From assembly GCF_017352095.1 (NCBI RefSeq), contig NZ_CP071463.1, positions 1,116,001 through 1,180,000 of the forward strand: a stretch of 64,000 nucleotides of DNA, read 5' to 3'. The DNA is from Natrinema longum (GTDB lineage: Archaea; Halobacteriota; Halobacteria; Halobacteriales; Natrialbaceae). The position numbers and the translations under genes were made by a program. Positions 1 to 64,000 of this stretch are shown here, piece after piece (position 1 is the stretch's first letter; every line of letters begins with the position of its first letter). The notes beneath the pieces are model-generated. The model was given only the letters and a program-made list of their open reading frames with translations. It was not told the origin of the DNA and searched no databases.

Positions 1-124
1 CGATGAACCCACCCATCGGGGCGTAGTCAGCGAGATTCGCCTTCTGGACGACCTCGGCGTACCACTCGCCGGGCTTGTGCGATTTCGACTCGGTGATGCC
101 GAGTTCTTGACTCTCGTCGCTCAT
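1..124 (-). CDS. proS: Prolyl-tRNA synthetase, N-terminal fragment
   Basis: This gene runs off the left edge of the window; only about the first 41 codons are present. The protein starts MSDESQELGITESKSHKPGE and continues through EWYAEVVQKANLADYAPMGG. This is the usual opening of archaeal ProS, where the segment before 'APMGGFI' leads into the class II catalytic core. The enzyme charges tRNA-Pro in the cytoplasm. The ATG at 122-124 is the natural start. The call rests on recognising the N-terminus only, because no catalytic motif lies inside the window. Confidence 0.82.
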   Translation of the reverse strand, partial: MSDESQELGITESKSHKPGEWYAEVVQKANLADYAPMGGFI

Positions 125-317
125 TATGTCGACATGCAGGCAGCGCGGGCTTAAACCATGCGAAGGGCGGTTGGGTCCCGACGTACTCGCGTGGCACTAG
201 CCGCGTCGGCCAGGGGCGGACAGCGGGAATAGAGGTGGCCCGTGCCCCGAGCGATGCCCGCTCGAGGGATACAGCAGTGAATTCAAAACCGCACAATAGT
301 TTCCCCCGGTTTTCGCA

Positions 318-326
318 CATTTATAC
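318..326 (+). promoter_or_regulatory. TATA-like promoter of the quinone oxidoreductase gene
   Basis: The stretch CATTTATAC lies about 30 bp before the ATG at 353, in an otherwise GC-rich context. That spacing fits a leaderless or nearly leaderless haloarchaeal transcript. It also supports starting the gene at 353 rather than at the in-frame GTG at 329. Confidence 0.5.
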
Positions 327-352
327 GCGTGAGCGGCGTGTGTACTGTTGAT

Positions 353-1327
353 ATGAAGGCAATCGAAGTCGACGCCTACGGTGGTAGCGACGAACTCTCG
401 GTCGTCGACGTCCCCACGCCCGAACCGGACGCCGGCGAGGTCCGAATCGACATCGAAGCGGCCGGCATCAACTTCGCGGACATCATGCAACGCGAGGGCC
501 AGTATCCCGACGGCCCCGAGGCACCTTACGTACCCGGCATGGAAGCCGCGGGAACGGTCGACGCGATCGGCGACGGCGTCGACGAGTTCTCGGAAGGCGA
601 CCGCGTCGTCGCGATGCTCGACGGCGGCGGCTACGCCGAGTACGTCACCGCCGACGCGGAGTTGCTCTTCCCCGTCCCCGACGCGATGAGTTTCGACGAG
701 GCCGCCGGCTTCCCCGTCCAGTTCCTCACCGCCCACGCCTGTCTCTTCGAGTGGGGCGGCCTCGAGCAGGGCGAATCCGTCCTGATCCAGGCCGCAGCCG
801 GCGGGGTCGGAACCGCCGCCGTCCAGATCGCGTCGAACGCCGGCGCAGAGGTCTTCGGCACCGCGAGCACGCAAGAGAAGCTCGACCTCGCGGCTGAGCT
901 GGGCTGTGACCACCCGATCAACTACACAGAGACGGACTTCCGCGAGGTCGTCGACGAGGAGACCGACGGCCAGGGCGTCGACCTCGTCCTCGAGAGCGTC
1001 GGCGACGACGTCTTCGATCGTAGCCTCGACGCAATGGCCCACTTCGGCCGCATGGTCACCTACGGCGTCGCCAGCGGCGTCCCTGCTGAAGTCAGCAACC
1101 GACGGCTGCTCTTCGAGAACAAGACCGTCAAAGGGTTCCACCTCGGTCAGGCCTCGTTCCGCGACCCGAGCCGCGTCATGAAGTCCGTCCCCGAACTCAC
1201 CGAAGGGTTCGCCAGCGGCGATCTCGAGATCATCCTCGGGCAGTCGTTCGACCTCGAGGATGCAGCCGAGGCCCACCAGTACATCGAGGACCGGAAGAGC
1301 TCCGGGAAGATCGTCCTGAAGCCGTAA
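353..1327 (+). CDS. Quinone oxidoreductase, zinc-free MDR family
   Basis: The 324-residue protein belongs to the medium-chain dehydrogenase/reductase superfamily, NADPH:quinone oxidoreductase branch. Residues 1-110 form the GroES-like domain, with the conserved GINFADIMQREGQYP segment. The Rossmann NAD(P)-binding motif AAAGGVGTAA starts near residue 147. The catalytic-zinc and structural-zinc cysteines of alcohol dehydrogenases are absent, as expected for this branch. It probably reduces quinones or enones with NADPH in the cytosol, but the substrate cannot be read from sequence. An in-frame GTG lies eight codons upstream. I chose the ATG because the family begins MKAI-EV and a TATA-like element sits 30 bp before it. 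Confidence 0.88.
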   Translation: MKAIEVDAYGGSDELSVVDVPTPEPDAGEVRIDIEAAGINFADIMQREGQYPDGPEAPYVPGMEAAGTVDAIGDGVDEFSEGDRVVAMLDGGGYAEYVTADAELLFPVPDAMSFDEAAGFPVQFLTAHACLFEWGGLEQGESVLIQAAAGGVGTAAVQIASNAGAEVFGTASTQEKLDLAAELGCDHPINYTETDFREVVDEETDGQGVDLVLESVGDDVFDRSLDAMAHFGRMVTYGVASGVPAEVSNRRLLFENKTVKGFHLGQASFRDPSRVMKSVPELTEGFASGDLEIILGQSFDLEDAAEAHQYIEDRKSSGKIVLKP

Positions 1328-1369
1328 CCTGCCGTACTACTCGTCGGAGAGGCCGACGGCAGAAACCGA

Positions 1370-1870
1370 TCAAAACGAGACGTTCCACTCGAGGTCGTGA
1401 TCGACGAAGTCGGCCTCATCGAGCGGTTCCCCGCCCTCGAACCGGAACTCGCCGACCGCGGTGTTGCCCTCGAGGATCCCCGGCAGCCACAGTCGGTCGT
1501 CCTCCCACATCTGGTCGTAGGGCACGTCTTCGACCGAAACCCACTCCGGATGGGCCTCCTCGGACGAGGTCGGTTCGCCGGTAAACGAGCGCGTCCGATA
1601 GACGTGACAGAACGTGTGCGTCTCGCCGTCGAGGCGGAACGTGAGTTCGCCCGCCTTCTCGAGGTCCCGGACCTCGAGGCCGACCTCCTCGCGGGTTTCG
1701 CGGATGGCACATTCGCGTGGCGTCTCGCCGGGTTCACATTTGCCGCCGGGGCCGTTGTACCAGCCTTCGCCGAGTCCGCGGCGTTTCTCGATCAGGAGGA
1801 CCTCGGGATCGGGTTCGACGGCCCTCGTAGGGTCGCCCCGAAGCGGGAAACACAGCGTCGCCTCGATCAT
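1370..1870 (-). CDS. Nudix hydrolase, MTH1/8-oxo-dGTP diphosphatase-like
   Basis: The 166-residue protein carries a complete Nudix box, G-x5-E-x7-REVxEEVGL type, visible from GGKCEPGETPRECAIRET into REEVGLEV at about residues 42-67. The EKRRGLGEGWYNGPGGK lead-in and the C-terminal WEDDRLWLPGIL segment match the MTH1-like oxidised-nucleotide hydrolases. The likely role is cleaving oxidised dNTPs or a related nucleoside diphosphate derivative, with Mg2+ bound by the box glutamates. It is convergent with the quinone oxidoreductase, with 42 bp between the two stop codons. The substrate is inferred from family resemblance only. Confidence 0.85.
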   Translation of the reverse strand: MIEATLCFPLRGDPTRAVEPDPEVLLIEKRRGLGEGWYNGPGGKCEPGETPRECAIRETREEVGLEVRDLEKAGELTFRLDGETHTFCHVYRTRSFTGEPTSSEEAHPEWVSVEDVPYDQMWEDDRLWLPGILEGNTAVGEFRFEGGEPLDEADFVDHDLEWNVSF

Positions 1871-2098
1871 AGTCAGCAGTTCGTTTGGAGGAGGAAAAAC
1901 GTGGGTTATTGCTCGAGTCGAACGGGTCCATCCTGGACGCGAGTGGTGACTTCGAAAGAGCGAGTTCGAAGTGTCTCGGGTCGGCTCTCACACTCCGACT
2001 GGACTAGCAGACAGGGAAGCTACCTGTTGCGACCGATCGATCAATCGACACGCGGAGGCGCACGCTGTCGGGCGACCGAACGATAGTGAGGGCGGCCG

Positions 2099-2217
2099 CC
2101 GATGCCGTGCGAGGGATGAGCGAGCGGTGCGAGGGGTGAACAACGTGAACCCCTCGAAAGCGAACGGCGACCATCGGGAGCCGTGAGCAGTGAGCGAATC
2201 GGTTGGGGAGGGCGTGG
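2099..2217 (+). repeat. Left arm of a 119-bp inverted repeat
   Basis: Bases 2099-2217 match the reverse complement of 2782-2900 without gaps, with about 4 mismatches in 119. The arm contains short internal near-repeats (GCGAGGGATGAGCGAGC, then GCGAGGGGTGAAC) and ends in TCGGTTGGGGAGGGCGTGG. A shortened relative lies at 57373-57428. The arm carries no convincing open frame. The 228 bp between it and the Nudix gene (1871-2098) holds nothing I recognise. Confidence 0.9.
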
Positions 2218-2310
2218 CGATCCCCTGTTGCTACGATAGCAGACCACAGTGTGGGTGTCATAGAACGCTTCCCACGGTATTGATTTCAGCCATTGCTACA
2301 GTGAACATGC

Positions 2311-2336
2311 CGATAAGTAAGTGTGCGAACTTATCG
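2311..2336. promoter_or_regulatory. 8-bp inverted repeat at the end of the small membrane protein gene
   Basis: CGATAAGT at 2311-2318 pairs with ACTTATCG at 2329-2336 around a 10-base loop. The TAA stop of the small gene at 2331-2504 lies inside the right arm. Position and symmetry suggest a transcript 3'-end hairpin. The string CCGATAAGTAA recurs inside the gene at about 2395-2405, so a protein-binding site is also possible. Confidence 0.4.
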
Positions 2337-2504
2337 AAGACGTCGGATTGTTAGCACAGCCACTATAGGACTGAGGAAGAGAATCAAAGTTCCTCCGATA
2401 AGTAACAATTCCATAGGGAGAAGAAAGATCAGCAGCAGCACAAGGTTGCTAAGCAAAAGTGCGATAATCAGATTAAGGCGTAAGATGACCGGTTTATTGT
2501 TCAT
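2331..2504 (-). CDS. Small two-helix membrane protein (57 aa), unrecognised
   Basis: An ATG at 2502-2504 opens a 57-residue frame on the minus strand. It begins MNNKPVILRLNLIIALLLSN, and residues 8-30 and 33-52 are two hydrophobic helices separated by LPMELL. It ends in the basic tail TIRRLR, which suggests N-terminus-out or hairpin insertion with the basic end in the cytoplasm. The frame fills the AT-rich core between the 119-bp repeat arms. An AT-rich stretch with TATA-like strings (around 2510-2540) precedes it. Its stop falls in a small hairpin. The hydrophobic pattern, clean start and stop, and flanking signals favour a real gene. I do not recognise the family. Confidence 0.55.
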   Translation of the reverse strand: MNNKPVILRLNLIIALLLSNLVLLLIFLLPMELLLIGGTLILFLSPIVAVLTIRRLR

Positions 2505-2781
2505 TGTGTGGGGTTTTTAACTATTCCATCATATATCTTGTCTACTAACCACTTGCCCTCTACTGACCGTTCACTCCCCTTCGTAGATCGACCTTCGACT
2601 CGTGTCGTAGCCGCGCTCTGTATTCAGTACGGCTGCCAATATCATCGGTGGCTGAGAGAAGTGCCAGGGTTAGATTCGCATATGATATGTACCGCGTGGT
2701 TCAGTGTGATATGTCGACAGCGTTTGCTATAGTGCTCTCTCTAACACTCATTCGAGCCTGTATCCTGGCTGTACGGAATTA

Positions 2782-2900
2782 CCACACCCTCCCCAGCCGA
2801 TTCGCTCACTGCTCACGGCTCCCGATGGTCGCCGTTCGCTTTCGAGGGGTTCACGTCGTTCACCCCTCGCACCGCTCGCTCATCCCTCGCACGGCTTCGG
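2782..2900 (-). repeat. Right arm of the 119-bp inverted repeat
   Basis: This is the inverted partner of 2099-2217; see that entry for identity. The block between the arms (2218-2781) is clearly lower in G+C than its surroundings and holds one credible small gene. The rest (2505-2781) has only short chance frames. The arm ends 69 bp downstream of the agmatinase stop codon, so that gene is not disrupted. Confidence 0.9.
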
Positions 2901-2969
2901 GCCGCGGATCGCTTATGAGCGACCCGCGGCACAGCGCGCGCCACCGCAGCGTTTTCCAGGAACAGCGAG

Positions 2970-3860
2970 TCACCCGTCGGCGTGCGAAAAGACGAACTCG
3001 CGAACCAACTTTCCAGCCAGCGCGGCCGCCTGCCCGTCGTCGCGGTCGTTGACCTCGACCACGTCGAACCCGCTGGCCTGGGGTGCGACCTCACGTACCA
3101 CGTCGCGGAGTTCGCGGGGCTCGAGTCCGAACGGCTCTTTGGTCCCGGTTCCCGGCGCGTAGCCGGGGTCGGAAGCGTCGATGTCGACGCTCAGGTAGAC
3201 CTCGCGGTCCGTGAATCGGTCGCCGGGCGTCCACGCACGCACGTCCTCGGGCGGGACGACGGTCACGTCGTCGTCGGCCGCCCGCTCCCACTCGGCTTCG
3301 CTGCCGGTGCGAGCACCGAGGACGATCGCCTCCTCGACGGGGTCGACGTCCTCGAGGATCCGCCGGGTGACGGCGGCGTGGGACAGCGCCTCGCCGTCGT
3401 AGGCGTCGTACAGATCGAGGTGGGCGTCGGTACAGACGAACACCTCGGGTTCTACCGCGCGGACGCCCGCGAGCGAGACGGTGTGTTCGCCCCCCAGCGT
3501 CAGCGGAACGCCGTCGTTCCAGACGACCTCGCGCAGGGTGCTCGTGAGATACTCGAGGTAGGCCTCGACGTCGGTCCACGCGCGAACGTTGCCGTGATCG
3601 ACGACGCCCAGTTCCGAGAAGTGCTGGTCCGTCCGGTGGTCGTAATCGTCGAACGGTTCGGCAAAAGATCGAATCCGCTGGGGCCCGAATCGGGTCCCCG
3701 GCTGAAAGGTCGTCGTTGCGTCCAGGGGCGCACCGACGACCACGAAGTTCGCGCCTCCACGGTCGGCCGTCCGGCCTCGCGCGTCGGTGTCGCCTCCACG
3801 GTCGGACTCGCGCCCTCGCGTGTCGGACGGTTCGCGTTCGTCGGTCGCCCCGGGAAACAT
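2970..3860 (-). CDS. speB: Agmatinase / arginase-family ureohydrolase
   Basis: The protein is 296 residues, with an acidic and probably disordered first 35. The ureohydrolase manganese ligands are visible in order: GGEHT, then the DAHLDLYD block, then SVDIDASDPGYAPGTG followed by KEPFGL. Family members hydrolyse agmatine to putrescine and urea. In Haloferax volcanii the agmatinase beside aIF5A is tied to its deoxyhypusine modification. The same arrangement here, with a TAATG overlap to the aIF5A gene, supports that role over arginase or guanidinobutyrase activity. The exact N-terminus is uncertain because the first 35 residues add no fold, but the overlap favours the ATG at 3858-3860. Confidence 0.87.
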   Translation of the reverse strand: MFPGATDEREPSDTRGRESDRGGDTDARGRTADRGGANFVVVGAPLDATTTFQPGTRFGPQRIRSFAEPFDDYDHRTDQHFSELGVVDHGNVRAWTDVEAYLEYLTSTLREVVWNDGVPLTLGGEHTVSLAGVRAVEPEVFVCTDAHLDLYDAYDGEALSHAAVTRRILEDVDPVEEAIVLGARTGSEAEWERAADDDVTVVPPEDVRAWTPGDRFTDREVYLSVDIDASDPGYAPGTGTKEPFGLEPRELRDVVREVAPQASGFDVVEVNDRDDGQAAALAGKLVREFVFSHADG

Positions 3861-4234
3861 TAGACGATCTTTCGCTGATCTTCCATCTCGAGGTATTCGA
3901 TGTTCTCGTCGGGGGAGACGTCGGCGTCCTCGGGGATGCGCATCGTGATGGTCTCGTAGGTCTCGAGGTCCATGACCTGCATGTCGTTGCCGTCGACCGA
4001 GACGACCTGTCCCTGTTTGCGCTCGATGATCGGAACCCAGATCTTCGCGTCGACGGGCTGGGAGAGCGATCGCTTCTTGCCGTCGAAGACGCCTTCGGCC
4101 TCGACGCGGGCCTTCGCACTGCCGTGTTTGCCCGGTTTGGCCGTCGAGTAGGCGTTGATCTTACAGGGGGTATCGTCGATCATGACGTAGCTCCCTTCCT
4201 GGAGTTCGCGAACTTCGGTCTGCTGTTTCGCCAT
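3860..4234 (-). CDS. eif5A: Translation factor aIF5A
   Basis: The 124-residue protein has both domains of archaeal IF5A: an N-terminal SH3-like barrel carrying the hypusination loop [12 protein letters not shown], and a C-terminal OB fold. The modified lysine is K36 in PGKHG. The factor binds near the ribosomal E site and relieves stalled peptide-bond formation. Its stop codon overlaps the start of the agmatinase gene by one base (TAATG), so the two are probably translated together and the polyamine enzyme serves the modification. Length and motifs are normal. Confidence 0.96.
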
Positions 4235-4415
4235 GTCCCGGCGTAATCAACCGACGGCCATAAACCGTTTGGAACGCCGTGGCGACGTGTCACGTCGCCG
4301 GGAAACGGCGGACCCGGCTCTCGACGGGAGTCGATCGATCCCGACGGGACGCTCTCGGTCGTTTCACACGCATCGCGAATCGCGACCGGCGAGAGACGGG
4401 TGACAAACAGGGCGA

Positions 4416-5489
4416 TTACCAGCCGAATCCGTCGGGGTTCCCAGGGGGATCGAGCGGGCTCTCGGGGACCCCGTCTGCGACGTCGGGATCGTTGTACGCC
4501 CGCGGTGCGACGTCGTTTGGGCCGCCGGGGTAGTACAGCGACGCCAGCAGCTGGATCTGCTCCCGGCCGACGCCGAGTTCGAACTGGCCGCCGCCGTACA
4601 ACTGCACGTCCCGCTCCTCGCAGTAGGCGATCGTCTCGAGCAACGACTCGAGCGAGCCAAAGCGAGACGGTTTGATATTGAGCCAGTCGGGCTCCCAGGG
4701 GAGCGCCTCGATGTCTTCGAGACCGTGGATCGGGGCGTCCCAGGAGACGCGAGAGCGGAGAGACTCCGCCTCGAAGAGCGGTCGCGTCTCGTCGGTAAGT
4801 GCCGGATCTTCGATGACGGCGTCGGGGAACGCGTCGACGACGAGTTCGTAGAGTGCCGGATCCGCCGGGACGTCGACATCGGTTCCCTCGTACTGTCCTT
4901 TCAGATCGAGGATACGGACGGCATCCGTCCCGACCGTCTCGTCGATCGCCGCCACGAGGTCCTCGTCCCACTCCGGGGTGGGGTCGAGTTTGAACTCGAG
5001 GCCGGGGACCCGCTCGTGTAACGCCTCGAGCCGGTCGGTCGTCGGCGGGTCCCCGAGGCGGGTGCTGGCGACGAACCGGACGGGGTCGACGGTGCGACCG
5101 AGTTCGCTCCCGAGGTCGGTCGCTGCCTGGCGGAGCGCGAGGTCCAGCCCGGCGCTCTCGAGCGCCCAGCGGCGGTAGTTCCGAAACGCCGCTCGATCGG
5201 GTTCGCCGCCCGGAAAGAGATCGAGAGCCGCGAGCCGTTCGGAAAAGGAGTCGACGGTGTACTCGCCGGTGAGGTCGGGTAGTCCCGTCTCCGCCAGCCG
5301 GTCGTGGTCCTCGGTTTCGTAGGTGACGTCTTCGCCCCGTCCGGTGACTCGCTCGTCGGCCGGTGGTGGGCCCGAGAGCGAAACCGTCGTCGTCACGCGC
5401 GTAAACTCGCTCGAGGTCTCCCGTTCCCTGCGGTCGGTCGATACGTCGTCGATCGTCAGCGACAGGTCGGCGAGCCGGTCGTACTCCAT
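4416..5489 (-). CDS. Enolase-superfamily protein, mandelate racemase/OSBS-like
   Basis: From the ATG at 5487-5489 (MEYDRLADLSLTIDDVS) the protein has about 357 residues. A capping domain occupies roughly residues 1-120, followed by a barrel with strands ending in acidic residues: LEFKLDPTPEWDEDL, RILDLKGQYEG, AVIEDPAL, VSWDAPIHG and WLNIKPSRFG. The K-x-D, E-D-P and NIKPSR segments correspond to the catalytic lysine and metal-ligand strands of the superfamily. LYGGGQFELGVGR follows near the end. An acid-sugar dehydratase, a racemase or an o-succinylbenzoate synthase-like reaction is possible, and I cannot choose between them. A longer frame starts upstream at 5585, but that extension looks non-coding. 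Confidence 0.7.
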   Translation of the reverse strand: MEYDRLADLSLTIDDVSTDRRERETSSEFTRVTTTVSLSGPPPADERVTGRGEDVTYETEDHDRLAETGLPDLTGEYTVDSFSERLAALDLFPGGEPDRAAFRNYRRWALESAGLDLALRQAATDLGSELGRTVDPVRFVASTRLGDPPTTDRLEALHERVPGLEFKLDPTPEWDEDLVAAIDETVGTDAVRILDLKGQYEGTDVDVPADPALYELVVDAFPDAVIEDPALTDETRPLFEAESLRSRVSWDAPIHGLEDIEALPWEPDWLNIKPSRFGSLESLLETIAYCEERDVQLYGGGQFELGVGREQIQLLASLYYPGGPNDVAPRAYNDPDVADGVPESPLDPPGNPDGFGW

Positions 5490-5604
5490 AGCTGGTGATC
5501 GGGTGCCAGTGAAAAAACGTTTCATACGGTTTGCTGTCCCCATGTCCCGGTGGGACCGCAGGTGTGGTCGCGATTCCACCGGCACTGACGGACGGGAGAC
5601 CGTA

Positions 5605-7251
5605 TCACTCCTCGCGCCGTCGTTGTCGCAGGTTCTGGCGCGTAAACTGCGGTCGCGCGCCGAGCGATTTGGGTTCGCGGAAGGAGCGATAGAGTTGGAC
5701 CAGGACGATCACCGAAAAGACCGCGGCGACGATCGATCCTCTGGGAGCCTCGAGGGCGTAGAGGACGCCCATCGAGAACAGCGACATGGTGAGTAGCATG
5801 CCGTAGACCAATCGCTTGGCGAGATCCTCGAAGACGTTCTGTTCGTCTTCGACGCCGATCCGGACGTAGAGGTCGTCGCGATCGAGCCGGTCGAGTGCCC
5901 GCTCGGCTTTGGGTGCGATCCGGGTCAGCGACTCGCCGGTTCGGCGGAGCTGTTGGCCGGTCTGATCGAGGTATTTTCGGATCGACTCCTCGCGGTACCC
6001 CTGTTCGGTCAGGTAATCGGTCGCCGTCGAGATGAAATCGAGGTCCTCGTCGAGAGTGACACAGACCCCTTCGACGACGGTTGCGACCCGAAGGACGAGC
6101 GCGAGGTTCTTCGGGAGGCGAAGGGGGAATTCGTAGATCGAGTCCTCGACCTGGCCGACGATCTGGTTGACCCGGTACTGTTCGACGTCCTCGCCGCGGG
6201 CGTCTTGGATGGCGATCTCCATCACCTCGGCCATCACTCCTCGATCGGCGTCGGGACTGAGCGTGCCGATCTCGACCAGCGCGTCGAGGATGCCGTCGAT
6301 GTCCTGATTGGCGACGGCGATGTAGAACTCGACGATCTTCTCCTGGACGAACGAGTCGACCCGCCCCGACATCCCGAAGTCGTAGAAGACGATTTTCCCG
6401 TCGTCGGTCACCGCGAGGTTCCCCGGATGCGGATCCGCGTGGAAGACGCCGTCCTCGATGATCATCTGCAGGTACGACCGCTCCAAGTTCTCCGCGATCT
6501 CCGTCCGATCGATTCCCTTGCGATCGAGTTCCTCGAGGTCGTTGATCTTCGTCCCCTCGATGTACTCCATCGTGAGCACGCGCGGGCTCGAGTGGCTCTC
6601 GATCACGCTGGGGATGCGAAACCGATCGTCGTCCGCGAAGTTCGCCTTGATCTCGGTGAGCATCTCGGCCTCGCGCTCGTAGTCCATCTCCTCGCGGATC
6701 GTCTTCGAGAACTCCTCGGCGAGATTCTCGAGGGAAAACGACCGGGCGTCGTCGACGAAGTACAGCAAGATCGGGAGCGACCACTTGATGACCCGCAGGT
6801 CGGCCCGGACGAGATCCTCGATCTCGGGCCGGCGGATCTTCACCGCGACGTCACGGCCGGCCTCGTCCGCCGCCGGTTCCCGCGTGCGCTCGGTCGCAGC
6901 GTCGAGACGCGCCCGATAGACCTGCCCCAGACTCGCGCCGCTTATCGGGTCGGTATCGAAGGCGGCGAAACGTTCGTCGACGGGACCGAGTTCGTCCTCG
7001 AGCACCCGTTTGGCCTCCGACCAGGGAGCTGGCGGCACATCGTCTTGCAACGACGCGAGCACGTCGATGTACGCCGGTGGCAAGACGTCGGGGCGAGTTG
7101 ACAGCAACTGGCCGAGTTTGATGAACGTCGGACCAAGCGTCAACAGCGACTCGAGCAGTACTTCGGCCCGGTGGCGGTGGGTCTCGGGGTCGACCCGTCG
7201 GGGCCGGCCAAAGAGGAGGAACCGCCGTCGGTCGCGGGCGTAGGAGAGCAA
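5605..7251 (-). CDS. ABC1/AarF/UbiB-family atypical kinase
   Basis: The 548-residue protein carries the ABC1-family signature FIKLGQLLSTRPDVLP (KxGQ) near the N-terminus. This is followed by an alanine-rich nucleotide loop SGASLGQVYRARL, the VAVKIRRPEI lysine, a catalytic FHADPHPGNLAV loop and YDFGMSGRV as the metal-binding DFG. Two hydrophobic helices close to the C-terminus (LLTMSLFSMGVLYAL and SIVAAVFSVIVLVQLY) anchor it in the membrane. Family members regulate quinone or other lipid biosynthesis. The frame seems to extend upstream through a conserved-looking RAYKRFVIVAWHFLPLLL stretch to a stop at 7318-7320. No ATG, GTG or TTG lies there, only a CTG at 7309-7311. The true start is therefore uncertain. 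Confidence 0.85.
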   Translation of the reverse strand: MLSYARDRRRFLLFGRPRRVDPETHRHRAEVLLESLLTLGPTFIKLGQLLSTRPDVLPPAYIDVLASLQDDVPPAPWSEAKRVLEDELGPVDERFAAFDTDPISGASLGQVYRARLDAATERTREPAADEAGRDVAVKIRRPEIEDLVRADLRVIKWSLPILLYFVDDARSFSLENLAEEFSKTIREEMDYEREAEMLTEIKANFADDDRFRIPSVIESHSSPRVLTMEYIEGTKINDLEELDRKGIDRTEIAENLERSYLQMIIEDGVFHADPHPGNLAVTDDGKIVFYDFGMSGRVDSFVQEKIVEFYIAVANQDIDGILDALVEIGTLSPDADRGVMAEVMEIAIQDARGEDVEQYRVNQIVGQVEDSIYEFPLRLPKNLALVLRVATVVEGVCVTLDEDLDFISTATDYLTEQGYREESIRKYLDQTGQQLRRTGESLTRIAPKAERALDRLDRDDLYVRIGVEDEQNVFEDLAKRLVYGMLLTMSLFSMGVLYALEAPRGSIVAAVFSVIVLVQLYRSFREPKSLGARPQFTRQNLRQRRREE

Positions 7252-7327
7252 CAGCGGCAGGAAGTGCCATGCGACGATGACGAATCGCTTGTACGCGCGG
7301 AGGGAAGCCAGCCTCGGTCACCCCGTG

Positions 7328-7690
7328 TTAGGAGTCCTCGTCGACGATATCGATCGTCGTTTCCCCGCTGGCCCCGCGTTTCGGAAGCGTCAACTCGAGG
7401 ACGCCCCGGTCGACCGTCGCCTCGGCACCTGCGTCGGACGCGTCGTCGGGTAGCGGGAGGTCGACGTCGAAAAACAGCGAGCGGTTCTCCTCGAGGTAGC
7501 GGTAGTCGCCGCCGGGCTCTTTCTCCCGGGTGGCATCGATGGAGATCCGCCCGTCCTCGATCGCGAGCTCGAGGGACTCGGCGGAGACGCCGGGCACGTC
7601 GAGCACGAGCAGATACGCCTCCTCGCTCTCGAGCAGATCGAAGAAGACGTCCTCCGAGAGGTCCCGCAACGCGTCGCGGAGCGCTGACAT
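7328..7690 (-). CDS. Hsp20/alpha-crystallin small heat-shock protein
   Basis: Starting at the ATG at 7688-7690 gives 120 residues. The central alpha-crystallin domain runs from EAYLLVLDVPGVSAESLELA through LPDDASDAGAEATVDRGVLE. It ends with the conserved LELTLPKR strand, close to the A-x-x-x-n-G-v-L signature of Hsp20 proteins. The short N-terminal arm (MSALRDALRDLSEDVFFDLL) is typical of haloarchaeal members. It should act as an ATP-independent cytosolic holdase. An upstream extension exists in frame but is basic and unstructured, so I excluded it. Confidence 0.85.
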   Translation of the reverse strand: MSALRDALRDLSEDVFFDLLESEEAYLLVLDVPGVSAESLELAIEDGRISIDATREKEPGGDYRYLEENRSLFFDVDLPLPDDASDAGAEATVDRGVLELTLPKRGASGETTIDIVDEDS

Positions 7691-7901
7691 GGACACAGGT
7701 TCGAACGCCGATACGAAAAACCCCGCGGTCGCGGCGATCCGTCGGCTCCGTGAGTGGGAGTGAGCCGTCACCGATACCATATCCACAGGGGGGTCGCCCC
7801 CGTCGACGGTCGGTCGGAGCGGTCCTGGTTCGACATCGGTGGCGATCCAGAGCAGTCCTCTTCCGGTGTACTCATTTATTTGGGGAGTATCGCTCTGTGA
7901 T

Positions 7902-8240
7902 ATGCCGGATCTCTCAATTGAGGATAACAAACTTGCTAGCGACTCTAACGAGGTTACCTTTGACTACGAGATCGAGGACGTTATCGAATGTGACAGCGTG
8001 ATCGTCGTTCGCCTCGGTATCCCTCCGGACGAAGCTCACAATCGAAACGTAGTCGGGATCGATAAGACAGGCGCTAGACGGTGGACGATTCCCGAAAGCC
8101 CTCTCGGGTCCGTCGAAGACAACCCGTATATGAGTCTCAGTTTACGTGACGGCGAGCTCTGGGTGGGGGACTGGCGAGGATGGACACACCGAGTCGATCC
8201 CGAGACCGGTGAACTTCTCGAACGCGAGTTCAGGAAGTAG
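7902..8240 (+). CDS. Hypothetical protein, single beta-propeller-like blade
   Basis: This is a 112-residue acidic cytosolic protein with no signal or membrane segment. The middle reads NRNVVGIDKTGARRWTIPES, and the C-terminus has GELWVGDWRGWTHRVDPETG. That pattern, a sheet strand followed by 'W-x-x-x-x-P-x-T-G', resembles the PQQ/WD-like blade repeat. The protein is far too short for a propeller. It uses A/T-ending codons more than its neighbours, which hints at transfer. It stands alone between the Hsp20 gene and MoeA. An immunity-type or adaptor role is speculation, and no family is assigned. Confidence 0.55.
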   Translation: MPDLSIEDNKLASDSNEVTFDYEIEDVIECDSVIVVRLGIPPDEAHNRNVVGIDKTGARRWTIPESPLGSVEDNPYMSLSLRDGELWVGDWRGWTHRVDPETGELLEREFRK

Positions 8241-8299
8241 GGAACAGGTGTGTCGTTCGTTGGTTGGCGAAATCGAAGCAGTGTATTCAACCGTCAGCC

Positions 8300-8460
8300 A
8301 ACGGCGACGCGAACCTGCTGACGGCATGTTCTCCGTTCACCACACACTTGACAGGTACCGGGAATAGCGACGGTCACTGCGGTAACTGTGCCTCCTGTAG
8401 AACGTTCGTCGGGACGAGAAAGCGGGTGGCTGACAGCCCGACCCACCCACGAATAGCACG
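8300..8460 (+). pseudogene. Possible remnant ending in a QueC-like cysteine cluster
   Basis: One plus-strand frame in the gap before moeA reads NLLTACSPFTTHLTGTGN, then GHCGNCASCRTFVGTRKR. The C-G-x-C-x-x-C-R spacing preceded by a distant cysteine is reminiscent of the zinc site ending 7-cyano-7-deazaguanine synthase-like PP-loop proteins. There is no upstream domain and no credible start. If real, it is a leftover fragment, and chance is quite possible. Confidence 0.2.
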
Positions 8461-8513
8461 ATCCGACGACGGGTTCCCCCACGTTTTTGCCCTCCGGCGA
8501 CTCGAGTCACCGT

Positions 8514-9824
8514 ATGGAAGGAGCCGACCGCGAGCGCACGGAGGCCGGGTTCAAGGTGCGGACGCCGGTCGACGAGGCGCGTCACGTTCTGAGGGAGGCA
8601 GTGACGGGGGACGCAGCGGACGCGGACATCCCTTGCGGGACCGAAACCGTCGACGTCGATCGCGCGGACGGCCGCGTCCTCGCCGCCCCGGTCACGTCGG
8701 CTCGAGACGTCCCCCACTACCAGCGAGCGGCGATGGACGGCTACGCCGTCCGGGCCGCGGACACGTTCGGGGCCAGCGATCGGTCGCCCGAAGTGTTGCG
8801 GATCGCCGAGCCCGCCGCCAACGGCGAGCACGCGACCGCCGACAGTATCGCTCCCGGGACGGCCGCGCGGGTCCACACCGGCAGCGCGCTCCCGGCGGGG
8901 GCCGACGCCGTCGTCATGATCGAACGGGTGACCGAACTCGAGTCGGCGGGCGAACTCGAGGTCGAGGACGCCGTCGCAGAGGGGGAAAACGTCGCGCCCG
9001 TCGGCGAAGACGTCGAGGAGGGGCAGGCGCTCTACGAGGCGGGCCACCGGCTTCGGCCGTCGGACCTCGGCTTGCTGCGGTCGGCGGGCTACGGCCGCGT
9101 CGCGGTCGCCCAGCAGCCGACCGTCGGCGTCGTCCCGACCGGCGAGGAACTCGTCGCGGGGGATCCCGGTCCCGGCGAGGTGATCGAGACGAACGGGCTG
9201 ACGGTCTCGCGGCTGGCCCAGCGGTGGGGCGCTCGCGCGACCTACCGCGACGTGGTCACCGACGATCCCGAGTCACTGCGCGTGGCGATTCAGCGGGATT
9301 TGACGAAGGACGTGGTCGTCACCACCGGCGGCTCCTCGGTCGGCGAACGCGACCTGCTGCCGGAAGTGATCGACGACCTCGGCGAGGTGCTCGTCCACGG
9401 CGTCGGGCTCAAACCCGGCCATCCCGTCTGTCTCGGGCTCGTCGAGGACACGCCCGTGCTCGCGCTGCCGGGCTACCCCGTCGCCTGTATCGTCAACGCC
9501 GTCCAGTTCCTCCGGCCGGTCCTGCGCTGGCTCGAGGGAACGACCCCCGAACCCCACCCGACGACGCGGGCCCGCCTCGAGCGCAAGCTCCCGAGCGAAC
9601 CGGGGACCCGGACGTTCGCGCGGGTCCAGCTCGAGCCACGCGATGGCCGGGGGGAAACCGGGGCCGACGGGCCGGCGTACACGGCGATCCCGACGCGTGC
9701 GAGCGGCTCGGGCGTGCTCTCGAGCGTCGCGCTGGCGGACGGTTGGGTGGTCGTCGACGACGACCGCGAGGGGATTCCGGCGGGTGAAACGGTTCCCGTC
9801 GAGAACTGGGAATACACACCGTAG
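8514..9824 (+). CDS. moeA: Molybdopterin molybdotransferase MoeA
   Basis: The 436-residue protein inserts molybdate into adenylated molybdopterin. Domains are in the usual MoeA order. The N-terminal substrate region carries VPHYQRAAMDGYAV. The MPT-binding domain has TGEELV, the TTGGSSVGERDLLPEVIDD block and LKPGHPVCLG. A C-terminal beta-barrel follows (VQLEPRDGRGE onward). The start is the ATG at 8514. The in-frame extension upstream is not conserved-looking. A second, longer MoeA with an extra binding-protein domain lies at 59825-61729, and a MoaE fusion at 48159, so much of the cofactor pathway is in this window. Confidence 0.93.
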   Translation: MEGADRERTEAGFKVRTPVDEARHVLREAVTGDAADADIPCGTETVDVDRADGRVLAAPVTSARDVPHYQRAAMDGYAVRAADTFGASDRSPEVLRIAEPAANGEHATADSIAPGTAARVHTGSALPAGADAVVMIERVTELESAGELEVEDAVAEGENVAPVGEDVEEGQALYEAGHRLRPSDLGLLRSAGYGRVAVAQQPTVGVVPTGEELVAGDPGPGEVIETNGLTVSRLAQRWGARATYRDVVTDDPESLRVAIQRDLTKDVVVTTGGSSVGERDLLPEVIDDLGEVLVHGVGLKPGHPVCLGLVEDTPVLALPGYPVACIVNAVQFLRPVLRWLEGTTPEPHPTTRARLERKLPSEPGTRTFARVQLEPRDGRGETGADGPAYTAIPTRASGSGVLSSVALADGWVVVDDDREGIPAGETVPVENWEYTP

Positions 9825-9992
9825 CGCTGCTGGATCAGTGGCGGCCGACCGGTCGTGACGTCCGGGAGCCGGGGGCGGTCGACCGGATCGGCCGACGCGG
9901 GAGCTGTAAGCACTGCATTACGGGAAGCCAGCAGCCGACGAGATGCGGTAGGTGTCCGATACTAAACAGCGGGGACCCCGTCGAGACGGGAG

Positions 9993-10976
9993 ATGGATTC
10001 CCCTCCGATTCGCGACGAGACGGTGCTCGTGACCGGCGGTGCGGGGTTTATCGGCAGCCACCTCGTCGATGCCCTCGTTCCCCACAACGAGGTCCGGGTG
10101 CTCGATAGCTTCACGACCGGTGACCGAACCCACCTCCCCGACGACGTGACGGTGATCGACGGCGACGTTCGAGACCCCATCGCTCTCCAGCAGTCGGCCC
10201 GCGGGGTCGACGTCATCTTCCACCACGCCGCCGTCGTCAGCGTCTCGCGAAGCGTCGACGAACCCCGACAGAGCAATCGCACGAACCTCGAGGCGAGCCT
10301 GCTGCTCCTCGAGCAGGCCCGCCAGGAGGACGCGCGGGTCGTCGTCGCCTCGAGCGCAGCCGTGTACGGTCACCCCGAGGAACTCCCGCTCACTGAAACG
10401 GCACCGACGAACCCGACCACACCCTACGGCGTCCAGAAGCTCGCGACCGACCAGTACACCCGTCTCTACGAGGACCTGTACGGACTCCCCACCGTCGCAC
10501 TGCGATACTTCAACGTCTACGGTCCGCGCCAGCAAGGGCCCTACAGCGGCGTCATCTCGACGTTCCTCGAGCAGGCACGGGCGGGCGACCCGATCACCAT
10601 CGAGGGGGACGGCCAGCAGAGCCGGGACTTCGTCCACGTCAGCGACGTGGTCCGAGCGAACATGCGTGCGGCGACGACCGACGCGGTCGGCGAGGCGTAC
10701 AACATCGGCACGGGCCAGCGAACGTCGATTCTGACCCTCGCCGAGACGATTCGCTCGGCGACCGGCTCGTCGTCGCCGATCGTCCATCGCGAACCCCGTG
10801 CCGGCGACATCAGACACAGCAGTGCGGACACGTCGAAGGCGACGCGCGACCTCGGGTTCACCGCTCGCGTCGGTCTCGAGTCGGGGGTTCGATCGCTGGT
10901 CGGTGATCGACGGGAGAGGTCGACCGACGAAACCGCCGGTGCCGGGCTCGAGGAACCCGAAGAACGGTTCGGGTAG
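9993..10976 (+). CDS. NAD-dependent UDP-sugar 4-epimerase-like protein
   Basis: The 327-residue extended short-chain dehydrogenase has the NAD motif TGGAGFIGSHL at residues 13-23 and the catalytic SSAAVYG serine. It also has the Y-x3-K pair in TPYGVQKLATDQY, and RYFNVYGPRQ and GDGQQSRDFVHVSDV as sugar-nucleotide contacts. This pattern is that of UDP-glucose/UDP-GlcNAc 4-epimerases (GalE/WbpP type). It lies at the left edge of the surface-glycan region and would supply galactose- or GalNAc-type donors. The sugar specificity cannot be read from the sequence. Confidence 0.9.
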   Translation: MDSPPIRDETVLVTGGAGFIGSHLVDALVPHNEVRVLDSFTTGDRTHLPDDVTVIDGDVRDPIALQQSARGVDVIFHHAAVVSVSRSVDEPRQSNRTNLEASLLLLEQARQEDARVVVASSAAVYGHPEELPLTETAPTNPTTPYGVQKLATDQYTRLYEDLYGLPTVALRYFNVYGPRQQGPYSGVISTFLEQARAGDPITIEGDGQQSRDFVHVSDVVRANMRAATTDAVGEAYNIGTGQRTSILTLAETIRSATGSSSPIVHREPRAGDIRHSSADTSKATRDLGFTARVGLESGVRSLVGDRRERSTDETAGAGLEEPEERFG

Positions 10977-11290
10977 TGGCGTAGAAGGCACTGTCACCCG
11001 TCGTCGTGTTCGATCGAGGGAGAGTAACGCCAACGTATTTTTACTGGCTAAATCCGGGGCAAATCCGCGCTAGCCGTTCCGAACGTCCGCTCGAGTTTAT
11101 TCGGTTCCTCGAGCAAAGCGTAGCGGTACCATGTCCGGCACGTGTTCCGCCGTGAGTGACCACGCGCTGGAGTCGCGGTCCGGTTGTCGGTCAGTGTCTG
11201 CCGTATGCGGACAGCTCACCGAAAATCCGTCGGTGAAACGGAATGCCGGATCGGCGTGAGATACTGTCTGGAGAGTAACAGAACATGAGG
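10977..11290. other. Intergenic stretch, no gene seen
   Basis: This is about 310 bp between the epimerase and the HTH regulator. Frames on both strands are short and have shadow-like composition. The AT-rich piece near 11036-11060 may mark the end of the epimerase transcript. Confidence 0.5.
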
Positions 11291-11300
11291 TATAAAAAAC
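11290..11300 (+). promoter_or_regulatory. TATA element before a leader ORF and HTH gene
   Basis: GTATAAAAAAC is one of the clearest TATA-like strings in the window. It lies about 41 bp before the leader ATG at 11332 and about 73 bp before the regulator's ATG at 11364. Transcription starting 25-28 bp downstream would include the leader frame. Confidence 0.55.
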
Positions 11301-11331
11301 GATTTGTAGAGCGCTCACGAGGGTACAGGAC

Positions 11332-11367
11332 ATGAACCACGCGTATACGACCGCTCCACAGCCATGA
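11332..11367 (+). CDS. Possible 11-codon leader ORF
   Basis: The frame MNHAYTTAPQP ends in a TGA that overlaps the ATG of the following regulator (ATGA). It is the first ATG downstream of the TATA-like element at 11290-11300. It could couple translation of the regulator by re-initiation. It is too short to judge as a protein and may be chance. Confidence 0.25.
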   Translation: MNHAYTTAPQP

Positions 11368-11864
11368 GCATCGGATGGTGGGGTCTCACTCCGACCGAGG
11401 CGCTCGAATCGTCGACCGACGGTGTGGTCGCATCCGCGGTTACGGCGAGTTCCCGGTTCGGGTTGGGCTCGGAGGCCCTGCGGCCGCTTCAGGGAGAGGG
11501 GAGTGCCCACGTCGCGGCCCTCGCCGGGATGATCGCCCTCGCAGTGCTCGGCGGGCTACTCGTCGCTCGGAATCGATACGAGGAACCGCCCTCGTTCGCG
11601 AACCAGAGCGACCATCCCGGCGAGGAGTTCGTGACCGATCGGGAGCGCATTCGGCAACTCCTCAGCGAGAACGGCGGCCGGATGAAGCAATCGAATATCG
11701 TTGATTCCGTCGACTGGTCGAAAGCGAAGGTCAGCCGACTGCTCGCCGACCTCGAGGAGGACGACCAGATCACGAAACTTCGACTCGGGCGGGAGAACCT
11801 GGTCTGTCTCCCGGGATACGAACCGACGGCTTCGAAATCGCCCGAGCAGGCAAACGACGACTAG
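11364..11864 (+). CDS. Membrane-anchored winged-HTH regulator
   Basis: The 166-residue protein has one transmembrane helix at about residues 49-67 (VAALAGMIALAVLGGLLVAR). After a short acidic linker there is a winged helix-turn-helix: RERIRQLLSENGGRMKQSNI, then VDWSKAKVSRLLADLEEDDQ and a wing, ITKLRLGRENLVCL. This architecture (anchor plus a C-terminal MarR/DUF7343-like DNA-binding domain) is common in haloarchaea and is often encoded beside surface-structure genes. Here it stands at the left edge of the glycan region, so it may regulate that region. The residues before the helix look extracytoplasmic. Confidence 0.78.
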   Translation: MSIGWWGLTPTEALESSTDGVVASAVTASSRFGLGSEALRPLQGEGSAHVAALAGMIALAVLGGLLVARNRYEEPPSFANQSDHPGEEFVTDRERIRQLLSENGGRMKQSNIVDSVDWSKAKVSRLLADLEEDDQITKLRLGRENLVCLPGYEPTASKSPEQANDD

Positions 11865-12280
11865 CGAACGTCCCAGAACTGCACGGAGTCGAATCCGGCT
11901 GGGGGTCTCGAGTTCGGCCTGTAGCCGACGCGTCGGAAGGGACTGGTGGCGTCCCACGTCGATATCCCATGGTCGAAGGTGGCTGGGGATGCCCAGCCCG
12001 CCCCTCGTGAGTAGTTCGATCCTACAGCCGACGCGTGAGCGGCACCGATCGGTGGTCGATCGCTCAGAGACCCGAGAGCGGAGCCAACGTCCACGCTCGG
12101 TCGTCGAGAGACCGGTGGGGTCGGCGACCGCTCGTTCATGTCAACAATCGTTGGTTTCCGTGGTCGAAGCTACCACTGAAGCGGTCACCGAAGGGTCGTA
12201 GTATTCGATTTCTCAACGTAATGGTTCTCCCGGTTTATCCGCGCTACTCACGTCAGAGACGGATGCCCACACGGGCAACT
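11865..12280. other. Intergenic stretch with a short direct repeat
   Basis: No frame here has coding character. AGCCGACGCGT occurs twice, near 11924 and 12023. The last 60 bp (TATTCGATTTCTCAACG onward) is AT-richer and probably holds the promoter of the truncated secreted-protein gene. Confidence 0.45.
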
Positions 12281-12751
12281 ATGAACGCACGCAACCAGTT
12301 ACTCGTCGTCCTTACCGCGCTGATGCTCGTTTGCTCGAGCGGGGCGATGGTGGCAGCCGCGACATCCGGCGACACCATCGATCAGAGCAGCGACGTCAGC
12401 GAGGACGAGTACGACACCGCAGACAACGAATCGACAGAGGAAACGGCAGACGAACAGGAGGTAGCTGAAACGGCAGACGACACGGACGCTGAACTGGAGC
12501 CCGACGCCGACTCCGAAAACGAGTCGGATGGCTCACAAGGCGCGTACGTGACGTTTAACGACCAGACGATCGAGGACGATACGGTCGTCGTCGAGAACGT
12601 CTCGCTGGCGAGTCCAGGCTTCGTGACGATTCACGATAGCAGTCTTCTCGAAGGAAACGTCCTCGAGAGCGTCATCGGGACCTCGGAGTATCTCGAAGCC
12701 GGCACCTACGAGAACGTCGAGATCACGCTCGACGAGTCGCTCGAGGACGAG
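12281..12751 (+). pseudogene. Secreted DUF7282-type protein, 3' end lost at a joint
   Basis: The frame starts at ATG 12281 with the signal peptide QLLVVLTALMLVCSSGAMVA. A highly acidic Ser/Thr/Glu linker follows (about residues 28-85). Next comes the beginning of a DUF7282-like domain: AYVTFNDQTIEDDTVVVENV, then SPGFVTIHDS and YLEAGTYENVEITLDESLED. Members normally continue with a second half of the domain and often an anchor. Here recognisable sequence stops at about 12751. Beyond that the frame reads antisense through a glycosyltransferase fragment and becomes basic nonsense. The gene is therefore broken, although an aberrant protein could be made. Confidence 0.7.
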
Positions 12752-13078
12752 CACGACCGGCGTCCGCGTGAGCGTGCCGGCGACGGCCGCGTAGGGACCG
12801 CGACCGAAGACGACGTCGGGATCGAACCGGATCGCTTGGAGCCCGATCGAGAGGAACTGGCCACCCAGTTCGCGGCCGAACGCGAGCGTCGAGTAGCCCT
12901 CCGTTTCGTGGTCGCCGTACACCCGGTAGGGAACGCCGAAATAGTCGAGGAGATCGGTCGTACAGGCGTACTCCCGAGTAAGCACGAGCACGTCGTGTCC
13001 CGCCCGCTCGAGGCGGTCGACGGCGTGTCGGTACAGGTGGACGTGTGCGGGCGTATTGGCCAGGACGAGGATCCGCAT
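12740..13078 (-). pseudogene. DUF354-type glycosyltransferase, N-terminal third only
   Basis: The frame starts at ATG 13076-13078 with MRILVLANTPAHVHLYRHAV and continues through RAGHDVLVLTREYACTTDLL, FDPDVVFGRGPYAAVAGT and PVVLVL. This is the N-terminal Rossmann half of the DUF354/UDP-GlcNAc 2-epimerase-like glycosyltransferases (GT-B fold). It should run on to about 340 residues. At 12740-12751 the homology ends and the frame enters the antisense of the DUF7282-type gene. The catalytic C-terminal half is missing. The gene diverges from the GT4 gene at 13243, a common pairing for glycan genes. Confidence 0.7.
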
Positions 13079-13104
13079 CGGCCACACCTACACCCCCTCG
13101 ACCC

Positions 13105-13112
13105 TTTGTAAT
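13105..13112 (-). promoter_or_regulatory. Shared promoter-like motif (ATTACAAA variant)
   Basis: On the minus strand this reads GATTACAAAGGG. Its upstream end lies 34 bp before the start codon of the truncated DUF354 gene. It is the weakest match in a set of six ATAACAAA-like elements in front of glycan genes. Confidence 0.35.
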
Positions 13113-13202
13113 CGTATCGCTACGGGGGACCACGGTCGGAAAGTACCGGCTACGAGAGACACGTCTAGCTGTACGTGAAGAACAATCCCGGAGCGAGGTG
13201 GC

Positions 13203-13210
13203 TAACAAAA
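13203..13210 (+). promoter_or_regulatory. Shared promoter-like motif before the GT4 gene
   Basis: CTAACAAAACGG lies 40 bp upstream of the ATG at 13243. It belongs to the ATAACAAA-like set found at 13105, 20090, 21151, 21301 and 25968. Confidence 0.4.
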
Positions 13211-13242
13211 CGGCTCCGGCTCGTCCCTGCGGACGACTCGAG

Positions 13243-14226
13243 ATGCACGTTCTGACGGTGACGACGAACGAGGACGCCCCGTTCCTGACCCAGCAGGTTG
13301 ACGCACTCGAGGAGCGGGGGGTCTCCGTTTCGACGGTGTCGATCGCAGGGGAGGTCGACGCCGATACCGACCGGAGCCCGACGGATTACGTCCGGACCGT
13401 CCCACGACTCCTCCGGGAGGCGAGGAACGGCTACGACCTGCTCCACGCCCACTACGGGTTGACCGCGCCGATGGCGCTCGCACAGCTCCGAACGCCGGTC
13501 GTCCTCTCGTTGTGGGGGTCGGACGTACACGGCCCCGTCGGCCCGATCAGCCGGCTCTCCGCGCCGTTCTGTGACGCGGTCGTCGTCATGTCCGAGGAGA
13601 TGCGCGAGGTGATCGGCGACGACTGTACGGTGATCCCCGACGGCGTCGACCTCGAGACGTTCCGGCCGGAGCCACAGGCGCGAGCCAGGGACCGGGTCGG
13701 GTGGGACGACGGGGAGGACGCTTATAATGTGCTTTTCCCGTACTCGCCCGCACGCGGGGTGAAAAATTATCCACGGGCAGAGCGTATCGTGACCGTCGTC
13801 GACAACCTCCTCGAGCGGCCGGTCCGGCTCCGGACCGTCTACGGCGTCGACCACGACGCCGTGCCCGACTACATGAACGCCGCCGACGCGCTCCTGTTGA
13901 CCTCCTACAGCGAGGGGTCGCCCAACTCGGTGAAGGAAGCCCTGGCCTGTAACCTGCCAGTAGTCGCCGTCGACGTCGGCGACGTCCGGGAGCGACTGGC
14001 CGGCGTCGCTCCCTCACGCGTCGCCACCAGCGACGAGGAGCTAATCCGGGGGTTGATCGACGTCCTCGAGCGCGGGGAGCGATCCAACGGCCGCGAGGCC
14101 GCCCGCGAGGTCAGCATCGACCGGACCGCAGAGCGGATGCTCGAGGTATACGAGCGGGTCGCCGGCCGACCCATCGAGACCGACAGCGAGAAACGGCCCG
14201 CACGGAGCGCGACTCGACTCGAGTGA
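13243..14226 (+). CDS. Glycosyltransferase family 4 (GT-B fold)
   Basis: The 327-residue cytosolic protein starts at the ATG at 13243 (MHVLTVTTNEDAPFLTQQVD). The N-terminal domain has DLLHAHYGLTAPMAL and LSLWGSDVHGP. The donor-binding C-terminal domain has NVLFPYSPARGVKNYPRAER, the YMNAADALLLTSYSEGSPNS E-x7-E-type nucleotide-sugar site, and KEALACNLPVVAVDVGDV. This is the GT4 (glycosyl transferase group 1) pattern. It probably adds a sugar to a lipid-linked or nucleotide-activated surface glycan precursor. A much longer in-frame extension upstream exists, but it is not conserved-looking. A copy of the gene's 3' end recurs at about 14968-15080. Confidence 0.88.
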   Translation: MHVLTVTTNEDAPFLTQQVDALEERGVSVSTVSIAGEVDADTDRSPTDYVRTVPRLLREARNGYDLLHAHYGLTAPMALAQLRTPVVLSLWGSDVHGPVGPISRLSAPFCDAVVVMSEEMREVIGDDCTVIPDGVDLETFRPEPQARARDRVGWDDGEDAYNVLFPYSPARGVKNYPRAERIVTVVDNLLERPVRLRTVYGVDHDAVPDYMNAADALLLTSYSEGSPNSVKEALACNLPVVAVDVGDVRERLAGVAPSRVATSDEELIRGLIDVLERGERSNGREAAREVSIDRTAERMLEVYERVAGRPIETDSEKRPARSATRLE

Positions 14227-14276
14227 GCTCCTCGAGATCGCTATCGCACCGTCGCCGCTCCAGAGTACGGTACCTG

Positions 14277-14390
14277 CTATAGTAGTCGTTGAACCGATGG
14301 ACGCATCGCTCGCGAATCAGCGGCCAGCACGAACGATGCTGGCCGCTCGAGTGCGAGCGGGGGTGCAATGACGTTCAACGACTACTATAG
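14277..14390. mobile_element. MITE-like palindromic element, copy 1
   Basis: The 114-bp element is bounded by perfect 18-bp terminal inverted repeats, CTATAGTAGTCGTTGAAC at 14277-14294 and its complement at 14373-14390. Inside is an 11-bp hairpin, AGCGGCCAGCA at 14319-14329 pairing with 14337-14347. The nearly whole-length foldback has no coding frame. It shares termini and the internal GTGCAATGAC with copy 2 at 29477-29562. The right arm encodes the last residues and stop of the minus-strand AbrB-PIN gene. No clear target-site duplication is visible, and I cannot name the parent insertion sequence. Confidence 0.8.
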
Positions 14391-14821
14391 TTCTCCGTGT
14401 CGGGCCCGAGTGCAACGCGGTCGAGTTCGATCGTCTCGAACGCCTGATCGCTCGAGAGGATCGCGTCGTTCGCGAGCGCAGCGTGGAAGGCGTCGAACGT
14501 GTTCAACCCGTCGTCGATGTACGCCGACGCCTGAAAAACGGCATCCGGATCGACGTCCGTCTCGGCGAGTTCGAGGATCGCGAGCGTCGCTTCCTCTCGA
14601 TCAAAGGCGAACCGCTCTTCGACCAGAAAGAGTTCGATGAACGTCGCCAGCGAGACCTCGAGGTCACCGCGATGCGACTCGAGCGGATCGTCCGGAACAG
14701 GCATGAGTTTGATATCGTCTTCCAGTTCGACGAGTCGGTACCGCTCGCCGAAGCGCTCGCGGACCGCCTTCGGAATCGTGATCCGTCCGCGTTCGTCCGT
14801 CGTGATCCCGGACGGACACAT
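14375..14821 (-). CDS. AbrB antitoxin fused to an N-terminally deleted PIN toxin
   Basis: The 148-residue protein begins with a complete swapped-hairpin AbrB/MazE-like DNA-binding domain (residues 5-47: TTDERGRITIPKAVRERFGE, then YRLVELEDDIKLMPV). From about residue 54 it becomes the middle and end of a PIN-domain VapC toxin: VSLATFIELFLVEERFAFDR, then FQASAYIDDGLNTFDAFHAA and DAILSSDQAF. The PIN start, with the first catalytic aspartate (usually in a hydrophobic 'h-D-T/S' strand), is missing, and so is the antitoxin tail that normally wraps the toxin. The joint lies at the CTCGAG at 14657-14662. The final YSSR and TGA stop come from the adjacent MITE. Loss of toxicity is inferred; DNA binding could persist. 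Confidence 0.72.
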   Translation of the reverse strand: MCPSGITTDERGRITIPKAVRERFGERYRLVELEDDIKLMPVPDDPLESHRGDLEVSLATFIELFLVEERFAFDREEATLAILELAETDVDPDAVFQASAYIDDGLNTFDAFHAALANDAILSSDQAFETIELDRVALGPDTENYSSR

Positions 14822-14939
14822 CTATCGACGACGTGCGGGCAAGAAGTGAATCTACTCCCATCTGTTCCACTCGAGTGGGAAATTCGGGCTCCGTCGTTCG
14901 GTCGAGCCGGTGCGATGTGAGTTACGTGAAACCACCCGG

Positions 14940-14974
14940 GTCCGCTTCATCGCTTCGGGCACGTGTGCCTCGAG
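14940..14974 (-). pseudogene. Short copy of an epimerase 3' end
   Basis: Bases 14942-14974 resemble the C-terminal codons of the epimerase gene at 17038-18018 (28 of 33 bases). On the minus strand they read LEAHVPEAM, the same nine residues as near that protein's end. The similarity stops at CCTCGAG, where a different copied fragment begins. Confidence 0.5.
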
Positions 14975-15080
14975 CGCGACGAGTGCCCTGACGGCCGCGA
15001 AGCCGCTCGCGCGGTCGGCATCGACCGGACCGCAGAGCGGATGCTCGAGGTGCACGAGCGGGTGGCTAGTCAGGGTGTCG
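14968..15080 (+). pseudogene. Copied 3' end of the GT4 glycosyltransferase
   Basis: The frame reads DGREAARAVGIDRTAERMLE then VHERVA. This closely matches the end of the GT4 protein at 13243-14226, GREAAREVSIDRTAERMLEV. Similarity begins at the CCTCGAG shared with 14064-14070 and fades by about 15080. The piece has no start and no upstream domain, so it is a displaced fragment. The remaining flanks, 14822-14939 and 15081-15170, hold no gene; the latter marks the beginning of an AT-rich segment. Confidence 0.65.
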
Positions 15081-15170
15081 ACCCTGATGGGAAAAGGATC
15101 CAGACCGAATCATATTTTTCTAATAATCTAAGTCATAAATTATAAGTTGATATAGTAGTTATCATATTAT

Positions 15171-16173
15171 ATGTCGGATAGATATTCCAACATGCCAACT
15201 CGTCGTAGTGCTCTGAGAAAGATTGCTATCGGTTGGGAGTAGCCTATCACTTCCGACTACTGTGGTGGGTCAAGGAAGTGCAACGCTTGGACAGGTTCGC
15301 TCCAATGATTTTGAACCCCAGTGTGGCGGTGGAGGTCAGAGCAATCCTCATGTTCGAGATAGTTCAGTAAAGTCGAATTTTCCAAATGGAGAAGGGAAGA
15401 TGTTCAGTTCGGCTGGGAGTGCGTATGGACAAACCAGCGATATCGTTTGGACTGGTGAACATTGGACCGTTGATTTTCATACGTGGTCCTTTGCGGTGAA
15501 TTCATACGAATTAGACTCCGGCGAAACTGGCACTGAGCCGATTTATCGTGGCCAGCATCGTATACAGGTTGATATGGAAACGAAACCCGACTTGGTCTCG
15601 ACACAACCCTATGATGATGTAGAATGGGGAATCAGCATCGTCGGACGGTCGGAAGCATCACACAAGGTCGATGAAGCAGTTGTATCTACGGCAAACAAAA
15701 TTCTGTCGAACATGACGGAAGGAGTCGGATCAGTAGTTGATGCGATTGGTATCTATAACCGATTACAGAAGGCCACCGTTGGTGCAGATATCGACAAGAC
15801 ATGGGTTCCGTCTCAGGGTCAGCAGCGCCTCGGTCATTATCTCCGATGGACCCATACTTATCCGCCACAGGACGAGCTCGGAGAATCAAGTATTACTGGG
15901 GCGATTACTAACAAGTTATCTAATGCGTTATATAAGACGGAAGTTGAATGGACCGGCGATAGAGAGCCAACTGAGAGATATGAGCATACATATAATTATT
16001 ATGTGCCAGTCGGCCCAAAACCGACAAGCTTGTCGCAAAAAGCGAGCAAAAAGAATCTCATCGAGAAACGTCCCGCCAAAGAGGTGAATAATGATAATAT
16101 TGAAGCAAGCGGTGATGAGGAAGTATACGTTCTCCGTCCTGAAGCGTTCAACCAGCCAAATAACGTGTGTTAA
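15171..16173 (+). pseudogene. Tat-exported protein of unknown function, frameshifted in its signal peptide
   Basis: The first frame, from ATG 15171, reads MSDRYSNMPTRRSALRKIAI and stops at TAG 15240-15242. The next frame continues smoothly as VGSSLSLPTTVVGQGSATLG to 16173 (about 310 residues). Joined, they make a textbook twin-arginine signal. The break lies around 15229-15234, within ATCGGTTGGG, where one base too many (or two too few) separates the frames. The mature part is rich in Gly, Ser, Thr and aromatic residues, with no membrane helix (WTGEHWTVDFHTWSFAVNSY, RYEHTYNYYVPVGP). A/T-ending codons dominate, unlike the neighbours. The domain is not recognised. A sequencing error in place of a real mutation cannot be excluded. 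Confidence 0.65.
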
Positions 16174-16200
16174 TATCCACCTGAATTTGGAGAGATCTGA

Positions 16201-17004
16201 ATGACTATAATGGGGCGAAAATCGATTCTTATTGTTTCATTGTTACTCTTTGGTATCGCGATGATAGCGAACCCGTACTATTTTTGGCCACACCACGGTG
16301 ACGAGGCGTACGAACTCGAGGTCGGGGAGCCGATCGGCGGGGCGGACGACGCGGTCCCGATCGAATCGTTGCCGTCCGAAACAGCCAGGGCGATCGACGA
16401 GGCCCTTGAGGCGTACGAATCCGACGCCGAACCGCCCGTCTACGAGAGTCGGGCGGACGTCCCGACGGATGGGATACCGTCCGAGTCGGGCCGACCCGCC
16501 GTGAGGGCCGACGGAACGGACTACGTCCTGATGATCTCCGAGGTGGATCGATCCCCACCGCTCCTACCCGAGAGTCCGCTCGTTCGCGCGGTGATGGGAT
16601 CCGTCGGCGCAGTCGCAATTACGCTCGGCGCGGTGACGGCGGTGACGGGGAGTAGCCGACTCACGACGCGGCGGGCGTGGGCCATCGTCACGGCCCTCGG
16701 CGTCGTTCTGGGCGCGACGATCGCCTACGACGGCGGGGTCCACGGTGTCGCGATTACCGGGCCCGGAACTGGCCCGCTGGATGCGATCGTCGGAACGCAG
16801 GGACGAACGGCCCTCGGTGTCCTCGCGTGGTTCCTCCCGGCGATCGGTCTCGTCATCGGCGTGGCGTTTCGACGGCGACGATGGCGGGACGGTTCGAGAC
16901 ACGTCGGCGAGCCCCTCTGCGTGCTCGCCTTCGTCGTCGTCACGTGGCTGTTCACGGTACCCGGGATACTCCTCGGAATACTGATTGGCGAAGAAGCCCA
17001 GTAA
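16201..17004 (+). CDS. Membrane protein of unknown function
   Basis: The 267-residue protein has an N-terminal hydrophobic segment (SILIVSLLLFGIAMIANPYY). An acidic extracytoplasmic domain of about 110 residues follows, containing VPIESLPSETARAIDEALEA and RADGTDYVLMISEVDR. Next are four predicted helices: AVMGSVGAVAITLGAVTAVT, WAIVTALGVVLGATIAY, TALGVLAWFLPAIGLVIGVA and CVLAFVVVTWLFTVPGILLG. The 'L-P-x-E-T-x-R-A-I-D-E-A' segment is a pattern often seen in haloarchaeal surface-exposed domains of unknown function. It follows the frameshifted Tat protein by 28 bp and may have been co-transcribed with it. No enzymatic motif is evident. Confidence 0.65.
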   Translation: MTIMGRKSILIVSLLLFGIAMIANPYYFWPHHGDEAYELEVGEPIGGADDAVPIESLPSETARAIDEALEAYESDAEPPVYESRADVPTDGIPSESGRPAVRADGTDYVLMISEVDRSPPLLPESPLVRAVMGSVGAVAITLGAVTAVTGSSRLTTRRAWAIVTALGVVLGATIAYDGGVHGVAITGPGTGPLDAIVGTQGRTALGVLAWFLPAIGLVIGVAFRRRRWRDGSRHVGEPLCVLAFVVVTWLFTVPGILLGILIGEEAQ

Positions 17005-17037
17005 TTCGGCCGCGTACGGGAGAAAGGGGACTCGAAC

Positions 17038-18018
17038 TTACCGGATTTCCGCCTGGTACCACTCCATCGCCTCGGGGACGTGGGCCTCGAGGGGGCGATA
17101 CTCGTACCCCAGTTCCTCGCTGGCTTTCCGCGAACTGTAGAACAGCCGCCGGGTCGCGAGCGTTGCCATCTCCCGGTCGAAGGGGAACACGCGCCGATCG
17201 GCGACGGCGTCGACGACCTCGGCGACGGGGCCGGCGGCGTGGATGGCCGTCGCGGGAACCCGGATCCGCGCGGGCGAGCCGCCGACGGTCTCGGCGATCC
17301 GGGAGACCGCCCGGTCGTAGGTGAGGTTCTCGCCGCCGAGGATGTAGTGCTCGCCGGCGGTACCGCGGTCGTATGCCGCCAGCAGGCCGTCGACGACGTC
17401 CGAGACGCCGACGATGCTCAGCCCGCCGGGGAGGTGTGCGGGCATCGTCCGTTCGACGCCCATCGAGAGCAGTTGTGCGGTGAACGCCCCGTCGCCGGGA
17501 CCGAAGATCGACGTGGGATGGACGGTGACGGCGTCTCCGTCGGTGTCGGCGTACCGATCGACCAGGTCCTCCGCCTCGGCTTTCGAGGCCTGATAGGCCC
17601 CGATCGGCTCGGCGACATCGGTCTCGTCGGCGAAATCGGCGTCCCCCTGCGGACGGCGCGTCCCGGACGTACTGGTGAAGACGACCCGGCCCACGTCGCC
17701 GTCGCGACAGGCCTCGAGTACCCGCTCGGTGCCGTCGCGGTTCACTTCCCGGACCGTCTCGGGGCCGGCGCTCCAGAGGCCGATCCCCGCGAGGTGGAAG
17801 ACGGCGTCGGCCCCGTCGACCAGCGGCCGCAGCGTCTCGGTGTCGAGAACGTCACCGACGTGCCACTCGACGCCCTCGAGGTCGCCACGATCCGACGTCG
17901 GCCGGCAGAGTCCGCGGACCGTCCAGCCGTCGGCGAGCAGTCGGCGACAGAGCCGCGAGCCGAGAAATCCGGTCGCGCCGGTGACCGCCGCAATCGGCGG
18001 ATCGGTCGGTCCGGTCAT
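17038..18018 (-). CDS. NAD-dependent epimerase/dehydratase, dihydroflavonol reductase-like
   Basis: The 326-residue extended SDR protein has the nucleotide motif VTGATGFLGSRLCRRLL at residues 13-29, the DAVFHLAGIGLW strand, FTSTSGTRR with the catalytic serine, and Y-x3-K in IGAYQASKAEAEDLV. The VHPTSIFGPGD segment and the tail are typical of NAD(P)-dependent sugar or ketone reductases of the dihydroflavonol-4-reductase type. It is the last gene of a tightly packed minus-strand set (Gfo/Idh/MocA, DUF362, this gene). It overlaps DUF362 by four bases, indicating coupled translation. The substrate is probably a nucleotide sugar, given the neighbours, though related proteins also act on lipids. 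Confidence 0.85.
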   Translation of the reverse strand: MTGPTDPPIAAVTGATGFLGSRLCRRLLADGWTVRGLCRPTSDRGDLEGVEWHVGDVLDTETLRPLVDGADAVFHLAGIGLWSAGPETVREVNRDGTERVLEACRDGDVGRVVFTSTSGTRRPQGDADFADETDVAEPIGAYQASKAEAEDLVDRYADTDGDAVTVHPTSIFGPGDGAFTAQLLSMGVERTMPAHLPGGLSIVGVSDVVDGLLAAYDRGTAGEHYILGGENLTYDRAVSRIAETVGGSPARIRVPATAIHAAGPVAEVVDAVADRRVFPFDREMATLATRRLFYSSRKASEELGYEYRPLEAHVPEAMEWYQAEIR

Positions 18019-18944
18019 CGACCGCCCTCGAGTTGGGGCGGCACGGCGTCGCCGGCCACTGCCGCGTAGACCCGGTACGCAGTCGAGACGGCGGGATGCA
18101 TATCGTCCGACGGCGGCAACTCGCCGTCGGGAATCCGCTCTCGCAGCCGATCGAAGTCGGCGTCGCCCTCGACGGAGATCGGTCCGCGGTCCCCGCGGAC
18201 GGTCTCGAGTGCGCCGTCGCTCTCGAAGGAGCGGCCAAGCAGGGACGTCGCGACGGCATCGACGGCCGGAGCCGAGCCGGCGAACAGCGTGTCCCCCGCG
18301 ACGGGGTCGCCGCCGTAGGCGGTCGTCGCGTCGAGGACGGCGACTGCGGGATCGACGGCCCGCGTCGCCGCGACGGCGGCCCGATCGGACGCCGCGTCGC
18401 AGTCGACGAGGTCGGCGAGCGTTCGCATCGCGCCCGCGACCGGTCCGGCCGCGGTCGCCCGCAGCGACGGGACGACGATCACGGCCCCCTCGGCGAGTCG
18501 ATTCGGGACCGAGAGCGCGACCGGGGCGTCCTCGAGCGCGGACAGGTCGCCGGTTCGGGGTTCGTCCGCCAGATCGACGGCGTCCGCGTCGAACCCCTCG
18601 AGCAGGCTCTCGTAGCCGAGATACTGGACGGTTCGGTCGAAGGAGATGTGCTCGTCGCTCGCGCCGGCGACGGCGATATCGGCGTCCGTCCGCCCCTCGA
18701 GCCGAGCGACGATAGCCCCGATCACGGCGGGATCGGTGACCATCCCCGAGGAGGGGTGGAACGGGTAGTGGGCATCCGGGACGAGCGTGATCCGGTCGGC
18801 ATCCGCGAGCGCGTCGACGGCGGGCTCGAGCACGTCGCGAACGGGTGACTCGAACAGTGCCACTCGGCGGTCGATATCGGGTAGCCAGCCCCCACGGCGC
18901 TCGGCGGCGTCGACGGCGGCTGCACGGACCCGCGCCGTGCTCAT
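18015..18944 (-). CDS. DUF362-family protein
   Basis: The 309-residue protein matches DUF362 in outline: a start with PVRDVLEPAVDALADADRIT, then VPDAHYPFHPSSGMVTDPAV, then the DIAVAGASDEHISFDRTVQY strand-loop and VALSVPNRLAEGAVIVVPSL. It lacks the C-terminal ferredoxin cysteines that some members carry. DUF362 proteins have no settled biochemical role. It overlaps both neighbours in ATGA-type junctions, so its product is probably needed in step with the dehydrogenase and the epimerase. No signal peptide is present and it is likely cytosolic. Confidence 0.72.
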   Translation of the reverse strand: MSTARVRAAAVDAAERRGGWLPDIDRRVALFESPVRDVLEPAVDALADADRITLVPDAHYPFHPSSGMVTDPAVIGAIVARLEGRTDADIAVAGASDEHISFDRTVQYLGYESLLEGFDADAVDLADEPRTGDLSALEDAPVALSVPNRLAEGAVIVVPSLRATAAGPVAGAMRTLADLVDCDAASDRAAVAATRAVDPAVAVLDATTAYGGDPVAGDTLFAGSAPAVDAVATSLLGRSFESDGALETVRGDRGPISVEGDADFDRLRERIPDGELPPSDDMHPAVSTAYRVYAAVAGDAVPPQLEGGR

Positions 18945-20062
18945 AGGCTCACCTCCGGCGTCTCGGGTTCGTCCCGGTCGTGGTCCGTCGCCGCCGGCTC
19001 CGCGGCAGCCAACTCGGCGGCCCGTTCGGCGAGTGCCAGCGTTCGTCGGCCGTCGGCCCCGTCGACCGGCGGCCGCTCACCCGCACGGATCGCCCCACAG
19101 AAGTCCGCCAGCGCGTCGTAGTGGGCCTGCAGGTAGAACGTCGGCCCGAAGACGTCCGGGTCGTCACCCGTGAATCGGCTCGCGACGTTCGACAGGGCGG
19201 CCCTGGCTGCGCCCGCATAGAAGTGCTCGGGCAGGTGGTCCCGATTGCTGATCGTTCCGGTGACGCCTTCGAGGCGCAGCCGGGTGTTGACCTCGGGCAG
19301 CTGTTCCCACTGGTAGGAGCCACAGTGGAGCGTGATCGTCGTGCCCGTCTCCGGTGCCTCCATGAGAACGGTCGCGGCGTCCTCGACGTCGATCTCGAGG
19401 CTCTGCCCCAGCGACGCGTCGCGGACCTCGAGGTCGCCGAACAGCCACTCGAGGACGTCGAAGCAGTGAACGCCGAGCTCGAGCAGGGAGCCGCCGCCGG
19501 CGGCGTCGGGGTCCAGCGGCCAGGCCGGCGGCTGCCCGTCGGCGGGCGGACGGCCGAGCGGGCCGTCGTTGAGCCGCGTGATCGAGGCGTAGGGGACGTG
19601 ACCGACGCTGCCCTGATCGTAGGCCTCCTTGACGCCGACCATGTCCGGCTGGTAGCGCAGGGTGTGATCGACGCCGACGGCGATGTCCGCCTCGCTGGCG
19701 GTCGCGAGTAGCGCGTCGGCTTCCTCGGTCGACCGGGCGAGGGGTTTCTCGACGAAGACGTCGACCCCCGCTTGCGCGGCCTGCTCGACGGCGTCGGCGT
19801 GGAGGAACGGCGGCAGTGCGACGACCGCCGCGTCCAACTCCTCGGACTCGAGGAGCGTCCCGTAGTCGTCGTACGTTCGCGACGCGCCGGCGCGTTCGGC
19901 TCGAGCGCGATTTTCGGGAACGGCGTCGGCGGCGGCGACGACCTCCACGTCGGGCATCGCGACCGCCGATTTCAGGTGGACGATACCGATGTTTCCGACG
20001 CCGAGGATGCCAAGCGACAGTGCGTTCGAATCGGTCAATCGATCCAAAAGGGGACGTACCAT
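18941..20062 (-). CDS. Gfo/Idh/MocA-family sugar dehydrogenase
   Basis: The chosen ATG at 20060-20062 (MVRPLLDRLTDSNALSLGIL) gives about 373 residues. The Rossmann motif GILGVGNIGIVHL sits near residue 20. It is followed by VVALPPFLHADAVEQAAQAG, the family EKP lysine in VDVFVEKPLARS and the GGGSLLELGVHCFDVLEWLF catalytic block. Members oxidise or reduce nucleotide-linked sugars using NAD(P)H. It leads the three-gene run that includes DUF362 and the epimerase. An ATAACAAA-like promoter motif at 20090-20097 lies 28-35 bp upstream, which argues against the longer frame starting at 20137. Confidence 0.87.
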   Translation of the reverse strand: MVRPLLDRLTDSNALSLGILGVGNIGIVHLKSAVAMPDVEVVAAADAVPENRARAERAGASRTYDDYGTLLESEELDAAVVALPPFLHADAVEQAAQAGVDVFVEKPLARSTEEADALLATASEADIAVGVDHTLRYQPDMVGVKEAYDQGSVGHVPYASITRLNDGPLGRPPADGQPPAWPLDPDAAGGGSLLELGVHCFDVLEWLFGDLEVRDASLGQSLEIDVEDAATVLMEAPETGTTITLHCGSYQWEQLPEVNTRLRLEGVTGTISNRDHLPEHFYAGAARAALSNVASRFTGDDPDVFGPTFYLQAHYDALADFCGAIRAGERPPVDGADGRRTLALAERAAELAAAEPAATDHDRDEPETPEVSL

Positions 20063-20089
20063 TTGCTCGAGAGCGGGCCGGCTGCGGGC

Positions 20090-20097
20090 TTTGTTAT
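20090..20097 (-). promoter_or_regulatory. Shared promoter-like motif before the Gfo/Idh/MocA gene
   Basis: On the minus strand this reads GATAACAAAGCCC, with its upstream end 35 bp from the ATG at 20062. The spacing fits a TATA element of a near-leaderless transcript. It is one of six related elements in the glycan region. Confidence 0.45.
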
Positions 20098-20163
20098 CGT
20101 CGTCATACCGATTCGTGCCGCCGAGTAGCACCACCATTCGATCGGCGAGGGCGGCTCGAGCGG

Positions 20164-21105
20164 TCAGTTCCAGCTCGCCGTCGCCCGCTCGGCGTCACCC
20201 GCGGGTCCCACGACCTGCTGGGCGACGTCGGTCATCGTCTCGACCGTCAACTCGGTCGCGGATCGCTGTCGGTCGAGATAGGAGAGGATCGCCCGCATCC
20301 GGCGATCGTCCCGGTCGTGAGTCAGGTTGTTCGGGTGGAGCCACATATGGAAGAGCCCGTCGGAGCGGGTGGCTTCGTCGATCCCGCGGCGGGCGAGCGC
20401 GACCATGGGGTCCTCCCAGATCGATTCCGCGACGGTTCGTGCCGGGCCCTCGAACCCGAAGAGGAACATCGAGGCAGGGACGTCGACCAGACCGTGTTCG
20501 TCGATGGCCGGTTCGACCAGCATCGATCGATCCCGGATCGTCGAATCGAAGACCCCGCGAACGCCGTCTCGAGTCGGTGATCGCCCTCGGTAGGCCGTGA
20601 TCCCGTGATCGGCCAGTACGTCACGGTGGCCGACGTCGTTTCGCGGATAGATGAACGAGTCGAGGGACTGGTTCCAGTCGGCCGCGAGTTCGCGACAGCG
20701 CTCGAGTTCCGCGTCGGCGAGTTCGCGGTCCGTCTCCGGGCGGCCGAACAGGACGTGTGAAAAGGAGTGACTGGCGAACTCGTGGTCGACGTCGGACTCG
20801 GTGATGGCCGAGACGAGGTCGGGACCGAATCGGAGATCGTCGCGGTCGGCCCACGCGGTTCGTTCGCGCTCGAACCAGCCGTCCGGTGCCGGATGCTCGG
20901 CGTGCGTGCCGTCACAGGAGTCGAGCATGAGGTGGCCGACGACGCCCCACGTCGCCGGGACGTCGAACTCCGAGAGCAACTCGAGCATGACCGACCAGCC
21001 ACGGCGGCCGGCTTCGACACGGTCCGAGGGCGGTTCGACGAGGTCGTGAAAGCCCCAGCCGAGTTCGGCATCGAGGGAGATTACGACGCTACCCACGGAT
21101 CCCAC
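20164..21105 (-). CDS. Polysaccharide deacetylase, NodB-like
   Basis: The core begins VVISLDAELGWGFHD, with the first aspartate of the NodB homology domain. It continues with DVPATWGVVGHLM, then the metal-binding HSFSHVLFGR histidines (HxxxH type) and IYPRNDVGHRDVLADHGI. MWLHPNNLTHD comes near the end. These enzymes remove N- or O-acetyl groups from glycans. There is no signal peptide, so it may act on a cytosolic precursor. The start is uncertain: consecutive GTG codons at 21108 and 21105 (or one at 21096) all precede the conserved core, while the ATG at 21204 adds a basic, non-conserved tail. An ATAACAAA-like element lies at 21151-21158. Confidence 0.83.
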   Translation of the reverse strand: MGSVGSVVISLDAELGWGFHDLVEPPSDRVEAGRRGWSVMLELLSEFDVPATWGVVGHLMLDSCDGTHAEHPAPDGWFERERTAWADRDDLRFGPDLVSAITESDVDHEFASHSFSHVLFGRPETDRELADAELERCRELAADWNQSLDSFIYPRNDVGHRDVLADHGITAYRGRSPTRDGVRGVFDSTIRDRSMLVEPAIDEHGLVDVPASMFLFGFEGPARTVAESIWEDPMVALARRGIDEATRSDGLFHMWLHPNNLTHDRDDRRMRAILSYLDRQRSATELTVETMTDVAQQVVGPAGDAERATASWN

Positions 21106-21150
21106 CACGATTGAACGCGTCTCATATCCGGACGGTCGCGTTCGGGTGGC

Positions 21151-21158
21151 TTTGTTAT
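21151..21158 (-). promoter_or_regulatory. Shared promoter-like motif before the deacetylase gene
   Basis: On the minus strand this reads CCATAACAAAGCCA, about 50 bp before the probable GTG start. It matches the element in front of the Gfo/Idh/MocA gene almost exactly (ATAACAAAGCC). Confidence 0.45.
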
Positions 21159-21300
21159 GGATGGCTTGCCGAAACCGCGATCCAACACCGCTGTGGTCGC
21201 TCACCGGCGCTCCCGCGATAGCGGACCGATACCGGAACCGTGACGCGTTAATCGGACCGAACTGAGTCGCCTCGAGCCGGGCAGGGCCTGAAACCGCTCT

Positions 21301-21308
21301 ATAACAAA
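21301..21308 (+). promoter_or_regulatory. Shared promoter-like motif before the phosphodiesterase gene
   Basis: CTATAACAAAACGC lies 64 bp before the ATG at 21365 and 47 bp before a six-codon frame, MPPSKS (21348-21368). That frame's stop overlaps the gene start as ATGA. Confidence 0.4.
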
Positions 21309-21364
21309 ACGCGCATCGGGCGACTCACAGGACAGTAGGCGTCACAGATGCCACCTTCCAAATC

Positions 21365-22957
21365 ATGAGCGGATCGACCACCCCCTCCGAGCGAGCGTTC
21401 GTGCTCGGGCTCGACGGCGTACCGTGGCGACTCATCGAACGATGGAGCGACGAGGGGCACCTCCCGAACGTCGCTCGGCTCCGCGAGGAGGGCGCGTCCG
21501 GACGGCTCGACAGTACTCGGCCGCCGACGACGCCGCTGGCCTGGCCGTCGATCGCGACCGGCGTCTGGCCGGACAAACACGGAATCTACGGCTTTCAAAA
21601 CCTCTCGTCGGAATACAGTCACGAGATGTACACGAGTCGGGATCTCGAACAGCCGGCCCTCTGGGACCAGCTCGGGCCGGCCCACGTCGGGAACGTCCCG
21701 ATGACGTACCCGGCCCGCGAGATCGATGGCACCATGGTCGCGGGCATGATGACCCCCTCGAGGAACCAGAAGTGGACGTATCCCGCCGACCTGGGAGACG
21801 AGATCGACTCCCGGATTCCGAACTACGAGATCAGCCTCGACTACCCCGAGTACGCCGACCGGCCGGCGGAGTTCGAGGCTGCCGTCGACGACATGCTCGC
21901 GAACCGCCGGGAACTAATGCAGCTCCAGATGGACCGGGCCGGCGACGACTGGCAACTGTTCTTTTTCGTCTACACCGCACCCGATCGGTTCCAGCACCTC
22001 GTCTGGGATATGGACCGGTTGCTCGCCCACTACACGAAACTCGACGAGATCGTCGGCGACGCGATCGAGTACACGGACGACCACGACGCCGACCTCTACG
22101 TCGTCTCCGACCACGGCTTCGGCCCCATCGAGCAACTGGTCTATGTCAACCGCATCCTCGAGAACGAAGGGTATCTCTTCCGGCGCGAGGACGAGGGCAC
22201 GCGCGGTGCGCTCGCGAGCCTGGGCATCTCTCGAGAGGCGATCACCGGCGCGCTCAATCGCGTCGGGATCACCGAGGAGACGCTCGTCCAGTCGCTGCCC
22301 CGGCGGCTGGTCGACTCGGTCGCCGAGCAGATCCCCGGCGATCACGCCCTCTACGACGTCGACTACGACCGCACCGTCGCGTTCGTTCACGACACGGGCA
22401 ACTGCTATATCAACGACACCGAGCGCTTCGAGAGGGGCGTCGTCTCGCCGAGCGAGCGTCCGGAAGTCAAGGCCGATATCAAGGCGGTCTTCGAATCGGC
22501 GACGGACGACGACGGCGAGCCGCTGCTCGACGTCCACGACGGGGACGACCTGTTTCCGACGGACGAGGACTCGCCGGATCTGGTCGTCGGCGGCCGGGAG
22601 GTCTACGAGTCCCGAAGCGGAATGTCGGAAACCGTACTCGGCGATACCGGGACCTACGATGCGAGCCACCGCAGCGAGGGGATCGTCCTGTGTCGTGGCC
22701 CCTCGATCGCCGCCGGCGCGACGTTACGCGGGGCTCGAGTGGTCGATATCGCGCCGACCCTGCTCCACGGCATCGGCGAACCGGTGCCCGAAAACGCCGA
22801 CGGGCGGGTGCTGTTCGACGCCTTCGACGAGGACGGCACGCCGGCGAAGACCAAAGTCGAGCGGACGTCGGTCTCCAGGATCGAAAGCGACGACGACGTC
22901 GACGAGGACTTCGACGACGTGGAAGATCGGCTGAAGGGTCTTGGCTACATGGAGTAA
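21365..22957 (+). CDS. AlkP-superfamily phosphodiesterase/nucleotide pyrophosphatase
   Basis: The 530-residue protein has the alkaline-phosphatase-fold metal site. The first aspartate is in FVLGLDGVPWRLIERW. The catalytic Thr/Ser region is PPTTPLAWPSIATGVWPDKH. LYVVSDHGFGPIEQ carries the Asp-His pair and TYDASHRSEGIVL the distal His. Members cleave phosphodiesters or transfer phospho-groups. No signal peptide is visible, so the substrate is probably an activated sugar, a polyprenyl phosphate or a similar intracellular compound. It is divergent from the deacetylase across 260 bp that carries two shared promoter motifs. Haloarchaeal glycan clusters often contain this family, but its reaction there is unknown. 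Confidence 0.82.
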   Translation: MSGSTTPSERAFVLGLDGVPWRLIERWSDEGHLPNVARLREEGASGRLDSTRPPTTPLAWPSIATGVWPDKHGIYGFQNLSSEYSHEMYTSRDLEQPALWDQLGPAHVGNVPMTYPAREIDGTMVAGMMTPSRNQKWTYPADLGDEIDSRIPNYEISLDYPEYADRPAEFEAAVDDMLANRRELMQLQMDRAGDDWQLFFFVYTAPDRFQHLVWDMDRLLAHYTKLDEIVGDAIEYTDDHDADLYVVSDHGFGPIEQLVYVNRILENEGYLFRREDEGTRGALASLGISREAITGALNRVGITEETLVQSLPRRLVDSVAEQIPGDHALYDVDYDRTVAFVHDTGNCYINDTERFERGVVSPSERPEVKADIKAVFESATDDDGEPLLDVHDGDDLFPTDEDSPDLVVGGREVYESRSGMSETVLGDTGTYDASHRSEGIVLCRGPSIAAGATLRGARVVDIAPTLLHGIGEPVPENADGRVLFDAFDEDGTPAKTKVERTSVSRIESDDDVDEDFDDVEDRLKGLGYME

Positions 22958-23021
22958 TCGGCGGATCGGCATCGAAGCGAGGTTGGGGTGACGGGTACTG
23001 GCTCTGATAGAATAACCGACA

Positions 23022-24416
23022 TCACTGATCGCGTGGCAGCGTCACGGTGATCGTGTTTCCGTCCGGCGTTCGTTCGAAGGAGATGTGGCCGTCAGAGAGG
23101 TCGACGACCCAATAGACGAGCCACAACCCGAGCCCGGACGTATGGTAGACGTCGTTCATTCGCCAGTCGCCGGTCAGCACGCGAAACTCGACTTCGGGAA
23201 TCGGCGGACAGCTGTCCCGAATCGCGATGTCGACGGCGTCCGGGCGACACTGGACGGTAACCGACAGCTCCGGTGTGCCCGCCGATTCGTGTTGGACGGC
23301 GTTCTCGAGCAGTTCCGTCACGGCGAGTTGGATCTCGTGTAACACGCGCGCGACCGCCGAGTCCGGAAGCGATGTCTCGATCGCTGCCTCGGGGTACTGC
23401 TCCCGTATCGTCCGGATCGCATCGGTGACGACCGGGACCAGGTCGATCGACTCCGGGACCGACCGCTCGGTGAGCAGATCAATGATCTCGCGTTGCTTGT
23501 CCGCGCTCTCGAGCAGGCTCTGCCCCTGTCGACGAATGGTCTCCGCGCGCTCGCGGGACGAAGCGTCTCCCTCGCTGGCGATCCACTCGGCGTTGCCGAG
23601 GATCACGGACAGATCGTTCCGGAGGTTGTGTCGCAGGAGGTTATCCATGACTGCCAGCTGGCGCTCCCGCCGTCGGCGATCGGTGATATCTCGGGAGAAT
23701 CCGACGATCCGATCGACGTCACCGTCTTCGACGATCGGTTCGGCCTGTACCCAGACCCAGCGGCTGTAATCCGTCTCCGGATTGATTCGGTATTCGACAT
23801 TGACCGATTCGCCGGCCGAAGCCCGCCGCATCGCGTCCTCGACGCAGGGAACGTCGTCGGGGTGGATGGGCTCGAGGAAGTTCTGCGGGTTCGCCTCGAG
23901 GTCGTCGATGGACTGGCCGAAGACATCCTCGTAGGCCGGGTTGACGAAGAGGAGGTCGGCCCACTCGTCGTCGAACATCCACAGGACGTCCCCGACGGTC
24001 CCGGCGATCGTCCGAAGACGGCTTTCGGCGTCGCGGCGGTCTTCCTCGGCTGCCACCTGCTCCGTAATATCTCGCGAGCTGACCACGTAGCCATCGATGA
24101 TGTCGTCCGGCAGACTCGTGAACCGGCTCTCGAGCCAGACCCACCCGCCGCTGTCGGTCGCGTGACGGTACCGGACCGTCGCCGACAACCCCTCCGAGTC
24201 ACGAACTCGCTCGAACTGATCGCGGACTGCCTCTCTGTCGTCGGGATGGACGTACTCCGAGGCGTTCGTGCCGACGAGTTGCTCCGGGTCGTATCCGAGA
24301 AGGGGCCGGACAGCCCGGTTGACGTAGACGTACGTGTACGCCTCGTCGAGGACGGCAATCTTGTCCTGGGCGTGCTCGAGCAAGACCGGAGCCAGATCGC
24401 CGATTTCGACGTCCAT
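23022..24416 (-). CDS. Sensor histidine kinase with two PAS domains
   Basis: The 464-residue soluble kinase has a first PAS domain (about residues 10-120) with AYTYVYVNRAVRPLLGYDPE. A second PAS (about 135-250) contains FVNPAYEDVFGQSIDDL and ends in a PAC-like GFSRDITDRRRRER. The phospho-acceptor helix follows with LLRHNLRNDLSVILGNAEWI, the haloarchaeal H-box. ATP-binding motifs are the N-box VTELLENAVQHES, IAIRDSCPPIPE and SGLGLWLVYWVVDLSDG. No transmembrane helix is present, so it senses an internal cue, perhaps redox or light through a PAS ligand. No response regulator is adjacent. It sits inside the glycan region without obvious co-transcription. Confidence 0.9.
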   Translation of the reverse strand: MDVEIGDLAPVLLEHAQDKIAVLDEAYTYVYVNRAVRPLLGYDPEQLVGTNASEYVHPDDREAVRDQFERVRDSEGLSATVRYRHATDSGGWVWLESRFTSLPDDIIDGYVVSSRDITEQVAAEEDRRDAESRLRTIAGTVGDVLWMFDDEWADLLFVNPAYEDVFGQSIDDLEANPQNFLEPIHPDDVPCVEDAMRRASAGESVNVEYRINPETDYSRWVWVQAEPIVEDGDVDRIVGFSRDITDRRRRERQLAVMDNLLRHNLRNDLSVILGNAEWIASEGDASSRERAETIRRQGQSLLESADKQREIIDLLTERSVPESIDLVPVVTDAIRTIREQYPEAAIETSLPDSAVARVLHEIQLAVTELLENAVQHESAGTPELSVTVQCRPDAVDIAIRDSCPPIPEVEFRVLTGDWRMNDVYHTSGLGLWLVYWVVDLSDGHISFERTPDGNTITVTLPRDQ

Positions 24417-24503
24417 CGTGCCAATATGGCATCAATTCACACAGCATGAAGAAAAGCATGGCGGTGATAGCGTTAGCGAATCACCGGACATGCCACCGAC
24501 GCG

Positions 24504-25811
24504 TTACCGATCGGATCGGACGCGCCGAACGCCGGTCTTCGCCGCGATCCAGGCCGGATACGCGGCGTTGTAGAGGGCGTTCGGGGCGTTCCTCGCACCG
24601 GCTCGAAGGAGCCGATGTGAGAGTGGCGGGTCGGAGACGGAGATCAACTCGTCGAGATCGACCCCCTCGAGCCACTCGAAGAACGCCCGCTCGGCCGGCG
24701 TGGCGGGCTCCGTTTCCCGCACGCGGTCGCGGATGTCCGCCCACATGTGCCGTTCGTCCTGCCCGAGGACCCAGTCACCGCCCTCGAGGGAGCGCCGGAG
24801 CCGGGCGTAGTCCGAGTCGGCGAACGGATACCCGTGATCGGACGGCTCGAGTCCCGAGAGGCGGAGGCCGACGGCAGTGCGGTAACATTTCTCACACTCG
24901 CCGCAGTTCCCGTCCATCCGATCGTTACAGGTCTGGAGCTGGAGGGTCGGGTCCTCGTCGCGGACGTACTCGGCGATGACGTCGAGTCGTTCCTGTCGGG
25001 TGAGGTCGTAGGCGTCGTGGTGACACCGCGTCCCGGTCCATCGGACGTGCTCGTCGATGTCGGGGCGGGATCCCCACTCGAGGTCGATCCCATCCCAGTG
25101 GGTCGCTGCGACGGAGAGATCGTCCATCCCGCGCGCGTAGGCCATCGGCGCACAGAGGCCGAGGAGCCCGAGTCCGTGGCCGACGGAGCTGTACCAGCCG
25201 CCGTCGACGTAGCGCTTGTAGTGCGCCAGCAACATGGGATGGTCGAGAAAGGAGAGCATGTTCGACTCGACGAACGCGGTCTCGCAGTCGTGGTCGTCGG
25301 CGAACCTCGAGACGCGCGTTCGGAGGGCGTCCCACTCGTCGTCGTCCGACGCGTCAGGGGTGATCGTCCACCCCCGGATGCTGATCAGCGTCGGCGACTC
25401 CCCGCGGTGACGGACGTACGAACACGTCGAGTCGACCCCACCGGTAAAGAGCAGTCCGTGCTCGCCGCTCGTCTCGGGATCGGGATCGATCGTTCGGCGC
25501 GCGTAAAGCGTGCCGCCGTCGATGAAGTCGTACATCTCGGACAGCGACTCACGGACGTCCTCGAGGGCGCGTGCGAACGTCGCGTCGACCTCGTCGACGT
25601 AGACGTCGGCCCCGTTGGCCCACGCGACCGGACACACCTGCGCGAGAACCGGGATCGCGAGCACGCCAGGGGGAACGTCCGCGATCGACACGTCGTAGCT
25701 CGTTCGGAACGGCTCGTCGGTGACGAACCGCTCGAGGTCACCCGAACAGCGAACCGAGCACTCGAGGGTCCCGTCGGTGGCCGAGAGCCGATCGATGATG
25801 AGCGATGACAT
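24504..25811 (-). CDS. PP-loop ATP pyrophosphatase of unknown function, glycan region
   Basis: From the ATG at 25809-25811 the protein has about 435 residues. An N-terminal domain of about 120 residues leads to the PP-loop LLFTGGVDSTCSYVRHRG, the SGGxDS signature of N-type ATP pyrophosphatases that adenylate a carbonyl or thiolate. Later a cysteine cluster, TCNDRMDGNCGECEKCYRTA, matches the zinc or Fe-S site of QueC- and TtcA-like relatives. The C-terminal 80 residues are helical. The family would support amide formation, thiolation or amidine formation. Its place between a kinase and a glycan membrane protein suggests sugar amidation, comparable to bacterial N-acetyl-sugar amidotransferases. 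No glutaminase domain is seen. This role is inference. Confidence 0.68.
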   Translation of the reverse strand: MSSLIIDRLSATDGTLECSVRCSGDLERFVTDEPFRTSYDVSIADVPPGVLAIPVLAQVCPVAWANGADVYVDEVDATFARALEDVRESLSEMYDFIDGGTLYARRTIDPDPETSGEHGLLFTGGVDSTCSYVRHRGESPTLISIRGWTITPDASDDDEWDALRTRVSRFADDHDCETAFVESNMLSFLDHPMLLAHYKRYVDGGWYSSVGHGLGLLGLCAPMAYARGMDDLSVAATHWDGIDLEWGSRPDIDEHVRWTGTRCHHDAYDLTRQERLDVIAEYVRDEDPTLQLQTCNDRMDGNCGECEKCYRTAVGLRLSGLEPSDHGYPFADSDYARLRRSLEGGDWVLGQDERHMWADIRDRVRETEPATPAERAFFEWLEGVDLDELISVSDPPLSHRLLRAGARNAPNALYNAAYPAWIAAKTGVRRVRSDR

Positions 25812-25967
25812 ATGGGGATCGTTCCTCGAGGGGATCACGACCGGCTACAAAAACCATCGGAACCGTTGATCGATCGGGAACGGAGAAATCGATCCATAGC
25901 CGACTGTCCGGTCCCCATAGGGACAGTGTAACCGACGCCGGCAGCTGGTTTCGTGGGTAGGAGCCGT

Positions 25968-25975
25968 ATAACAAA
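25968..25975 (+). promoter_or_regulatory. Shared promoter-like motif before the leader ORF and membrane protein
   Basis: CCGTATAACAAACCCC lies 38 bp before the 29-codon leader ORF at 26006. It is the best TATA-like member of the six-element set. Confidence 0.45.
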
Positions 25976-26005
25976 CCCCGACAGCCCCGAGAGAGCGGGC
26001 AACAG

Positions 26006-26095
26006 ATGCGTATCGAGACTGGTCCGGAAACGCGTGGCTCGGAGACGCCCGACCCGGCGGGGCCCGGCCCGAACGAGGACGGTGAGAACGCATGA
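26006..26095 (+). CDS. Possible 29-aa leader protein
   Basis: The frame MRIETGPETRGSETPDPAGP ends ...GPNEDGENA, and its TGA overlaps the next gene's ATG as ATGA. It is hydrophilic and acidic with GC-rich third positions, and it lies at the right distance from a TATA-like motif. It could be a true small protein or a translational coupler. It is too short for a family judgement. Confidence 0.35.
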   Translation: MRIETGPETRGSETPDPAGPGPNEDGENA

Positions 26096-27885
26096 GACGG
26101 TCGACGCTCGACGTGACGGTCGCAGTCGGGTTCCTCGCGGTCGCGATCGGAATCGCAGTCGCGAGAGCGAACCCGGCGACCGCATACGAGGCGTCGGTCT
26201 ATGCGGGGACGCCGACGCTCGTCTGGGCTGGCTTTGCACTCGCGCTCGCGATCGCGGTCGGGACGACCCTCTCCTGTCGCGGTCGCCAGCAAGGACTCGG
26301 GATCGCACTCGGCGCGACGACGGTCACGGCGCTCGTGAGTCTCCCAGTGATCCGGAACTATCACTTCGCCGGGATGGGGGACGCGCTGACACACCTGGGC
26401 TGGACGCGGGACATCACCGCCGGCGGGACCCTCCCACACGAACTGTTCTATCCGGGATTGCACGCCATCGCAACGGTCTTGCACTTCACTGGGGGCGTGT
26501 CGATCGAACGGGGCCTCCTGATCGGCATGGTCGTCCTGTTCGTGCCGTTCCTGATCTTCGTCCCGCTCGTCGTCCGCGATATGGCGGGCGACGGGGCCGC
26601 CGTCGGGTTCGCCGCGATCGTCTCCTGGATGGTGTTACCGATCAACAATATCGCGACGCACATGGGCGTCCACACCAACTCGAACGCCCTGTTTCTCGTT
26701 CCCGCCGTGCTCTTCGCGATCGTCGCGTTCCTCCGGCGACGGGCGACGATCGAACGGCTCCCGTTCGGACTGTCGCCGTTTAGCGTGCTCGTCTTTCTGA
26801 CCGCGCTCTTGCTCCTGCTGGTCCACCCCCAGCAGATGTTCAACGTCGTCATCCTCGTCGGCGCGATCGGCGGCGTCCAGTATCTCGCCCGTCGGCGATT
26901 CGACGACCACCCGATGCTCGAGCATCCGACGGTGTACGCACAGACGCTCGTCCTCGGCGGGATGTTCGGCCTGTGGGCACTGGGCAACGAGCGGTTCAGG
27001 AGTGCGGCGTCGGGGCTCGTGTACGGACTGCTCGCACAGGATGTCGGCGCAGGGGCCGAAGTCGGCCAGCGCGGTGGATCGTTGACCGAGATCGGCGGGA
27101 GCCTCGGCGAACTGTTCGTGAAGATGTTCCTGGATGCGGCGATCGTCGGCCTCATCGTCGGTCTGTTCGTCCTGGTCGTCTGGCTGGGTCGGACGAGCCT
27201 CGACTGGGAGGCGCAGTCGTTCGTCAACTACACCGCGATCGCGCTCTTGCCGCTCGGGGGTATGTTCGCCGTCTACTTCGTCGGCACCCCGACGATGGCG
27301 TTCCGACAGCTCGGCTTCATCTACGTCCTCATCACGATCCTCGCGGGCATCGCGATGGCTCAGTTCGCGGGTGGGCTCTCGACCGTGATCACGCGTCCGG
27401 GTGCGAACGCGGTTATGGCACTACTGCTGGGTGCCTGTCTCGTGCTCGGGTTAGTGACCGTGTTCGCGTCGCCGCTGATCTACAACCCGGGCCAGCACGT
27501 GACCCCCGAGATGATGAGCGGCTACGAAACCGGGCTCGATCGCGGTGCCGATGGGGTTCCCTACGCAGGAATGGGATACGATCCCTACCGGTACGATCAC
27601 GGGATCAACGGAATCGCCGGCGGCGACGACACCATCGGGGGCGCGTCGGCGGCCACCGGTTCGGTCAACGCCAGTACGTTCTCGGCTGGCAACTACAGCG
27701 GAGCCTACCCCACCGACGAGTACTACTTCGTCCACACGGAGTGGGATACGGCCAGAGAGATCGCGGTCTACAACGAACTCAACTATCGCAAGGCCGCACT
27801 CGAGGGACTCGATACCCGGCCGGGCGTGAACAAGGTCGTCTCGAACGAGGAGTTCGAGATGTACGCCATCAGCAGCGAGGCGTGA
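26092..27885 (+). CDS. Polytopic membrane protein, probable GT-C-like or glycan transport component
   Basis: The 597-residue integral membrane protein has roughly 11-13 hydrophobic helices, including VTVAVGFLAVAIGIAVARA, VLVFLTALLLLLVHP, AAIVGLIVGLFVLVVWLG and VMALLLGACLVLGLVTVFAS. The first large outer loop has FAGMGDALTHLGWTRDITAG with acidic residues. Such loops carry the catalytic acid in GT-C glycosyltransferases. A 110-residue C-terminal extracytoplasmic domain follows (SGYETGLDRGADGVPYAGMG to the end). Haloarchaeal glycan clusters commonly encode proteins of this outline. A polymerase or lipid-linked-sugar transferase role is inferred from topology and context only. Upstream elements are the 29-codon leader and a shared promoter motif. 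Confidence 0.7.
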   Translation: MRRSTLDVTVAVGFLAVAIGIAVARANPATAYEASVYAGTPTLVWAGFALALAIAVGTTLSCRGRQQGLGIALGATTVTALVSLPVIRNYHFAGMGDALTHLGWTRDITAGGTLPHELFYPGLHAIATVLHFTGGVSIERGLLIGMVVLFVPFLIFVPLVVRDMAGDGAAVGFAAIVSWMVLPINNIATHMGVHTNSNALFLVPAVLFAIVAFLRRRATIERLPFGLSPFSVLVFLTALLLLLVHPQQMFNVVILVGAIGGVQYLARRRFDDHPMLEHPTVYAQTLVLGGMFGLWALGNERFRSAASGLVYGLLAQDVGAGAEVGQRGGSLTEIGGSLGELFVKMFLDAAIVGLIVGLFVLVVWLGRTSLDWEAQSFVNYTAIALLPLGGMFAVYFVGTPTMAFRQLGFIYVLITILAGIAMAQFAGGLSTVITRPGANAVMALLLGACLVLGLVTVFASPLIYNPGQHVTPEMMSGYETGLDRGADGVPYAGMGYDPYRYDHGINGIAGGDDTIGGASAATGSVNASTFSAGNYSGAYPTDEYYFVHTEWDTAREIAVYNELNYRKAALEGLDTRPGVNKVVSNEEFEMYAISSEA

Positions 27886-28287
27886 CGATCGATCCGCCTG
27901 CTGGGCCGTCCGGTGACGTTCGGAGTCGTCGTCGGCTCCCGCTACTGCTCCGAAACGGGGGCGGACAGTCGTTACAGCCGCGGTAACAGATGATTACGAC
28001 CCGAGAAGGGCGAGGCTGGATGCTCGAAACGGGTCCGCCTGTGGGGACGACTGGCCGATCCACTGGCAGTGAAATCGGCCCCGAAACCGGCTCGCTACCG
28101 GAATGCATTCGTTTCCTCCGGAAACCAACGCCGACGGGCAGGAACGTTGCCGTCAAAATGGTCGTATATTCGTGAGTTTATTCTACTGTATTGTGATGTG
28201 TTTTGTAGTGTTGGAAATATAGTCTGTAAAATCAAAACATGATAGCAAGAAAAAGTTTATGAGTGTAAGGCGGGGTTACGGACATGT
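27886..28287. other. Intergenic stretch with the beta-helix gene promoter
   Basis: The first 270 bp hold no coding frame. From about 28160 the sequence turns AT-rich. AAAAAGTTTATGAG around 28250-28263 lies about 30 bp before the ATG at 28288 and is a plausible TATA element for a near-leaderless transcript. Confidence 0.5.
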
Positions 28288-29238
28288 ATGGCGCAGAATC
28301 CCCGTACGTCCGAGACGGAATCCGCTCCGACTACAGGCCGTAACAGTGAGTTAACCCGCCGTAACTACGTCCGTTCGCTCGCCGCGGTCGCGACCGCGGC
28401 GACCGCAATCGGTGGGGTCGGCACCGCTGCGGCCGAGGACGACTACGAGGTGATCGAAGCCCAGGGACAGACGATTACGATCGACGCCGGCGAGACCTGG
28501 GAGAACAAGCTCATCGACATGACGACCGGCCAGGACCTCGTCATCACCGCTCACAGCAGCGACTGGACCATCCGAAACGTCGGTTTCAAGGGCGAGAACA
28601 CATCCGGCACCGGAACCGCCACCTTCGGAATCTCCGACACGAGCGGTGGCACCTGTACCGTCGAGAACGTCTACCTCGGCGACGGCTCGAGCACGGGCAA
28701 CGGCAATCCCAACGGCCACGGCCAGACGGCCTTCTGGGTCGCGCCGGACCACAACGGCCACATCGACTTCGAGAACGTCAACATCCAGAACTTCGCGGAC
28801 AACGCGATCTACGGCTCCGCCCCCGGCAACAAGGGCGGCGGGACGATCCACATCGATAGCAGCTTCGCCGCGAACTGTTACGTCTCCCACTTCCGACTGG
28901 GGACCGAAGGGAGCAAGGTCACGAACTCGAGTGTCTACGTCGACAGTAGCGAGGGCTACGTCGGCCGCGGCATCTGGGCGTGGGCACCCGGCACGGTCGA
29001 GGTCGAGGGCTGCCAGATCGAGATGAACGGCCAGAACAACGCCATCGTCGCCGGTGCGAACGGGAACCCGACGGAGGTCGCCGTCACGGAATCCGATTAC
29101 GACGACCAGGCCGGGATCTCCGAAGCGGCTGGCTCGAGCGTCCAGCTCGGCGACGACGTCGGTACCGACCCCGAAGCCTACATCCCCGACGGCGTCCCGA
29201 CGAGCCCCGAAGAAGCGGCATCGGGCGCAGGGAACTGA
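28288..29238 (+). CDS. Tat-exported right-handed beta-helix protein, short paralogue
   Basis: The 316-residue protein has a twin-arginine signal (LTRRNYVRSLAAVATAATAI, ending GTAAA) and a pectate-lyase-like right-handed beta-helix. Coil repeats are visible as WTIRNVGFKGEN, CTVENVYLGDG, HIDFENVNIQNFADNAIYG and TIHIDSSFAANCYVSHFRL. Such proteins bind or cleave acidic surface polysaccharides. It is paralogous to the protein at 29949-32015: both have STDWTIRNVGF-like and P-[DE]-G-V-P-T-S-x-E-E-A-A-S-G segments. It lacks that protein's C-terminal repeats. No catalytic triad can be assigned with certainty. Confidence 0.78.
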   Translation: MAQNPRTSETESAPTTGRNSELTRRNYVRSLAAVATAATAIGGVGTAAAEDDYEVIEAQGQTITIDAGETWENKLIDMTTGQDLVITAHSSDWTIRNVGFKGENTSGTGTATFGISDTSGGTCTVENVYLGDGSSTGNGNPNGHGQTAFWVAPDHNGHIDFENVNIQNFADNAIYGSAPGNKGGGTIHIDSSFAANCYVSHFRLGTEGSKVTNSSVYVDSSEGYVGRGIWAWAPGTVEVEGCQIEMNGQNNAIVAGANGNPTEVAVTESDYDDQAGISEAAGSSVQLGDDVGTDPEAYIPDGVPTSPEEAASGAGN

Positions 29239-29275
29239 CGCGCCCGCTGCCGATCTACTGGTTCCGCTGACGTCC

Positions 29276-29384
29276 CCCTCCACCACACGCGGATACGGCG
29301 CTGTGATCCCCTGCTGACGCGAATCCCTCCACCACACGCGGATACAGCGCTATAATCCCCTGCTGACGCGAATCCCTCCACCAC
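29276..29384. repeat. 49-bp tandem repeat, 2.2 copies
   Basis: The unit starting CCCTCCACCACACGCGGATA occurs at 29276-29324 and 29325-29373, and its first 11 bases recur at 29374-29384. The two full copies differ at only 3 positions. No frame crosses them convincingly. The repeats lie 37 bp after the stop codon of the beta-helix gene. Confidence 0.88.
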
Positions 29385-29476
29385 GGGGCGGCAGTCCCGT
29401 GGCCTTCGCCGAACGCGTTCGCTGTCGTCGGTCGGTTTTCGAACGATCCCTTTTGACCGACGAGGACCCGTTGTAC

Positions 29477-29562
29477 CTATAGTAGTCACTGAAACGATTC
29501 ACACACTGATCGCAGCGCCGTCGTGCGATCAGGTGTGCAATGACTTTCAGTGACTACGATAG
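29477..29562. mobile_element. MITE-like palindromic element, copy 2
   Basis: The 86-bp element has terminal repeats CTATAGTAGTCACTGAAA at 29477-29494 and, with one mismatch, its complement at 29545-29562. The central hairpin pairs CTGATCGCA with TGCGATCAG. It shares the terminal CTATAGTAGTC and the internal GTGCAATGAC with copy 1 at 14277-14390, so the two belong to one family. It is non-coding and lies between convergent beta-helix genes. Confidence 0.8.
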
Positions 29563-29948
29563 CGGTTCGATATCGTCAGCCAGCCGAACGGCCCTCTGCT
29601 GGAGCCCGAACGCGAAACGACAGCGAGGCATTCGTTTCGGCCGGCGAACACAGGGGTTCAGGAAACGAGCGCGACAACACGAGCCGTCGCTTTCCGCAGT
29701 CGCCTCCGGAGTCGGTACGCGATGTTTTCACACGTCTGGGAACGACCCAGGGCGAACCCGGACGGAGTAGTCGACAGTCCAGCAGCTCCGATCGACGAGA
29801 CGAAGCCGATTACTCCCGCGGTGACCGGTACTGGACCGTCCCACTGGATCGAGAATCGTGACTGATCAGGTTCTCGAGCGACGGGAATCGCGAGAAAGAG
29901 GTCGAATTACGCGACTCGGCTGCGAGGCGGACTCGTCACGGAGCCGAA
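29563..29948. other. Intergenic stretch, no gene seen
   Basis: About 390 bp between the MITE copy and the 3' end of the long beta-helix gene. Frames are short and basic, with no codon bias. No promoter or terminator is obvious. Confidence 0.45.
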
Positions 29949-32015
29949 CTACTGCTCGCGCGCGTTGTACTGAATGTCGACCGTCGCATCGCCGAGAACC
30001 TGGCCGTCCACGATGTCGCCGTCGAACCAGTAGGCGTCGAGCCAGTCGCCGACGCCGCCCCGAACCGTCGTGTCCTCGACGACGTCCCCATCGTCGATCG
30101 ACGCGTTGCGATACTGTGCTTTCATCACGGTGCCGTCCACGCGGAACGAGTACGTACTCGGCTCGGCCGTCTCGGTGCCGTCGAAGACGATCGCGTGAGG
30201 GAGCAGTTTCGGATCGCCGTACTCCTCGAGGTCGATCTCCTCGCCGTCGACCGTGATCGTCGGCGTCCCGCCGGTCAGCGAGACGTCGGTCAGGACGCCC
30301 GAGAAGTTAAATCGGAGGCTGTCGTCGGTGACGGTGCTCTGGGCCGTCGATCCGGAGATCGTCGTCGCCTCGTCTTCGGGCGATTCCTCGCCCGCGAGTT
30401 CGATCTCGCCGTCGACGGTGATTTCGAACGCGACCGGCGTTCCCGTCCCCTGGACCTCGAGGACGTGGGGGAGATCGGTGCCGAAGTCCGAGGGATCGAC
30501 CCGCTCCCCGTTGACCGAGACGGTTCCCGGTCCGTCGACGGTCAGTTCCTCGATCTCGCCGCTGTAGCGGAAGGCGTCCTTCCAGTCGGCGACGGCACCG
30601 TAGACGGTCCCGTCCTCGATGGCGTCCTCGTCGTCGATCGAGGCCCCGTCGTACGTGCTTCGTTCGACGTCTCCGGTGACGGTGAACTCGTATCGGGTCG
30701 CGTCCTCGTCGCTGCCATCGATGAGGACGACGTTCTGCAGGACGTCGTCGATATCGGCGGGATCGATCTCGACGCCGTTGACGCGGACGGTCGCGTTACC
30801 GTCCACCGACAGTCGCTCGATCTGCCCGTCGAAACGGAACGCATCGAGGTAGTCGGCGACGGTGCCGCTGGCGCGGGTGCCGTCGACGGTCGCGGCCTCG
30901 TCGATCGTCGCGTTCTCGTCGGTACTCGGCTCGACCGCGTCGCTGACGACGAACTCGTAGCTGGTGGTTTCCGCCGTCCCGTTCCCGTCGAAAACGATCG
31001 TGTTCAGCAGCGACGACTCCGCGTCGTCGTCCGCGTCATCCTGGGGCGGTTGGGTACTGCTCGTGCCCCCGGATGCGGCCTCCTCCGCGGAAGTCGGTAC
31101 TCCTTCCGGCATCGAGAGGTCAGGGTTGGAACCGAGCCCGCTCCCGCGGGAGAGGCGGACATCGCCACGCTGACTGATTCCGTCGAACTGGGTCTCCTCG
31201 ATGGTGATCCGCGTCGTCTCGCCGTTCCGCCCGAGGTGGATCGCGTCGTTGTAGGAGCCGGAACTGAAATCACAGCCCGAGACCGTCATCCGTCCGGGGT
31301 TCCAGCCCCAGAAACAACGTCCGTTGAACCGGCCGTCGCTGTCGTTATAGGCGACGGAGTTCGTACACTTCGAACCGTCTGAGCTGAGTCGGTAACTGGA
31401 AACGTAGTTGTTCGCCGCATAGCAGCTATCGATGTGGACGGTTCCGCCGTTTCCGTTGTAGCCCGGCGCGGAGGCGTAGATCCCGTTGTTGGGCCAGTCC
31501 TGAACGTTACAGTTTCGAATGTCGATGTGGCCGCTGTGTTCGGGAGCGACCCAGATCCCACACTGACCGTGGGAGCTGTAACTGCTCGGACGGATGCAGC
31601 CGTCACCCATGTACACGTTCTCGATCGTCGACGTGTTTCCGCCGACGTCGGCGACTGCGATCGCGTGCTTGTCGTGGCGGTGGGTCCCGACGAAACCGAC
31701 GTTCCGGATCGTCCAATCCGTCGACTCTCGAGCGTAGAGGCCGAACCAGTTGCCGTTCGAGAAGTCGATGATTTTGTTCTCGAAAACCTCGCCGTCGTCG
31801 ATGTTGTACCACTCGTTGGAGGCCTCGATGACCTCGTACTCCTCGGCGGCGGCCGCACTGCCGGTCGCCAACCCGCCACCGACGACGGATGCCGCACCCG
31901 TCAGCTTCAGATACGATCGGCGGTCGAGTAATCCGTTATTACCGGTCGTATCGCCGCTCTCAGAGCTTCTATCAGCTAAATCGTCGTCATCCGATACCGA
32001 ATTGTCGCGTGCCAT
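29949..32015 (-). CDS. Tat-exported beta-helix protein with four C-terminal repeats
   Basis: The 688-residue protein has a long acidic n-region, then the twin-arginine signal LLDRRSYLKLTGAASVVGGG. A right-handed beta-helix spans about residues 60-310, with STDWTIRNVGFVGTHRHDKH, TSTIENVYMGDG, HIDIRNCNVQDW and TVHIDSCYAANNYVSSYRLS. A Thr/Asp linker then leads to four repeats of about 80-90 residues, each with an 'h-F-D-G/I-D-G' strand, a Y-x-F-x-V-T/S/D strand, an 'A-x-x-x-A/D-D...D-A-F/Y' helix and a V-x-V-N/D-G-x-x-[IV]-D strand. The repeats probably mediate attachment to the S-layer or glycan. It converges on its paralogue at 28288-29238 and is probably exported as a folded protein. Confidence 0.8.
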   Translation of the reverse strand: MARDNSVSDDDDLADRSSESGDTTGNNGLLDRRSYLKLTGAASVVGGGLATGSAAAAEEYEVIEASNEWYNIDDGEVFENKIIDFSNGNWFGLYARESTDWTIRNVGFVGTHRHDKHAIAVADVGGNTSTIENVYMGDGCIRPSSYSSHGQCGIWVAPEHSGHIDIRNCNVQDWPNNGIYASAPGYNGNGGTVHIDSCYAANNYVSSYRLSSDGSKCTNSVAYNDSDGRFNGRCFWGWNPGRMTVSGCDFSSGSYNDAIHLGRNGETTRITIEETQFDGISQRGDVRLSRGSGLGSNPDLSMPEGVPTSAEEAASGGTSSTQPPQDDADDDAESSLLNTIVFDGNGTAETTSYEFVVSDAVEPSTDENATIDEAATVDGTRASGTVADYLDAFRFDGQIERLSVDGNATVRVNGVEIDPADIDDVLQNVVLIDGSDEDATRYEFTVTGDVERSTYDGASIDDEDAIEDGTVYGAVADWKDAFRYSGEIEELTVDGPGTVSVNGERVDPSDFGTDLPHVLEVQGTGTPVAFEITVDGEIELAGEESPEDEATTISGSTAQSTVTDDSLRFNFSGVLTDVSLTGGTPTITVDGEEIDLEEYGDPKLLPHAIVFDGTETAEPSTYSFRVDGTVMKAQYRNASIDDGDVVEDTTVRGGVGDWLDAYWFDGDIVDGQVLGDATVDIQYNAREQ

Positions 32016-32489
32016 GCGTTCGGGTAACGATAGTATTCCCCCATAAACTTTCCGCTTAACTCTGTATAAAATAAACTGAATATCACAATTTCGTTGTTAT
32101 TTATTACTTAATATATGATATTCTATTACATTTGTTTTATATTCGGATCAGCACACTGCGGCGAGGTAATAGCGTATTACCGGCGTTCCATCCGAATACC
32201 CGGACGCTCTCCGGCGTCGACCAGTCGGCACGAACGAAGGACGACGGCGTGGGTCTCGAGACCGATTGTCAGTTGCCGGAGGATTCTCTCCCGTGTCCGT
32301 TTCGGTTGCGCGAGTACGTCCTCTTAGGACGGGACAGAGCGGAAAGCAACGATCTCGGTCGGTAGAAGCTGATAGCGCCAAGCGATCAGCGTCACGAACG
32401 AATGTGGATCGATACCGATCAGTACTGACTCTGATGCGGCGGCTGCAGGATCGACCCGTTCGACGCTGCAGTTCAACTGCAAGATGCGA
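32016..32489. other. AT-rich promoter region and intergenic DNA
   Basis: About 470 bp without a credible gene. The stretch 32050-32140 is very AT-rich and should contain the promoter of the long beta-helix gene, which is read to the left. The remainder, towards the flippase gene, has no coding signal. Confidence 0.5.
32467..32481. terminator. Perfect 7-bp inverted repeat after the flippase gene
   Basis: TGCAGTTCAACTGCA at 32467-32481 is a perfect palindrome, 7+1+7 bases. It begins 9 bp downstream of the flippase stop codon in the direction of transcription. The position suits a transcript end, but no T-run follows, so its function is uncertain. Confidence 0.3.
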
Positions 32490-33953
32490 CTACATGTAGG
32501 CACTGATCTCGTACACGTCGACGAGACCACTGGCGATCGACAGTCCTGCCCAGACGACGACGCCAGCGGCGATGACCGCGAGCAGGGTGACGATCCCGGT
32601 GACGAACGGCTGTAACGCGACGACCGCAACCGTCATCGCGGCAGTCACGCCGACAGCGGCCCCGGTCGACCTCGCGATCCGATGCCAGTGGAGGGCGAGT
32701 TCCCGGTCGATGAGGACCACGTTGTAGAGCACCATGATTCCGTAACAGAGGGCCGTCGACATCGCCGCGCCGACGATGCCGATCGCCGGGATCAACACGA
32801 GGTTCAGTCCGAAGTTCAACGCCCCGGTGACGCCCTTCCCGATCGCGCGTTCGGTCGCCCGGCCCAGATAATCGAGGCTGTCGTTCGTGATCTTATCGAT
32901 CGCCTGAAACAGGACGAAGACACTGAACACCTGCAAGACCGGCGCAGCGCCGATGAACTCCTCGCCGAAGACGAACCGAACGCCGGGTTCCGCCAGGAGC
33001 ACGATCCCGGCGACCGCCGGCAGGTACAGCAAAAGGACGTACTCGAGCGATTGCTCGTAAACCCGCGCCGCTCGCTCGAGTCGCTCGGCGGATTTGTGCT
33101 CCCCGAACGTGGGCGCGACGGTAAACCCCAGCGAGTCCGCGGGCGCGATCACGAACGTCGAGATCTGTTTGGCGAGCTCGTAGAAGCCGACCGCGACCGG
33201 CGTCAGGAAGAACCCGACCATCAGCGTGTCGACGCGTTTGTACAACACGTTCGCACCCTGTGATGCCGTCAACGGCAGGCTGTACCGCGCGATCCGCGTC
33301 GAGAGGCCGGGCTCGCTCGAGTCGGCCGTCGGATACGACGAGAGGACCCGATAGAGAAAGACGCCGCCGACGACGACGGAGACGAAATAGCCGGCGATGA
33401 AGCCGGCCAGCGCACCGTACGCGCCGAAGCCGGCGATCGCGAAGAGCGCGATGAAGCCGAGTCGGCCGACGCTCGAGACCGTACTGGTCGCCGCAGTCAG
33501 CGTGACCCGTCCGAACCCCTGGAACGCGATCAGCAGGTAGCCGTGGGCGACCTTGACGACGATGTAGACGAGCCCCAGCGCCAGCAGCGGTTCCAGCCGC
33601 GGTTCGCCGTACGCACCGGCGATCGCGTCGCGAAAGAGGAAAAAGAGGAGACAGACGAGCGAGACGGTGACGACGTTGAATCCGATCGACGACCGAACGA
33701 CGTGACGGATCTGGGACTCGTCGGTCTCCCGGTACTCGGTGACGAACTTCGCCATCGATTTCGGGATTCCGAGGGTCCCAAACAGGGTTGCGATCGAAAA
33801 GACGGCGATGGCGAGGAAGACGAGCCCGTACTCGTCGGGAGAGAGGAACACGCGCGTGAGCAACAGGGTGATCGCCCCCTGTGCGCCGAGTCGAAGCAGT
33901 TCCGCACCGAAGGTGGCCTTGACTCCGCGGACGAGACGCTGTGAGAGTGACAT
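32490..33953 (-). CDS. Polysaccharide flippase, MATE/Wzx-like
   Basis: The 487-residue membrane protein has about 12-14 predicted helices and the polysaccharide-transporter fold. The N-terminal LLRLGAQGAITLLLTRVFLS is followed by DEYGLVFLAIAVFSIATLFG, typical of Wzx-like flippases. Central motifs include SLPLTASQGANVLYKRVDTL and VGFFLTPVAVGFYELA. The probable job is moving lipid-linked oligosaccharide across the membrane. It follows the Gfo/Idh/MocA gene (33990-35129) by 36 bp on the same strand, so the two are probably one transcript. Confidence 0.9.
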   Translation of the reverse strand: MSLSQRLVRGVKATFGAELLRLGAQGAITLLLTRVFLSPDEYGLVFLAIAVFSIATLFGTLGIPKSMAKFVTEYRETDESQIRHVVRSSIGFNVVTVSLVCLLFFLFRDAIAGAYGEPRLEPLLALGLVYIVVKVAHGYLLIAFQGFGRVTLTAATSTVSSVGRLGFIALFAIAGFGAYGALAGFIAGYFVSVVVGGVFLYRVLSSYPTADSSEPGLSTRIARYSLPLTASQGANVLYKRVDTLMVGFFLTPVAVGFYELAKQISTFVIAPADSLGFTVAPTFGEHKSAERLERAARVYEQSLEYVLLLYLPAVAGIVLLAEPGVRFVFGEEFIGAAPVLQVFSVFVLFQAIDKITNDSLDYLGRATERAIGKGVTGALNFGLNLVLIPAIGIVGAAMSTALCYGIMVLYNVVLIDRELALHWHRIARSTGAAVGVTAAMTVAVVALQPFVTGIVTLLAVIAAGVVVWAGLSIASGLVDVYEISAYM

Positions 33954-33989
33954 GACGAGTGAGGGGCAGGGGTACCGACCGGCGATCGG

Positions 33990-35129
33990 CTACAGGTCCG
34001 TGGCGACGGAGGGCTCGTCCTCTCGGGGCTCCTGGCCGGCGGGTGCCTCCGCCACGCGCTCCTCGCGGCGTGGCCGTGCGGCATCGCGGATCTCCTCCAT
34101 GATACGGATCGTCCACTTCGATTGCTCGAGGGGAACGGGGACGGCGGCGTCATCCTCGATCGCGTCGACGAATCCGTCGAAGATCGCACAGTGGGAGTCC
34201 GTCGCGGTTTCGGCCTCCCAGCTGTCGTCGAACCGCGATACGGCGACCGATTTCGCGTTCTCGAGCGTGCTGGTGACCTGCGCCAGGGACACGTCGATGC
34301 TCTTCTTCGACCGGGCGATGACTGACGAGGTGTAATCCTCGTCGATCTCGTAGAGCGACTGGTTGATCTCGTCGAGGACGATCGACTTCTCGGTCCCCGT
34401 GATCACGTGGAGGCGCTGGGGCAGCGTCCCCGAGAGCATGGTCACGTTACAGAGCGTGCCGTCCGCCGAGACGTACTGCGCCTGCGCCTGATCGTACTCG
34501 AAGCCGTCCTCGTAGTCCCTCGAGAGGACCGTCTGTGCGGAGATGTCGTCGTCGCGTTCGGGCCACCCGCCGACGCCGAGGATCGAGTAGATCGGATGGG
34601 GGAGCCCCTCCTCGAACTCGCCGCCGGGGAGTTCGAACACCCACGACCCCCGGTTGACCTGATCCGGCGGCGTCAGTCCCGCATAGAGGACGTCGACGGA
34701 CCTGATCTCCCCGAGTTCGCCGGCGTCGATCAACTCGCGAGCCTTGCGGACCGCCGGATAGAACAGGTGGTTGTGGATGACCGTCGCGGGCGTCTCGTGG
34801 TCTCGCGAGAGCGCCTGCAGCTCCTCGACTTCCTCGGCGGTGACGGTCGCGGGCTTTTCGATGATGACGGCGACGCCGGCTTCGATCGCCTGTCGAGCGA
34901 TCTCGAAGTGCGTCTGGACCGGCGTACACACGTGCAGACAGTCGAGTTCGTCGAGTAGTTCGGTGAAGTCCGTGACTGCCATCGTTCCGAACTCCCGGGC
35001 CCGTTCCCTGGCAAGGTCCTCGTCGAGATCACAGACCGCGATCAGTTCCATGTCAGGGTTGTTCCGGGCACCCGCGAGATGGGCCCGCGAGACCGTTCCT
35101 GCGCCGACGACTGCGGTTCGAACGACCAT
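33990..35129 (-). CDS. Gfo/Idh/MocA-family sugar dehydrogenase, second paralogue
   Basis: The 379-residue protein has the Rossmann motif RTAVVGAGTVSRAHLAGARN, the LDCLHVCTPVQTHFEIARQA strand, and the lysine motif AVIIEKPATVTAEEVEEL. The middle carries VLYAGLTPPDQVNRGSWVFE, then ELPGGEFEEGLPHPIYSILG in the position of the catalytic segment. It should be an NAD(P)-dependent sugar dehydrogenase in the glycan pathway and leads a short operon with the flippase. A TATA-like ACTAAAACTAATG lies about 30 bp upstream of the start. It is distinct from the paralogue at 18941-20062. Confidence 0.86.
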   Translation of the reverse strand: MVVRTAVVGAGTVSRAHLAGARNNPDMELIAVCDLDEDLARERAREFGTMAVTDFTELLDELDCLHVCTPVQTHFEIARQAIEAGVAVIIEKPATVTAEEVEELQALSRDHETPATVIHNHLFYPAVRKARELIDAGELGEIRSVDVLYAGLTPPDQVNRGSWVFELPGGEFEEGLPHPIYSILGVGGWPERDDDISAQTVLSRDYEDGFEYDQAQAQYVSADGTLCNVTMLSGTLPQRLHVITGTEKSIVLDEINQSLYEIDEDYTSSVIARSKKSIDVSLAQVTSTLENAKSVAVSRFDDSWEAETATDSHCAIFDGFVDAIEDDAAVPVPLEQSKWTIRIMEEIRDAARPRREERVAEAPAGQEPREDEPSVATDL

Positions 35130-35716
35130 AGCACAGCGGTCACGTCTCCCGTCATTAGTTTTAGTCCGATTACTTCACGATCGCCAACTCGCCCGCACCG
35201 CCCCGTGACGGTATGAGCCTGTTACTAATACTGACGATCACTGCTGTCGACGGATCGCTCCCGTCGACACACCGCACAGACCGTCGGGGAAACAGCCACC
35301 GGAATCGGCTCCGGCCGATCCGACAGCACGGTCGCGTCGCCGTCACTCCGGGGGGCCTCACAGCGGAGAGCCGAGAGACGGCCGCACAGCCGAGACCGAT
35401 GGTTCGATGGCTCGTGGCTGGAGAGCGTATCGAGTCCGCCAAAGAGCGTTCGAACGAACGGCTCCCGCGCCGAGAACAGTTGCTGGCACGCGACTGTTCC
35501 GGTATGGATGACGGTCGTCGGGAGCCAATTAATCGTACGGTAGCACGCGATAAAAACCTTCTCAGCGATCGAAGGACAGACGCCGCGGAAATCGTACAGG
35601 AGGCCCGCGTCGACCGCGTCCTCCGCGTTGGCGCGGGACCGGCTCGGGGGCTCGAGAGCGGGATCGAAACCGTCGATTGGGGCGTCCGATCCGAAACTGC
35701 CATCGTTGACGGTCGT
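35130..35716. other. Intergenic stretch, one weak coding-like patch
   Basis: No convincing gene is present. On the plus strand, about 35560-35745, one frame reads RRTDAAEIVQEARVDRVLRV and GLESGIETVDWGVRSETAIV, with GC-rich third positions. It has no start codon, and its end overlaps the HTH gene antisense, so it may be a gene fragment. A short CCTTC/GAAGG hairpin lies at 35557-35575. Confidence 0.35.
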
Positions 35717-36313
35717 TCATTCGATCCGGGAGAGTTTGCCGTCGACGTTGCGTTCCTGGGTTCGGTTCCGGACCAGGTGAGCAGTCGAGAGACAACAGAA
35801 GGCGGCGACGACGATACCCGCGAGGCCGACCGTCGGCACGGAAGACAACAGCGGGACGCCGACGAGTGCCGCTCCGAGGACGGTCGCCCCGACGATGCTA
35901 AGGCCGGCGTACCACCGGTCCCAGCGGTCCTGTCGATGGGTATCCGTATCGAGGTACATCATCAACAGGTCGGCGTTGTCCGCAAGCGAGATCAGCCCAC
36001 GGTCCTGGTCGTACTCGACGATGCCGGCGTCGTCCATCTTCGGCAGATGGGTCTGATAGAGGGCGACGTAGACCCGTTTGCGCTGATCGGAACTGAGGGC
36101 GTTGACCTCGAGGTCGTTCTCCCAGGCCGCGATCTGTTCGGCGAGCTCGCCCAGCGTCACCGTATCGTCGGCCTCCAGTAAGTACGCGAGGACTTCCCGG
36201 CGACGGCGATTCTTCAAGAGTTCGAAAATGACGTCCTTCGAGAGCCGTTCGTCCTCGTCGGTGTCGGCGACCGAGGCGATTTCGTCGGGGAGCGACGTAT
36301 CGATCGAGGACAT
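35717..36313 (-). CDS. Winged-HTH protein with C-terminal membrane helices (DUF7344-like)
   Basis: The 198-residue protein has a winged helix domain in residues 25-110: SKDVIFELLKNRRRREVLAY, LGELAEQIAAWENDLEVNAL, YVALYQTHLPKMDDAGIVEY and a wing, DRGLISLADN. This 'R-R-R-x-V-L-x-Y-L...L-A-E-x-I-A-x-x-E' pattern marks the abundant haloarchaeal DUF7344-type regulators. Two hydrophobic stretches follow (LSIVGATVLGAALVGVPLL and VGLAGIVVAAFCCLS), so the DNA-binding domain is tethered to the membrane. The target genes are unknown. Confidence 0.8.
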   Translation of the reverse strand: MSSIDTSLPDEIASVADTDEDERLSKDVIFELLKNRRRREVLAYLLEADDTVTLGELAEQIAAWENDLEVNALSSDQRKRVYVALYQTHLPKMDDAGIVEYDQDRGLISLADNADLLMMYLDTDTHRQDRWDRWYAGLSIVGATVLGAALVGVPLLSSVPTVGLAGIVVAAFCCLSTAHLVRNRTQERNVDGKLSRIE

Positions 36314-37126
36314 TATTCTGACCCTCCGGTCGGGGAGACCCCGCTCGAGGCCGGTACCCCCTGCATCCGACGGGGCCCGTCACTGGCCCGTTGGATCGAC
36401 GGCGACCGCTGTACGTTCGGACGACGAGTCCAAATCACGATTGACACACCAGGTTGTACACCAACAGAGATACTCTTAAACACGACCACGTTTCGCACCG
36501 TCTGCAAAGGAGGTACGGAGTGACTTCGCGAGGGCACTATCGCGGCGGCTGAGCGCCGCCGTGACGGGTGCTCCGTGTCGGTCCTGGGGACGCTCGGTAG
36601 CAGTCGGTTGCGCGGATATACCGACGGCGTACGGAGAGACCACCTGGGGCGGGAGGGCCGGCCGGCACGATTCAGTGGGAGTCGGTGGCAACACGGCACT
36701 GGGTGCGACCGTTCGGACCAACCGATATAAAGTCGAGCGACAGTTCAACGGCGAACGACGGATTTACGCGATGAATAGCTGGTTTATTCCAGATCGTCGA
36801 CGAAACGATGACGACGTTTCATGTGGTAAGAGAACACAACCCACGATTGGGTGGAACGACCACACAGCGGTCGTTTCGCCCCGATACGACCGATGGGACA
36901 CGGTCTCGATACGGCCCTCGCAGCTGTTCGCTCGAGGCGGCCGACGGCCGGCACACCGATCTTTCTTTCTCCGGTCGGCCGTCGTCGGCAGACCGACGGT
37001 CGATCGGCGACGTCTCGCTACCGACGGACCCGCGGGCCCACTGACAGCGAACAGTACTGTAAGATAGTGTTTCCCACGAAACCATGTGAACACCTTACAG
37101 TGCCGGCACGGTTTCCTCCGGTACTA
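36314..37126. other. Long intergenic stretch before the TFB gene
   Basis: About 810 bp without a credible gene on either strand. Composition is mixed, and frames are short, basic and without family resemblance. A TATA-like GATATAAAGTCGAG near 36723-36735 could start a short plus-strand transcript, but no ORF follows. The long leader-like space before a transcription factor gene may hold regulatory sites that I cannot define. Confidence 0.4.
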
Positions 37127-38086
37127 ATGACGCGGTCTATCATCGATCGACGCAGCAGCGAATCACAGTCCGCGGAGGTCGAGACTGGTTTGTGTCCCGA
37201 TTGCGAGACCGACACGATCGTCCACGATCCGGACCGCGGCGAACAAGTCTGCAAACAGTGTGGCCTCGTCCTCACCGAGGACCCGATCGATTACGGGCCG
37301 GAGTGGCGAGCGTTCAACGCACAGGAACACGACGAACTCTCGCGCGTCGGTGCGCCGTTGACACAGTCGATGCACGATCGCGGATTGACGACGACCATCG
37401 ACTGGCGGAACAAGGACGCGAACGGCCACTCGATGTCCGCGGACAAACACGGCCAACTCCACCGCCTCCGCGTCTGGCAGGAACGGATTCGGACGAAAAA
37501 CGCGGGTGAACGGAACCTCAAGTACGCCCTCTCGGAGATCGATCGGATGGTCAGCGCCCTCGGCGTTCCGAAACCGGTCAAAGAGACTGCGAGCGTCATC
37601 TACCGGCAGGCTCTCGAGCAGGATCTCATCCGGGGCCGATCGATCGAAGGCGTCGCGACCAGCGCCCTCTATACGGCCTGTCGGAAAGAAGATATTCCAC
37701 GAAGTCTCGAGGAAGTAACGTCGGTTTCACGGGTCGATCAACGCGAGATCGGCCGGACGTATCGATACATTGCGGACGAACTAGATATTAATCTGGAGCC
37801 GACGAACCCGCGACAGTTCGTCCCGCGGTTTTGCTCGGAGCTCGATGTCGGAACCGACGTCGAGAGCAAAGCGATCGAGATCATCGATCGGACGACCGAA
37901 CAGGGGCTCCATTCGGGCAAATCGCCGACCGGGTTCGCAGCCGCAGCCATCTACGCGGCCGGCCTCCTCTGTGACGAGACCATCCCCCAGCGGGCCGTCG
38001 CCGACACCGCGCAGACGACGGTCGTGACGGTCCGGAACCGATATCGCGAGCAGCTCGAGGCGATCGATCAGCAGCCGGCTACATGA
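37127..38086 (+). CDS. tfb: Transcription initiation factor TFB
   Basis: The 319-residue TFIIB homologue begins at the ATG at 37127. The N-terminal zinc ribbon has C23, C26, C42 and C45 (GLCPDCETDT and QVCKQCGLVLTED). The B-reader follows (DRGLTTTIDWRNKDANG). Two cyclin repeats come next: LSEIDRMVSALGVPKPVKET to EVTSVSRVDQREIGRTYRYI, and FCSELDVGTDVESKAIEIID to VADTAQTTVVTVRNRYREQL. It recruits RNA polymerase to TBP-bound promoters. Haloarchaea carry several TFBs, and this paralogue may set a condition-specific promoter class. Its 3' end overlaps the convergent small gene by 8 bp. Confidence 0.95.
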   Translation: MTRSIIDRRSSESQSAEVETGLCPDCETDTIVHDPDRGEQVCKQCGLVLTEDPIDYGPEWRAFNAQEHDELSRVGAPLTQSMHDRGLTTTIDWRNKDANGHSMSADKHGQLHRLRVWQERIRTKNAGERNLKYALSEIDRMVSALGVPKPVKETASVIYRQALEQDLIRGRSIEGVATSALYTACRKEDIPRSLEEVTSVSRVDQREIGRTYRYIADELDINLEPTNPRQFVPRFCSELDVGTDVESKAIEIIDRTTEQGLHSGKSPTGFAAAAIYAAGLLCDETIPQRAVADTAQTTVVTVRNRYREQLEAIDQQPAT

Positions 38087-38258
38087 TCGATCGCTCCGTC
38101 TCGTCGCCCTCTCGGTCCGCATCGACGATCGCCTGCAGCGTCGCGTAGGGGACGAACGCGATGAACTCGTCGGCCTCGTCGTAGAGTTCGACGCCGTTGT
38201 CGACGTATTCGTACCGATCGCAGTCGATCAGCCCCTCGGGCAGGATCACACGGAACAT
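38079..38258 (-). CDS. Small acidic protein of unknown function (59 aa)
   Basis: From the ATG at 38256-38258 the protein reads MFRVILPEGLIDCDRYEYVD, then NGVELYDEADEFIAFVPYAT. It is a compact, beta-rich acidic chain. A longer frame extends to 38465, but that upstream part is basic and non-conserved in character. Similar short proteins with the V-D-N-G-V-E-L-Y-D-E pattern occur in haloarchaea without a known role. It is convergent with the TFB gene, overlapping by 8 bp. Confidence 0.6.
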   Translation of the reverse strand: MFRVILPEGLIDCDRYEYVDNGVELYDEADEFIAFVPYATLQAIVDADREGDETERSIM

Positions 38259-38393
38259 ACCCCCACGGACACCGTCCAGCGGAATATAGGTGTGTGCCGT
38301 CTCACCGACGGGGGCGACTCGAGGGCGGACTTCCGGGGAGCGCGAGTCGTATCCTTTCGTAACGGCTTTTTTCTCGGCCCCAAATCCCATCCT

Positions 38394-38582
38394 ATGGACG
38401 TACAGTCGTTTCTCGTCGCAACGCTGGTCGCTCACGTCGGGTTCGCGATCGTCGTGACGGGCCACGCGTTCGCGACCGATCGGGATGCCGGCATCTGGCC
38501 GTTCGTCACCCTGGCGTTCGGGCTGGCCGGGATCGCTGGCTACTTCTTCTACGACGAGACGGCGGACTCGGGCCGGATCTGA
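38394..38582 (+). CDS. Small two-helix membrane protein (62 aa)
   Basis: The protein reads MDVQSFLVATLVAHVGFAIV, then TDRDAGIWPFVTLAFGLAGI and YFFYDETADSGRI. Two hydrophobic helices are separated by a short charged turn. TATA-like ATCC-TTTCGTAACGGCTTTT lies just upstream. It is haloarchaeal in style, and its function is unknown. It diverges from the 59-aa gene to its left and is convergent with the DAACS transporter gene. Confidence 0.65.
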   Translation: MDVQSFLVATLVAHVGFAIVVTGHAFATDRDAGIWPFVTLAFGLAGIAGYFFYDETADSGRI

Positions 38583-38663
38583 GTTCGGACGGGCGGCTGT
38601 CAGTCAGTGCCGGCGACGCAACCGGGTTGTGGGGTCGCCGGTCACTCGGGACAGCAACCCGTC

Positions 38664-39989
38664 TCAGTCCCCGGTTGCAACGGGTTCCTCGCCACCGGCT
38701 TGTGAGCCATCACCCCAGACGCCCGCGGAGAGGTCGATCCCGTCGGTCCACTTGCCGACGACGGACGCGACCGCGAGGTCGCCGGTCACGTTGTTCGTCG
38801 TCGCGATCCGTCCGAGGATCGGGTCGACACCGGCGACGAACCCGACGATCTCGAGGGGTAATCCGACGGCGTTCAGGATGACGGTGAGCATGATCAGCCC
38901 GGCACCGGGGACGCCGGCCGTGCCGATACTGATCAGGATCACGGTCGCGAGGACGATCAACTGATCGCCCAGTCCCAGCGAAACTCCGACCATGTTAGCG
39001 GCAAATACTACCGTCACGGCCTGTCTGATCGCTGCACCGTCCATGTTGATCGTCGCCCCGAGGGGGAGGCCAAAGCCGTAGACGGATTCGTCGATCCGCA
39101 GGTTCGTTTCGGCGTCAGTGATCGTCACCGGCAGCGTCCCGCTTGAGGAGCGGATGGTAAAAGCCGTCAACATCGCGTCTTTCGCGCCGTTGAGGAACGC
39201 CAGCGGTGACTGGCCGAGGATCCCCACGGTCATCAGGCCCAGATAGGTAACGGTCATGTGGACCGCGATTCCGATCGCGATGACGCCGACGAGCGCGCCC
39301 AGTTGCACGATCGCGCCCAGTCCCTCGGTCCCGATCGCGGCAGCCATCAGCGCGAAGACGCCGACGACGCCGTACTCCATGACACCCCAGACGATCTTGA
39401 ACAGCGCCTGCGTGCCGGCGTCGATAAACGAGAAGAAGCCGTCGATCGCGTCCTCGATCGGCTCGTCGGTCGTCGACTCGCGGACGATCGTCAACGCCAA
39501 CCCGAAGACGATGACGACGAAGATCGTCGCCAGAATCTCGCCGTTGACCATCGCGGCCAGCGGATTCTCGGGGACGATACCGAGAACCACTTCGGAAACC
39601 GACGGCGGTTCGGCTTGCTGGGCCTCGCCACCGGTGAACTCGACTGCCGTCCCGGGATCGAACAGGTTCGCGACCGCGAGGCCGATCACGGCCGCGATCG
39701 TCGTCGTCGCGGCGTAGAGCGCGACGGTCAACCCCCCGACTTTCCCGAGTTTCGACGGTGTCAGCTTGCGCATCCCACCGAGCAGCGTGAAGACGATCAG
39801 CGGGATGATCAACATCTCGAGCAGTCGCAAGAAGAGGTCGCCAAACGGGCTGAGAACGCCGGCGCGTTCGCCGGCGATCGCGCCGACCGCCGTCCCGAGA
39901 ACGAACGCGACCGCGATACGGTAGATAATTGGGACGGAGCGATACTGCGTCCAGATTCGTCGCGGCACCGATTGCTGCGTCGTGGTCAT
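38664..39989 (-). CDS. Dicarboxylate/amino acid:cation symporter (DAACS)
   Basis: The 441-residue membrane protein belongs to the DAACS/GltP family. The serine-rich re-entrant hairpin is AFTIRSSSGTLPVTITDAE. The substrate-binding NMDGAAIRQAVTVVFAANM (NMDGTA-type motif) follows, and then the second hairpin AGVPGAGLIMLTVILNAVGL (GVPG). These residues take up glutamate, aspartate or C4-dicarboxylates with Na+ or H+. Na+ is likely in a halophile. Eight transmembrane helices plus two hairpins are expected. It is monocistronic as far as spacing shows. Confidence 0.93.
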   Translation of the reverse strand: MTTTQQSVPRRIWTQYRSVPIIYRIAVAFVLGTAVGAIAGERAGVLSPFGDLFLRLLEMLIIPLIVFTLLGGMRKLTPSKLGKVGGLTVALYAATTTIAAVIGLAVANLFDPGTAVEFTGGEAQQAEPPSVSEVVLGIVPENPLAAMVNGEILATIFVVIVFGLALTIVRESTTDEPIEDAIDGFFSFIDAGTQALFKIVWGVMEYGVVGVFALMAAAIGTEGLGAIVQLGALVGVIAIGIAVHMTVTYLGLMTVGILGQSPLAFLNGAKDAMLTAFTIRSSSGTLPVTITDAETNLRIDESVYGFGLPLGATINMDGAAIRQAVTVVFAANMVGVSLGLGDQLIVLATVILISIGTAGVPGAGLIMLTVILNAVGLPLEIVGFVAGVDPILGRIATTNNVTGDLAVASVVGKWTDGIDLSAGVWGDGSQAGGEEPVATGD

Positions 39990-40094
39990 CGACGCAGCCT
40001 ATGAACTGGACCCATCAACCCGTGTCGCTACCGGTGAGAGTCGCCCATGCCTACAACGAACCCGGCCGGCGTGACCGCCGACGTGCCCCCGTCG

Positions 40095-41567
40095 TCAGGC
40101 CAGGAAGACGTGTCGCGGTCGGTCCGTGAGGATATCGCGGCCGAACTCGACGGTCTCCGAGAAGGCGTCGCTCCGGAAGAACTGCATGGCGTCCTCGCGG
40201 GCGTCCCAGCGGCTGGCGATGAACATGTCGTTGTCGTCCTCGCGGTTGACAAGCAGGTCGGTCTTGCGGTGGCCCTCCATGTCGGTGAGAACGCCCGCCA
40301 CGTCGCCGAAGGTGTCGACGAAGTCGCCGCGGTGGTCGGGTTCGACGGTGTAGAACATCCCCATGGTGCCCCACGAATCGCTCTCGTCGTCGCCGGCCTG
40401 CCGGACGATTCCGGGCAACTCGGCGAGGAACCCGGCTGCCGTGTTCGCGGCCCGGTCGGTCTCCCAGAGGCTGACAACGGCGTTTTCACTCCCCTCACCG
40501 TTTGGCTCGTAGACTGCCGTCTTCACGTGGGTATCGTAGTGGTCGAAGTTCTCCCGGTAGCCGTCGACCTCCTCGAACAGTTCGTCGGCGTCGGCCGCCG
40601 AATAGAGGACGACCGCGTGGACGTCCTCGCCGTGGGGCTGGCCGGCGTAGATTCCCTGGTCCTCGAGTTCGTTGCGGAGGTCCTCGTCGTCGCTCCCGTG
40701 TGCATGGTCGCCGTCCCCACCGTGGGCACTCGAGTCCGCGTCGTGGTGGCCCTCGGCGTGGGGATGCGCGTCGTCACCCTCCTGTGGAACCGCCTCGCCG
40801 GCGAGGAAGGCCTCGAGGTGTTCGGGCGGGAACCGCCGTGCCGAGAGGAACCGACCGAACTCGGCGAAGCGGGAACTCGAGGGATCGAAGCGCATCTCGT
40901 AGAGCAGTTCCTTGACGTCGGTCGGGTCGTCGCCGAACAGGGTGATCCCCCACTCGAAGTCGTCGAGGCCGACGCTGCCGGAGATGATCTGGGTGACGCG
41001 GCCGGCGTAGTCCTTGCCGATCTCGCCGTGGTTCGCGAGGTAGTCGGCCCGCTCGTCGAAGGGCAGTTCGTACCAGTTGTGGTCTGGCCCGCGGCGCTTG
41101 CTCATCGGATAGAAGCTCAGGAACTCGCTGTCGGGGATCTCGGGTTTGAGCCGCGACTCGATGTAGCGCTCGAGACCGGTGTCCTCGACCTCGCTGTCCT
41201 CGTCGAAGTAGTCCTGGGACATGTAGCCCGAGACCTCCGTCACCGAGAGGTAGGAGTCGGCCCGCTCGGTGAACTCCGCGAGGGCGGTGTGTTCGAACCG
41301 CCGCTCGAGCGTGTCGATATCGGAAAGCGTCGGTCGGAGGTGAAGCACGAGGAGGTCGGCCTTGTGGCCCAGCACCGAGAAGACGGCGGACTCGCCCGCA
41401 TCCGCGTCCCGAACGGCCACACTGGACTGTAGATAGTCGACGCCCTCGTCGATCGCCTGCGAACGGCGTCGTTCGGGGGCCTCTCGCCAGGCGTCCCAGT
41501 CGATCGACCGGAAGTCGTGCAAGACGTACCAACCCTCCTCCGTCTGTGGCGGTTGCCGTCGGTCCAT
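40095..41567 (-). CDS. pitA: PitA-type chlorite dismutase-like/Abm fusion with His-rich linker
   Basis: The 490-residue protein fuses two ferredoxin-like modules. The N-terminal chlorite dismutase/HemQ-like domain (about residues 10-255) has YLSVTEVSGYM, FYPMSKRRGPDHNWYELPFD, and ADYLANHGEIGKDYAGRVTQ with the axial-ligand-type His near 179. A linker around residues 265-288 is very rich in His and Asp (HPHAEGHH, SAHGGDGDHAH). The C-terminal antibiotic-biosynthesis monooxygenase-like domain is about residues 300-490 (VVLYSAADADELFEEVDGYR and SLWETDRAANTAAGFLAELP). This is the haloarchaeal PitA layout. Relatives act in haem metabolism (coproheme decarboxylation), and PitA's own role remains uncertain. 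The His-rich linker could bind metal. Confidence 0.88.
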   Translation of the reverse strand: MDRRQPPQTEEGWYVLHDFRSIDWDAWREAPERRRSQAIDEGVDYLQSSVAVRDADAGESAVFSVLGHKADLLVLHLRPTLSDIDTLERRFEHTALAEFTERADSYLSVTEVSGYMSQDYFDEDSEVEDTGLERYIESRLKPEIPDSEFLSFYPMSKRRGPDHNWYELPFDERADYLANHGEIGKDYAGRVTQIISGSVGLDDFEWGITLFGDDPTDVKELLYEMRFDPSSSRFAEFGRFLSARRFPPEHLEAFLAGEAVPQEGDDAHPHAEGHHDADSSAHGGDGDHAHGSDDEDLRNELEDQGIYAGQPHGEDVHAVVLYSAADADELFEEVDGYRENFDHYDTHVKTAVYEPNGEGSENAVVSLWETDRAANTAAGFLAELPGIVRQAGDDESDSWGTMGMFYTVEPDHRGDFVDTFGDVAGVLTDMEGHRKTDLLVNREDDNDMFIASRWDAREDAMQFFRSDAFSETVEFGRDILTDRPRHVFLA

Positions 41568-41729
41568 GAGCGCGGGTTAGGTCGGAGATGCTAAGAAGGG
41601 CCGGGTTTCGGTTCGCTTCCCCGGCGTCGCCTCGTTCGGCGACGGCCACGCTCGTCGTCCTCGCCCCGCAGTTCGTCCGGTGGGAGTGACCGAAACGCTT
41701 TACCGCCGTCCGTTTAATCCACCCGGTAC

Positions 41730-42257
41730 ATGCGGAAAAGTGGACCGCCGAAAGGACTCATTGCCTATCTCGTCCTCGAACTCCTCGAGGAAAAACCGCG
41801 GTACGGCTACGAGATCTTGAAGGAAATTCGCGAGATCAGCGGTGGCCACTGGGAGCCCTCGTACGGCTCGGTCTACCCGATCCTCTACAAGTTCGAGGAG
41901 AAGGGGTGGGCCGAACGCATCGAGCGCGACGACGAACCCGATCGGAAGTACTTCGAACTGACCGACGACGGCCACGCGGAACTCGCGGACCGCCGTGCGA
42001 GCGGGTCGGAGAAGGCCCGCGACTTCGCCGACGTCATTCTGGGTTTCTTCCACGTCTACGCGGCGTTTTCGACGGACGATCGGTTCGAGATCCCCGACAT
42101 CGAGGGCGAGTGGCGGTTCGACGAGACGTTCAGCCGGTGGGTCGTCGAACAGGTCGTCCGCCACTACGAACACTACTTCGACACCGAGTTCGAGCGACTC
42201 GAGGCGACGCCCGACGCGTTCTACGAGCGCCACGGGATCGATCCGGACGAGGAGTAG
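41730..42257 (+). CDS. PadR-family transcriptional regulator
   Basis: The 175-residue protein begins with the PadR winged helix: GLIAYLVLELLEEKPRYGYE, ILKEIREISGGHWEPSYGSV, YPILYKFEEKGWAERIER and KYFELTDDGHAEL. An extra C-terminal region with several His, Tyr and acidic residues follows (IEGEWRFDETFSRWVVEQVV, RHYEHYFDTEFERL). PadR proteins repress genes, often in response to aromatic or antimicrobial compounds. It lies divergently to PitA across 162 bp and might regulate it. That is inference from position. Confidence 0.88.
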   Translation: MRKSGPPKGLIAYLVLELLEEKPRYGYEILKEIREISGGHWEPSYGSVYPILYKFEEKGWAERIERDDEPDRKYFELTDDGHAELADRRASGSEKARDFADVILGFFHVYAAFSTDDRFEIPDIEGEWRFDETFSRWVVEQVVRHYEHYFDTEFERLEATPDAFYERHGIDPDEE

Positions 42258-42314
42258 GGGCCGCCGGGACGGCCTCGAGTCCCCGAGTTGCGGGGAGATC
42301 GGTTCCGGAGGCGA

Positions 42315-44159
42315 TCAGGTCGCGAGCAGTTGTGGCCCGAACAACATCAGGACGAAACTGAGCAGCATCGTCAGGCCGATCCCCGTCGTCACCACACGAA
42401 CCATCCCGCGGGTCGCGTCGATCGGGAGTCGGGAGACGATCGCCTCGGTACTCGTCCGGAGGATGTGTCCGCCGTCGAGCGGGAACGCCGGAACGCAGTT
42501 GAAAAAGCCAAGCTGGATGTTGATCCAGCCGGTCCAGAACAGCAGGTTCGCCAGCAGGAAGACGGTCCCGTCCCCGAACGCGCCGAGCGCGCCCTGGGTC
42601 GTATAGAAGTTCTGAATCCCGCCGGTGAAGCCCGCGAAATTAAACGGCATGCCGCCGCCGGTGACGCCGATGACCGGCAGCAGTAACACCACGCCGATCT
42701 TGCCGAGGAAGGTGTCGGCGATGCCGCCGAACCGGGACTCGCCGTCTCCGCCGAGCACTGCCAGGTATTCTTCCGCGGGATAGAGCTGGACGCCGATGTC
42801 GTCGACCGAGATGCCGGCGGTCCCCGGATGCGGCCGGATGCCGAGGTAGCCGGTATCAGCCTGGGGATGTGCATCGAGCGTCAGTTCGTAGCTCCGGCGC
42901 TCGTCGCCGAAATAGCCCGCCACGGTGACCTGCTGGTCGGGCTCGCTGTTCTCGAGGAGCGAGCCGAGCGCCTCGTAGCTGTGGATCCGTTCGCCGTCGA
43001 AGCGAGTGATGACGAAGGTCTCGTCGGTCGGTCCGGTTTCACCCTCGAGCGGGCCGTCCTCGGCGATCGAGACCGCAGCGCCGATCGGCACCTCACGCTC
43101 GACGTCGTCCCCGCCGTCTGCGGGTGCGATCGTCAGCGTTGCGCGCTCGCTGTCGCCGACGGCATCGAAGAAGCCACGTTCCGTCGCGATCGTCCGCCCG
43201 TCGACGGCCCGGATTTCGTCGCCGACGGACAGGCCCGTCGGCCCGTCGGTCATCGCCGCGGTCACGAGCACCGATCGATCGACGGACACCGTCCGCTCGC
43301 CGTCGATCTCGACCGTTACCTGCTCGCCCTCGACCGCCTCGAGCCGGTCGGCGAGTTCGTCGTTGCCCTCGACTGCGGTCCCGTCGACCGCGGTAATCCG
43401 ATCGTTCGGTTCGATACCGGCGTCGGCAGCGGGTGAGTCGGGTGCGACACCGCCGACGGCGGCACCGGGTGCGAGGGCGATCGAGCCGGCGACCGGTCCG
43501 AAGAGCAACGCGAACGCGAGGATCGTAATCGCGAAGTTGTTCGTCACGCCGGCGGCGAACATCCGCGTCTGGCCGCCACGGGAGGCCGCCTTGCTGCTCT
43601 CGTGATCGGGTTCGACGAACGCGCCGACGGGGAGAACAGCGAGCATGGCGATCCCCATCGAATCGATATCGATGTCTTCGACGCGACAGAGCAGTCCGTG
43701 GCCACCCTCGTGGACGACGAGCCCGACGAGCAGGCCGAAGACGATTCCGGGCGTCGCCGAGAGGGGGAGGAAGTCGTTGACGCCGGGGATGACGAGAACG
43801 TTGCGCGGCTGGCGGACGGGAGAAGACACGAGCTGGGGCGAGGACAGCGAGACCATGGCCGCCCGAATCAGGAACACGAACATGCTCACCATCACGACCA
43901 GCGCGATGCCGACGCCGAGGTTCGACCACGCCCGCCAGAAGCGCTTCGGCCGCGCGAGCCGATCGAGCAGGGCCCGGCCGCGTTTGGTGTGGAGCGTGAG
44001 GATCGGACCCTGGGTACCAACGTACTCGGGGAGTTTGCCGGCGTTTCGGAGCCCGACGACTGCGGCCCAGTAGAGAAGGAGGCCGACCAGAACCCACGTG
44101 ACGAGTTCCGAGCCGAATAGTTCGGGCACTGAGACGACAGCGGGAGAGCCGTAATCCAT
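42315..44159 (-). CDS. Site-2 metalloprotease (M50) with PDZ domains, larger paralogue
   Basis: The 614-residue multi-pass protein has the zinc motif HEGGH in LLVGLVVHEGGHGLLCRVED near residue 150. The third ligand is in the C-terminal NCVPAFPLDGGHILR helix. Two PDZ-like segments lie between: VGGVAPDSPAADAGIEPNDR and LSVGDEIRAVDGRTIATERG. Such intramembrane proteases (RseP-like) cut membrane-tethered regulators, and several HTH proteins in this window have that form. It lies 125 bp downstream of lysS on the same strand. A smaller paralogue without PDZ domains is at 49713. Confidence 0.9.
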   Translation of the reverse strand: MDYGSPAVVSVPELFGSELVTWVLVGLLLYWAAVVGLRNAGKLPEYVGTQGPILTLHTKRGRALLDRLARPKRFWRAWSNLGVGIALVVMVSMFVFLIRAAMVSLSSPQLVSSPVRQPRNVLVIPGVNDFLPLSATPGIVFGLLVGLVVHEGGHGLLCRVEDIDIDSMGIAMLAVLPVGAFVEPDHESSKAASRGGQTRMFAAGVTNNFAITILAFALLFGPVAGSIALAPGAAVGGVAPDSPAADAGIEPNDRITAVDGTAVEGNDELADRLEAVEGEQVTVEIDGERTVSVDRSVLVTAAMTDGPTGLSVGDEIRAVDGRTIATERGFFDAVGDSERATLTIAPADGGDDVEREVPIGAAVSIAEDGPLEGETGPTDETFVITRFDGERIHSYEALGSLLENSEPDQQVTVAGYFGDERRSYELTLDAHPQADTGYLGIRPHPGTAGISVDDIGVQLYPAEEYLAVLGGDGESRFGGIADTFLGKIGVVLLLPVIGVTGGGMPFNFAGFTGGIQNFYTTQGALGAFGDGTVFLLANLLFWTGWINIQLGFFNCVPAFPLDGGHILRTSTEAIVSRLPIDATRGMVRVVTTGIGLTMLLSFVLMLFGPQLLAT

Positions 44160-44284
44160 CGATAGTATCTCGGGGTGGCGTTCTCAAATGGCTTTTGTCT
44201 ATTCGGCCGACCGTTCGATCGGCCTCGACCCCACCCCGCCCGACTCGGACGCCGCCGGGAGACCGACGCGTGGCCGACGGCTGC

Positions 44285-45985
44285 TCACCGCTCCCGGCGA
44301 AGCCGCCCGACGACGAACTCCCGGTCGACCTTCGCGAGGAAGGGGCCGAGCTTCGGCCCCTGGTCCTCGTCGAAGAAGAGTCGGTAGCCCGCCGCGAAGA
44401 AGTCGCCGACGTCGACGTCGTGGCGTCTCGCAGTTTCGTAGATTTCGCCCTGGATCTCCTCGGGGTCGTGCCCCGCCTCGATGAAGTCGGCCAGTTCCGC
44501 GAGCGCGGCCTCGGTGTCCGCGTCGAACTCGTGGTCAGGGATCTCGGTGCGCTTGAGTTCGTAATCGAACTCGTTGCCCGTTCGGCGCGCCCAGTTGCGG
44601 GCCTGCTCGACCCGCTCGAGGGCACCCTCGACGGCCCACTCGGGCGCGTCGTCGGGAATGTGTCCCTCGCGACGGGCGATCTCCTCGCGCAGATCGGGAT
44701 CGTCGGTCATCCCGAGCACGGCGGCGAACGTGTAGGGGAGCCGAATCCGCTCCTCGCGGGGTTCGTCGATCACGAACGGGTACACGCGCTCGGCGAAGGC
44801 CCGCTCGTCCTCGCTGGCCTCGATCTCGTCGAAGTAGACCGCCTCGAGCCGGTCGAACTCGTCGACCAGCTGGTCGAGCCGTTCGATGCTGAAGTCCCGG
44901 GCCTTCGCCGGGTCCTTGGCGAAGAAATAGCGCAGGACCTCGGGCTCGAGCAGTTCGAGAACCTCCGAGACGAGGATGACGTTGCCCTCCGAGGACGAAA
45001 AGGGCTCGCCCTCGAGGGTGAACCACTCGTAGACCATCGGCACCGGCGGCTCGATCTCGAGGACGTTGCGCGCGACGTCTTGCCCGCTGGGCCAGGAGCC
45101 TTCGGCGTGGTCCTTCCCGAAGGGTTCGAAGTCGACGCCGAGCAGCTGCCACTGGCCGGGCCACTCGAAGCGCCAGGGGAGTTTGCCCTCCCGCAGCGTG
45201 GCGGTGCCCTCGTGGCCACAGCCCTCGATGGTCTGGTCGCCGGCCTCCATGTCGGTACAGCGGTAGTCGACGGTCGGCGACTCGCCATCTAAATCGACGC
45301 TCGTCACCGTCTCGGTGATCTTGCCACACGCCTCGCAGATCGGGTTGAAGGGGACGTAGTCGCCCTCGGCGTCGACCGTGTCCTGATACTTCGAGAGGAC
45401 CTCGCGTGCCCGCTCCCGGTGCTCGAGGACGAATCGCGTCACCGCCTCGAACTCGCCGGACTCGTACAGTTCCGTGTTCGAAACGAGGTCGATCGGCACG
45501 TCGACGGCGTCGGCGCTGTCCTGAATGATGGTCGAGAAGTGGTCGCCGTAGGAGTCACAACAACCGAACGGGTCCGGGATGTCGGTGTAGGGTGCACCGA
45601 GGTTCCGCCCGAGCGCGCCGGCGTCGACCTCGCCGAGATCGACGAGGTTCCCCTCGAGGTCACAGAGCGTTCGCGGGAGCTTTCGAAGCGGGTCGCGGTC
45701 GTCGGCGGTGAACACCTGCCGGACCTCGTACCCCCGGTCGCGCAGCACTTCGGCGACGTAGTAGCCGCGCATGATTTCGTTGACGTTACCCAGGTGGGGA
45801 ACGCCCGAGGGCGAGATACCGCCCTTGATAACGATCGGCTCCGCCGGCTCTCGCTCCGCGACACGGTCCGCGACCGTATCGGCCCAGAAGGCGTGTCGCG
45901 CGTCGCCCGCGTCCTCGCGCTGGAGGGTGTAGGGACTGATCGCGTCCGACTCCGGGGCGTCTCCCGCGTCTCCGTCGGCACTCAT
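44285..45985 (-). CDS. lysS: Class I lysyl-tRNA synthetase
   Basis: The 566-residue archaeal class I LysRS has the HIGH-type segment GGISPSGVPHLGNVNEIMRG and zinc-binding cysteines in NPICEACGKITETVT. It also has the KMSKS-equivalent LEGEPFSSSEGNVILVSEVL and an anticodon-binding helical C-terminus. It charges tRNA-Lys in the cytoplasm. Its start overlaps the end of the UMP kinase gene by four bases, so the two are probably co-translated. Length is normal for the family. Confidence 0.95.
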   Translation of the reverse strand: MSADGDAGDAPESDAISPYTLQREDAGDARHAFWADTVADRVAEREPAEPIVIKGGISPSGVPHLGNVNEIMRGYYVAEVLRDRGYEVRQVFTADDRDPLRKLPRTLCDLEGNLVDLGEVDAGALGRNLGAPYTDIPDPFGCCDSYGDHFSTIIQDSADAVDVPIDLVSNTELYESGEFEAVTRFVLEHRERAREVLSKYQDTVDAEGDYVPFNPICEACGKITETVTSVDLDGESPTVDYRCTDMEAGDQTIEGCGHEGTATLREGKLPWRFEWPGQWQLLGVDFEPFGKDHAEGSWPSGQDVARNVLEIEPPVPMVYEWFTLEGEPFSSSEGNVILVSEVLELLEPEVLRYFFAKDPAKARDFSIERLDQLVDEFDRLEAVYFDEIEASEDERAFAERVYPFVIDEPREERIRLPYTFAAVLGMTDDPDLREEIARREGHIPDDAPEWAVEGALERVEQARNWARRTGNEFDYELKRTEIPDHEFDADTEAALAELADFIEAGHDPEEIQGEIYETARRHDVDVGDFFAAGYRLFFDEDQGPKLGPFLAKVDREFVVGRLRRER

Positions 45986-46707
45986 TGCTCGTCGCTCGCC
46001 CAGTAGGTCGGTTCCTTGCCGGCAGCCTCGGGAACGACATCCGTTCCCTCGTGATCGCCGAACCGGACCGCGCGGGCGATCCGATCGGGATCCGTGCCGT
46101 CGAGCACGATCGTCCGCATCCCCGAGCGCTCGATGATCTTCGCCGCCAGCAGATCGACGGGTGCAGAGGCCCCCGCGTTCATCTCGAGGCCGGCGATGAC
46201 GTCGACCAGTTCCCCGGCCGAGAGGTGGTCGTACTTGGTCGCGTCGGTGTCCTCGTTGGGATCGGCGCTGTAGACCCCGGGGACGCTCGTCGCGTAGACC
46301 AGCAGGTCGGCGTCGATGTACTCCGCGAGCGCGGCCCCGACCGCGTCGGTGGTCTGGGCCGGTGCCACCCCACCCATGATACAGATGTTGTCACGGCGGA
46401 GCGCCTCGCTGGCCTCCTCGTAATCGAGGGCCGGTGCGGTCACGGACTCCTCGCTCAGCGCGGCGATGAGCAGTCGGGCGTTGAGCCGCGTCACGTCGAT
46501 TCCCAGCTGATCGAGTTCGATCTCGTTGGCTCCGAGATCCCGTGCGGCCCCGATGTACTCGCGAGCGACGCCGCCGCCGCCGACGACGGCTCCGACCCGA
46601 CACCCCTCCGCGATGAGATCTTCGATAACGGCTGCGTGCTCGGCCACCCGATCCGCGCCGGGCTCGGGGACGAGGACGCTCCCGCCGATGGAGACGACCA
46701 CTTTCAT
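45982..46707 (-). CDS. pyrH: Uridylate kinase
   Basis: The 241-residue protein has the amino-acid-kinase fold: the phosphate-binding VVVSIGGSVLVPEPGADR, then GAVVGGGGVAREYIGAARDL, DADLLVYATSVPGVYSADPN and the C-terminal GMRTIVLDGTDPDRI. It makes UDP from UMP in pyrimidine synthesis. The true start is the ATG at 46705-46707. A much longer in-frame reading exists upstream, but it is antisense to the CapA gene. It is the first gene of pyrH-lysS. The archaeal pyrH type (allosterically distinct from the bacterial one) is expected. Confidence 0.95.
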   Translation of the reverse strand: MKVVVSIGGSVLVPEPGADRVAEHAAVIEDLIAEGCRVGAVVGGGGVAREYIGAARDLGANEIELDQLGIDVTRLNARLLIAALSEESVTAPALDYEEASEALRRDNICIMGGVAPAQTTDAVGAALAEYIDADLLVYATSVPGVYSADPNEDTDATKYDHLSAGELVDVIAGLEMNAGASAPVDLLAAKIIERSGMRTIVLDGTDPDRIARAVRFGDHEGTDVVPEAAGKEPTYWASDEQ

Positions 46708-46829
46708 ACTATCGCGGTGTAGCGGAGTTGCTATCTTAAGGGTTGTCAACTGTCCGGGCGTCGTGGTGACACACCGCTCGAGCACCGACGAGGCGAGTCC
46801 GCCGTCGATCCCGAGACCCGCCTTTCGGC

Positions 46830-47930
46830 TCACTCCTCGAGGGACAGGACGAGCCCGTCGCCATGCCGGTCGAACTCGGTGCCGAAGGGGGTCGATAGCT
46901 CGCGCATCCGGTCGCGAGACCACGCGGCCGCGTCCGGGCTCGCCTCGGAGACTGCACAGTCGTCGATCTCGGTCGGGTGCAGTCGGAGTTCGATCGGCCG
47001 GCCGTCGGGCGTCACCGCGAGGACGAACAGGAAGCTTCGATCGTTGCGCAACTCGGGATCGGCCCGATAGTCGTCGACGAAGTCGCCCGCGTCGTAGACG
47101 ATCGGACTGCCCTCGTAGACCTCGATTCCCTGGAAGACGTGAGCGCTGTGGCCGTGCACGACGTCGACTCCTTCGTCGACCAGCCAGCGACCGAACTCCC
47201 GAAACGACTCGGGCGGCTCGGTGACCATGTTCGGACCCCAGTGAAGCGATGCGACCAGCAGATCCGGATTCGTCTCGCGTGCGCGCTCGAGCGTCTCGCG
47301 CACACGCTGTTTCGTTTCCGGATCGTCGACGTCGTCGTCGGACCGCGTCCGACTGCGCGAGTCGAGTCGCGACTCGTCGATTTCGATCCGTGCCGTCCCC
47401 GGAGACGCCTCGTCGGCCGCGTACTCCGGCGTATTGTCGGTGAGCGAGACGACGACCACGTCGAGTCCGCCGTCGCCCGCGTTCGATTCGTCGTCTGTGT
47501 CCGGGTCGTCGTCGCCTCTGTCCGAGCCGCCGATCGTTCGAACCGCCGGCTCGAGGGCCTCGTCGATCGTCGCTCCGGCACCCGCGTGGGCGATTCCGGC
47601 CTCGTCGAGCGCATCGAGGGTGTCCCGCAAGGCCACGACCTCGTAGTCGAGAACGTGATTGTTCGCCAGGGCGCAGATATCGACGCCGGCCCGCTCGAGT
47701 GCGGGGATCGCCCAGTCGGGATCGGCCCGGAAGTGAAACGGACGATGGGTCCGTTGCCACTCCCGCCCGCGAGTCGAGAGCACGCACTCGAGGTTGACGA
47801 CGAGTCCGTCGAGTCCGCGCAGTCGCTCGAGGACGGATCCCCACACGGCCTCGACGGATCGGCGACGCTGGCGGTCGTCGACGAGTCGGCCGAGCATGAC
47901 GTCGCCCGTGAAACCGATTCGAGGTGGCAT
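46830..47930 (-). CDS. CapA-family metallophosphoesterase-like protein
   Basis: From MPPRIGFTGDVMLGRLVDDR at ATG 47928-47930 the protein has about 366 residues. It shows the PgsA/CapA family marks: GDVMLGR, LVVNLECVLSTRG (N-L-E), ALANNHVLDYEVVALRDTLD (NNH-x-D) and LVASLHWGPNMVTEP. GVDVVHGHSAHVFQGIEVYE (GHSxH) and IVYDAGDFVDDY follow. The family has a metallophosphatase fold and is linked to capsule or poly-glutamate synthesis. Here no other capsule gene is adjacent. No signal peptide is visible, so it is probably cytosolic or weakly membrane-associated. Confidence 0.83.
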   Translation of the reverse strand: MPPRIGFTGDVMLGRLVDDRQRRRSVEAVWGSVLERLRGLDGLVVNLECVLSTRGREWQRTHRPFHFRADPDWAIPALERAGVDICALANNHVLDYEVVALRDTLDALDEAGIAHAGAGATIDEALEPAVRTIGGSDRGDDDPDTDDESNAGDGGLDVVVVSLTDNTPEYAADEASPGTARIEIDESRLDSRSRTRSDDDVDDPETKQRVRETLERARETNPDLLVASLHWGPNMVTEPPESFREFGRWLVDEGVDVVHGHSAHVFQGIEVYEGSPIVYDAGDFVDDYRADPELRNDRSFLFVLAVTPDGRPIELRLHPTEIDDCAVSEASPDAAAWSRDRMRELSTPFGTEFDRHGDGLVLSLEE

Positions 47931-48158
47931 AGACGAGGCTTCGTGGTGGACGGACAAAACACTCTCATACGGTCTGCTGTCGCTGGGTGTCGGCGCACCC
48001 GTGTGGGTACGGCGGAACTAACTGACAGGAGTCCGTATCGAGGTGACCGAATTTCGACCCCGTTCAGGCGACCTAGTTCGTCGTCTCTCGCGTGCGCGTC
48101 GAGCCGGATCACTGTCAGCGGCGACAGCTACAAAGTCCGACCCGACCATACCTCGGGT

Positions 48159-48992
48159 ATGCACGTACTCGGTGTTCGAGACGAGGGAGCCGACGACGAC
48201 GCGCTCGAGTCGGTCGTCGATCGGATCGTCGACCGGCTCGCCGAACGGGGACGCGTCGGCGTCGTCAGATACGACGCGACGATCGCGGACGGGACACACG
48301 CACGCGAGTCGATGACGCTCGGTGGGGACGTTACCTACGACCTCGGCGTCGACGGGGACTGGACCGCATCGGGGACGGGGTTGTCCGTCGGCGACGCGCT
48401 CGACAGCCTCGCAACCGACTGCGAGTACGCAGTGGTCGTGAACGTGCCAACGCTTCAGTACCCGTCGGTGATCGTGGGAGCCACTGCCGACGAGAGCGAG
48501 TCGGAGACGTGTCTTGGGGCCGTCGATGGACCCAGGGGCCTCGATCTCGACGCCCTCGTAACGGCCCTGGAGTCGGCCGAACCCCACGAAACCCTCGAGT
48601 CGCTGGTAGCCCGCGTGAAACGGTCGCCCCGAGCCGAGCGGGCGGGCGCGATCGCGACGTTTACCGGCCGGGTCCGTGCGAAAGACAGCGAGGACGACGC
48701 GCCCACCCAGTATCTCGAGTTCGAGAAGTACGAGGGCGTCGCCGACGAGCGAATGGCGGCCCTCGAAACCGATCTCGAGTCTCGAGACGGGGTTCTCGAC
48801 GTCGAACTCTACCACAGAACGGGCGTCGTCGAGGACGGTGAGGACATCGTCTTCGTCGTCGTGCTCGCGGGACACCGGACGGAGGCGTTCCGGACGGTCG
48901 AGGACGGGATCAATCGGCTGAAAGACGAGGTCCCGCTGTTCAAAAAGGAAGTGACGGTCGAAGACGAGTTCTGGGTTCACGATCGATCATAA
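48159..48992 (+). CDS. moaE: MobB-like/MoaE fusion, molybdopterin synthase large subunit
   Basis: The 277-residue protein starts at the ATG at 48159. Residues 1-130 (MHVLGVRDEGADDDALESVV and AVVVNVPTLQYPSVIVG) resemble the MobB-like GTP-binding fold, although a clear P-loop is not obvious. Residues 150-277 are MoaE: ERAGAIATFTGRVRAKDSED, YLEFEKYEGVADERMAALET, DVELYHRTGVVEDGEDIVFV and VVLAGHRTEAFRTVEDGINR, ending in the KKEVTVEDEFWV catalytic-lysine region. MoaE with a thiocarboxylated MoaD or SAMP partner inserts sulfur into precursor Z. The N-terminal fusion is usual in haloarchaea. Confidence 0.88.
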   Translation: MHVLGVRDEGADDDALESVVDRIVDRLAERGRVGVVRYDATIADGTHARESMTLGGDVTYDLGVDGDWTASGTGLSVGDALDSLATDCEYAVVVNVPTLQYPSVIVGATADESESETCLGAVDGPRGLDLDALVTALESAEPHETLESLVARVKRSPRAERAGAIATFTGRVRAKDSEDDAPTQYLEFEKYEGVADERMAALETDLESRDGVLDVELYHRTGVVEDGEDIVFVVVLAGHRTEAFRTVEDGINRLKDEVPLFKKEVTVEDEFWVHDRS

Positions 48993-49248
48993 CTGTTACA
49001 TCCACTCGATAGGAGACTGGAATAAGAGAAACAGTTGTCGAAAACGAGATTCTATCGACCATGATAGAGCGAGGGGCGATAATGAGTTACAGATGGTTTT
49101 AAAACGTCTCGAAGGATCTGAGGCCGTTGTTAATAGTCAGGTAAACGAGGATAAAAGGTCTATTACCCCCCAGATAGCTGAACACAATCGAAATGCCGCT
49201 AATCATCCCGTCTTTATAACAGATATCCCCACCAAGGGGTAATCGTCG
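48993..49248. promoter_or_regulatory. AT-rich promoter region with TATA at 49213-49220
   Basis: No gene lies here. TTTATAAC at 49213-49220 lies about 30 bp before the ATG at 49249, which suits a leaderless start. Downstream of it CCCCACCAAGGGG forms a small palindrome around the likely transcription start, a possible operator. Confidence 0.5.
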
Positions 49249-49488
49249 ATGAGCACGACAGCCCAACCCTCCACGGAAAGCAAGGAACGCCGCCTGAAAA
49301 GTTACCTTCGCGAGCGTGCCGAAGACGGCGAGATGTACTTCAAAGGGAAGTTCATCGCGGACGACGTAGGAATGACGCCAAAAGAGATCGGCGCGCTGAT
49401 GGTCAAGCTCTCGGACTCGGTCAGCGACCTCGAGATCGAGAAGTGGTCGTACACGAGCGCGACCACGTGGCGTGTCGCCCCCGCATAA
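49249..49488 (+). CDS. Small wHTH-like protein (79 aa), DUF7123-type
   Basis: The protein reads TESKERRLKSYLRERAEDGE, YFKGKFIADDVGMTPKEIGA and LMVKLSDSVSDLEIEKWSYT. A helix-turn-helix-like core is visible (FIADDVGMTPKEIGALMVKL) with a beta tail (ATTWRVAPA). Short proteins of this type are conserved in haloarchaea and are often read as DNA-binding. It has its own leaderless-looking promoter. No target is known. Confidence 0.75.
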   Translation: MSTTAQPSTESKERRLKSYLRERAEDGEMYFKGKFIADDVGMTPKEIGALMVKLSDSVSDLEIEKWSYTSATTWRVAPA

Positions 49489-49684
49489 CGGTTCACCGAC
49501 GAGATCGAGCCGCGTTGATCCGGTCCCCCTCGATCCGTGCCGGCACAGTACCGATGCGATTCGGGATGGTCGCAATGAGACGTCGCGTTCCCACGCTGAC
49601 GTTCGGTTTTATACGGAACCCACGATAGCGGAGCCAACGCAGCAGCGCTGCCCGAGAAACGGCCGGCGCTGCCGACGACAGTCG

Positions 49685-49692
49685 TTTTATAC
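49685..49692 (+). promoter_or_regulatory. TATA element of the small site-2 protease gene
   Basis: TTTTATAC is centred about 25 bp before the ATG at 49713, as expected for a leaderless transcript. A similar TTTTATAC occurs at about 49606-49613, with no ORF immediately after it. Confidence 0.5.
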
Positions 49693-49712
49693 CATGGGAT
49701 GTTGAACCACCG

Positions 49713-50873
49713 ATGATGGAGGATGTCGACCGGTCCGGATTCGACACGGCGGGATACGGTGGGCACTCGCCCGAGGACGGGCCGCCGATCGACCGCATCG
49801 AGTCGGTGTTTGCAGTCTACGAGATCCGCCAGGAAGCGGAGCAGTTGGTATACTACGGCGACCCACTGATGCACCCCGAACGGGTGATGCGAGAGCTCTG
49901 GCCCGCGTTCCACGAGCACGGCTACGACGCCGAACTCGAGGCGCGCCACGGCGAGTACGTGCTCGTCGCGGAGCCGTCGACCGTCGGCATCGACGGGATC
50001 CCGTGGACGAATCTCGTACTGCTGATCGCGACCGTCGGTTCGACGCTGTTCGCCGGGGCGTTCTGGTATCAGATCGATCCGTTCGCCGACCCGACCGCGA
50101 TCGTCCACGCCTGGCCGTTTACGGCGGCCATTCTCGGCGTCCTCGGCGTCCACGAGATGGGCCACTACGTCATGAGTCGATACCACCAGGTCGACGCCTC
50201 GTTGCCGTACTTCATTCCGGTCCCGACGCTGATCGGGACGATGGGGGCGGTCATCAAAATGAAAGGCCGGATGCCCGACCGGAAGGCGCTGTTCGATATC
50301 GGCGTCGCCGGCCCGCTCGCGGGCCTGGTCGCGACGATCGGCGTGACCGTGATCGGGCTCCACCTGCCACCCGTGACCGTCGACCCCGCGTTACTCCAGA
50401 ACCCCGACGCGATTCGGATCGAACTCGGCTATCCGCCGCTGCTCGAGTTGCTCGCGGCCGGCTTCGACCAGCCGCTGTACCGGAACGATCCGACGCGAGG
50501 AGTGAACCCGGTCGTCATCGGCGCGTGGGTCGGGATGTTCGTCACGTTCCTCAACCTGATTCCGGTCGGCCAACTCGACGGGGGACACATCCTCCGGGCG
50601 ATGGTCGGCGAGTACCAGGAGACGATCGCCGCGCTCGTCCCGGGCGCGCTCCTCGCGCTCGCTGGCTACCTCTATTACTTTCAGGAGCACAGCCTGAACA
50701 CCGTCTTCGTCTGGATCCTCTGGGGACTGCTGACGATGCTGTTCGCGTCGATGGGGCCGGCGACGCCCATCCGGGACGAACGGTTGGATCCGGGCCGGTT
50801 CGTTCTCGGGATCGTCACCTTCGGCCTCGGCTTGCTCTGTTTCATGCCGATTCCCGTGATGATCGTCGGCTGA
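49713..50873 (+). CDS. Site-2 metalloprotease (M50), PDZ-free paralogue
   Basis: The 386-residue protein has an acidic N-terminal domain of about 100 residues (IESVFAVYEIRQEAEQLVYY). Membrane helices follow, with AAILGVLGVHEMGHYVMSRY as the HExxH zinc motif and FLNLIPVGQLDGGHILRAMV as the third-ligand helix. The AVIKMKGRMPDRKALFDIGV and AGPLAGLVATIGVTVIG segments are typical of the family. No PDZ domain lies between the motifs, unlike the paralogue at 42315. The N-terminal domain is probably cytoplasmic. Two ATG codons stand in tandem at 49713 and 49716. Confidence 0.9.
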   Translation: MMEDVDRSGFDTAGYGGHSPEDGPPIDRIESVFAVYEIRQEAEQLVYYGDPLMHPERVMRELWPAFHEHGYDAELEARHGEYVLVAEPSTVGIDGIPWTNLVLLIATVGSTLFAGAFWYQIDPFADPTAIVHAWPFTAAILGVLGVHEMGHYVMSRYHQVDASLPYFIPVPTLIGTMGAVIKMKGRMPDRKALFDIGVAGPLAGLVATIGVTVIGLHLPPVTVDPALLQNPDAIRIELGYPPLLELLAAGFDQPLYRNDPTRGVNPVVIGAWVGMFVTFLNLIPVGQLDGGHILRAMVGEYQETIAALVPGALLALAGYLYYFQEHSLNTVFVWILWGLLTMLFASMGPATPIRDERLDPGRFVLGIVTFGLGLLCFMPIPVMIVG

Positions 50874-50891
50874 CATCGGTCAGCGGAGTGC

Positions 50892-51827
50892 CTATCCGTG
50901 CGTATACCCCCGATCCACGAGTTCGTCGCCGTCCATCGTTACGCCATCCGTCGCCGTTCGGACCGATCCGATCACCGATAGCGAGACGTCAGTCGCCTCG
51001 CGGACGGCCGGGAGCGCGTCCTCGGGAAGCGCCGCGACGAGTTCGAAGTCCTCGCCGAAGGTCGTCGCGAGTTCGAACGCCTCGTCCTCGCCGTCGGCGA
51101 CCTCGCGGACGGCGTCGTCGATCGGAATTCGATTGGATTCGATCGCGACCCCGCAGTCGCTGGCTTCGGCGAGCTGATGGATCGAGCGGGCGAGTCCGTC
51201 GCTCGAGTCCATCATCGCGGTCGCGTGAGGGGCGAGCGCTCGACCGGCTGCGATCCGGGGGCAGAACTGAAAGAGGGCGTTCGCCCGCTCGAGCAGCCAC
51301 TCGGTACCCTCGTCGCCGCCGTCAGCGTCGTCGCCGTCGTCGGTCCCGCGGGCCGCCCGGTCGAAGTACTCGAGTGCCGCCGCGCTCCGTCCGAGGGTTC
51401 CGGTAACACAGACGACGTCGCCGGGACGGGCACCGCTTCGCGGGACGGGGTCGTCGGTCCGACCGATCGCGGTCGTCGCCACGGTGAACTCGTCGTGGCC
51501 GTCGAGATCGCCGCCGACGTATTCGGTATCGACCAGTTCGCAGACGTCGCTCGCACCGCGAACGAACGCGAGCAGTTCGTCGCGATCGAACGTCGGAGCG
51601 GCGTAGGCGGCGACCGCCGCCGTGGCCTCGGCACCCATCGCCGCGACGTCCGACAGCGACGCACCGACGGCGCGCCAGCCGGCCGTATAGCGGGTCGTTC
51701 CGTCCGGAAAATCGGTCCGGTCGTGGAGCATGTCCGTCGTGACGACCAGTCCATCGACGACGGCCGCGTCGTCGCCGGCCCCCTCGAGTTCGTCCGACAG
51801 GAGTCGCAGGGCGGCTCGTTCGTCCAT
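50892..51827 (-). CDS. thiL: Thiamine-monophosphate kinase
   Basis: From the ATG at 51825-51827 (MDERAALRLLSDELEGAGDD) the protein has 311 residues. ThiL motifs are present: GDDAAVVDGLVVTTDMLHDR, with the metal-binding aspartates, then AMGAEATAAVAAYAAPTFDR and YVGGDLDGHDEFTVATTAIG. VVCVTGTLGRSAAALEYFDR and ATAMMDSSDGLARSIHQLAE (the second aspartate site) follow. It phosphorylates thiamine monophosphate to the diphosphate. It is convergent with the protease, with 18 bp between stops, and diverges from rps19e. Confidence 0.92.
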   Translation of the reverse strand: MDERAALRLLSDELEGAGDDAAVVDGLVVTTDMLHDRTDFPDGTTRYTAGWRAVGASLSDVAAMGAEATAAVAAYAAPTFDRDELLAFVRGASDVCELVDTEYVGGDLDGHDEFTVATTAIGRTDDPVPRSGARPGDVVCVTGTLGRSAAALEYFDRAARGTDDGDDADGGDEGTEWLLERANALFQFCPRIAAGRALAPHATAMMDSSDGLARSIHQLAEASDCGVAIESNRIPIDDAVREVADGEDEAFELATTFGEDFELVAALPEDALPAVREATDVSLSVIGSVRTATDGVTMDGDELVDRGYTHG

Positions 51828-51924
51828 ACCCCCCGTTTCGACTCGAGGGCGAAAAACGGTCCGGGCCACAGGCGGCTGCACAGATACGATGGTCTTAAAT
51901 GCCGCCGACGGGAATCACACGCCA

Positions 51925-52380
51925 ATGGCTACGATGTACGACGTTCCGGCGGACGACCTCATCGAGGCGCTCGCCGACGATCTCGCGGATCGACTCGAGG
52001 AACCGGAGTGGGGAGCGTTCGCCAAGAGTGGCGTCGACAAGGAACTCCCGCCCGAACAGGAGGACTTCTGGGCCACCCGCGCCGCGAGTCTCCTGCGCAA
52101 GGTCGCCGACCGCGGTCCGGTCGGCGTCGAGCGACTCTCGACGGAGTACGGCGGCGCGAAAGGCGGCTCCAACCGCTACCAGGTCGCGCCCGACAAACGC
52201 GCCGACGGCTCGAAGAACCTGATCCGGACCATCCTCCAGCAACTCGAGGAAGAGGATCTCGTCGAGACCGCCGAGGGCGAAGGTCGCCGAATCACCGCCG
52301 AGGGCCAGAGCCTGCTCGACGACACCGCCGGCACCGTCCTCGAAGAACTCGACCGTCCGGAACTCGAGCGATACGCGTAA
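51925..52380 (+). CDS. rps19e: 30S ribosomal protein S19e
   Basis: The 151-residue protein carries the archaeal S19e core: TMYDVPADDLIEALADDLAD, DFWATRAASLLRKVADRGPV, GVERLSTEYGGAKGGSNRYQ and IRTILQQLEEEDLVETAEGE. It binds the small subunit head. The ATG at 51925 gives the family length. It leads the common haloarchaeal set rps19e, PDCD5-like, PP-loop protein and hisS, all on the plus strand. Confidence 0.96.
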   Translation: MATMYDVPADDLIEALADDLADRLEEPEWGAFAKSGVDKELPPEQEDFWATRAASLLRKVADRGPVGVERLSTEYGGAKGGSNRYQVAPDKRADGSKNLIRTILQQLEEEDLVETAEGEGRRITAEGQSLLDDTAGTVLEELDRPELERYA

Positions 52381-52477
52381 TCGGAGCATCCGTTTTCGTG
52401 TCGGTTTCACCGTCCAGAGCCATCGCTCCCGTCGTCCGTAATCATTTTCCGGCGTGCCGGACAAGTACGGCATAACT

Positions 52478-52828
52478 ATGAGTGGTTCACCGGACGAGGA
52501 GAAACTCGAGGAACTCCGACAGAAGAAAATGGAGCAGCTACAGGACCGCGCCGAGTCCCAGCAGGGCGAGGCCGGGCAGGAGGCGGCCAAACAGCAGGCC
52601 GAGGCCCAGAAGAAGGCGGTCCTGCGACAGCACCTGACCGACGAGGCCCGCAAGCGACTCAACACCGTCAAGATGAGCAAGCCCCAGTTCGGCGAGCAGG
52701 TCGAACGGCAGGTCATCAGCCTCGCCCGCAGCGGCCGCATTCAGGGCAAGATCGACGACGAGAAGATGAAACAGCTCCTCAAGGAGCTCAAGCCGGACTC
52801 GCAGAGCTTCGACATCCAGCGCCGGTAA
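52478..52828 (+). CDS. PDCD5-family DNA-binding protein
   Basis: The 116-residue protein has a flexible helix-rich start ([20 protein letters not shown]) and a three-helix core, [20 protein letters not shown] to [16 protein letters not shown]. This is the archaeal homologue of human PDCD5/TFAR19. Family members bind DNA or chaperonin-tubulin complexes in eukaryotes, and the archaeal role is open. Its stop overlaps the next gene's start in TAATG. Confidence 0.93.
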
Positions 52829-53418
52829 TGGAGCTCGGACTGCTCTACAGCGGCGGCAAAGACTCGACGCTCGCCGCGCTCTTGCTCGAGGAGTTCTACG
52901 ATGTCACGTTGCTGACGGCCCATTTCGGGATCAGCGACGACTGGAAACACGCCCGCGAAACGGCCCGCGCCGCCGGCTTCGATTTCGAACGCCTCGAGTG
53001 CGATCCCGACGTCGCCGGCGAGGCAGTCGGTCGGATTCGGGACGACGGCTTTCCGCGAAACGGCATTCAGCTGGTCCACCAGCACGCCCTCGAACGACTC
53101 GCTGACCGCGAGTTCGACGCCATCGGGGACGGGACGCGGCGCGACGACCGCGTCCCGACGGTGTCGCGAGCACAGGCCCAGAGCCTCGAGGATCGCCACG
53201 GCGTCGACTACATCGCGCCGCTATCGGGCTTTGGCCGGTCGGCCGTCGACCGGCTCGTCGACGCGCGACTGGACGTGACAGTTGGCCCAAGCGAGGACAT
53301 CGACAGAGCGGATTACGAGGCAGAGCTCCGGACGCTCCTCGCCGAGGAAGCGGGACCGGCGGCGATCGAGGAGTGTTTTCCCGACCACGATCAGACGTAC
53401 GTCACGAACGTCCGTTGA
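52828..53418 (+). CDS. PP-loop ATPase (diphthine-ammonia ligase/asparagine synthetase-like fold)
   Basis: The 196-residue protein starts [20 protein letters not shown] with the SGGKDS PP-loop. It continues HFGISDDWKHARETARAAGF, then DAIGDGTRRDDRVPTVSRAQ and VDYIAPLSGFGRSAVDRL. Such proteins adenylate a substrate for amidation or thiolation. It overlaps the PDCD5-like gene (TAATG) and lies before hisS, so a role connected with translation is plausible. The substrate is not known. It lacks the cysteine cluster of the larger PP-loop protein at 24504. Confidence 0.83.
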   Translation: MELGLLYSGGKDSTLAALLLEEFYDVTLLTAHFGISDDWKHARETARAAGFDFERLECDPDVAGEAVGRIRDDGFPRNGIQLVHQHALERLADREFDAIGDGTRRDDRVPTVSRAQAQSLEDRHGVDYIAPLSGFGRSAVDRLVDARLDVTVGPSEDIDRADYEAELRTLLAEEAGPAAIEECFPDHDQTYVTNVR

Positions 53419-53498
53419 CCGATCGCTGCTCGAGGCAGGCGATCGCCGACCGCCGCCGAACGGAAGGATAAAAGGCCGCCGTCGCCGAACGGGTTCCC

Positions 53499-54797
53499 AT
53501 GTACGACCGGATCAAGGGCTTTCGTGACTTTTATCCCGGCGAGATGGCCGCCAGACGAGCGACCATCGACGTTCTGGAGGACACCGCCCGCGAGTACGGG
53601 TTCCGCGAGATCGGGACGCCGGCGCTGGAGCGTGCCGAGATGTGGACCGACAAGAGCGGCGACGACATCGTCGACGAGCTCTACTCCTTCGAGGACCAGA
53701 GCGGTCGCCACGTGACGTTGACCCCCGAACTGACGCCGACGGTCGCCCGGATGGTCGTCGCGAAACAACAGGAGCTCTCGAAGCCGATCAAGTGGGTGTC
53801 GACGCGACCGTTCTGGCGCTACGAGCAGGTCCAGCAGGGCCGGTATCGGGAGTTCTACCAGACCAACGTCGACATCTTCGGCTCGTCGGCACCCGAAGCC
53901 GACGCCGAGATCCTCGCGTGGGCGGCCGACGCGATGACCGGCCTCGGCCTCACCGGCGAGCACTTCGAATTCCGGGTCTCCCACCGGGACATCCTCGGGG
54001 GGGTCCTGGAGAGCTACGACACCGACGTCGACACCGAGGCGGCGATTCGCGCGGTCGACAAATCCGACAAGCTCTCGCAGGTCGAGTATCACGATTTACT
54101 GATCGACGCCGGCCTGTCGGCCGAGCAGGCCGCCGAGTTCGACGACCTCATCGCGGGCGGCGATCTCGACGAGGTAGAGGCGTTCGCCGACACCGAGCGC
54201 GTCACCGCTGCCGTCGACAACCTCCAGAACGTGCTCGCCGCCGCCGAGGACTTCGGCGCTCGCGAGTACTGTACCGTCTCGCTGGAGACGGCCCGTGGAC
54301 TGGACTACTACACGGGCGTGGTCTTCGAGTGTTTCGACTCGGCGGGCGAGGTTTCACGGTCGATCTTCGGCGGTGGCCGCTACGACGACCTCATCGAGAG
54401 CTTCGGTGGCCAGCCGACGCCCGCGGTCGGCGTCGCGCCGGGCCACGCGACGCTGTCGTTGTTGTTGCAGCGGGCGGGCGTCTGGCCCGAGGAAGAAGTA
54501 ACGACGGACTACTACGTCCTGCAGATCGGCGACACGCGGTCGGAGGCGGCCCGGATCGTCGGGGAACTGCGCGAGCAGGGCCACGTCGTCGAGACCGACA
54601 TCGCGGGTCGTTCCTTCGGCGCGCAACTCGATTACGCCGATTCGATCAACGCCGAGACCGTGGTCATCGTCGGCGAACAGGACCTCGCGAACGACGAGGT
54701 CACGATCAAGGACATGGCGTCGGGCGACCAGACGCAGGTTCCGGTCGACGAGTTCCCCGGCGATCTCGAGCGGCCGACGTTCGACGATCTCGCGTAG
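53499..54797 (+). CDS. hisS: Histidyl-tRNA synthetase
   Basis: The 432-residue class II synthetase has motif 1 (REYGFREIGTPALERAEMWT), motif 2 (STRPFWRYEQVQQGRYREFY), the histidine motifs TVSLETARGLDYYTGVVFEC and GGRYDDLIESFG, and motif 3 (PAVGVAPGHATLSLLLQRAG). The C-terminal anticodon domain is YYVLQIGDTRSEAARIVGEL onward. It charges tRNA-His. Length and motifs are normal. It follows the PP-loop gene by 80 bp on the same strand. Confidence 0.96.
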   Translation: MYDRIKGFRDFYPGEMAARRATIDVLEDTAREYGFREIGTPALERAEMWTDKSGDDIVDELYSFEDQSGRHVTLTPELTPTVARMVVAKQQELSKPIKWVSTRPFWRYEQVQQGRYREFYQTNVDIFGSSAPEADAEILAWAADAMTGLGLTGEHFEFRVSHRDILGGVLESYDTDVDTEAAIRAVDKSDKLSQVEYHDLLIDAGLSAEQAAEFDDLIAGGDLDEVEAFADTERVTAAVDNLQNVLAAAEDFGAREYCTVSLETARGLDYYTGVVFECFDSAGEVSRSIFGGGRYDDLIESFGGQPTPAVGVAPGHATLSLLLQRAGVWPEEEVTTDYYVLQIGDTRSEAARIVGELREQGHVVETDIAGRSFGAQLDYADSINAETVVIVGEQDLANDEVTIKDMASGDQTQVPVDEFPGDLERPTFDDLA

Positions 54798-54929
54798 CGA
54801 ACGCGTTCGCCCGTCTATTTAAACACCCTCTATCGCGTGGGGGTAATCCGATTAGGTTCCCGATAGACAGGAATTAAAGGGGGTATTAACGCCCGAGAGT
54901 GCCAATCCTCAGTCGTGAGGTGACGACCA

Positions 54930-55463
54930 ATGTCTACAACGAAAGCCACCGTTCAGTGGTTCGGCAGGCGGGAAGAGTTCGAGTACGCCGATTCGGTCGC
55001 CGGCTACCTGCTGGTGGCGGTGCGGCTGCTCGTCGGCTACTGGTTCCTCCACTCGGGATGGACCAAGTTCGCGTTCGTCGCAGGGGAGCCGTTCAACGCG
55101 GGGGGCTACCTGCAGAACGCTTCCTCGCCCATCGCCGGCCTCTTCGAGGTCGTGGCCGGGACGCCCTGGCTGCTCGAGTTCACCAACGTCGTGATTCCCC
55201 TCGGTGAGTTCCTGATCGGACTGGGACTCATCCTCGGGGCGCTCGTGCGCCTGGCCGCCTTCTTCGGCGGCGTGCTCATGACGTTGTTCTACCTGGGCAA
55301 CGCCGACTGGGCACACGGCTACGTCAACGGGGACCTCCTCGGACTCCTCATGTTCGTGATCATCGGCGTCTTCGCCGCGGGCCGCATCCTCGGCGTCGAC
55401 GCCTCCCTCGAGCAACTGGAGTTCGTGCAACGGCGACCGTGGCTGCGCTATCTCCTCGGCTGA
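54930..55463 (+). CDS. DoxX-family membrane protein
   Basis: The 177-residue protein has four hydrophobic helices in DoxX order: YLLVAVRLLVGYWFLHSGWT, LEFTNVVIPLGEFLIGLGLI, VRLAAFFGGVLMTLFYLGN and GLLMFVIIGVFAAGRILGVD. DoxX proteins occur with quinone-linked oxidation or stress responses, and the biochemical role is not settled. The first helix carries the RL-x-x-G-x-x-F-x-x-S-G-W-x-K signature. It lies 132 bp after hisS behind AT-rich DNA (about 54864-54890) that may hold its own promoter. Confidence 0.87.
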   Translation: MSTTKATVQWFGRREEFEYADSVAGYLLVAVRLLVGYWFLHSGWTKFAFVAGEPFNAGGYLQNASSPIAGLFEVVAGTPWLLEFTNVVIPLGEFLIGLGLILGALVRLAAFFGGVLMTLFYLGNADWAHGYVNGDLLGLLMFVIIGVFAAGRILGVDASLEQLEFVQRRPWLRYLLG

Positions 55464-55495
55464 GGCCTTCCGGCCCGGACTGCTTTTTCGGGGGA

Positions 55496-55690
55496 TCACG
55501 ACCACTCTCGGTCGCGTCGACCGGGTCGAACCGGTCGTCGGTGACGAACGCCTCGGCCGCATCGCGTCGTTCGATCGGCGAGTGACCGGTCTCGACGAAG
55601 TGATCGAATCGCACGGCTGCAGTCGCCAGTGTCGTCCCCATCGGCCCGGTACTGCCACTCACACGCTCCACAGTACGCGCTCAACACGAG
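55496..55690 (-). pseudogene. Possible frameshifted small zinc-finger-like protein
   Basis: Two overlapping minus-strand frames complement each other. One begins AYCGACEWQYRADGDDTGD, with a C-x2-C pair. A +1 shift near GACGACACTGGCGAC gives LATAAVRFDHFVETGHSPIE, with two His spaced like a zinc site and clearly coding third positions. Joined they would form a C2H2-type small protein. The 3' end is unclear, because the second frame reads on antisense to doxX. The rest of the 55464-55812 gap holds no gene. Confidence 0.35.
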
Positions 55691-55812
55691 TGGCCCGTCG
55701 AAGGCCTTCTAATGAACGACGGGGTTCAGACAGTGATGGCTTAGTTGTCTACTCGTACGTCGGGCCGAGTGCAGGTCCAATCATTAACTACGGCGGTGAT
55801 GTACCACGTCCG

Positions 55813-57297
55813 ATGGCCGACGCTGACGCCGACACCCGCCCGAACGTCCTGTTCGTACTCACCGATCAGGAGCGATACGACCCCAGCGCACCCGACGGGC
55901 CGCCCGTCGAGACCCCGACGATGGACCGACTCTCGAGCGAGGGGATCCGCTTCGAGCGGGCGTTCACGCCGATCAGCATCTGCTCGAGCGCTCGCGCGTC
56001 GCTGCTGACCGGGCAGTTTCCCCACGGGCACGGGATGTTGAACAACTGCCACGAGCCCGACGCGATCCGGACGAACATCCCCGACGAGCTGCCGACGTTC
56101 TCGGAGGAACTCGTCGCGGCCGGCTACGACCTGACCTACACGGGCAAGTGGCACGCCGGTCGCGATCGGACGCCGGCCGACTTCGGCTTCTCGTATCTCG
56201 GCGGGAGCGACACGCACCACGACGACATCGACGAGGCGTTCCGCGAGTACCGCAGGGAGCGGGGCACGCCCGTCGACGAGGCGACCCTCGAGGAGGAGAT
56301 CTACACCGGCGAGGAGCCCAGAGACGGCGACGAGGGGACGTTCGTCGCCGCGAAGACGGCCGTCGACGTCGCGGAGACGCGCGCGTACTTCCTCGCCGAG
56401 CGGACGATCGACGCGATCGAGTCCCACGCCGACGGCGACCGTGACGGCCCCTTCTTCCACCGAACGGATTTCTACGGCCCTCACCACCCCTACGTCGTCC
56501 CGGAACCCTACGCCTCGATGTACGATCCCGACGAAATCGAGCCGCCCGCGAGCTACGCGGAGACCTACGACGGGAAACCGCGGGTCCACGAGAACTACCT
56601 CGCCTATCGCGGCGTCAGCGACTTCGACTGGGACATCTGGGCCGAAGCGCTCGCGAAGTACTGGGGCTTTATCACGATGATCGACCACCAGTTCGATCGG
56701 ATCCTCGACGCGCTCGAGGAGCACGGACTGGCCGAGCAGACAGTCGTCGTCCACGCCTCGGACCACGGCGACTTCGCCGGGAGCCACCGCCAGTTCAACA
56801 AGGGACCGCTGATGTACGACGACACCTACCACATCCCGCTGCAGGTCCGCTGGCCAGGCGTGGCCGACCCGGGTGCGACCAGCGAAGCCCCCGTTCACCT
56901 GCACGACCTGGCGGCGACGTTCCTCGAGATCGCCGACGTTCCCGCGCCCGACAGCTTCGATTCGCGGAGTCTGGTTCCCATACTCGAGAACGGCGGCGAC
57001 CCACCCGACGGCGTCGACTGGGCGGATTCGTCGTTCGCACAGTATCACGGCGACGAGTTCGGACTCTACAGCCAGCGGATGGTCCGGACCGATCGCTACA
57101 AGTACGTCTACAACGGGCCGGATATCGACGAACTCTACGACCTCGCGGCCGATCCCGACGAACTGCACAATCTGATCGACCACCCCGAATACGAGGACAC
57201 CCGGAGCGCACTGCGCGAGCGGCTGATCGAGTGGATGCACGAGACGGACGACCCGAACCGGGTCTGGGTGAGTGGCGTCCTCGAGAACGCCTCGTAG
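55813..57297 (+). CDS. Sulfatase-family hydrolase
   Basis: From the ATG at 55813 (MADADADTRPNVLFVLTDQE) the protein has 494 residues. The sulfatase signature region is PISICSSARASLLTGQFPHG. Here the C-x-x-x-R core is C-S-S-A-R, with serine in place of the usual proline or alanine. The cysteine can still be the formylglycine site. TYTGKWHAGRDRTPADFGFS, VVVHASDHGDFAGSHRQFNK and a C-terminal DELYDLAADPDELHNL match the alkaline-phosphatase-fold sulfatases. It may remove sulfate esters from a glycan. No signal peptide is present, so it is either cytosolic or not exported by a standard route. Confidence 0.87.
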   Translation: MADADADTRPNVLFVLTDQERYDPSAPDGPPVETPTMDRLSSEGIRFERAFTPISICSSARASLLTGQFPHGHGMLNNCHEPDAIRTNIPDELPTFSEELVAAGYDLTYTGKWHAGRDRTPADFGFSYLGGSDTHHDDIDEAFREYRRERGTPVDEATLEEEIYTGEEPRDGDEGTFVAAKTAVDVAETRAYFLAERTIDAIESHADGDRDGPFFHRTDFYGPHHPYVVPEPYASMYDPDEIEPPASYAETYDGKPRVHENYLAYRGVSDFDWDIWAEALAKYWGFITMIDHQFDRILDALEEHGLAEQTVVVHASDHGDFAGSHRQFNKGPLMYDDTYHIPLQVRWPGVADPGATSEAPVHLHDLAATFLEIADVPAPDSFDSRSLVPILENGGDPPDGVDWADSSFAQYHGDEFGLYSQRMVRTDRYKYVYNGPDIDELYDLAADPDELHNLIDHPEYEDTRSALRERLIEWMHETDDPNRVWVSGVLENAS

Positions 57298-57372
57298 CTA
57301 TCCCGTCCTCATCGGGCGGTGGCGCGTGCTGTCGGCCGGCCGAGTGCGAACGAGGACGGTCGATGACATCGC

Positions 57373-57428
57373 GCGAGGGATGAGCGAGCGACCGACGGGA
57401 GCGAGTGAATCGGTTGGGGAGGGCGTGG
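57373..57428 (+). repeat. Shortened relative of the 119-bp repeat
   Basis: GCGAGGGATGAGCGAGCG at the left and GAATCGGTTGGGGAGGGCGTGG (last part of the arm) at the right match the arm at 2099-2217. The middle is replaced by a shorter, different sequence. It lies in the gap 57298-57613 between the sulfatase and the next gene. That gap carries no coding frame. Confidence 0.75.
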
Positions 57429-57613
57429 CCTCCATGCCGCCACGAGAGCACAGCGTCGCTGTTGGCGTCGTCTGAACGATAGCAGAGCGCTCGGTGGCGT
57501 TCTCGGAGGAGACGACTCCGCGATCCGATTCCGGAACGGAAGCGTACGTTTACGGTCCCGAAGCGGCTACCCTCCGCTATGATCGCCGATACCGACGAAA
57601 CGGGGGAGACCCG

Positions 57614-58054
57614 ATGACGGGGACCGATTCGGACGACTCGCCGGCCGCCCTCCGCGAGGACGCCACCGAGTACGAGGAGATCGCCGACGCCCTCGAGGAC
57701 CTCCTCGAAGAACTCCGCGAAGCGGAGCTCAAAGGGTCGCGCCTCGAGGGCCTGTTCGACGAGGTCAGCTCGAGCAACCCGAACATCTGGAACATCGTGA
57801 GCGCGTTCATCGACGTCGAGGACGGCGAGGCCGTCGTCACGGACGAGTCGAAACTGGCACAGGGCAGTTGGGCACCGGAGATCGTCGAGGGCTGTGACAC
57901 GATGATCACCCTCGACATCGAGTACGGGATGATGCCCGACGAGTTCACGTACACCGCCGGCAAGAAGCTCAGCCAACGGATCGAGGAGTTTCGGCAACAG
58001 GCAGCCGAGGCGAGGCAGAAGGCCGACGAACTCGAGGACGCCGGCGACGAGTAA
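57614..58054 (+). CDS. Conserved-looking haloarchaeal protein of unknown function
   Basis: From the ATG at 57614 the protein has 146 residues and is strongly acidic. An N-terminal coiled-coil-like part (EYEEIADALEDLLEELREAE) leads to a compact segment, LFDEVSSSNPNIWNIVSAFI and GSWAPEIVEGCDTMITLDIE, and a C-terminal helix rich in Glu, Gln and Ala (IEEFRQQAAEARQKADELED). No motif for catalysis is seen. The 120-base upstream extension in frame is basic and was excluded. Confidence 0.65.
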   Translation: MTGTDSDDSPAALREDATEYEEIADALEDLLEELREAELKGSRLEGLFDEVSSSNPNIWNIVSAFIDVEDGEAVVTDESKLAQGSWAPEIVEGCDTMITLDIEYGMMPDEFTYTAGKKLSQRIEEFRQQAAEARQKADELEDAGDE

Positions 58055-58306
58055 TATCGACCGCAGCGTACGGTATCCGAACGACGACGATCGCGCTCCG
58101 GCGAGACTGTCACTTCGTCGTGACTGTTACTCACGACCTGCGAAAGAATGACATTCGACTAGCGCCAACCCTCGAGTGACGGTTCCCGGGAATCGTCGAC
58201 GTGGCGGGCCAGCGGGGGCAGGCCCGTCATGTCTTTTCCTGTACCGTCCGGTCTCGGACGACAAGAATCTCCGTGCGAGCCCCTCGTTCGCCGTGACCAT
58301 CGGCTC

Positions 58307-58741
58307 TCACTCGACGACGAGGTCCTCCCTTTCGAACCGATCGCCGGGAGCGTCCACCCCGTCGGCGGCCGTCCGCCACCGCCACGACCCCACTGCGAGT
58401 GGCTCGAGCGAGACGATCAGATACGAGCGATCGGGCCAAGTCGCCCGCGCAGCGTCGGTCGCGCTCGGACGGGGCGGGCCCCGGGGATGGGAGTGATAGA
58501 AGCCGACGATCTCCCGGCCGCGGTCCTCGATTCGATCGAAGATCGCGAGCTGTTCCTCGGGATCGATTTCGTACCGGGTTCGGGGCGTTTCGGCGACGTT
58601 CGTGGCCGGGTACTGCGACCGGACGCGGCTCCGGCCATCGGGCTCGTACTCGCCGCCCAGAACGCCACAGATCTCCTCGGGGTCCCCCTCACGAGCACGC
58701 TCGAGGATCGCCTCCCGGACGGGGGTCGGCAAGACGATCAC
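58307..58741 (-). CDS. JAMM/MPN+ isopeptidase, desampylase-like
   Basis: The 144-residue metalloprotease has the complete JAMM site: E23 in PEEICGVLGGEYEP, then H83, H85, S93 and D96 in GFYHSHPRGPPRPSATDA. Archaeal members such as HvJAMM1 of Haloferax volcanii remove SAMP, a ubiquitin-like protein, from targets. The GTG start at 58739-58741 overlaps the stop of the upstream BtuF-like gene as GTGA, which supports this start. SAMP also serves in molybdopterin sulfur transfer, which links it loosely to the MoaE and MoeA genes in this window. Confidence 0.87.
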   Translation of the reverse strand: MIVLPTPVREAILERAREGDPEEICGVLGGEYEPDGRSRVRSQYPATNVAETPRTRYEIDPEEQLAIFDRIEDRGREIVGFYHSHPRGPPRPSATDAARATWPDRSYLIVSLEPLAVGSWRWRTAADGVDAPGDRFEREDLVVE

Positions 58742-59733
58742 GGGCTCGAGTCGACCTCGGCTCGAGACGCGGCCTCGACTCGAGCATCGTCGTCGCGGTC
58801 GGTCTCCGAACCGAGCGTCTCGAGGTCGTCGAACGGAACCGCGATAGCCGGGTCCGGCCCGTCGAACCGATCGGGCTGGACGATCGGCGCGAGCGCCTCG
58901 AGCGTCTCCACGAGCCGCGGGCCGGGCCGGTTGAGGTAGTGATCGCCGTCCATCGCCCAGACGCGACCCTCCTGCACTGCGGTCAGCTCGTCCCAGCCGT
59001 CGCGCTCGGTGAGGTCCGTCCGGTTCCGCGCGGTCTGCTCGAGGTCGAAGCCACAGGGCGCGACGACCACGACCTCGGGGTCGTACGCACGGATGGCGTC
59101 CCACTCGCGGGGCCTCGAGCGCTCGCCGGCCTCGGCCAGCCCGTACTCGCCGCCGGCCCAGTCGACGAGGTCGGCGGTCCAGTGACCCGCGATCATGACG
59201 GGATCGGTCCAGTCGAAGATCGCGACGCGTGGCCGGTTCTCGGCCGCGATATCGGTCGTTCGCTCCCGAACCGCATCGAGTCGCGACTCGAGGTCGCGTC
59301 GAACCTTCCGAGCGCGCTCCTCGCGACCGACCGCGCGGCCGATCCGCTCGAGGTCCGCGAGCACGTCGTCGACGCTGTGTGGATCGGTCGGCACGATTTC
59401 CGGGTCTGCTTCGATTCGATCCGCGGCGTCCTCGATGATCGCCACGTCGACCGCACAGACGTCGCACATTCCCTGGGTGACGATCACGTCCGGGTCGAGT
59501 TCCGCGAGGGTCTCGACATCGACGTCGTAGACGCCGTCCTCGGTGTCGGACGTTTCGAGCACCTGGTGGTCGATCTCGCCGCTCGAGCCCGAGGCGTCGA
59601 TCCGCGAACTGGTGACTGCGGGCGCGGACGCGGCGCTGGGCGGGTAATCACACTCGTGGGAGACGCCGACCGGCTCGAGGCCTAGCGCGGCGACGGTCTC
59701 AGTGGCCGAGGGGAGCGTCGTGACGATTCGCAT
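58738..59733 (-). CDS. Cobalamin/corrinoid-binding protein, BtuF-like
   Basis: From the ATG at 59731-59733 the protein reads MRIVTTLPSATETVAALGLE then PVGVSHECDYPPSA (331 residues). These are the markers of the BtuF-like periplasmic-binding fold (L-P-S-A/T-E-x-x-x-x-L-G, V-G-x-x-x-x-x-D-Y-P). Later segments include DPDVIVTQGMCDVCAVDVAI and VVVVAPCGFDLEQTARNRTD. It lacks a signal peptide and a lipobox, so it may be a cytosolic corrinoid-binding protein, not a secreted transporter component. Its stop overlaps the JAMM gene (GTGA), so the pair is co-translated. Confidence 0.85.
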   Translation of the reverse strand: MRIVTTLPSATETVAALGLEPVGVSHECDYPPSAASAPAVTSSRIDASGSSGEIDHQVLETSDTEDGVYDVDVETLAELDPDVIVTQGMCDVCAVDVAIIEDAADRIEADPEIVPTDPHSVDDVLADLERIGRAVGREERARKVRRDLESRLDAVRERTTDIAAENRPRVAIFDWTDPVMIAGHWTADLVDWAGGEYGLAEAGERSRPREWDAIRAYDPEVVVVAPCGFDLEQTARNRTDLTERDGWDELTAVQEGRVWAMDGDHYLNRPGPRLVETLEALAPIVQPDRFDGPDPAIAVPFDDLETLGSETDRDDDARVEAASRAEVDSSP

Positions 59734-59824
59734 GGCTGGTGGTAGGGAGCGTGAGAGTAAAAACGGCGTCCTCGAGGATCGGCGAGACCCAGCGACCGAG
59801 ACGGGGACGAAAACGGGACGTTTG

Positions 59825-61729
59825 CTATCGTGGCGATACCTCCTCGAGTGCTCGCTCGAGTTCTCGAACCCCCTCCTTCTCGGTCCGATCGGGATTCGCG
59901 AGGACTCGCACGGGCTGCTCTCCGAGTGGGACGAATCCCAGATCGAGCCGGTCGGCGGTCTCCCGGAGGCCGAGGCCCGCGTCGGCGTCGCCCGCGATGA
60001 CCTTCCGAGCGGGGCTCTCGTGGGCACGCAGTCCGAGATCGAAGCCGTCGATCGCGTCGACGATTTCGTGACGAGTCGTTCCCCGTTCGTCCGCGAACGC
60101 GGCGACCGCACCGGAGAGACTCGAGCGCAACCCGGAGTCGGCCGTCCGATTGACGAAACGCAGGTCGCGATCGACCAGGTCCGCGAGCCCCTCGATCTCG
60201 TCGGGGTTGCCCGCCCGGACGACCAGGCCCCACTCGCGGTCCCAGCGACCGATTTCGTCCGCTTCGACGTCTCTCTCGAGTGGTCCCGAAGCCACCGCCA
60301 CGTCAGGAACGCCGTCTCGAAGTCGACGCAGCCCGGGCCGCGTCCCGACCGAGAGGTACCGCGGGTTCTCGAGGCCGTCGAGCAGGCGCGAGACCGTCGG
60401 GTCGTCCTCGCCGACCCCGAACAGCGTCGGCGGTCGGACGTCGGGCGAGAACAGCGTCGCCGTGACGGGCTCGCCTGCTTCGAGGTAGTCGGTTTCGGGG
60501 CCGACTTCGACGACGCCGTCGGCGTGGGCGAGGCTGGTCGTCGCACCGCTGCCCTTGTCGACGGGGTAGACGAGCGTCTCACCGTCGCCGCTCTCTTCGG
60601 CGGATTCTCCGCCTCCGTTTCGGGCCGTCTCCGACGGCCCGCTCCCGACGAGGCCGACGGGCATGAGTCGATGGCGGCCCCCCTCGTAGCGTTCCTGGCG
60701 GGCCAGCCGTCCCGAGACGGTTGCGGCCGCAGGTTCGGACAGTCCGGCCGCCCTCCGAACTGCCGGCGCGACGAACGCCCGGAAGACCATCATCGCGGAG
60801 ACGGGATAGCCGGGGAGCCCCACGTAGGCCGAGTCGTCCAACCGACCGATCAACATCGGCTTCCCGGGCTTGACGCTCACGCCGTGGAGCAGCAACTCCC
60901 CCTGTTCCTCGATGACCCGATAGATGACGTCGACCGCGCTCGCGCTGGTCGATCCCGAGGAGAGTACGAGGTCACACTCCCCGGCGGCCTCCCGGAGGAT
61001 CCGCTCCATTTCGTCCTGGTCGTCGCCGGCGTGAGGGTAGAGCACGGGCTCTCCACCCGCGTCTTCGACGCCCGCGGCGATGGTGTAGCTGTTGACGTCG
61101 TAAATCTCCCCGCGATCGCTGTGTACCTCCTCGCCCGGCCGCACGAGTTCGTCGCCCGTCGAGACGATGCCGACCCGAGGGTTCGCCCGAACCGGGACCT
61201 CGTCGATCCCCAGCGCCGACAGCAGGCCGATATCGCGGGGCGTGATCGTCGTTCCGGGACCGAGCGCGCGCTCGCCCGCCGCGACGTCCGCACCCGCGAA
61301 CATGACGTTGTCGCCGGGGGCGACCGAGGTACGGATCAGAACCTCGTCGCCGTCCGTATCAGTTCGCTCGACCGGCACCATCGCGTCGGCACCGTCGGGC
61401 ATCACCGCACCGGTCGAAATCTCCGCCGCCTCGCCCGACTCGAGCGTGACAGCCGGCTCCGCGCCAGCGTGGACCGCGCCGACCAGTTCGAGTCGAGCGG
61501 GATCGGCCTCGTCCGCGCCGAACGTGTCCCGAGCCCGAAGGGCGTAGCCGTCCATAGTCGCCCGGTCGAACCCCGGTACGTCGAGTTCGGCGTCGAGGCG
61601 AGCGACGAGCACCCGGCCACGGGCCTCCTCGAGGGAAACGCGCTCGACGCCGCCCTCGAGCGAAAGCGAGTCGATCGCCTCGCGTGCTTCCTCGGGCGAG
61701 GCGAGATCGCGGAACTCCTTGCGGTTCAT
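59825..61729 (-). CDS. moeA: MoeA with fused periplasmic-binding-like domain
   Basis: From the ATG at 61727-61729 the protein has 634 residues. Residues 1-410 are a full MoeA with VPGFDRATMDGYALRARDTF, VGIVSTGDELVRPGEEVHSD, LSSGSTSASAVDVIYRVIEE and VKPGKPMLIGRLDDSAYVGL. Residues about 425-634 resemble a type 2 periplasmic-binding/LysR-effector domain that may sense molybdate or the cofactor: YLSVGTRPGLRRLRDGVPDV, EWGLVVRAGNPDEIEGLADL and DADAGLGLRETADRLDLGFV. Haloarchaea often have this long form beside a short MoeA. Here the short form is at 8514, far away. It diverges from the serine-hydrolase gene. Confidence 0.88.
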   Translation of the reverse strand: MNRKEFRDLASPEEAREAIDSLSLEGGVERVSLEEARGRVLVARLDAELDVPGFDRATMDGYALRARDTFGADEADPARLELVGAVHAGAEPAVTLESGEAAEISTGAVMPDGADAMVPVERTDTDGDEVLIRTSVAPGDNVMFAGADVAAGERALGPGTTITPRDIGLLSALGIDEVPVRANPRVGIVSTGDELVRPGEEVHSDRGEIYDVNSYTIAAGVEDAGGEPVLYPHAGDDQDEMERILREAAGECDLVLSSGSTSASAVDVIYRVIEEQGELLLHGVSVKPGKPMLIGRLDDSAYVGLPGYPVSAMMVFRAFVAPAVRRAAGLSEPAAATVSGRLARQERYEGGRHRLMPVGLVGSGPSETARNGGGESAEESGDGETLVYPVDKGSGATTSLAHADGVVEVGPETDYLEAGEPVTATLFSPDVRPPTLFGVGEDDPTVSRLLDGLENPRYLSVGTRPGLRRLRDGVPDVAVASGPLERDVEADEIGRWDREWGLVVRAGNPDEIEGLADLVDRDLRFVNRTADSGLRSSLSGAVAAFADERGTTRHEIVDAIDGFDLGLRAHESPARKVIAGDADAGLGLRETADRLDLGFVPLGEQPVRVLANPDRTEKEGVRELERALEEVSPR

Positions 61730-61834
61730 AGCGGTCCTTGGGGTGCCGAGGGTAAAAACGTCGGTCGCCGGGGCGTCGCTGTGATGTGTTCTCGTACGAC
61801 AACGATTAAGCACCAGCCCGAAGTGTACCGATCC

Positions 61835-62965
61835 ATGTCACGGATTTCCGACACGGACCGCGAGCGCATCGCCGATCTCTTCGATCGACACCTCGAAGTG
61901 GGACTCCACCACGGGGCACAGCTGGCCGTCTACGTCGACGGCGAGCCGGTGATCGGCCTCGCGGGCGGCGTCGAAGGACCGGACGGCCGGGACGAAACCC
62001 GCGAGACGCGCCACGTTCTCTTCTCGAGTACGAAACCCTACGCCGCGGTGACCGTACACTCCCTCGTCGAGGAGGGAAAACTCGGGTACGACGATCGGGT
62101 GGTCGAACACTGGCCCGAGTTCGCCGACGAGGGGTCCCAAAAGGCCGAGATCACCGTTCGACAGGTGCTCAGCCACACTGCAGGACTCAATCAGGGCGAG
62201 ATCGACGACCGACCGGACCTCTGGGGCGACTGGGACGCCGCCGTCGAGAAACTCGAGGAGATGGACCCGAACTACCCGCCGGGCGAGGTGCCGGCCTACC
62301 ACGCGCTCACGTTCGGCTGGCTCGTCGGCGAACTCGTCCGTCGGGTAACGGGCACGCCGATCGAGGAGGCCGCGGCCGAGCGCGTCTTCGACCCGCTCGG
62401 ACTCGACGACACCGGGATCGGCCTCCGGGAAGACGAGGACGACGATGACGTGGCGACACTGGTCGGCTTCGACGCGTTCGACCGCTGTCGTGATCCCGGC
62501 GAGGGACTCGGGGACAACGCCGAGGTCGCGGCCCCGTTCAACGCGGAAGCGGTCCACCGGGCCGTGATCCCCGCCGCCAACGGGATCGGCACCGCGGGCG
62601 ACATGGCTCGCTTCTATGCCTGCCTCGCCAACGGCGGCGAACTCGAGGGAACCCAGCTCCTCGAGCCCGAGACCGTCGAAGAGATGACACGCGTCGAAGC
62701 GGAGACGGACGCGGACGGAACGATCGGCCGGGAAGCGCGGTTCGCGCTCGGCTTCTGGAAAGGCGGCACCACAGCCGCGCCGTATGGCTCCCTCTCTCCC
62801 GAGCACGTCTTCGGCCACGCCGGGCTGGGAAGCAGCGTCGGCTGGGCCGACCCCGAGGAGAACGTCGCCTTCGCCTACGTGACGAACGGTGTTCGGGAGG
62901 GGTCCTACGAACACGTCGCGCGCGTGAACGCGCTGGCTGACGCGGTTCGGCAGGCGCTCCGGTAG
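61835..62965 (+). CDS. Serine hydrolase, class C beta-lactamase-like
   Basis: From the ATG at 61835 the protein has 376 residues and no signal peptide. The nucleophile motif S-x-x-K is in HVLFSSTKPYAAVTVHSLVE. The YxN-equivalent tyrosine is in GEVPAYHALTFGWLVGELVR. HVFGHAGLGSSVGWADPEEN gives the third motif (HAG in place of KTG). These features fit the penicillin-binding-protein-fold esterases/peptidases. Family members without export act on small esters or peptides, and the substrate is not known. Confidence 0.86.
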   Translation: MSRISDTDRERIADLFDRHLEVGLHHGAQLAVYVDGEPVIGLAGGVEGPDGRDETRETRHVLFSSTKPYAAVTVHSLVEEGKLGYDDRVVEHWPEFADEGSQKAEITVRQVLSHTAGLNQGEIDDRPDLWGDWDAAVEKLEEMDPNYPPGEVPAYHALTFGWLVGELVRRVTGTPIEEAAAERVFDPLGLDDTGIGLREDEDDDDVATLVGFDAFDRCRDPGEGLGDNAEVAAPFNAEAVHRAVIPAANGIGTAGDMARFYACLANGGELEGTQLLEPETVEEMTRVEAETDADGTIGREARFALGFWKGGTTAAPYGSLSPEHVFGHAGLGSSVGWADPEENVAFAYVTNGVREGSYEHVARVNALADAVRQALR

Positions 62966-63031
62966 ATTCGACCGGCGGGAGACGAGCCGTTTGGGGAAGC
63001 TATATGCGCCGCCCTCGGCAACTCCTCGCCA

Positions 63032-64000
63032 ATGAGCGTCGATCTCGTCGTGCGCAACTGTACCGTCGTCACGCCCGCGGGTCGCTCCCCCGATTCGGGC
63101 GTCGCCGTCGATGACGGCACCATCGTCGCGGTCGGTCGGAGCGATCGGCTCCCCGACGCGGATCGCGTCCTCGACGGCGAGGGGAACGTCCTCGTCCCCG
63201 GCATCGTCGACTGTCACATCCACAACCGCGAGCCCGGCCTCGAGTACAAGGAAGACTGGGAGTCGGCCACGCGAGCGGCGGCCGCCGGCGGCGTGACGAC
63301 CGTCGTCGGAATGCCGAATACGGACCCGGTCATCGACCGGCCCGAACACCTCGAGTTGAAATTCGAGCGTGGCGAGTCCTCGGCCCACGTCGACTTCCAG
63401 AGCTACGCGGTCATCACCTCCGAAAACCTCGATCTGATCCCGGAAATCGACGAGGCCGGCGCGCTGGGCTACAAGATCTTCCTGGGCTCGACGGTCGGCG
63501 ACGTACCCCCGCCAGGCGACGGCGAGATCCTCGAGGCGATGGAGCGGATCCGCGAGACGGGCAAGCGGCTGGGCTTCCACGAGGAGAACGGCGAGATTAT
63601 CGACTACTACACGGAGCGGTTCAAGGCCGAGGGACGAAACGAACCCATCGACCACTCCCACTCCCGACCCGTGATCGCCGAGCGGGAGGCCGTCGAGCGG
63701 ATGCTCACCTTCGCCGAGGAGACCGGCGCGAAGATCCACATGTTCCACGTCTCGTCGGGGTCGGCCGCCGAGGCCGTCGCCCGCGGCAAGGACCGCGGCG
63801 TCGACGTCACCGCCGAGACGACGCCCCACTACCTCTGGTTCACCGAGGACGTCGTGCGCCAGAAGGGCAACGTCGCCCGCGTCCAGCCGCCGATCCGGGA
63901 CGCCGACGAACACCAGCGACTCTGGGACGTGGGCATCGACGACGGCGTGATCGACTGCATCGCCACCGATCACGCACCGCACACGCCAGCAGAGAAACTG
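63032..64000 (+). CDS. pyrC: Dihydroorotase/cyclic amidohydrolase, 3' truncated by the window
   Basis: The frame starts at the ATG at 63032 (MSVDLVVRNCTVVTPAGRSP) and runs to the window edge, 323 codons, with no stop. The metal site is DCHIHNREPGLEYKEDWESA, in which the usual aromatic residue after H-x-H is Asn. Following it are AAAGGVTTVVGMPNTDPVID, the carbamylated-lysine region ALGYKIFLGSTVGDV, MFHVSSGSAAEAVARG, ETTPHYLWFTEDV and CIATDHAPHTPAEKL. This is the type I dihydroorotase/allantoinase pattern. Dihydroorotase in pyrimidine synthesis is the likelier role, and pyrH is also in this window. Confidence 0.85.
   Translation, partial: MSVDLVVRNCTVVTPAGRSPDSGVAVDDGTIVAVGRSDRLPDADRVLDGEGNVLVPGIVDCHIHNREPGLEYKEDWESATRAAAAGGVTTVVGMPNTDPVIDRPEHLELKFERGESSAHVDFQSYAVITSENLDLIPEIDEAGALGYKIFLGSTVGDVPPPGDGEILEAMERIRETGKRLGFHEENGEIIDYYTERFKAEGRNEPIDHSHSRPVIAEREAVERMLTFAEETGAKIHMFHVSSGSAAEAVARGKDRGVDVTAETTPHYLWFTEDVVRQKGNVARVQPPIRDADEHQRLWDVGIDDGVIDCIATDHAPHTPAEKL

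Follow-up and report, generated by a model that had tools for sequence, protein, structure and literature searches.

A probable 12.9-kb chromosomal deletion in Natrinema longum cut two convergent genes and removed a putative surface-sugar cluster

Introduction

In the Wbp pathway, a dehydrogenase, an oxidoreductase, an aminotransferase, and an acetyltransferase together account for the synthesis of UDP-2,3-diacetamido-2,3-dideoxy-glucuronic acid. The segment that we describe here, which is missing from one strain of Natrinema longum, resembles the WbpA/B/E/D/I-type pathway of Pseudomonas in that genes for these four enzyme types are adjacent. It differs in that the fifth enzyme could be a DUF354 protein instead of a member of PF02350. 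As for how the segment was lost, the closest described process is microhomology-mediated end joining in Haloferax volcanii, in which the DNA between two short repeats is reported to be lost and one copy of the repeat is left (PMC7776575; PMC7521656). The deletions of this kind reported for H. volcanii follow CRISPR self-targeting, whereas ours is a natural deletion of 12.9 kb at an imperfect tract of 11 bp (PMC7521656). We found no prior description of the locus or of the deletion in the literature that we searched by title and the start of the abstract.

Genomes compared

The window is a stretch of 64,000 nucleotides from the N. longum chromosome (NZ_CP071463.1, positions 1,116,001 to 1,180,000). 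The nearest relative is N. ejinorense JCM 13890, which belongs to the same species by its kinship label and whose protein is 97% identical to the stump. (N. ejinorense and Haloterrigena longa are reported to have been united as one species; PMC8530250.) JCM 13890 was our reference for the intact state, and both the size and the crossover of the deletion were measured against it. To locate the joint, a DNA query of 407 bases that spans it (window 12561–12967) was searched against 18 genomes of the same genus. Gene content was surveyed at 17 loci, namely JCM 13890 and 16 genus members with both ends of the segment on one contig; in the other two of the 18 searched genomes (G012 and G014), the ends are on separate contigs. 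The length of the enzyme was counted in 28 other genomes of the genus.

The joint

An earlier note, made from the letters of the window, had proposed that a DUF7282-type gene on the plus strand and a DUF354-type glycosyltransferase gene on the minus strand both lose homology at 12740–12751, that each frame then runs antisense through the other gene, and that one deletion had removed both 3' ends. The comparison with relatives bears out this geometry, and the features are as follows.

9993–10976, plus strand: NAD-dependent epimerase, left flank, collinear with relatives
11364–11864, plus strand: DUF7343 helix-turn-helix gene, left flank, collinear with relatives
12281–12750, plus strand: surviving 5' part of the DUF7282 gene; 157 native residues with a signal-like N-terminus, an acidic stretch, and DUF7282 positions 1–68 of 112
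12752–13111, plus strand: newly acquired end of the DUF7282 frame, antisense to the enzyme gene; the fused frame has 276 amino acids
12741–12751, no strand: deletion joint, the 11-bp tract TCGAGGACGAG, from base comparison with JCM 13890
12533–12739, minus strand: newly acquired end of the enzyme frame, antisense to the DUF7282 gene; the fused frame has 181 amino acids from the ATG at 13078
12740–13078, minus strand: surviving 5' part of the DUF354-type enzyme gene, 112–113 of 367 residues
13243–14226, plus strand: GT4-type glycosyltransferase, right flank, intact and collinear with relatives
17038–18018, minus strand: NAD-dependent epimerase/dehydratase, right flank, collinear with relatives

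Both flanks match JCM 13890 on either side of a single joint. Window 8758–12754 is collinear with reverse-complemented positions 1–4008 of the JCM 13890 locus, and window 12736–14231 with positions 16895–18389. If w is a window position and E is the position in the JCM 13890 locus, then E = w - 8746 on the left and E = w + 4158 on the right, so 12,904 bp are missing from the window: the ends of two genes and also ten whole genes. The earlier note had not foreseen this size or the loss of whole genes. Both end genes are intact and convergent in JCM 13890, and in each of the 16 genus members with both on one contig they are convergent and about 13–15 kb apart.

At the level of single bases, the window is identical to the left flank of JCM 13890 through 12747 and to the right flank from 12747 to 12763, with no inserted bases between them. 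The two flanks both agree with the window at 12741–12745, 12747, and 12749–12751 (TCGAG, A, and GAG), so they form a near-repeat with 9 of 11 bases in common. The window carries the left-flank base at 12746 and the right-flank base at 12748, which puts the crossover at 12746–12748 if the ancestor was like JCM 13890. Only 347 of 100,000 random pairs of breakpoints in the JCM 13890 locus reach such a near-repeat, so it is rarer than expected by chance. Several other genomes have exactly TCGAGGACGAG in the right flank, as the window does. The ancestor may therefore have had a longer repeat than JCM 13890, where 9 of 11 bases agree. With 228 copies, CTCGAG, the core of the tract, outnumbers every other palindromic hexamer in the window, so there is no need to invoke a special site.

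The joint-spanning query was split into two separate matches in all 18 same-genus genomes; none of them had an unbroken match, and only the window's own genome spans the joint. The left match ends at query position 190 (window 12750) in 14 genomes and at 183, 187, 187, and 198 in the others, and the right match begins at 176 (window 12736) in 16 genomes and at 181 in two. The two matches meet within window 12736–12750 in most of the 18 genomes, and with this query we saw no conserved sequence of either family running on past the joint.

The stumps and the fused frames

The plus-strand gene is of the DUF7282 type, as had been suggested: residues 88–157 match positions 1–68 of 112 in PF23951 with 81.5 bits (the cut-off is 27). 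A relative has the complete domain (1–112). In JCM 13890 the full protein runs to 629 amino acids from the same start and is identical to the stump at 154 of 157 residues, and about the last three quarters of the protein are gone. In all 18 same-genus genomes, the DUF7282 open frame has at least 572 amino acids.

The minus-strand protein aligns with its best relatives over residues 1–113 only, and it has lost about the last 255 of its 367 residues. The invariant DDEP at 113–116 and every later invariant residue are lost or lie at the very edge of the stump. Compared to JCM 13890, the stump has three amino acid differences in 109 codons. Its match to DUF354 (PF04007) is weak and below the cut-off (E = 0.011, 15.2 bits), and the intact JCM 13890 enzyme is above the curated cut-off (32.8 versus 22 bits, E = 5.3e-8). 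In all 28 other genomes of the genus the enzyme is of full length, with at least residues 1–365 covered, and no homologue ends at the joint.

The DUF7282 frame (12281–13111) and the enzyme frame (13078–12533) are both open and overlap tail to tail. This is probably because GC-rich haloarchaeal genes often leave their antisense frames free of stops, and we expect the fused frames to be without function. Neither stump has decayed by a stop or a frameshift. At two of the three differing enzyme residues, 24 and 86, the window has the residue of most relatives and JCM 13890 departs from it. Given these open stumps and majority residues, the sequences suggest that the deletion is recent, from the few sites that could be compared. 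Intact flanking proteins are identical to those of JCM 13890 at 306 of 327, 311 of 327, 159 of 166, and 309 of 326 residues.

The lost genes

In the order of JCM 13890, from the DUF354 enzyme towards the DUF7282 gene, the ten whole genes that were lost are:

1: family 2 glycosyltransferase
2: nucleotide-sugar dehydrogenase (TIGR03026, over the cut-off)
3: Gfo/Idh/MocA oxidoreductase
4: DegT/DnrJ/EryC1 aminotransferase
5: hexapeptide acetyltransferase
6: DUF7344 helix-turn-helix protein
7: DUF1616 protein
8: small PadR-like protein (NCBIfam match below the cut-off)
9: second small helix-turn-helix-like protein (120 amino acids, weak match)
10: second DUF7344 protein (domain scanned on the homologue in another relative locus, L055)

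All 12 genes of the segment are present in all 17 relative loci. Of the 12, the window retains the two end stumps only, besides weak paralogues at 26–35% identity. The best single match for the DUF7282 protein covers as little as 26% of it in one of the 17 loci, presumably an effect of its acidic repeats, which would align piecemeal; there the open frames have at least 572 amino acids.

Could the lost genes have moved elsewhere? We reject a translocated or duplicated copy on the chromosome, based on two protein queries and a 12.7-kb DNA query of the segment. We found no chromosomal orthologue of the dehydrogenase (best match 33% identity) or of the aminotransferase (29%). The DNA query gave only short pieces at 68–80% identity, the longest of 277 bp, along with a few pieces of 28–36 bp at 89–97%. 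Its best four matches (265–277 bp, 70–80%) all lie at query 8811–9087, where the small PadR-like gene is.

A plasmid is another matter. In PLSDB, related cassettes at about 80% identity are found on plasmids of other genera: dehydrogenase, aminotransferase, Gfo/Idh, and DUF1616 genes are together on plasmids of Haloterrigena, Natronorubrum, and Halosolutus. In Natrinema, several such cassettes are instead on chromosome-sized contigs. Because Haloterrigena and Natronorubrum carry related cassettes on plasmids, a plasmid copy of the segment in the same strain is possible, and no plasmid of the window's species with the cassette was among the best 15 of 22 matches, in a search that may mask records very close to the window. 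The published assembly of H. longa is reported to total 4.13 Mb, so about 0.5 Mb of further replicons may exist besides the chromosome (PMC8530250).

What the lost genes may do

The four-enzyme cassette is typical of diacetamido-uronic-acid sugars, which fits its gene content, and the substrates are putative. Sequence matches agree with this reading: among proteins of known structure, the closest are a UDP-ManNAcA dehydrogenase, an NAD-binding oxidoreductase, several aminotransferases (QdtB and WbpE among them), and the acetyltransferase QdtC. None of the four enzymes reached the cut-off of a substrate-level NCBIfam equivalog.

For the fifth enzyme, the DUF354 assignment in the earlier note held up and the label of glycosyltransferase became uncertain. 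The intact protein passes the cut-off for PF04007, and its predicted structure (pLDDT 79.9, pTM 0.80, weak around 114–117) is closest to the fold of UDP-GlcNAc 2-epimerases, with Z up to 22.2 (rmsd 3.6, 316 aligned). The diNAc-glucuronate 2-epimerases follow at Z 20.4 (rmsd 4.1, 304 aligned), and the best glycosyltransferase listed has Z 18.3 (rmsd 4.8, 310 aligned). The fold is GT-B-like, with epimerases of the same fold scoring higher, and Glyco_trans_4_4 is below its cut-off. On the other hand, the listed epimerases are just 10–16% identical to the DUF354 protein, which has no match to PF02350 at E = 0.001. Because the margin in Z over glycosyltransferases is modest and the identity is low, the protein may be either an epimerase or a transferase.

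A separate UDP-GlcNAc 2-epimerase of PF02350 is patchy in the genus. It is found in 19 of 29 genomes, including JCM 13890, and is absent from 9 of the 28 others and from the window's own genome, whose chromosome has no PF02350 match, the stump included. We considered arguing that DUF354 is the epimerase given the absence of another 2-epimerase, but with PF02350 in 19 of 29 genomes this argument is weak.

We also considered whether the strain lost all N-glycosylation and rejected this, as an AglB/STT3-type gene is present (864 bits). Because that gene remains, N-glycosylation as such can continue with a different set of sugars.

Rearrangements nearby

Just to the right, a 2.8-kb insertion (14232–17038) lies between the glycosyltransferase and the SDR gene and is absent from JCM 13890. 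It is partly AT-rich, with GC down to 44%. At 14968–15066, about 900 bp downstream of the original, 99 nucleotides repeat the 3' terminal part of the glycosyltransferase gene (14064–14162) with 86% identity, as if the insertion had duplicated the end of that gene. The genes at 15223–16173 and 16201–17004 had no match in Pfam, NCBIfam, or PADLOC, and a defense-system reading of the neighboring genes was dropped, as five proteins had no PADLOC match. There is also a second, small joint at about 14676–14683, within 14375–14821, where the head of an AbrB/MazE-like antitoxin is fused to the tail of a PIN-domain toxin. Relative to the separate frames in two relative loci (L057 and L059), this is a deletion of 178 bp. 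That joint also carries CTCGAG, and its fused frame of 148 amino acids is open.

Discussion

We are confident that the joint records one deletion of 12,904 bp from the chromosome in the lineage of this strain, which cut inside the coding regions of two convergent genes and joined them at a short near-repeat. A double-strand break mended through microhomology is the most likely cause. We infer this mechanism from one short and imperfect tract.

Could the short forms be natural, that is, two unrelated convergent genes that happen to overlap tail to tail? Both fused frames are open. Yet the enzyme and the DUF7282 protein are long throughout the genomes compared, and each new tail is just the antisense of the partner gene, so we find this scarcely credible. 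It is also highly improbable that an error in assembly or scaffolding collapsed about 13 kb. We do know the joint from assembled sequence alone, and H. longa JCM 13563, which may be the same species, is reported to have been assembled from Illumina paired-end and mate-pair reads (PMC8530250). Nevertheless, the joint is clean at the base level, a tract of 11 bp is far too short to mislead an assembler, and the chromosome is one contig of 3,588,874 bp in a genome that is 99.83% complete. The scaffold N50 published for H. longa is 3,590,587 bp, which leaves no room for another 12.9 kb if it is the same strain (PMC8530250).

If the deletion is real, then a mobile element or site-specific recombination might have made it instead of microhomology repair. 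The neighborhood does have other rearrangements, namely the 2.8-kb insertion and the small joint described above, but the flanks meet directly without inserted bases, and we consider this very unlikely. A different question is whether selection, for example by a virus binding the glycan, favored the loss or whether it was neutral. The 12 genes are kept at every relative locus surveyed and were lost here, and the stumps look fresh. But loss in laboratory culture is equally likely, and selection seems to us a rather improbable explanation.

Returning to the deletion by microhomology repair, we infer that it left neither the DUF354 enzyme nor the DUF7282 protein nor the diacetamido-uronic-acid cassette functional, and it is plausible that the surface glycan was altered as a result. 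A bolder proposal casts the DUF354 protein as the 2-epimerase that a haloarchaeal diacetamido-uronic-acid pathway would otherwise lack. The one deletion would then have taken out a whole route of five enzymes, which the other genus members examined have kept, and the strain would be a natural knock-out for a surface glycan, with a fused DUF7282 frame whose product may still be expressed and secreted. We offer this as a speculation that is more likely wrong than right by a good distance.

The event itself is of an ordinary class, if cleanly demonstrated, and it accounts for two odd stumps that would be recorded as short genes in an annotation. What makes it interesting is that the strain is a natural knock-out for a conserved and probable cell-surface sugar cluster. 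Within what is one species by the kinship label, JCM 13890 with the segment and the N. longum strain without it make a matched pair, which could be used to test the role of the DUF354-DUF1616-DUF7282 sugar cluster in the Natrialbaceae.

Follow-up and report, generated by a model that had tools for sequence, protein, structure and literature searches.

A fused antitoxin-toxin reading frame in Natrinema longum is very probably the remnant of a decaying vapBC locus

Does an open reading frame (ORF) that joins an AbrB-type antitoxin to a truncated PIN toxin encode a new kind of regulator, or is it what remains of an ordinary toxin-antitoxin pair? The question is raised by a fused ORF of 148 aa at 14375-14821 (-) of the window, the 64,000-nucleotide stretch of Natrinema longum DNA analysed here. 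Its VapB-derived part (14678-14821, (-), fused residues 1-48) aligns without gaps to vapB of three relatives, G018, G002, and G020. The VapC-derived part (14390-14674, (-), fused residues 50-144) corresponds to VapC residues 29-123. When the fusion is compared with the intact orthologue of G018 (L037), fused codons 3-48 match vapB codons 1-46 and fused codons 50-144 match vapC codons 29-123. Pfam places a MazE/AbrB match at fused residues 8-44 (19.9 bits) and a PIN match at residues 52-117 (17 bits), which first enters the PIN model at position 29 of 120, both under the curated cut-offs; NCBIfam places an AbrB-family looped-hinge helix domain at residues 8-27, likewise under its cut-off. Both domain matches are thus sub-threshold, yet the DNA-binding domain of VapB is present and gap-free against intact VapB. 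The AbrB core retains its conserved residues, and the single change within it (G to D in LEDGIKL) falls at a position that is variable among relatives. An earlier note, made from the window alone, had read this frame as an antitoxin joined to a PIN toxin without its beginning. That reading holds with exactly these boundaries, but it missed the difference in frame between the parental genes and the foreign origin of the final four codons and of the stop codon that follows them.

The parental state is preserved within the genus. G018 and G002 carry an intact, overlapping vapB-vapC pair at the same genomic place, flanked as in the window by the 3′ ends of epimerase/SDR and glycosyltransferase genes. 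In these parents, an 81-codon vapB and a 123-codon vapC share 11 bases but are read in different frames; they are separate antitoxin and toxin genes of one operon, whereas the fusion has only the one ORF. The two genomes match the fusion in two segments, with identities of 82% (G018) and 79% (G002) for VapC and 84% and 82% for VapB. By BLASTN against either genome, 178 bp between the vapB front and the vapC rear are absent from the window; the upstream region with the start of vapB is 83% identical to G018, and the remaining part of vapC 92%. Both matches to G018 overlap at the joint, which BLASTN against G018 and G002 places at 14678-14683 (-) and which reads CTCGAG. The parental breakpoints read CTCGAG on both sides in G002, and CTGGAG and CTCGAC in G018. 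Deletion between such short direct repeats would be the simplest mechanism. Because vapB and vapC lie in different frames, a single open frame required a deletion of 3n+1 bases, a one-in-three accident; 178 is of this form, and the two reading frames were therefore merged. The same-place intact orthologues establish what had been proposed from the window alone, that a deletion across a vapB-vapC junction gave rise to the ORF and removed the VapB tail together with the first PIN aspartate.

We then considered what the missing segments mean for the two halves. Native VapB residues ~47 to 81, the C-terminal toxin-binding tail, are deleted, as are VapC residues 1-28, including MYADTDFW with D4 and D6. 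Alignments that combined VapB, VapC, and the fusion put the halves in the wrong place, and residue assignments rest on a VapC-only alignment (A2). Among the 18 intact VapC proteins in this alignment, E42, F88-D89-A90, and H92 are invariant and D6 and D104 nearly so; D4 is found in 17 of the 18, the exception being a glutamate in the paralogue from the window's own genome. The relatives keep an MYAD(T/V/L)D N-terminus, each behind a separate VapB. The fusion therefore lacks D4 (and D6) from the four acidic positions of the PIN domain, and has equivalents of E42, D89, and D104, in agreement with the earlier observation that the first aspartate is missing and the later acidic residues are retained. 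In NTHi VapC1, the active site is described as containing D6, E43, and D99; a D99N protein reportedly loses its toxicity but still forms the promoter-binding complex with VapB1 (PMC4229260). These three residues are the counterparts of the aligned haloarchaeal acidic residues. With only the E42, F88-D89-A90, H92, and D104 group kept, comparison with this active site makes nuclease activity of the fusion unlikely, and a toxin part that has lost the initial aspartates, strand, and helices should be catalytically dead. A substitute for the first aspartate elsewhere in the chain had been named as a possible objection. In intact VapC, 38 positions that include a strand and two helices separate this residue from E42; in the fusion, the acidic residues that the AbrB half brings near the joint (D44, D45, and E48) are just 15 to 19 residues ahead of the E42 equivalent. 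Judged by this spacing, the AbrB half supplies no obvious replacement.

A catalytically dead toxin might still act on a living one. VapC proteins dimerise, and the PIN remnant retains the C-terminal three quarters of VapC, so that it might pair with an active VapC from elsewhere and inactivate it as an antidote or dominant-negative partner. The remnant nevertheless lacks the first PIN strand and the first two helices. Its own genome holds one intact related vapBC pair (C1:1805435-1806088), which is 59% identical to the fusion over 46 AbrB residues and 37% over the PIN part; with this as the only other related VapC available, an antidote role is highly improbable.

Both ends of the frame have also been altered. 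In the alignment with G018, G002, and G020, the column of the native VapB ATG reads CCG in the fusion. The frame is opened instead by an ATG two codons (six bases) upstream, and several of the surrounding bases are unlike those of all three relatives. At the 3′ end of the frame, a 108-bp palindromic, MITE-like element with TA duplications at both sides (14278-14389; element 14280-14387) interrupts the vapC stop (AACTAG) and contributes the last four fused codons (YSSR) and a new TGA stop. Flanks included, positions 14277-14390 form a near-perfect 114-nt palindrome with perfect 18-nt inverted arms at 14277-14294 and 14373-14390. The genome contains one full-length copy of the element and partial relatives, with related 40-bp ends, at six other places. 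Two related ends (L074 and L076) each have their own inverted partner within ~90 bp. The short near-perfect palindrome, the TA duplication, and the several related genomic ends resemble IS-derived MITEs with a TA target duplication. The TA duplication alone would fit IS630/Tc1-mariner-like behaviour; no transposase was identified, and the element matched no named family.

Rearrangement extends into the flanking sequence. The neighbours themselves are a glycosyltransferase gene conserved across the genus (13045-14226, (+), putative start) and, on the other side, an NAD-dependent epimerase/SDR gene conserved in relatives (17038-18018, (-)). Between the fused ORF and the latter lie a partial second glycosyltransferase 3′ end of 99 bp (14968-15066, (+)), 86% identical to 14064-14162, and a 27-bp scrap of the epimerase/SDR 3′ end (14949-14975, (-)), the two overlapping at CTCGAGG. 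Beyond both scraps there are ~2 kb of unrelated sequence and then the intact SDR gene. The locus has undergone repeated rearrangement, and the scraps of both neighbouring genes count in favour of its decay. They also bear on whether the fusion is an assembly or sequencing error, a reading for which we found no supporting point and which is scarcely credible: the genome is one contig with 99.8% completeness, and base-calling errors do not typically produce a 178-bp deletion, a palindromic insertion of 108 bp, and scraps of both neighbours. Two ORFs, of 316 aa (15223-16173) and 267 aa (16201-17004), lie in the ~2-kb stretch that separates the vapBC remnant from the SDR gene. Neither has a Pfam match at 0.1, and neither was matched around the SDR gene in the other genomes of the genus.

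If the fusion were an established family, as the earlier note allowed, the same architecture and joint should recur. Searches of a 29-genome set for the genus, 125 genomes for the family, and a sample of 392 genomes for the order gave no single-segment match across both halves other than the window's own. Viral contigs gave no matches to the fused architecture, and the plasmid records that cover both halves do so as two separate stretches, each annotated as its own gene. Among named records, twelve relatives (Halococcus, Natronobiforma, Halorutilus, and others) each have a pair of ORFs, although two of these pairs (L105 and L106) appear incomplete. Within the window's family, G085 encodes VapB and VapC identical to the proteins of Natronobiforma cellulositropha (L096), which makes Natrialbaceae the probable family. 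Among the papers searched, none described such a fusion in haloarchaea, which is not proof of absence.

A single-genome fusion could still have been retained as an autoregulator or orphan repressor, with an AbrB dimer binding its own or a related vapBC promoter and the PIN remnant serving as a dimerisation or stability module. The complete and conserved AbrB domain, the open frame, and the presence of an intact related vapBC pair in the genome are compatible with this. So is the pattern of substitution: since the split from G018, the window's own branch has accumulated seven synonymous and four nonsynonymous changes (start codon excluded), fewer nonsynonymous changes than expected under neutrality (p = 0.007), compared with 11 and four on the G018 branch. 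The own branch spans periods on both sides of the deletion, so that all this result implies is either a recent break or some residual constraint. A weak branch test for relaxed constraint on the AbrB part gives p = 0.14 without the start codon and 0.02 with it. The mostly synonymous changes in an open frame count against decay, as does the in-frame ATG just upstream of the lost native start. Against a repressor stand the occurrence of the fusion in one genome only among those searched, the alteration of both start and stop regions, and the distance of the sole related genomic locus, which makes recognition of the same operator doubtful. Structure offers little guidance: a phmmer search among solved structures found no PIN relative, and AlphaFold models of intact VapC (mean pLDDT 55.8) and the fused protein (49.6) are too uncertain for use. 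On balance a retained repressor is unlikely. That one deletion created a new stand-alone AbrB-type repressor, with the former toxin as a structural appendage, and that we see it soon after its birth, is very unlikely.

The same junction in related genomes points instead to decay. Intact vapBC is found in two of the six genomes with any vapBC trace between the SDR and glycosyltransferase genes. G020 has kept vapB, with a changed VapB end, and lost vapC; two independent scraps are a 104-bp piece of vapC in G022 (L046 2627-2746) and a 62-bp piece of vapB in the SDR-glycosyltransferase gap of G016 (L043). In G010, of the same species as the window, the junction comprises 129 bp only, without vapBC. 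In several genomes of the genus (loci L045, L048, L052, L054, L055, L057, and L058), this gap is ~1.15 kb and contains other sequence without vapBC similarity. Since relatives have either a normal pair or other wreckage at this spot, a gene fossil is more plausible than a new kind of regulator. An architecture unique to one of the genomes searched, a rewritten start and stop, and decayed remnants in three other genomes favour decay, and the locus is very probably what is left of an ordinary vapBC pair (a type II toxin-antitoxin system of two genes) that was recently broken and is decaying. The origin proposed in the earlier note stands on this account, whereas the regulator functions it envisaged have no positive support.

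The 178-bp deletion took the toxin-binding tail off the antitoxin and residues 1-28 off the toxin, and by a one-in-three chance joined both frames. The MITE-like element entered the toxin stop codon, and the antitoxin start region was rewritten, each either before or after the deletion. The present state is most likely that of a gene inactivated not long ago and now being lost, with toxicity presumably lost and a selected function probably lacking; any remaining product would be at most a weak AbrB-type DNA binder. Both halves derive from a VapBC pair of AbrB/MazE/SpoVT-type VapB and PIN VapC (PF04014 and PF01850), but unlike in such pairs the antitoxin tail and toxin N terminus are deleted, the genes are fused, and neither component is complete. 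Another parallel is that of solitary or decayed chromosomal toxin-antitoxin genes, in which parts outlive the pair, as do the vapB alone and the scraps in the other genomes; here, the broken halves happen to share one frame.

Taken alone, the fusion is ordinary gene decay. The comparison is of modest value in that, at one intergenic site of a haloarchaeal genus, vapBC is found intact, fused, without its toxin, and reduced to scraps of two kinds, which together form a short natural record of chromosomal toxin-antitoxin loci dying. The history of the window's copy may include a further step. Its vapBC part is 93% identical to that of G018, whereas its SDR gene is 94.9% identical to that of G010 and 84.7% to that of G018, which suggests that the vapBC copy came by transfer from a G018-like lineage.
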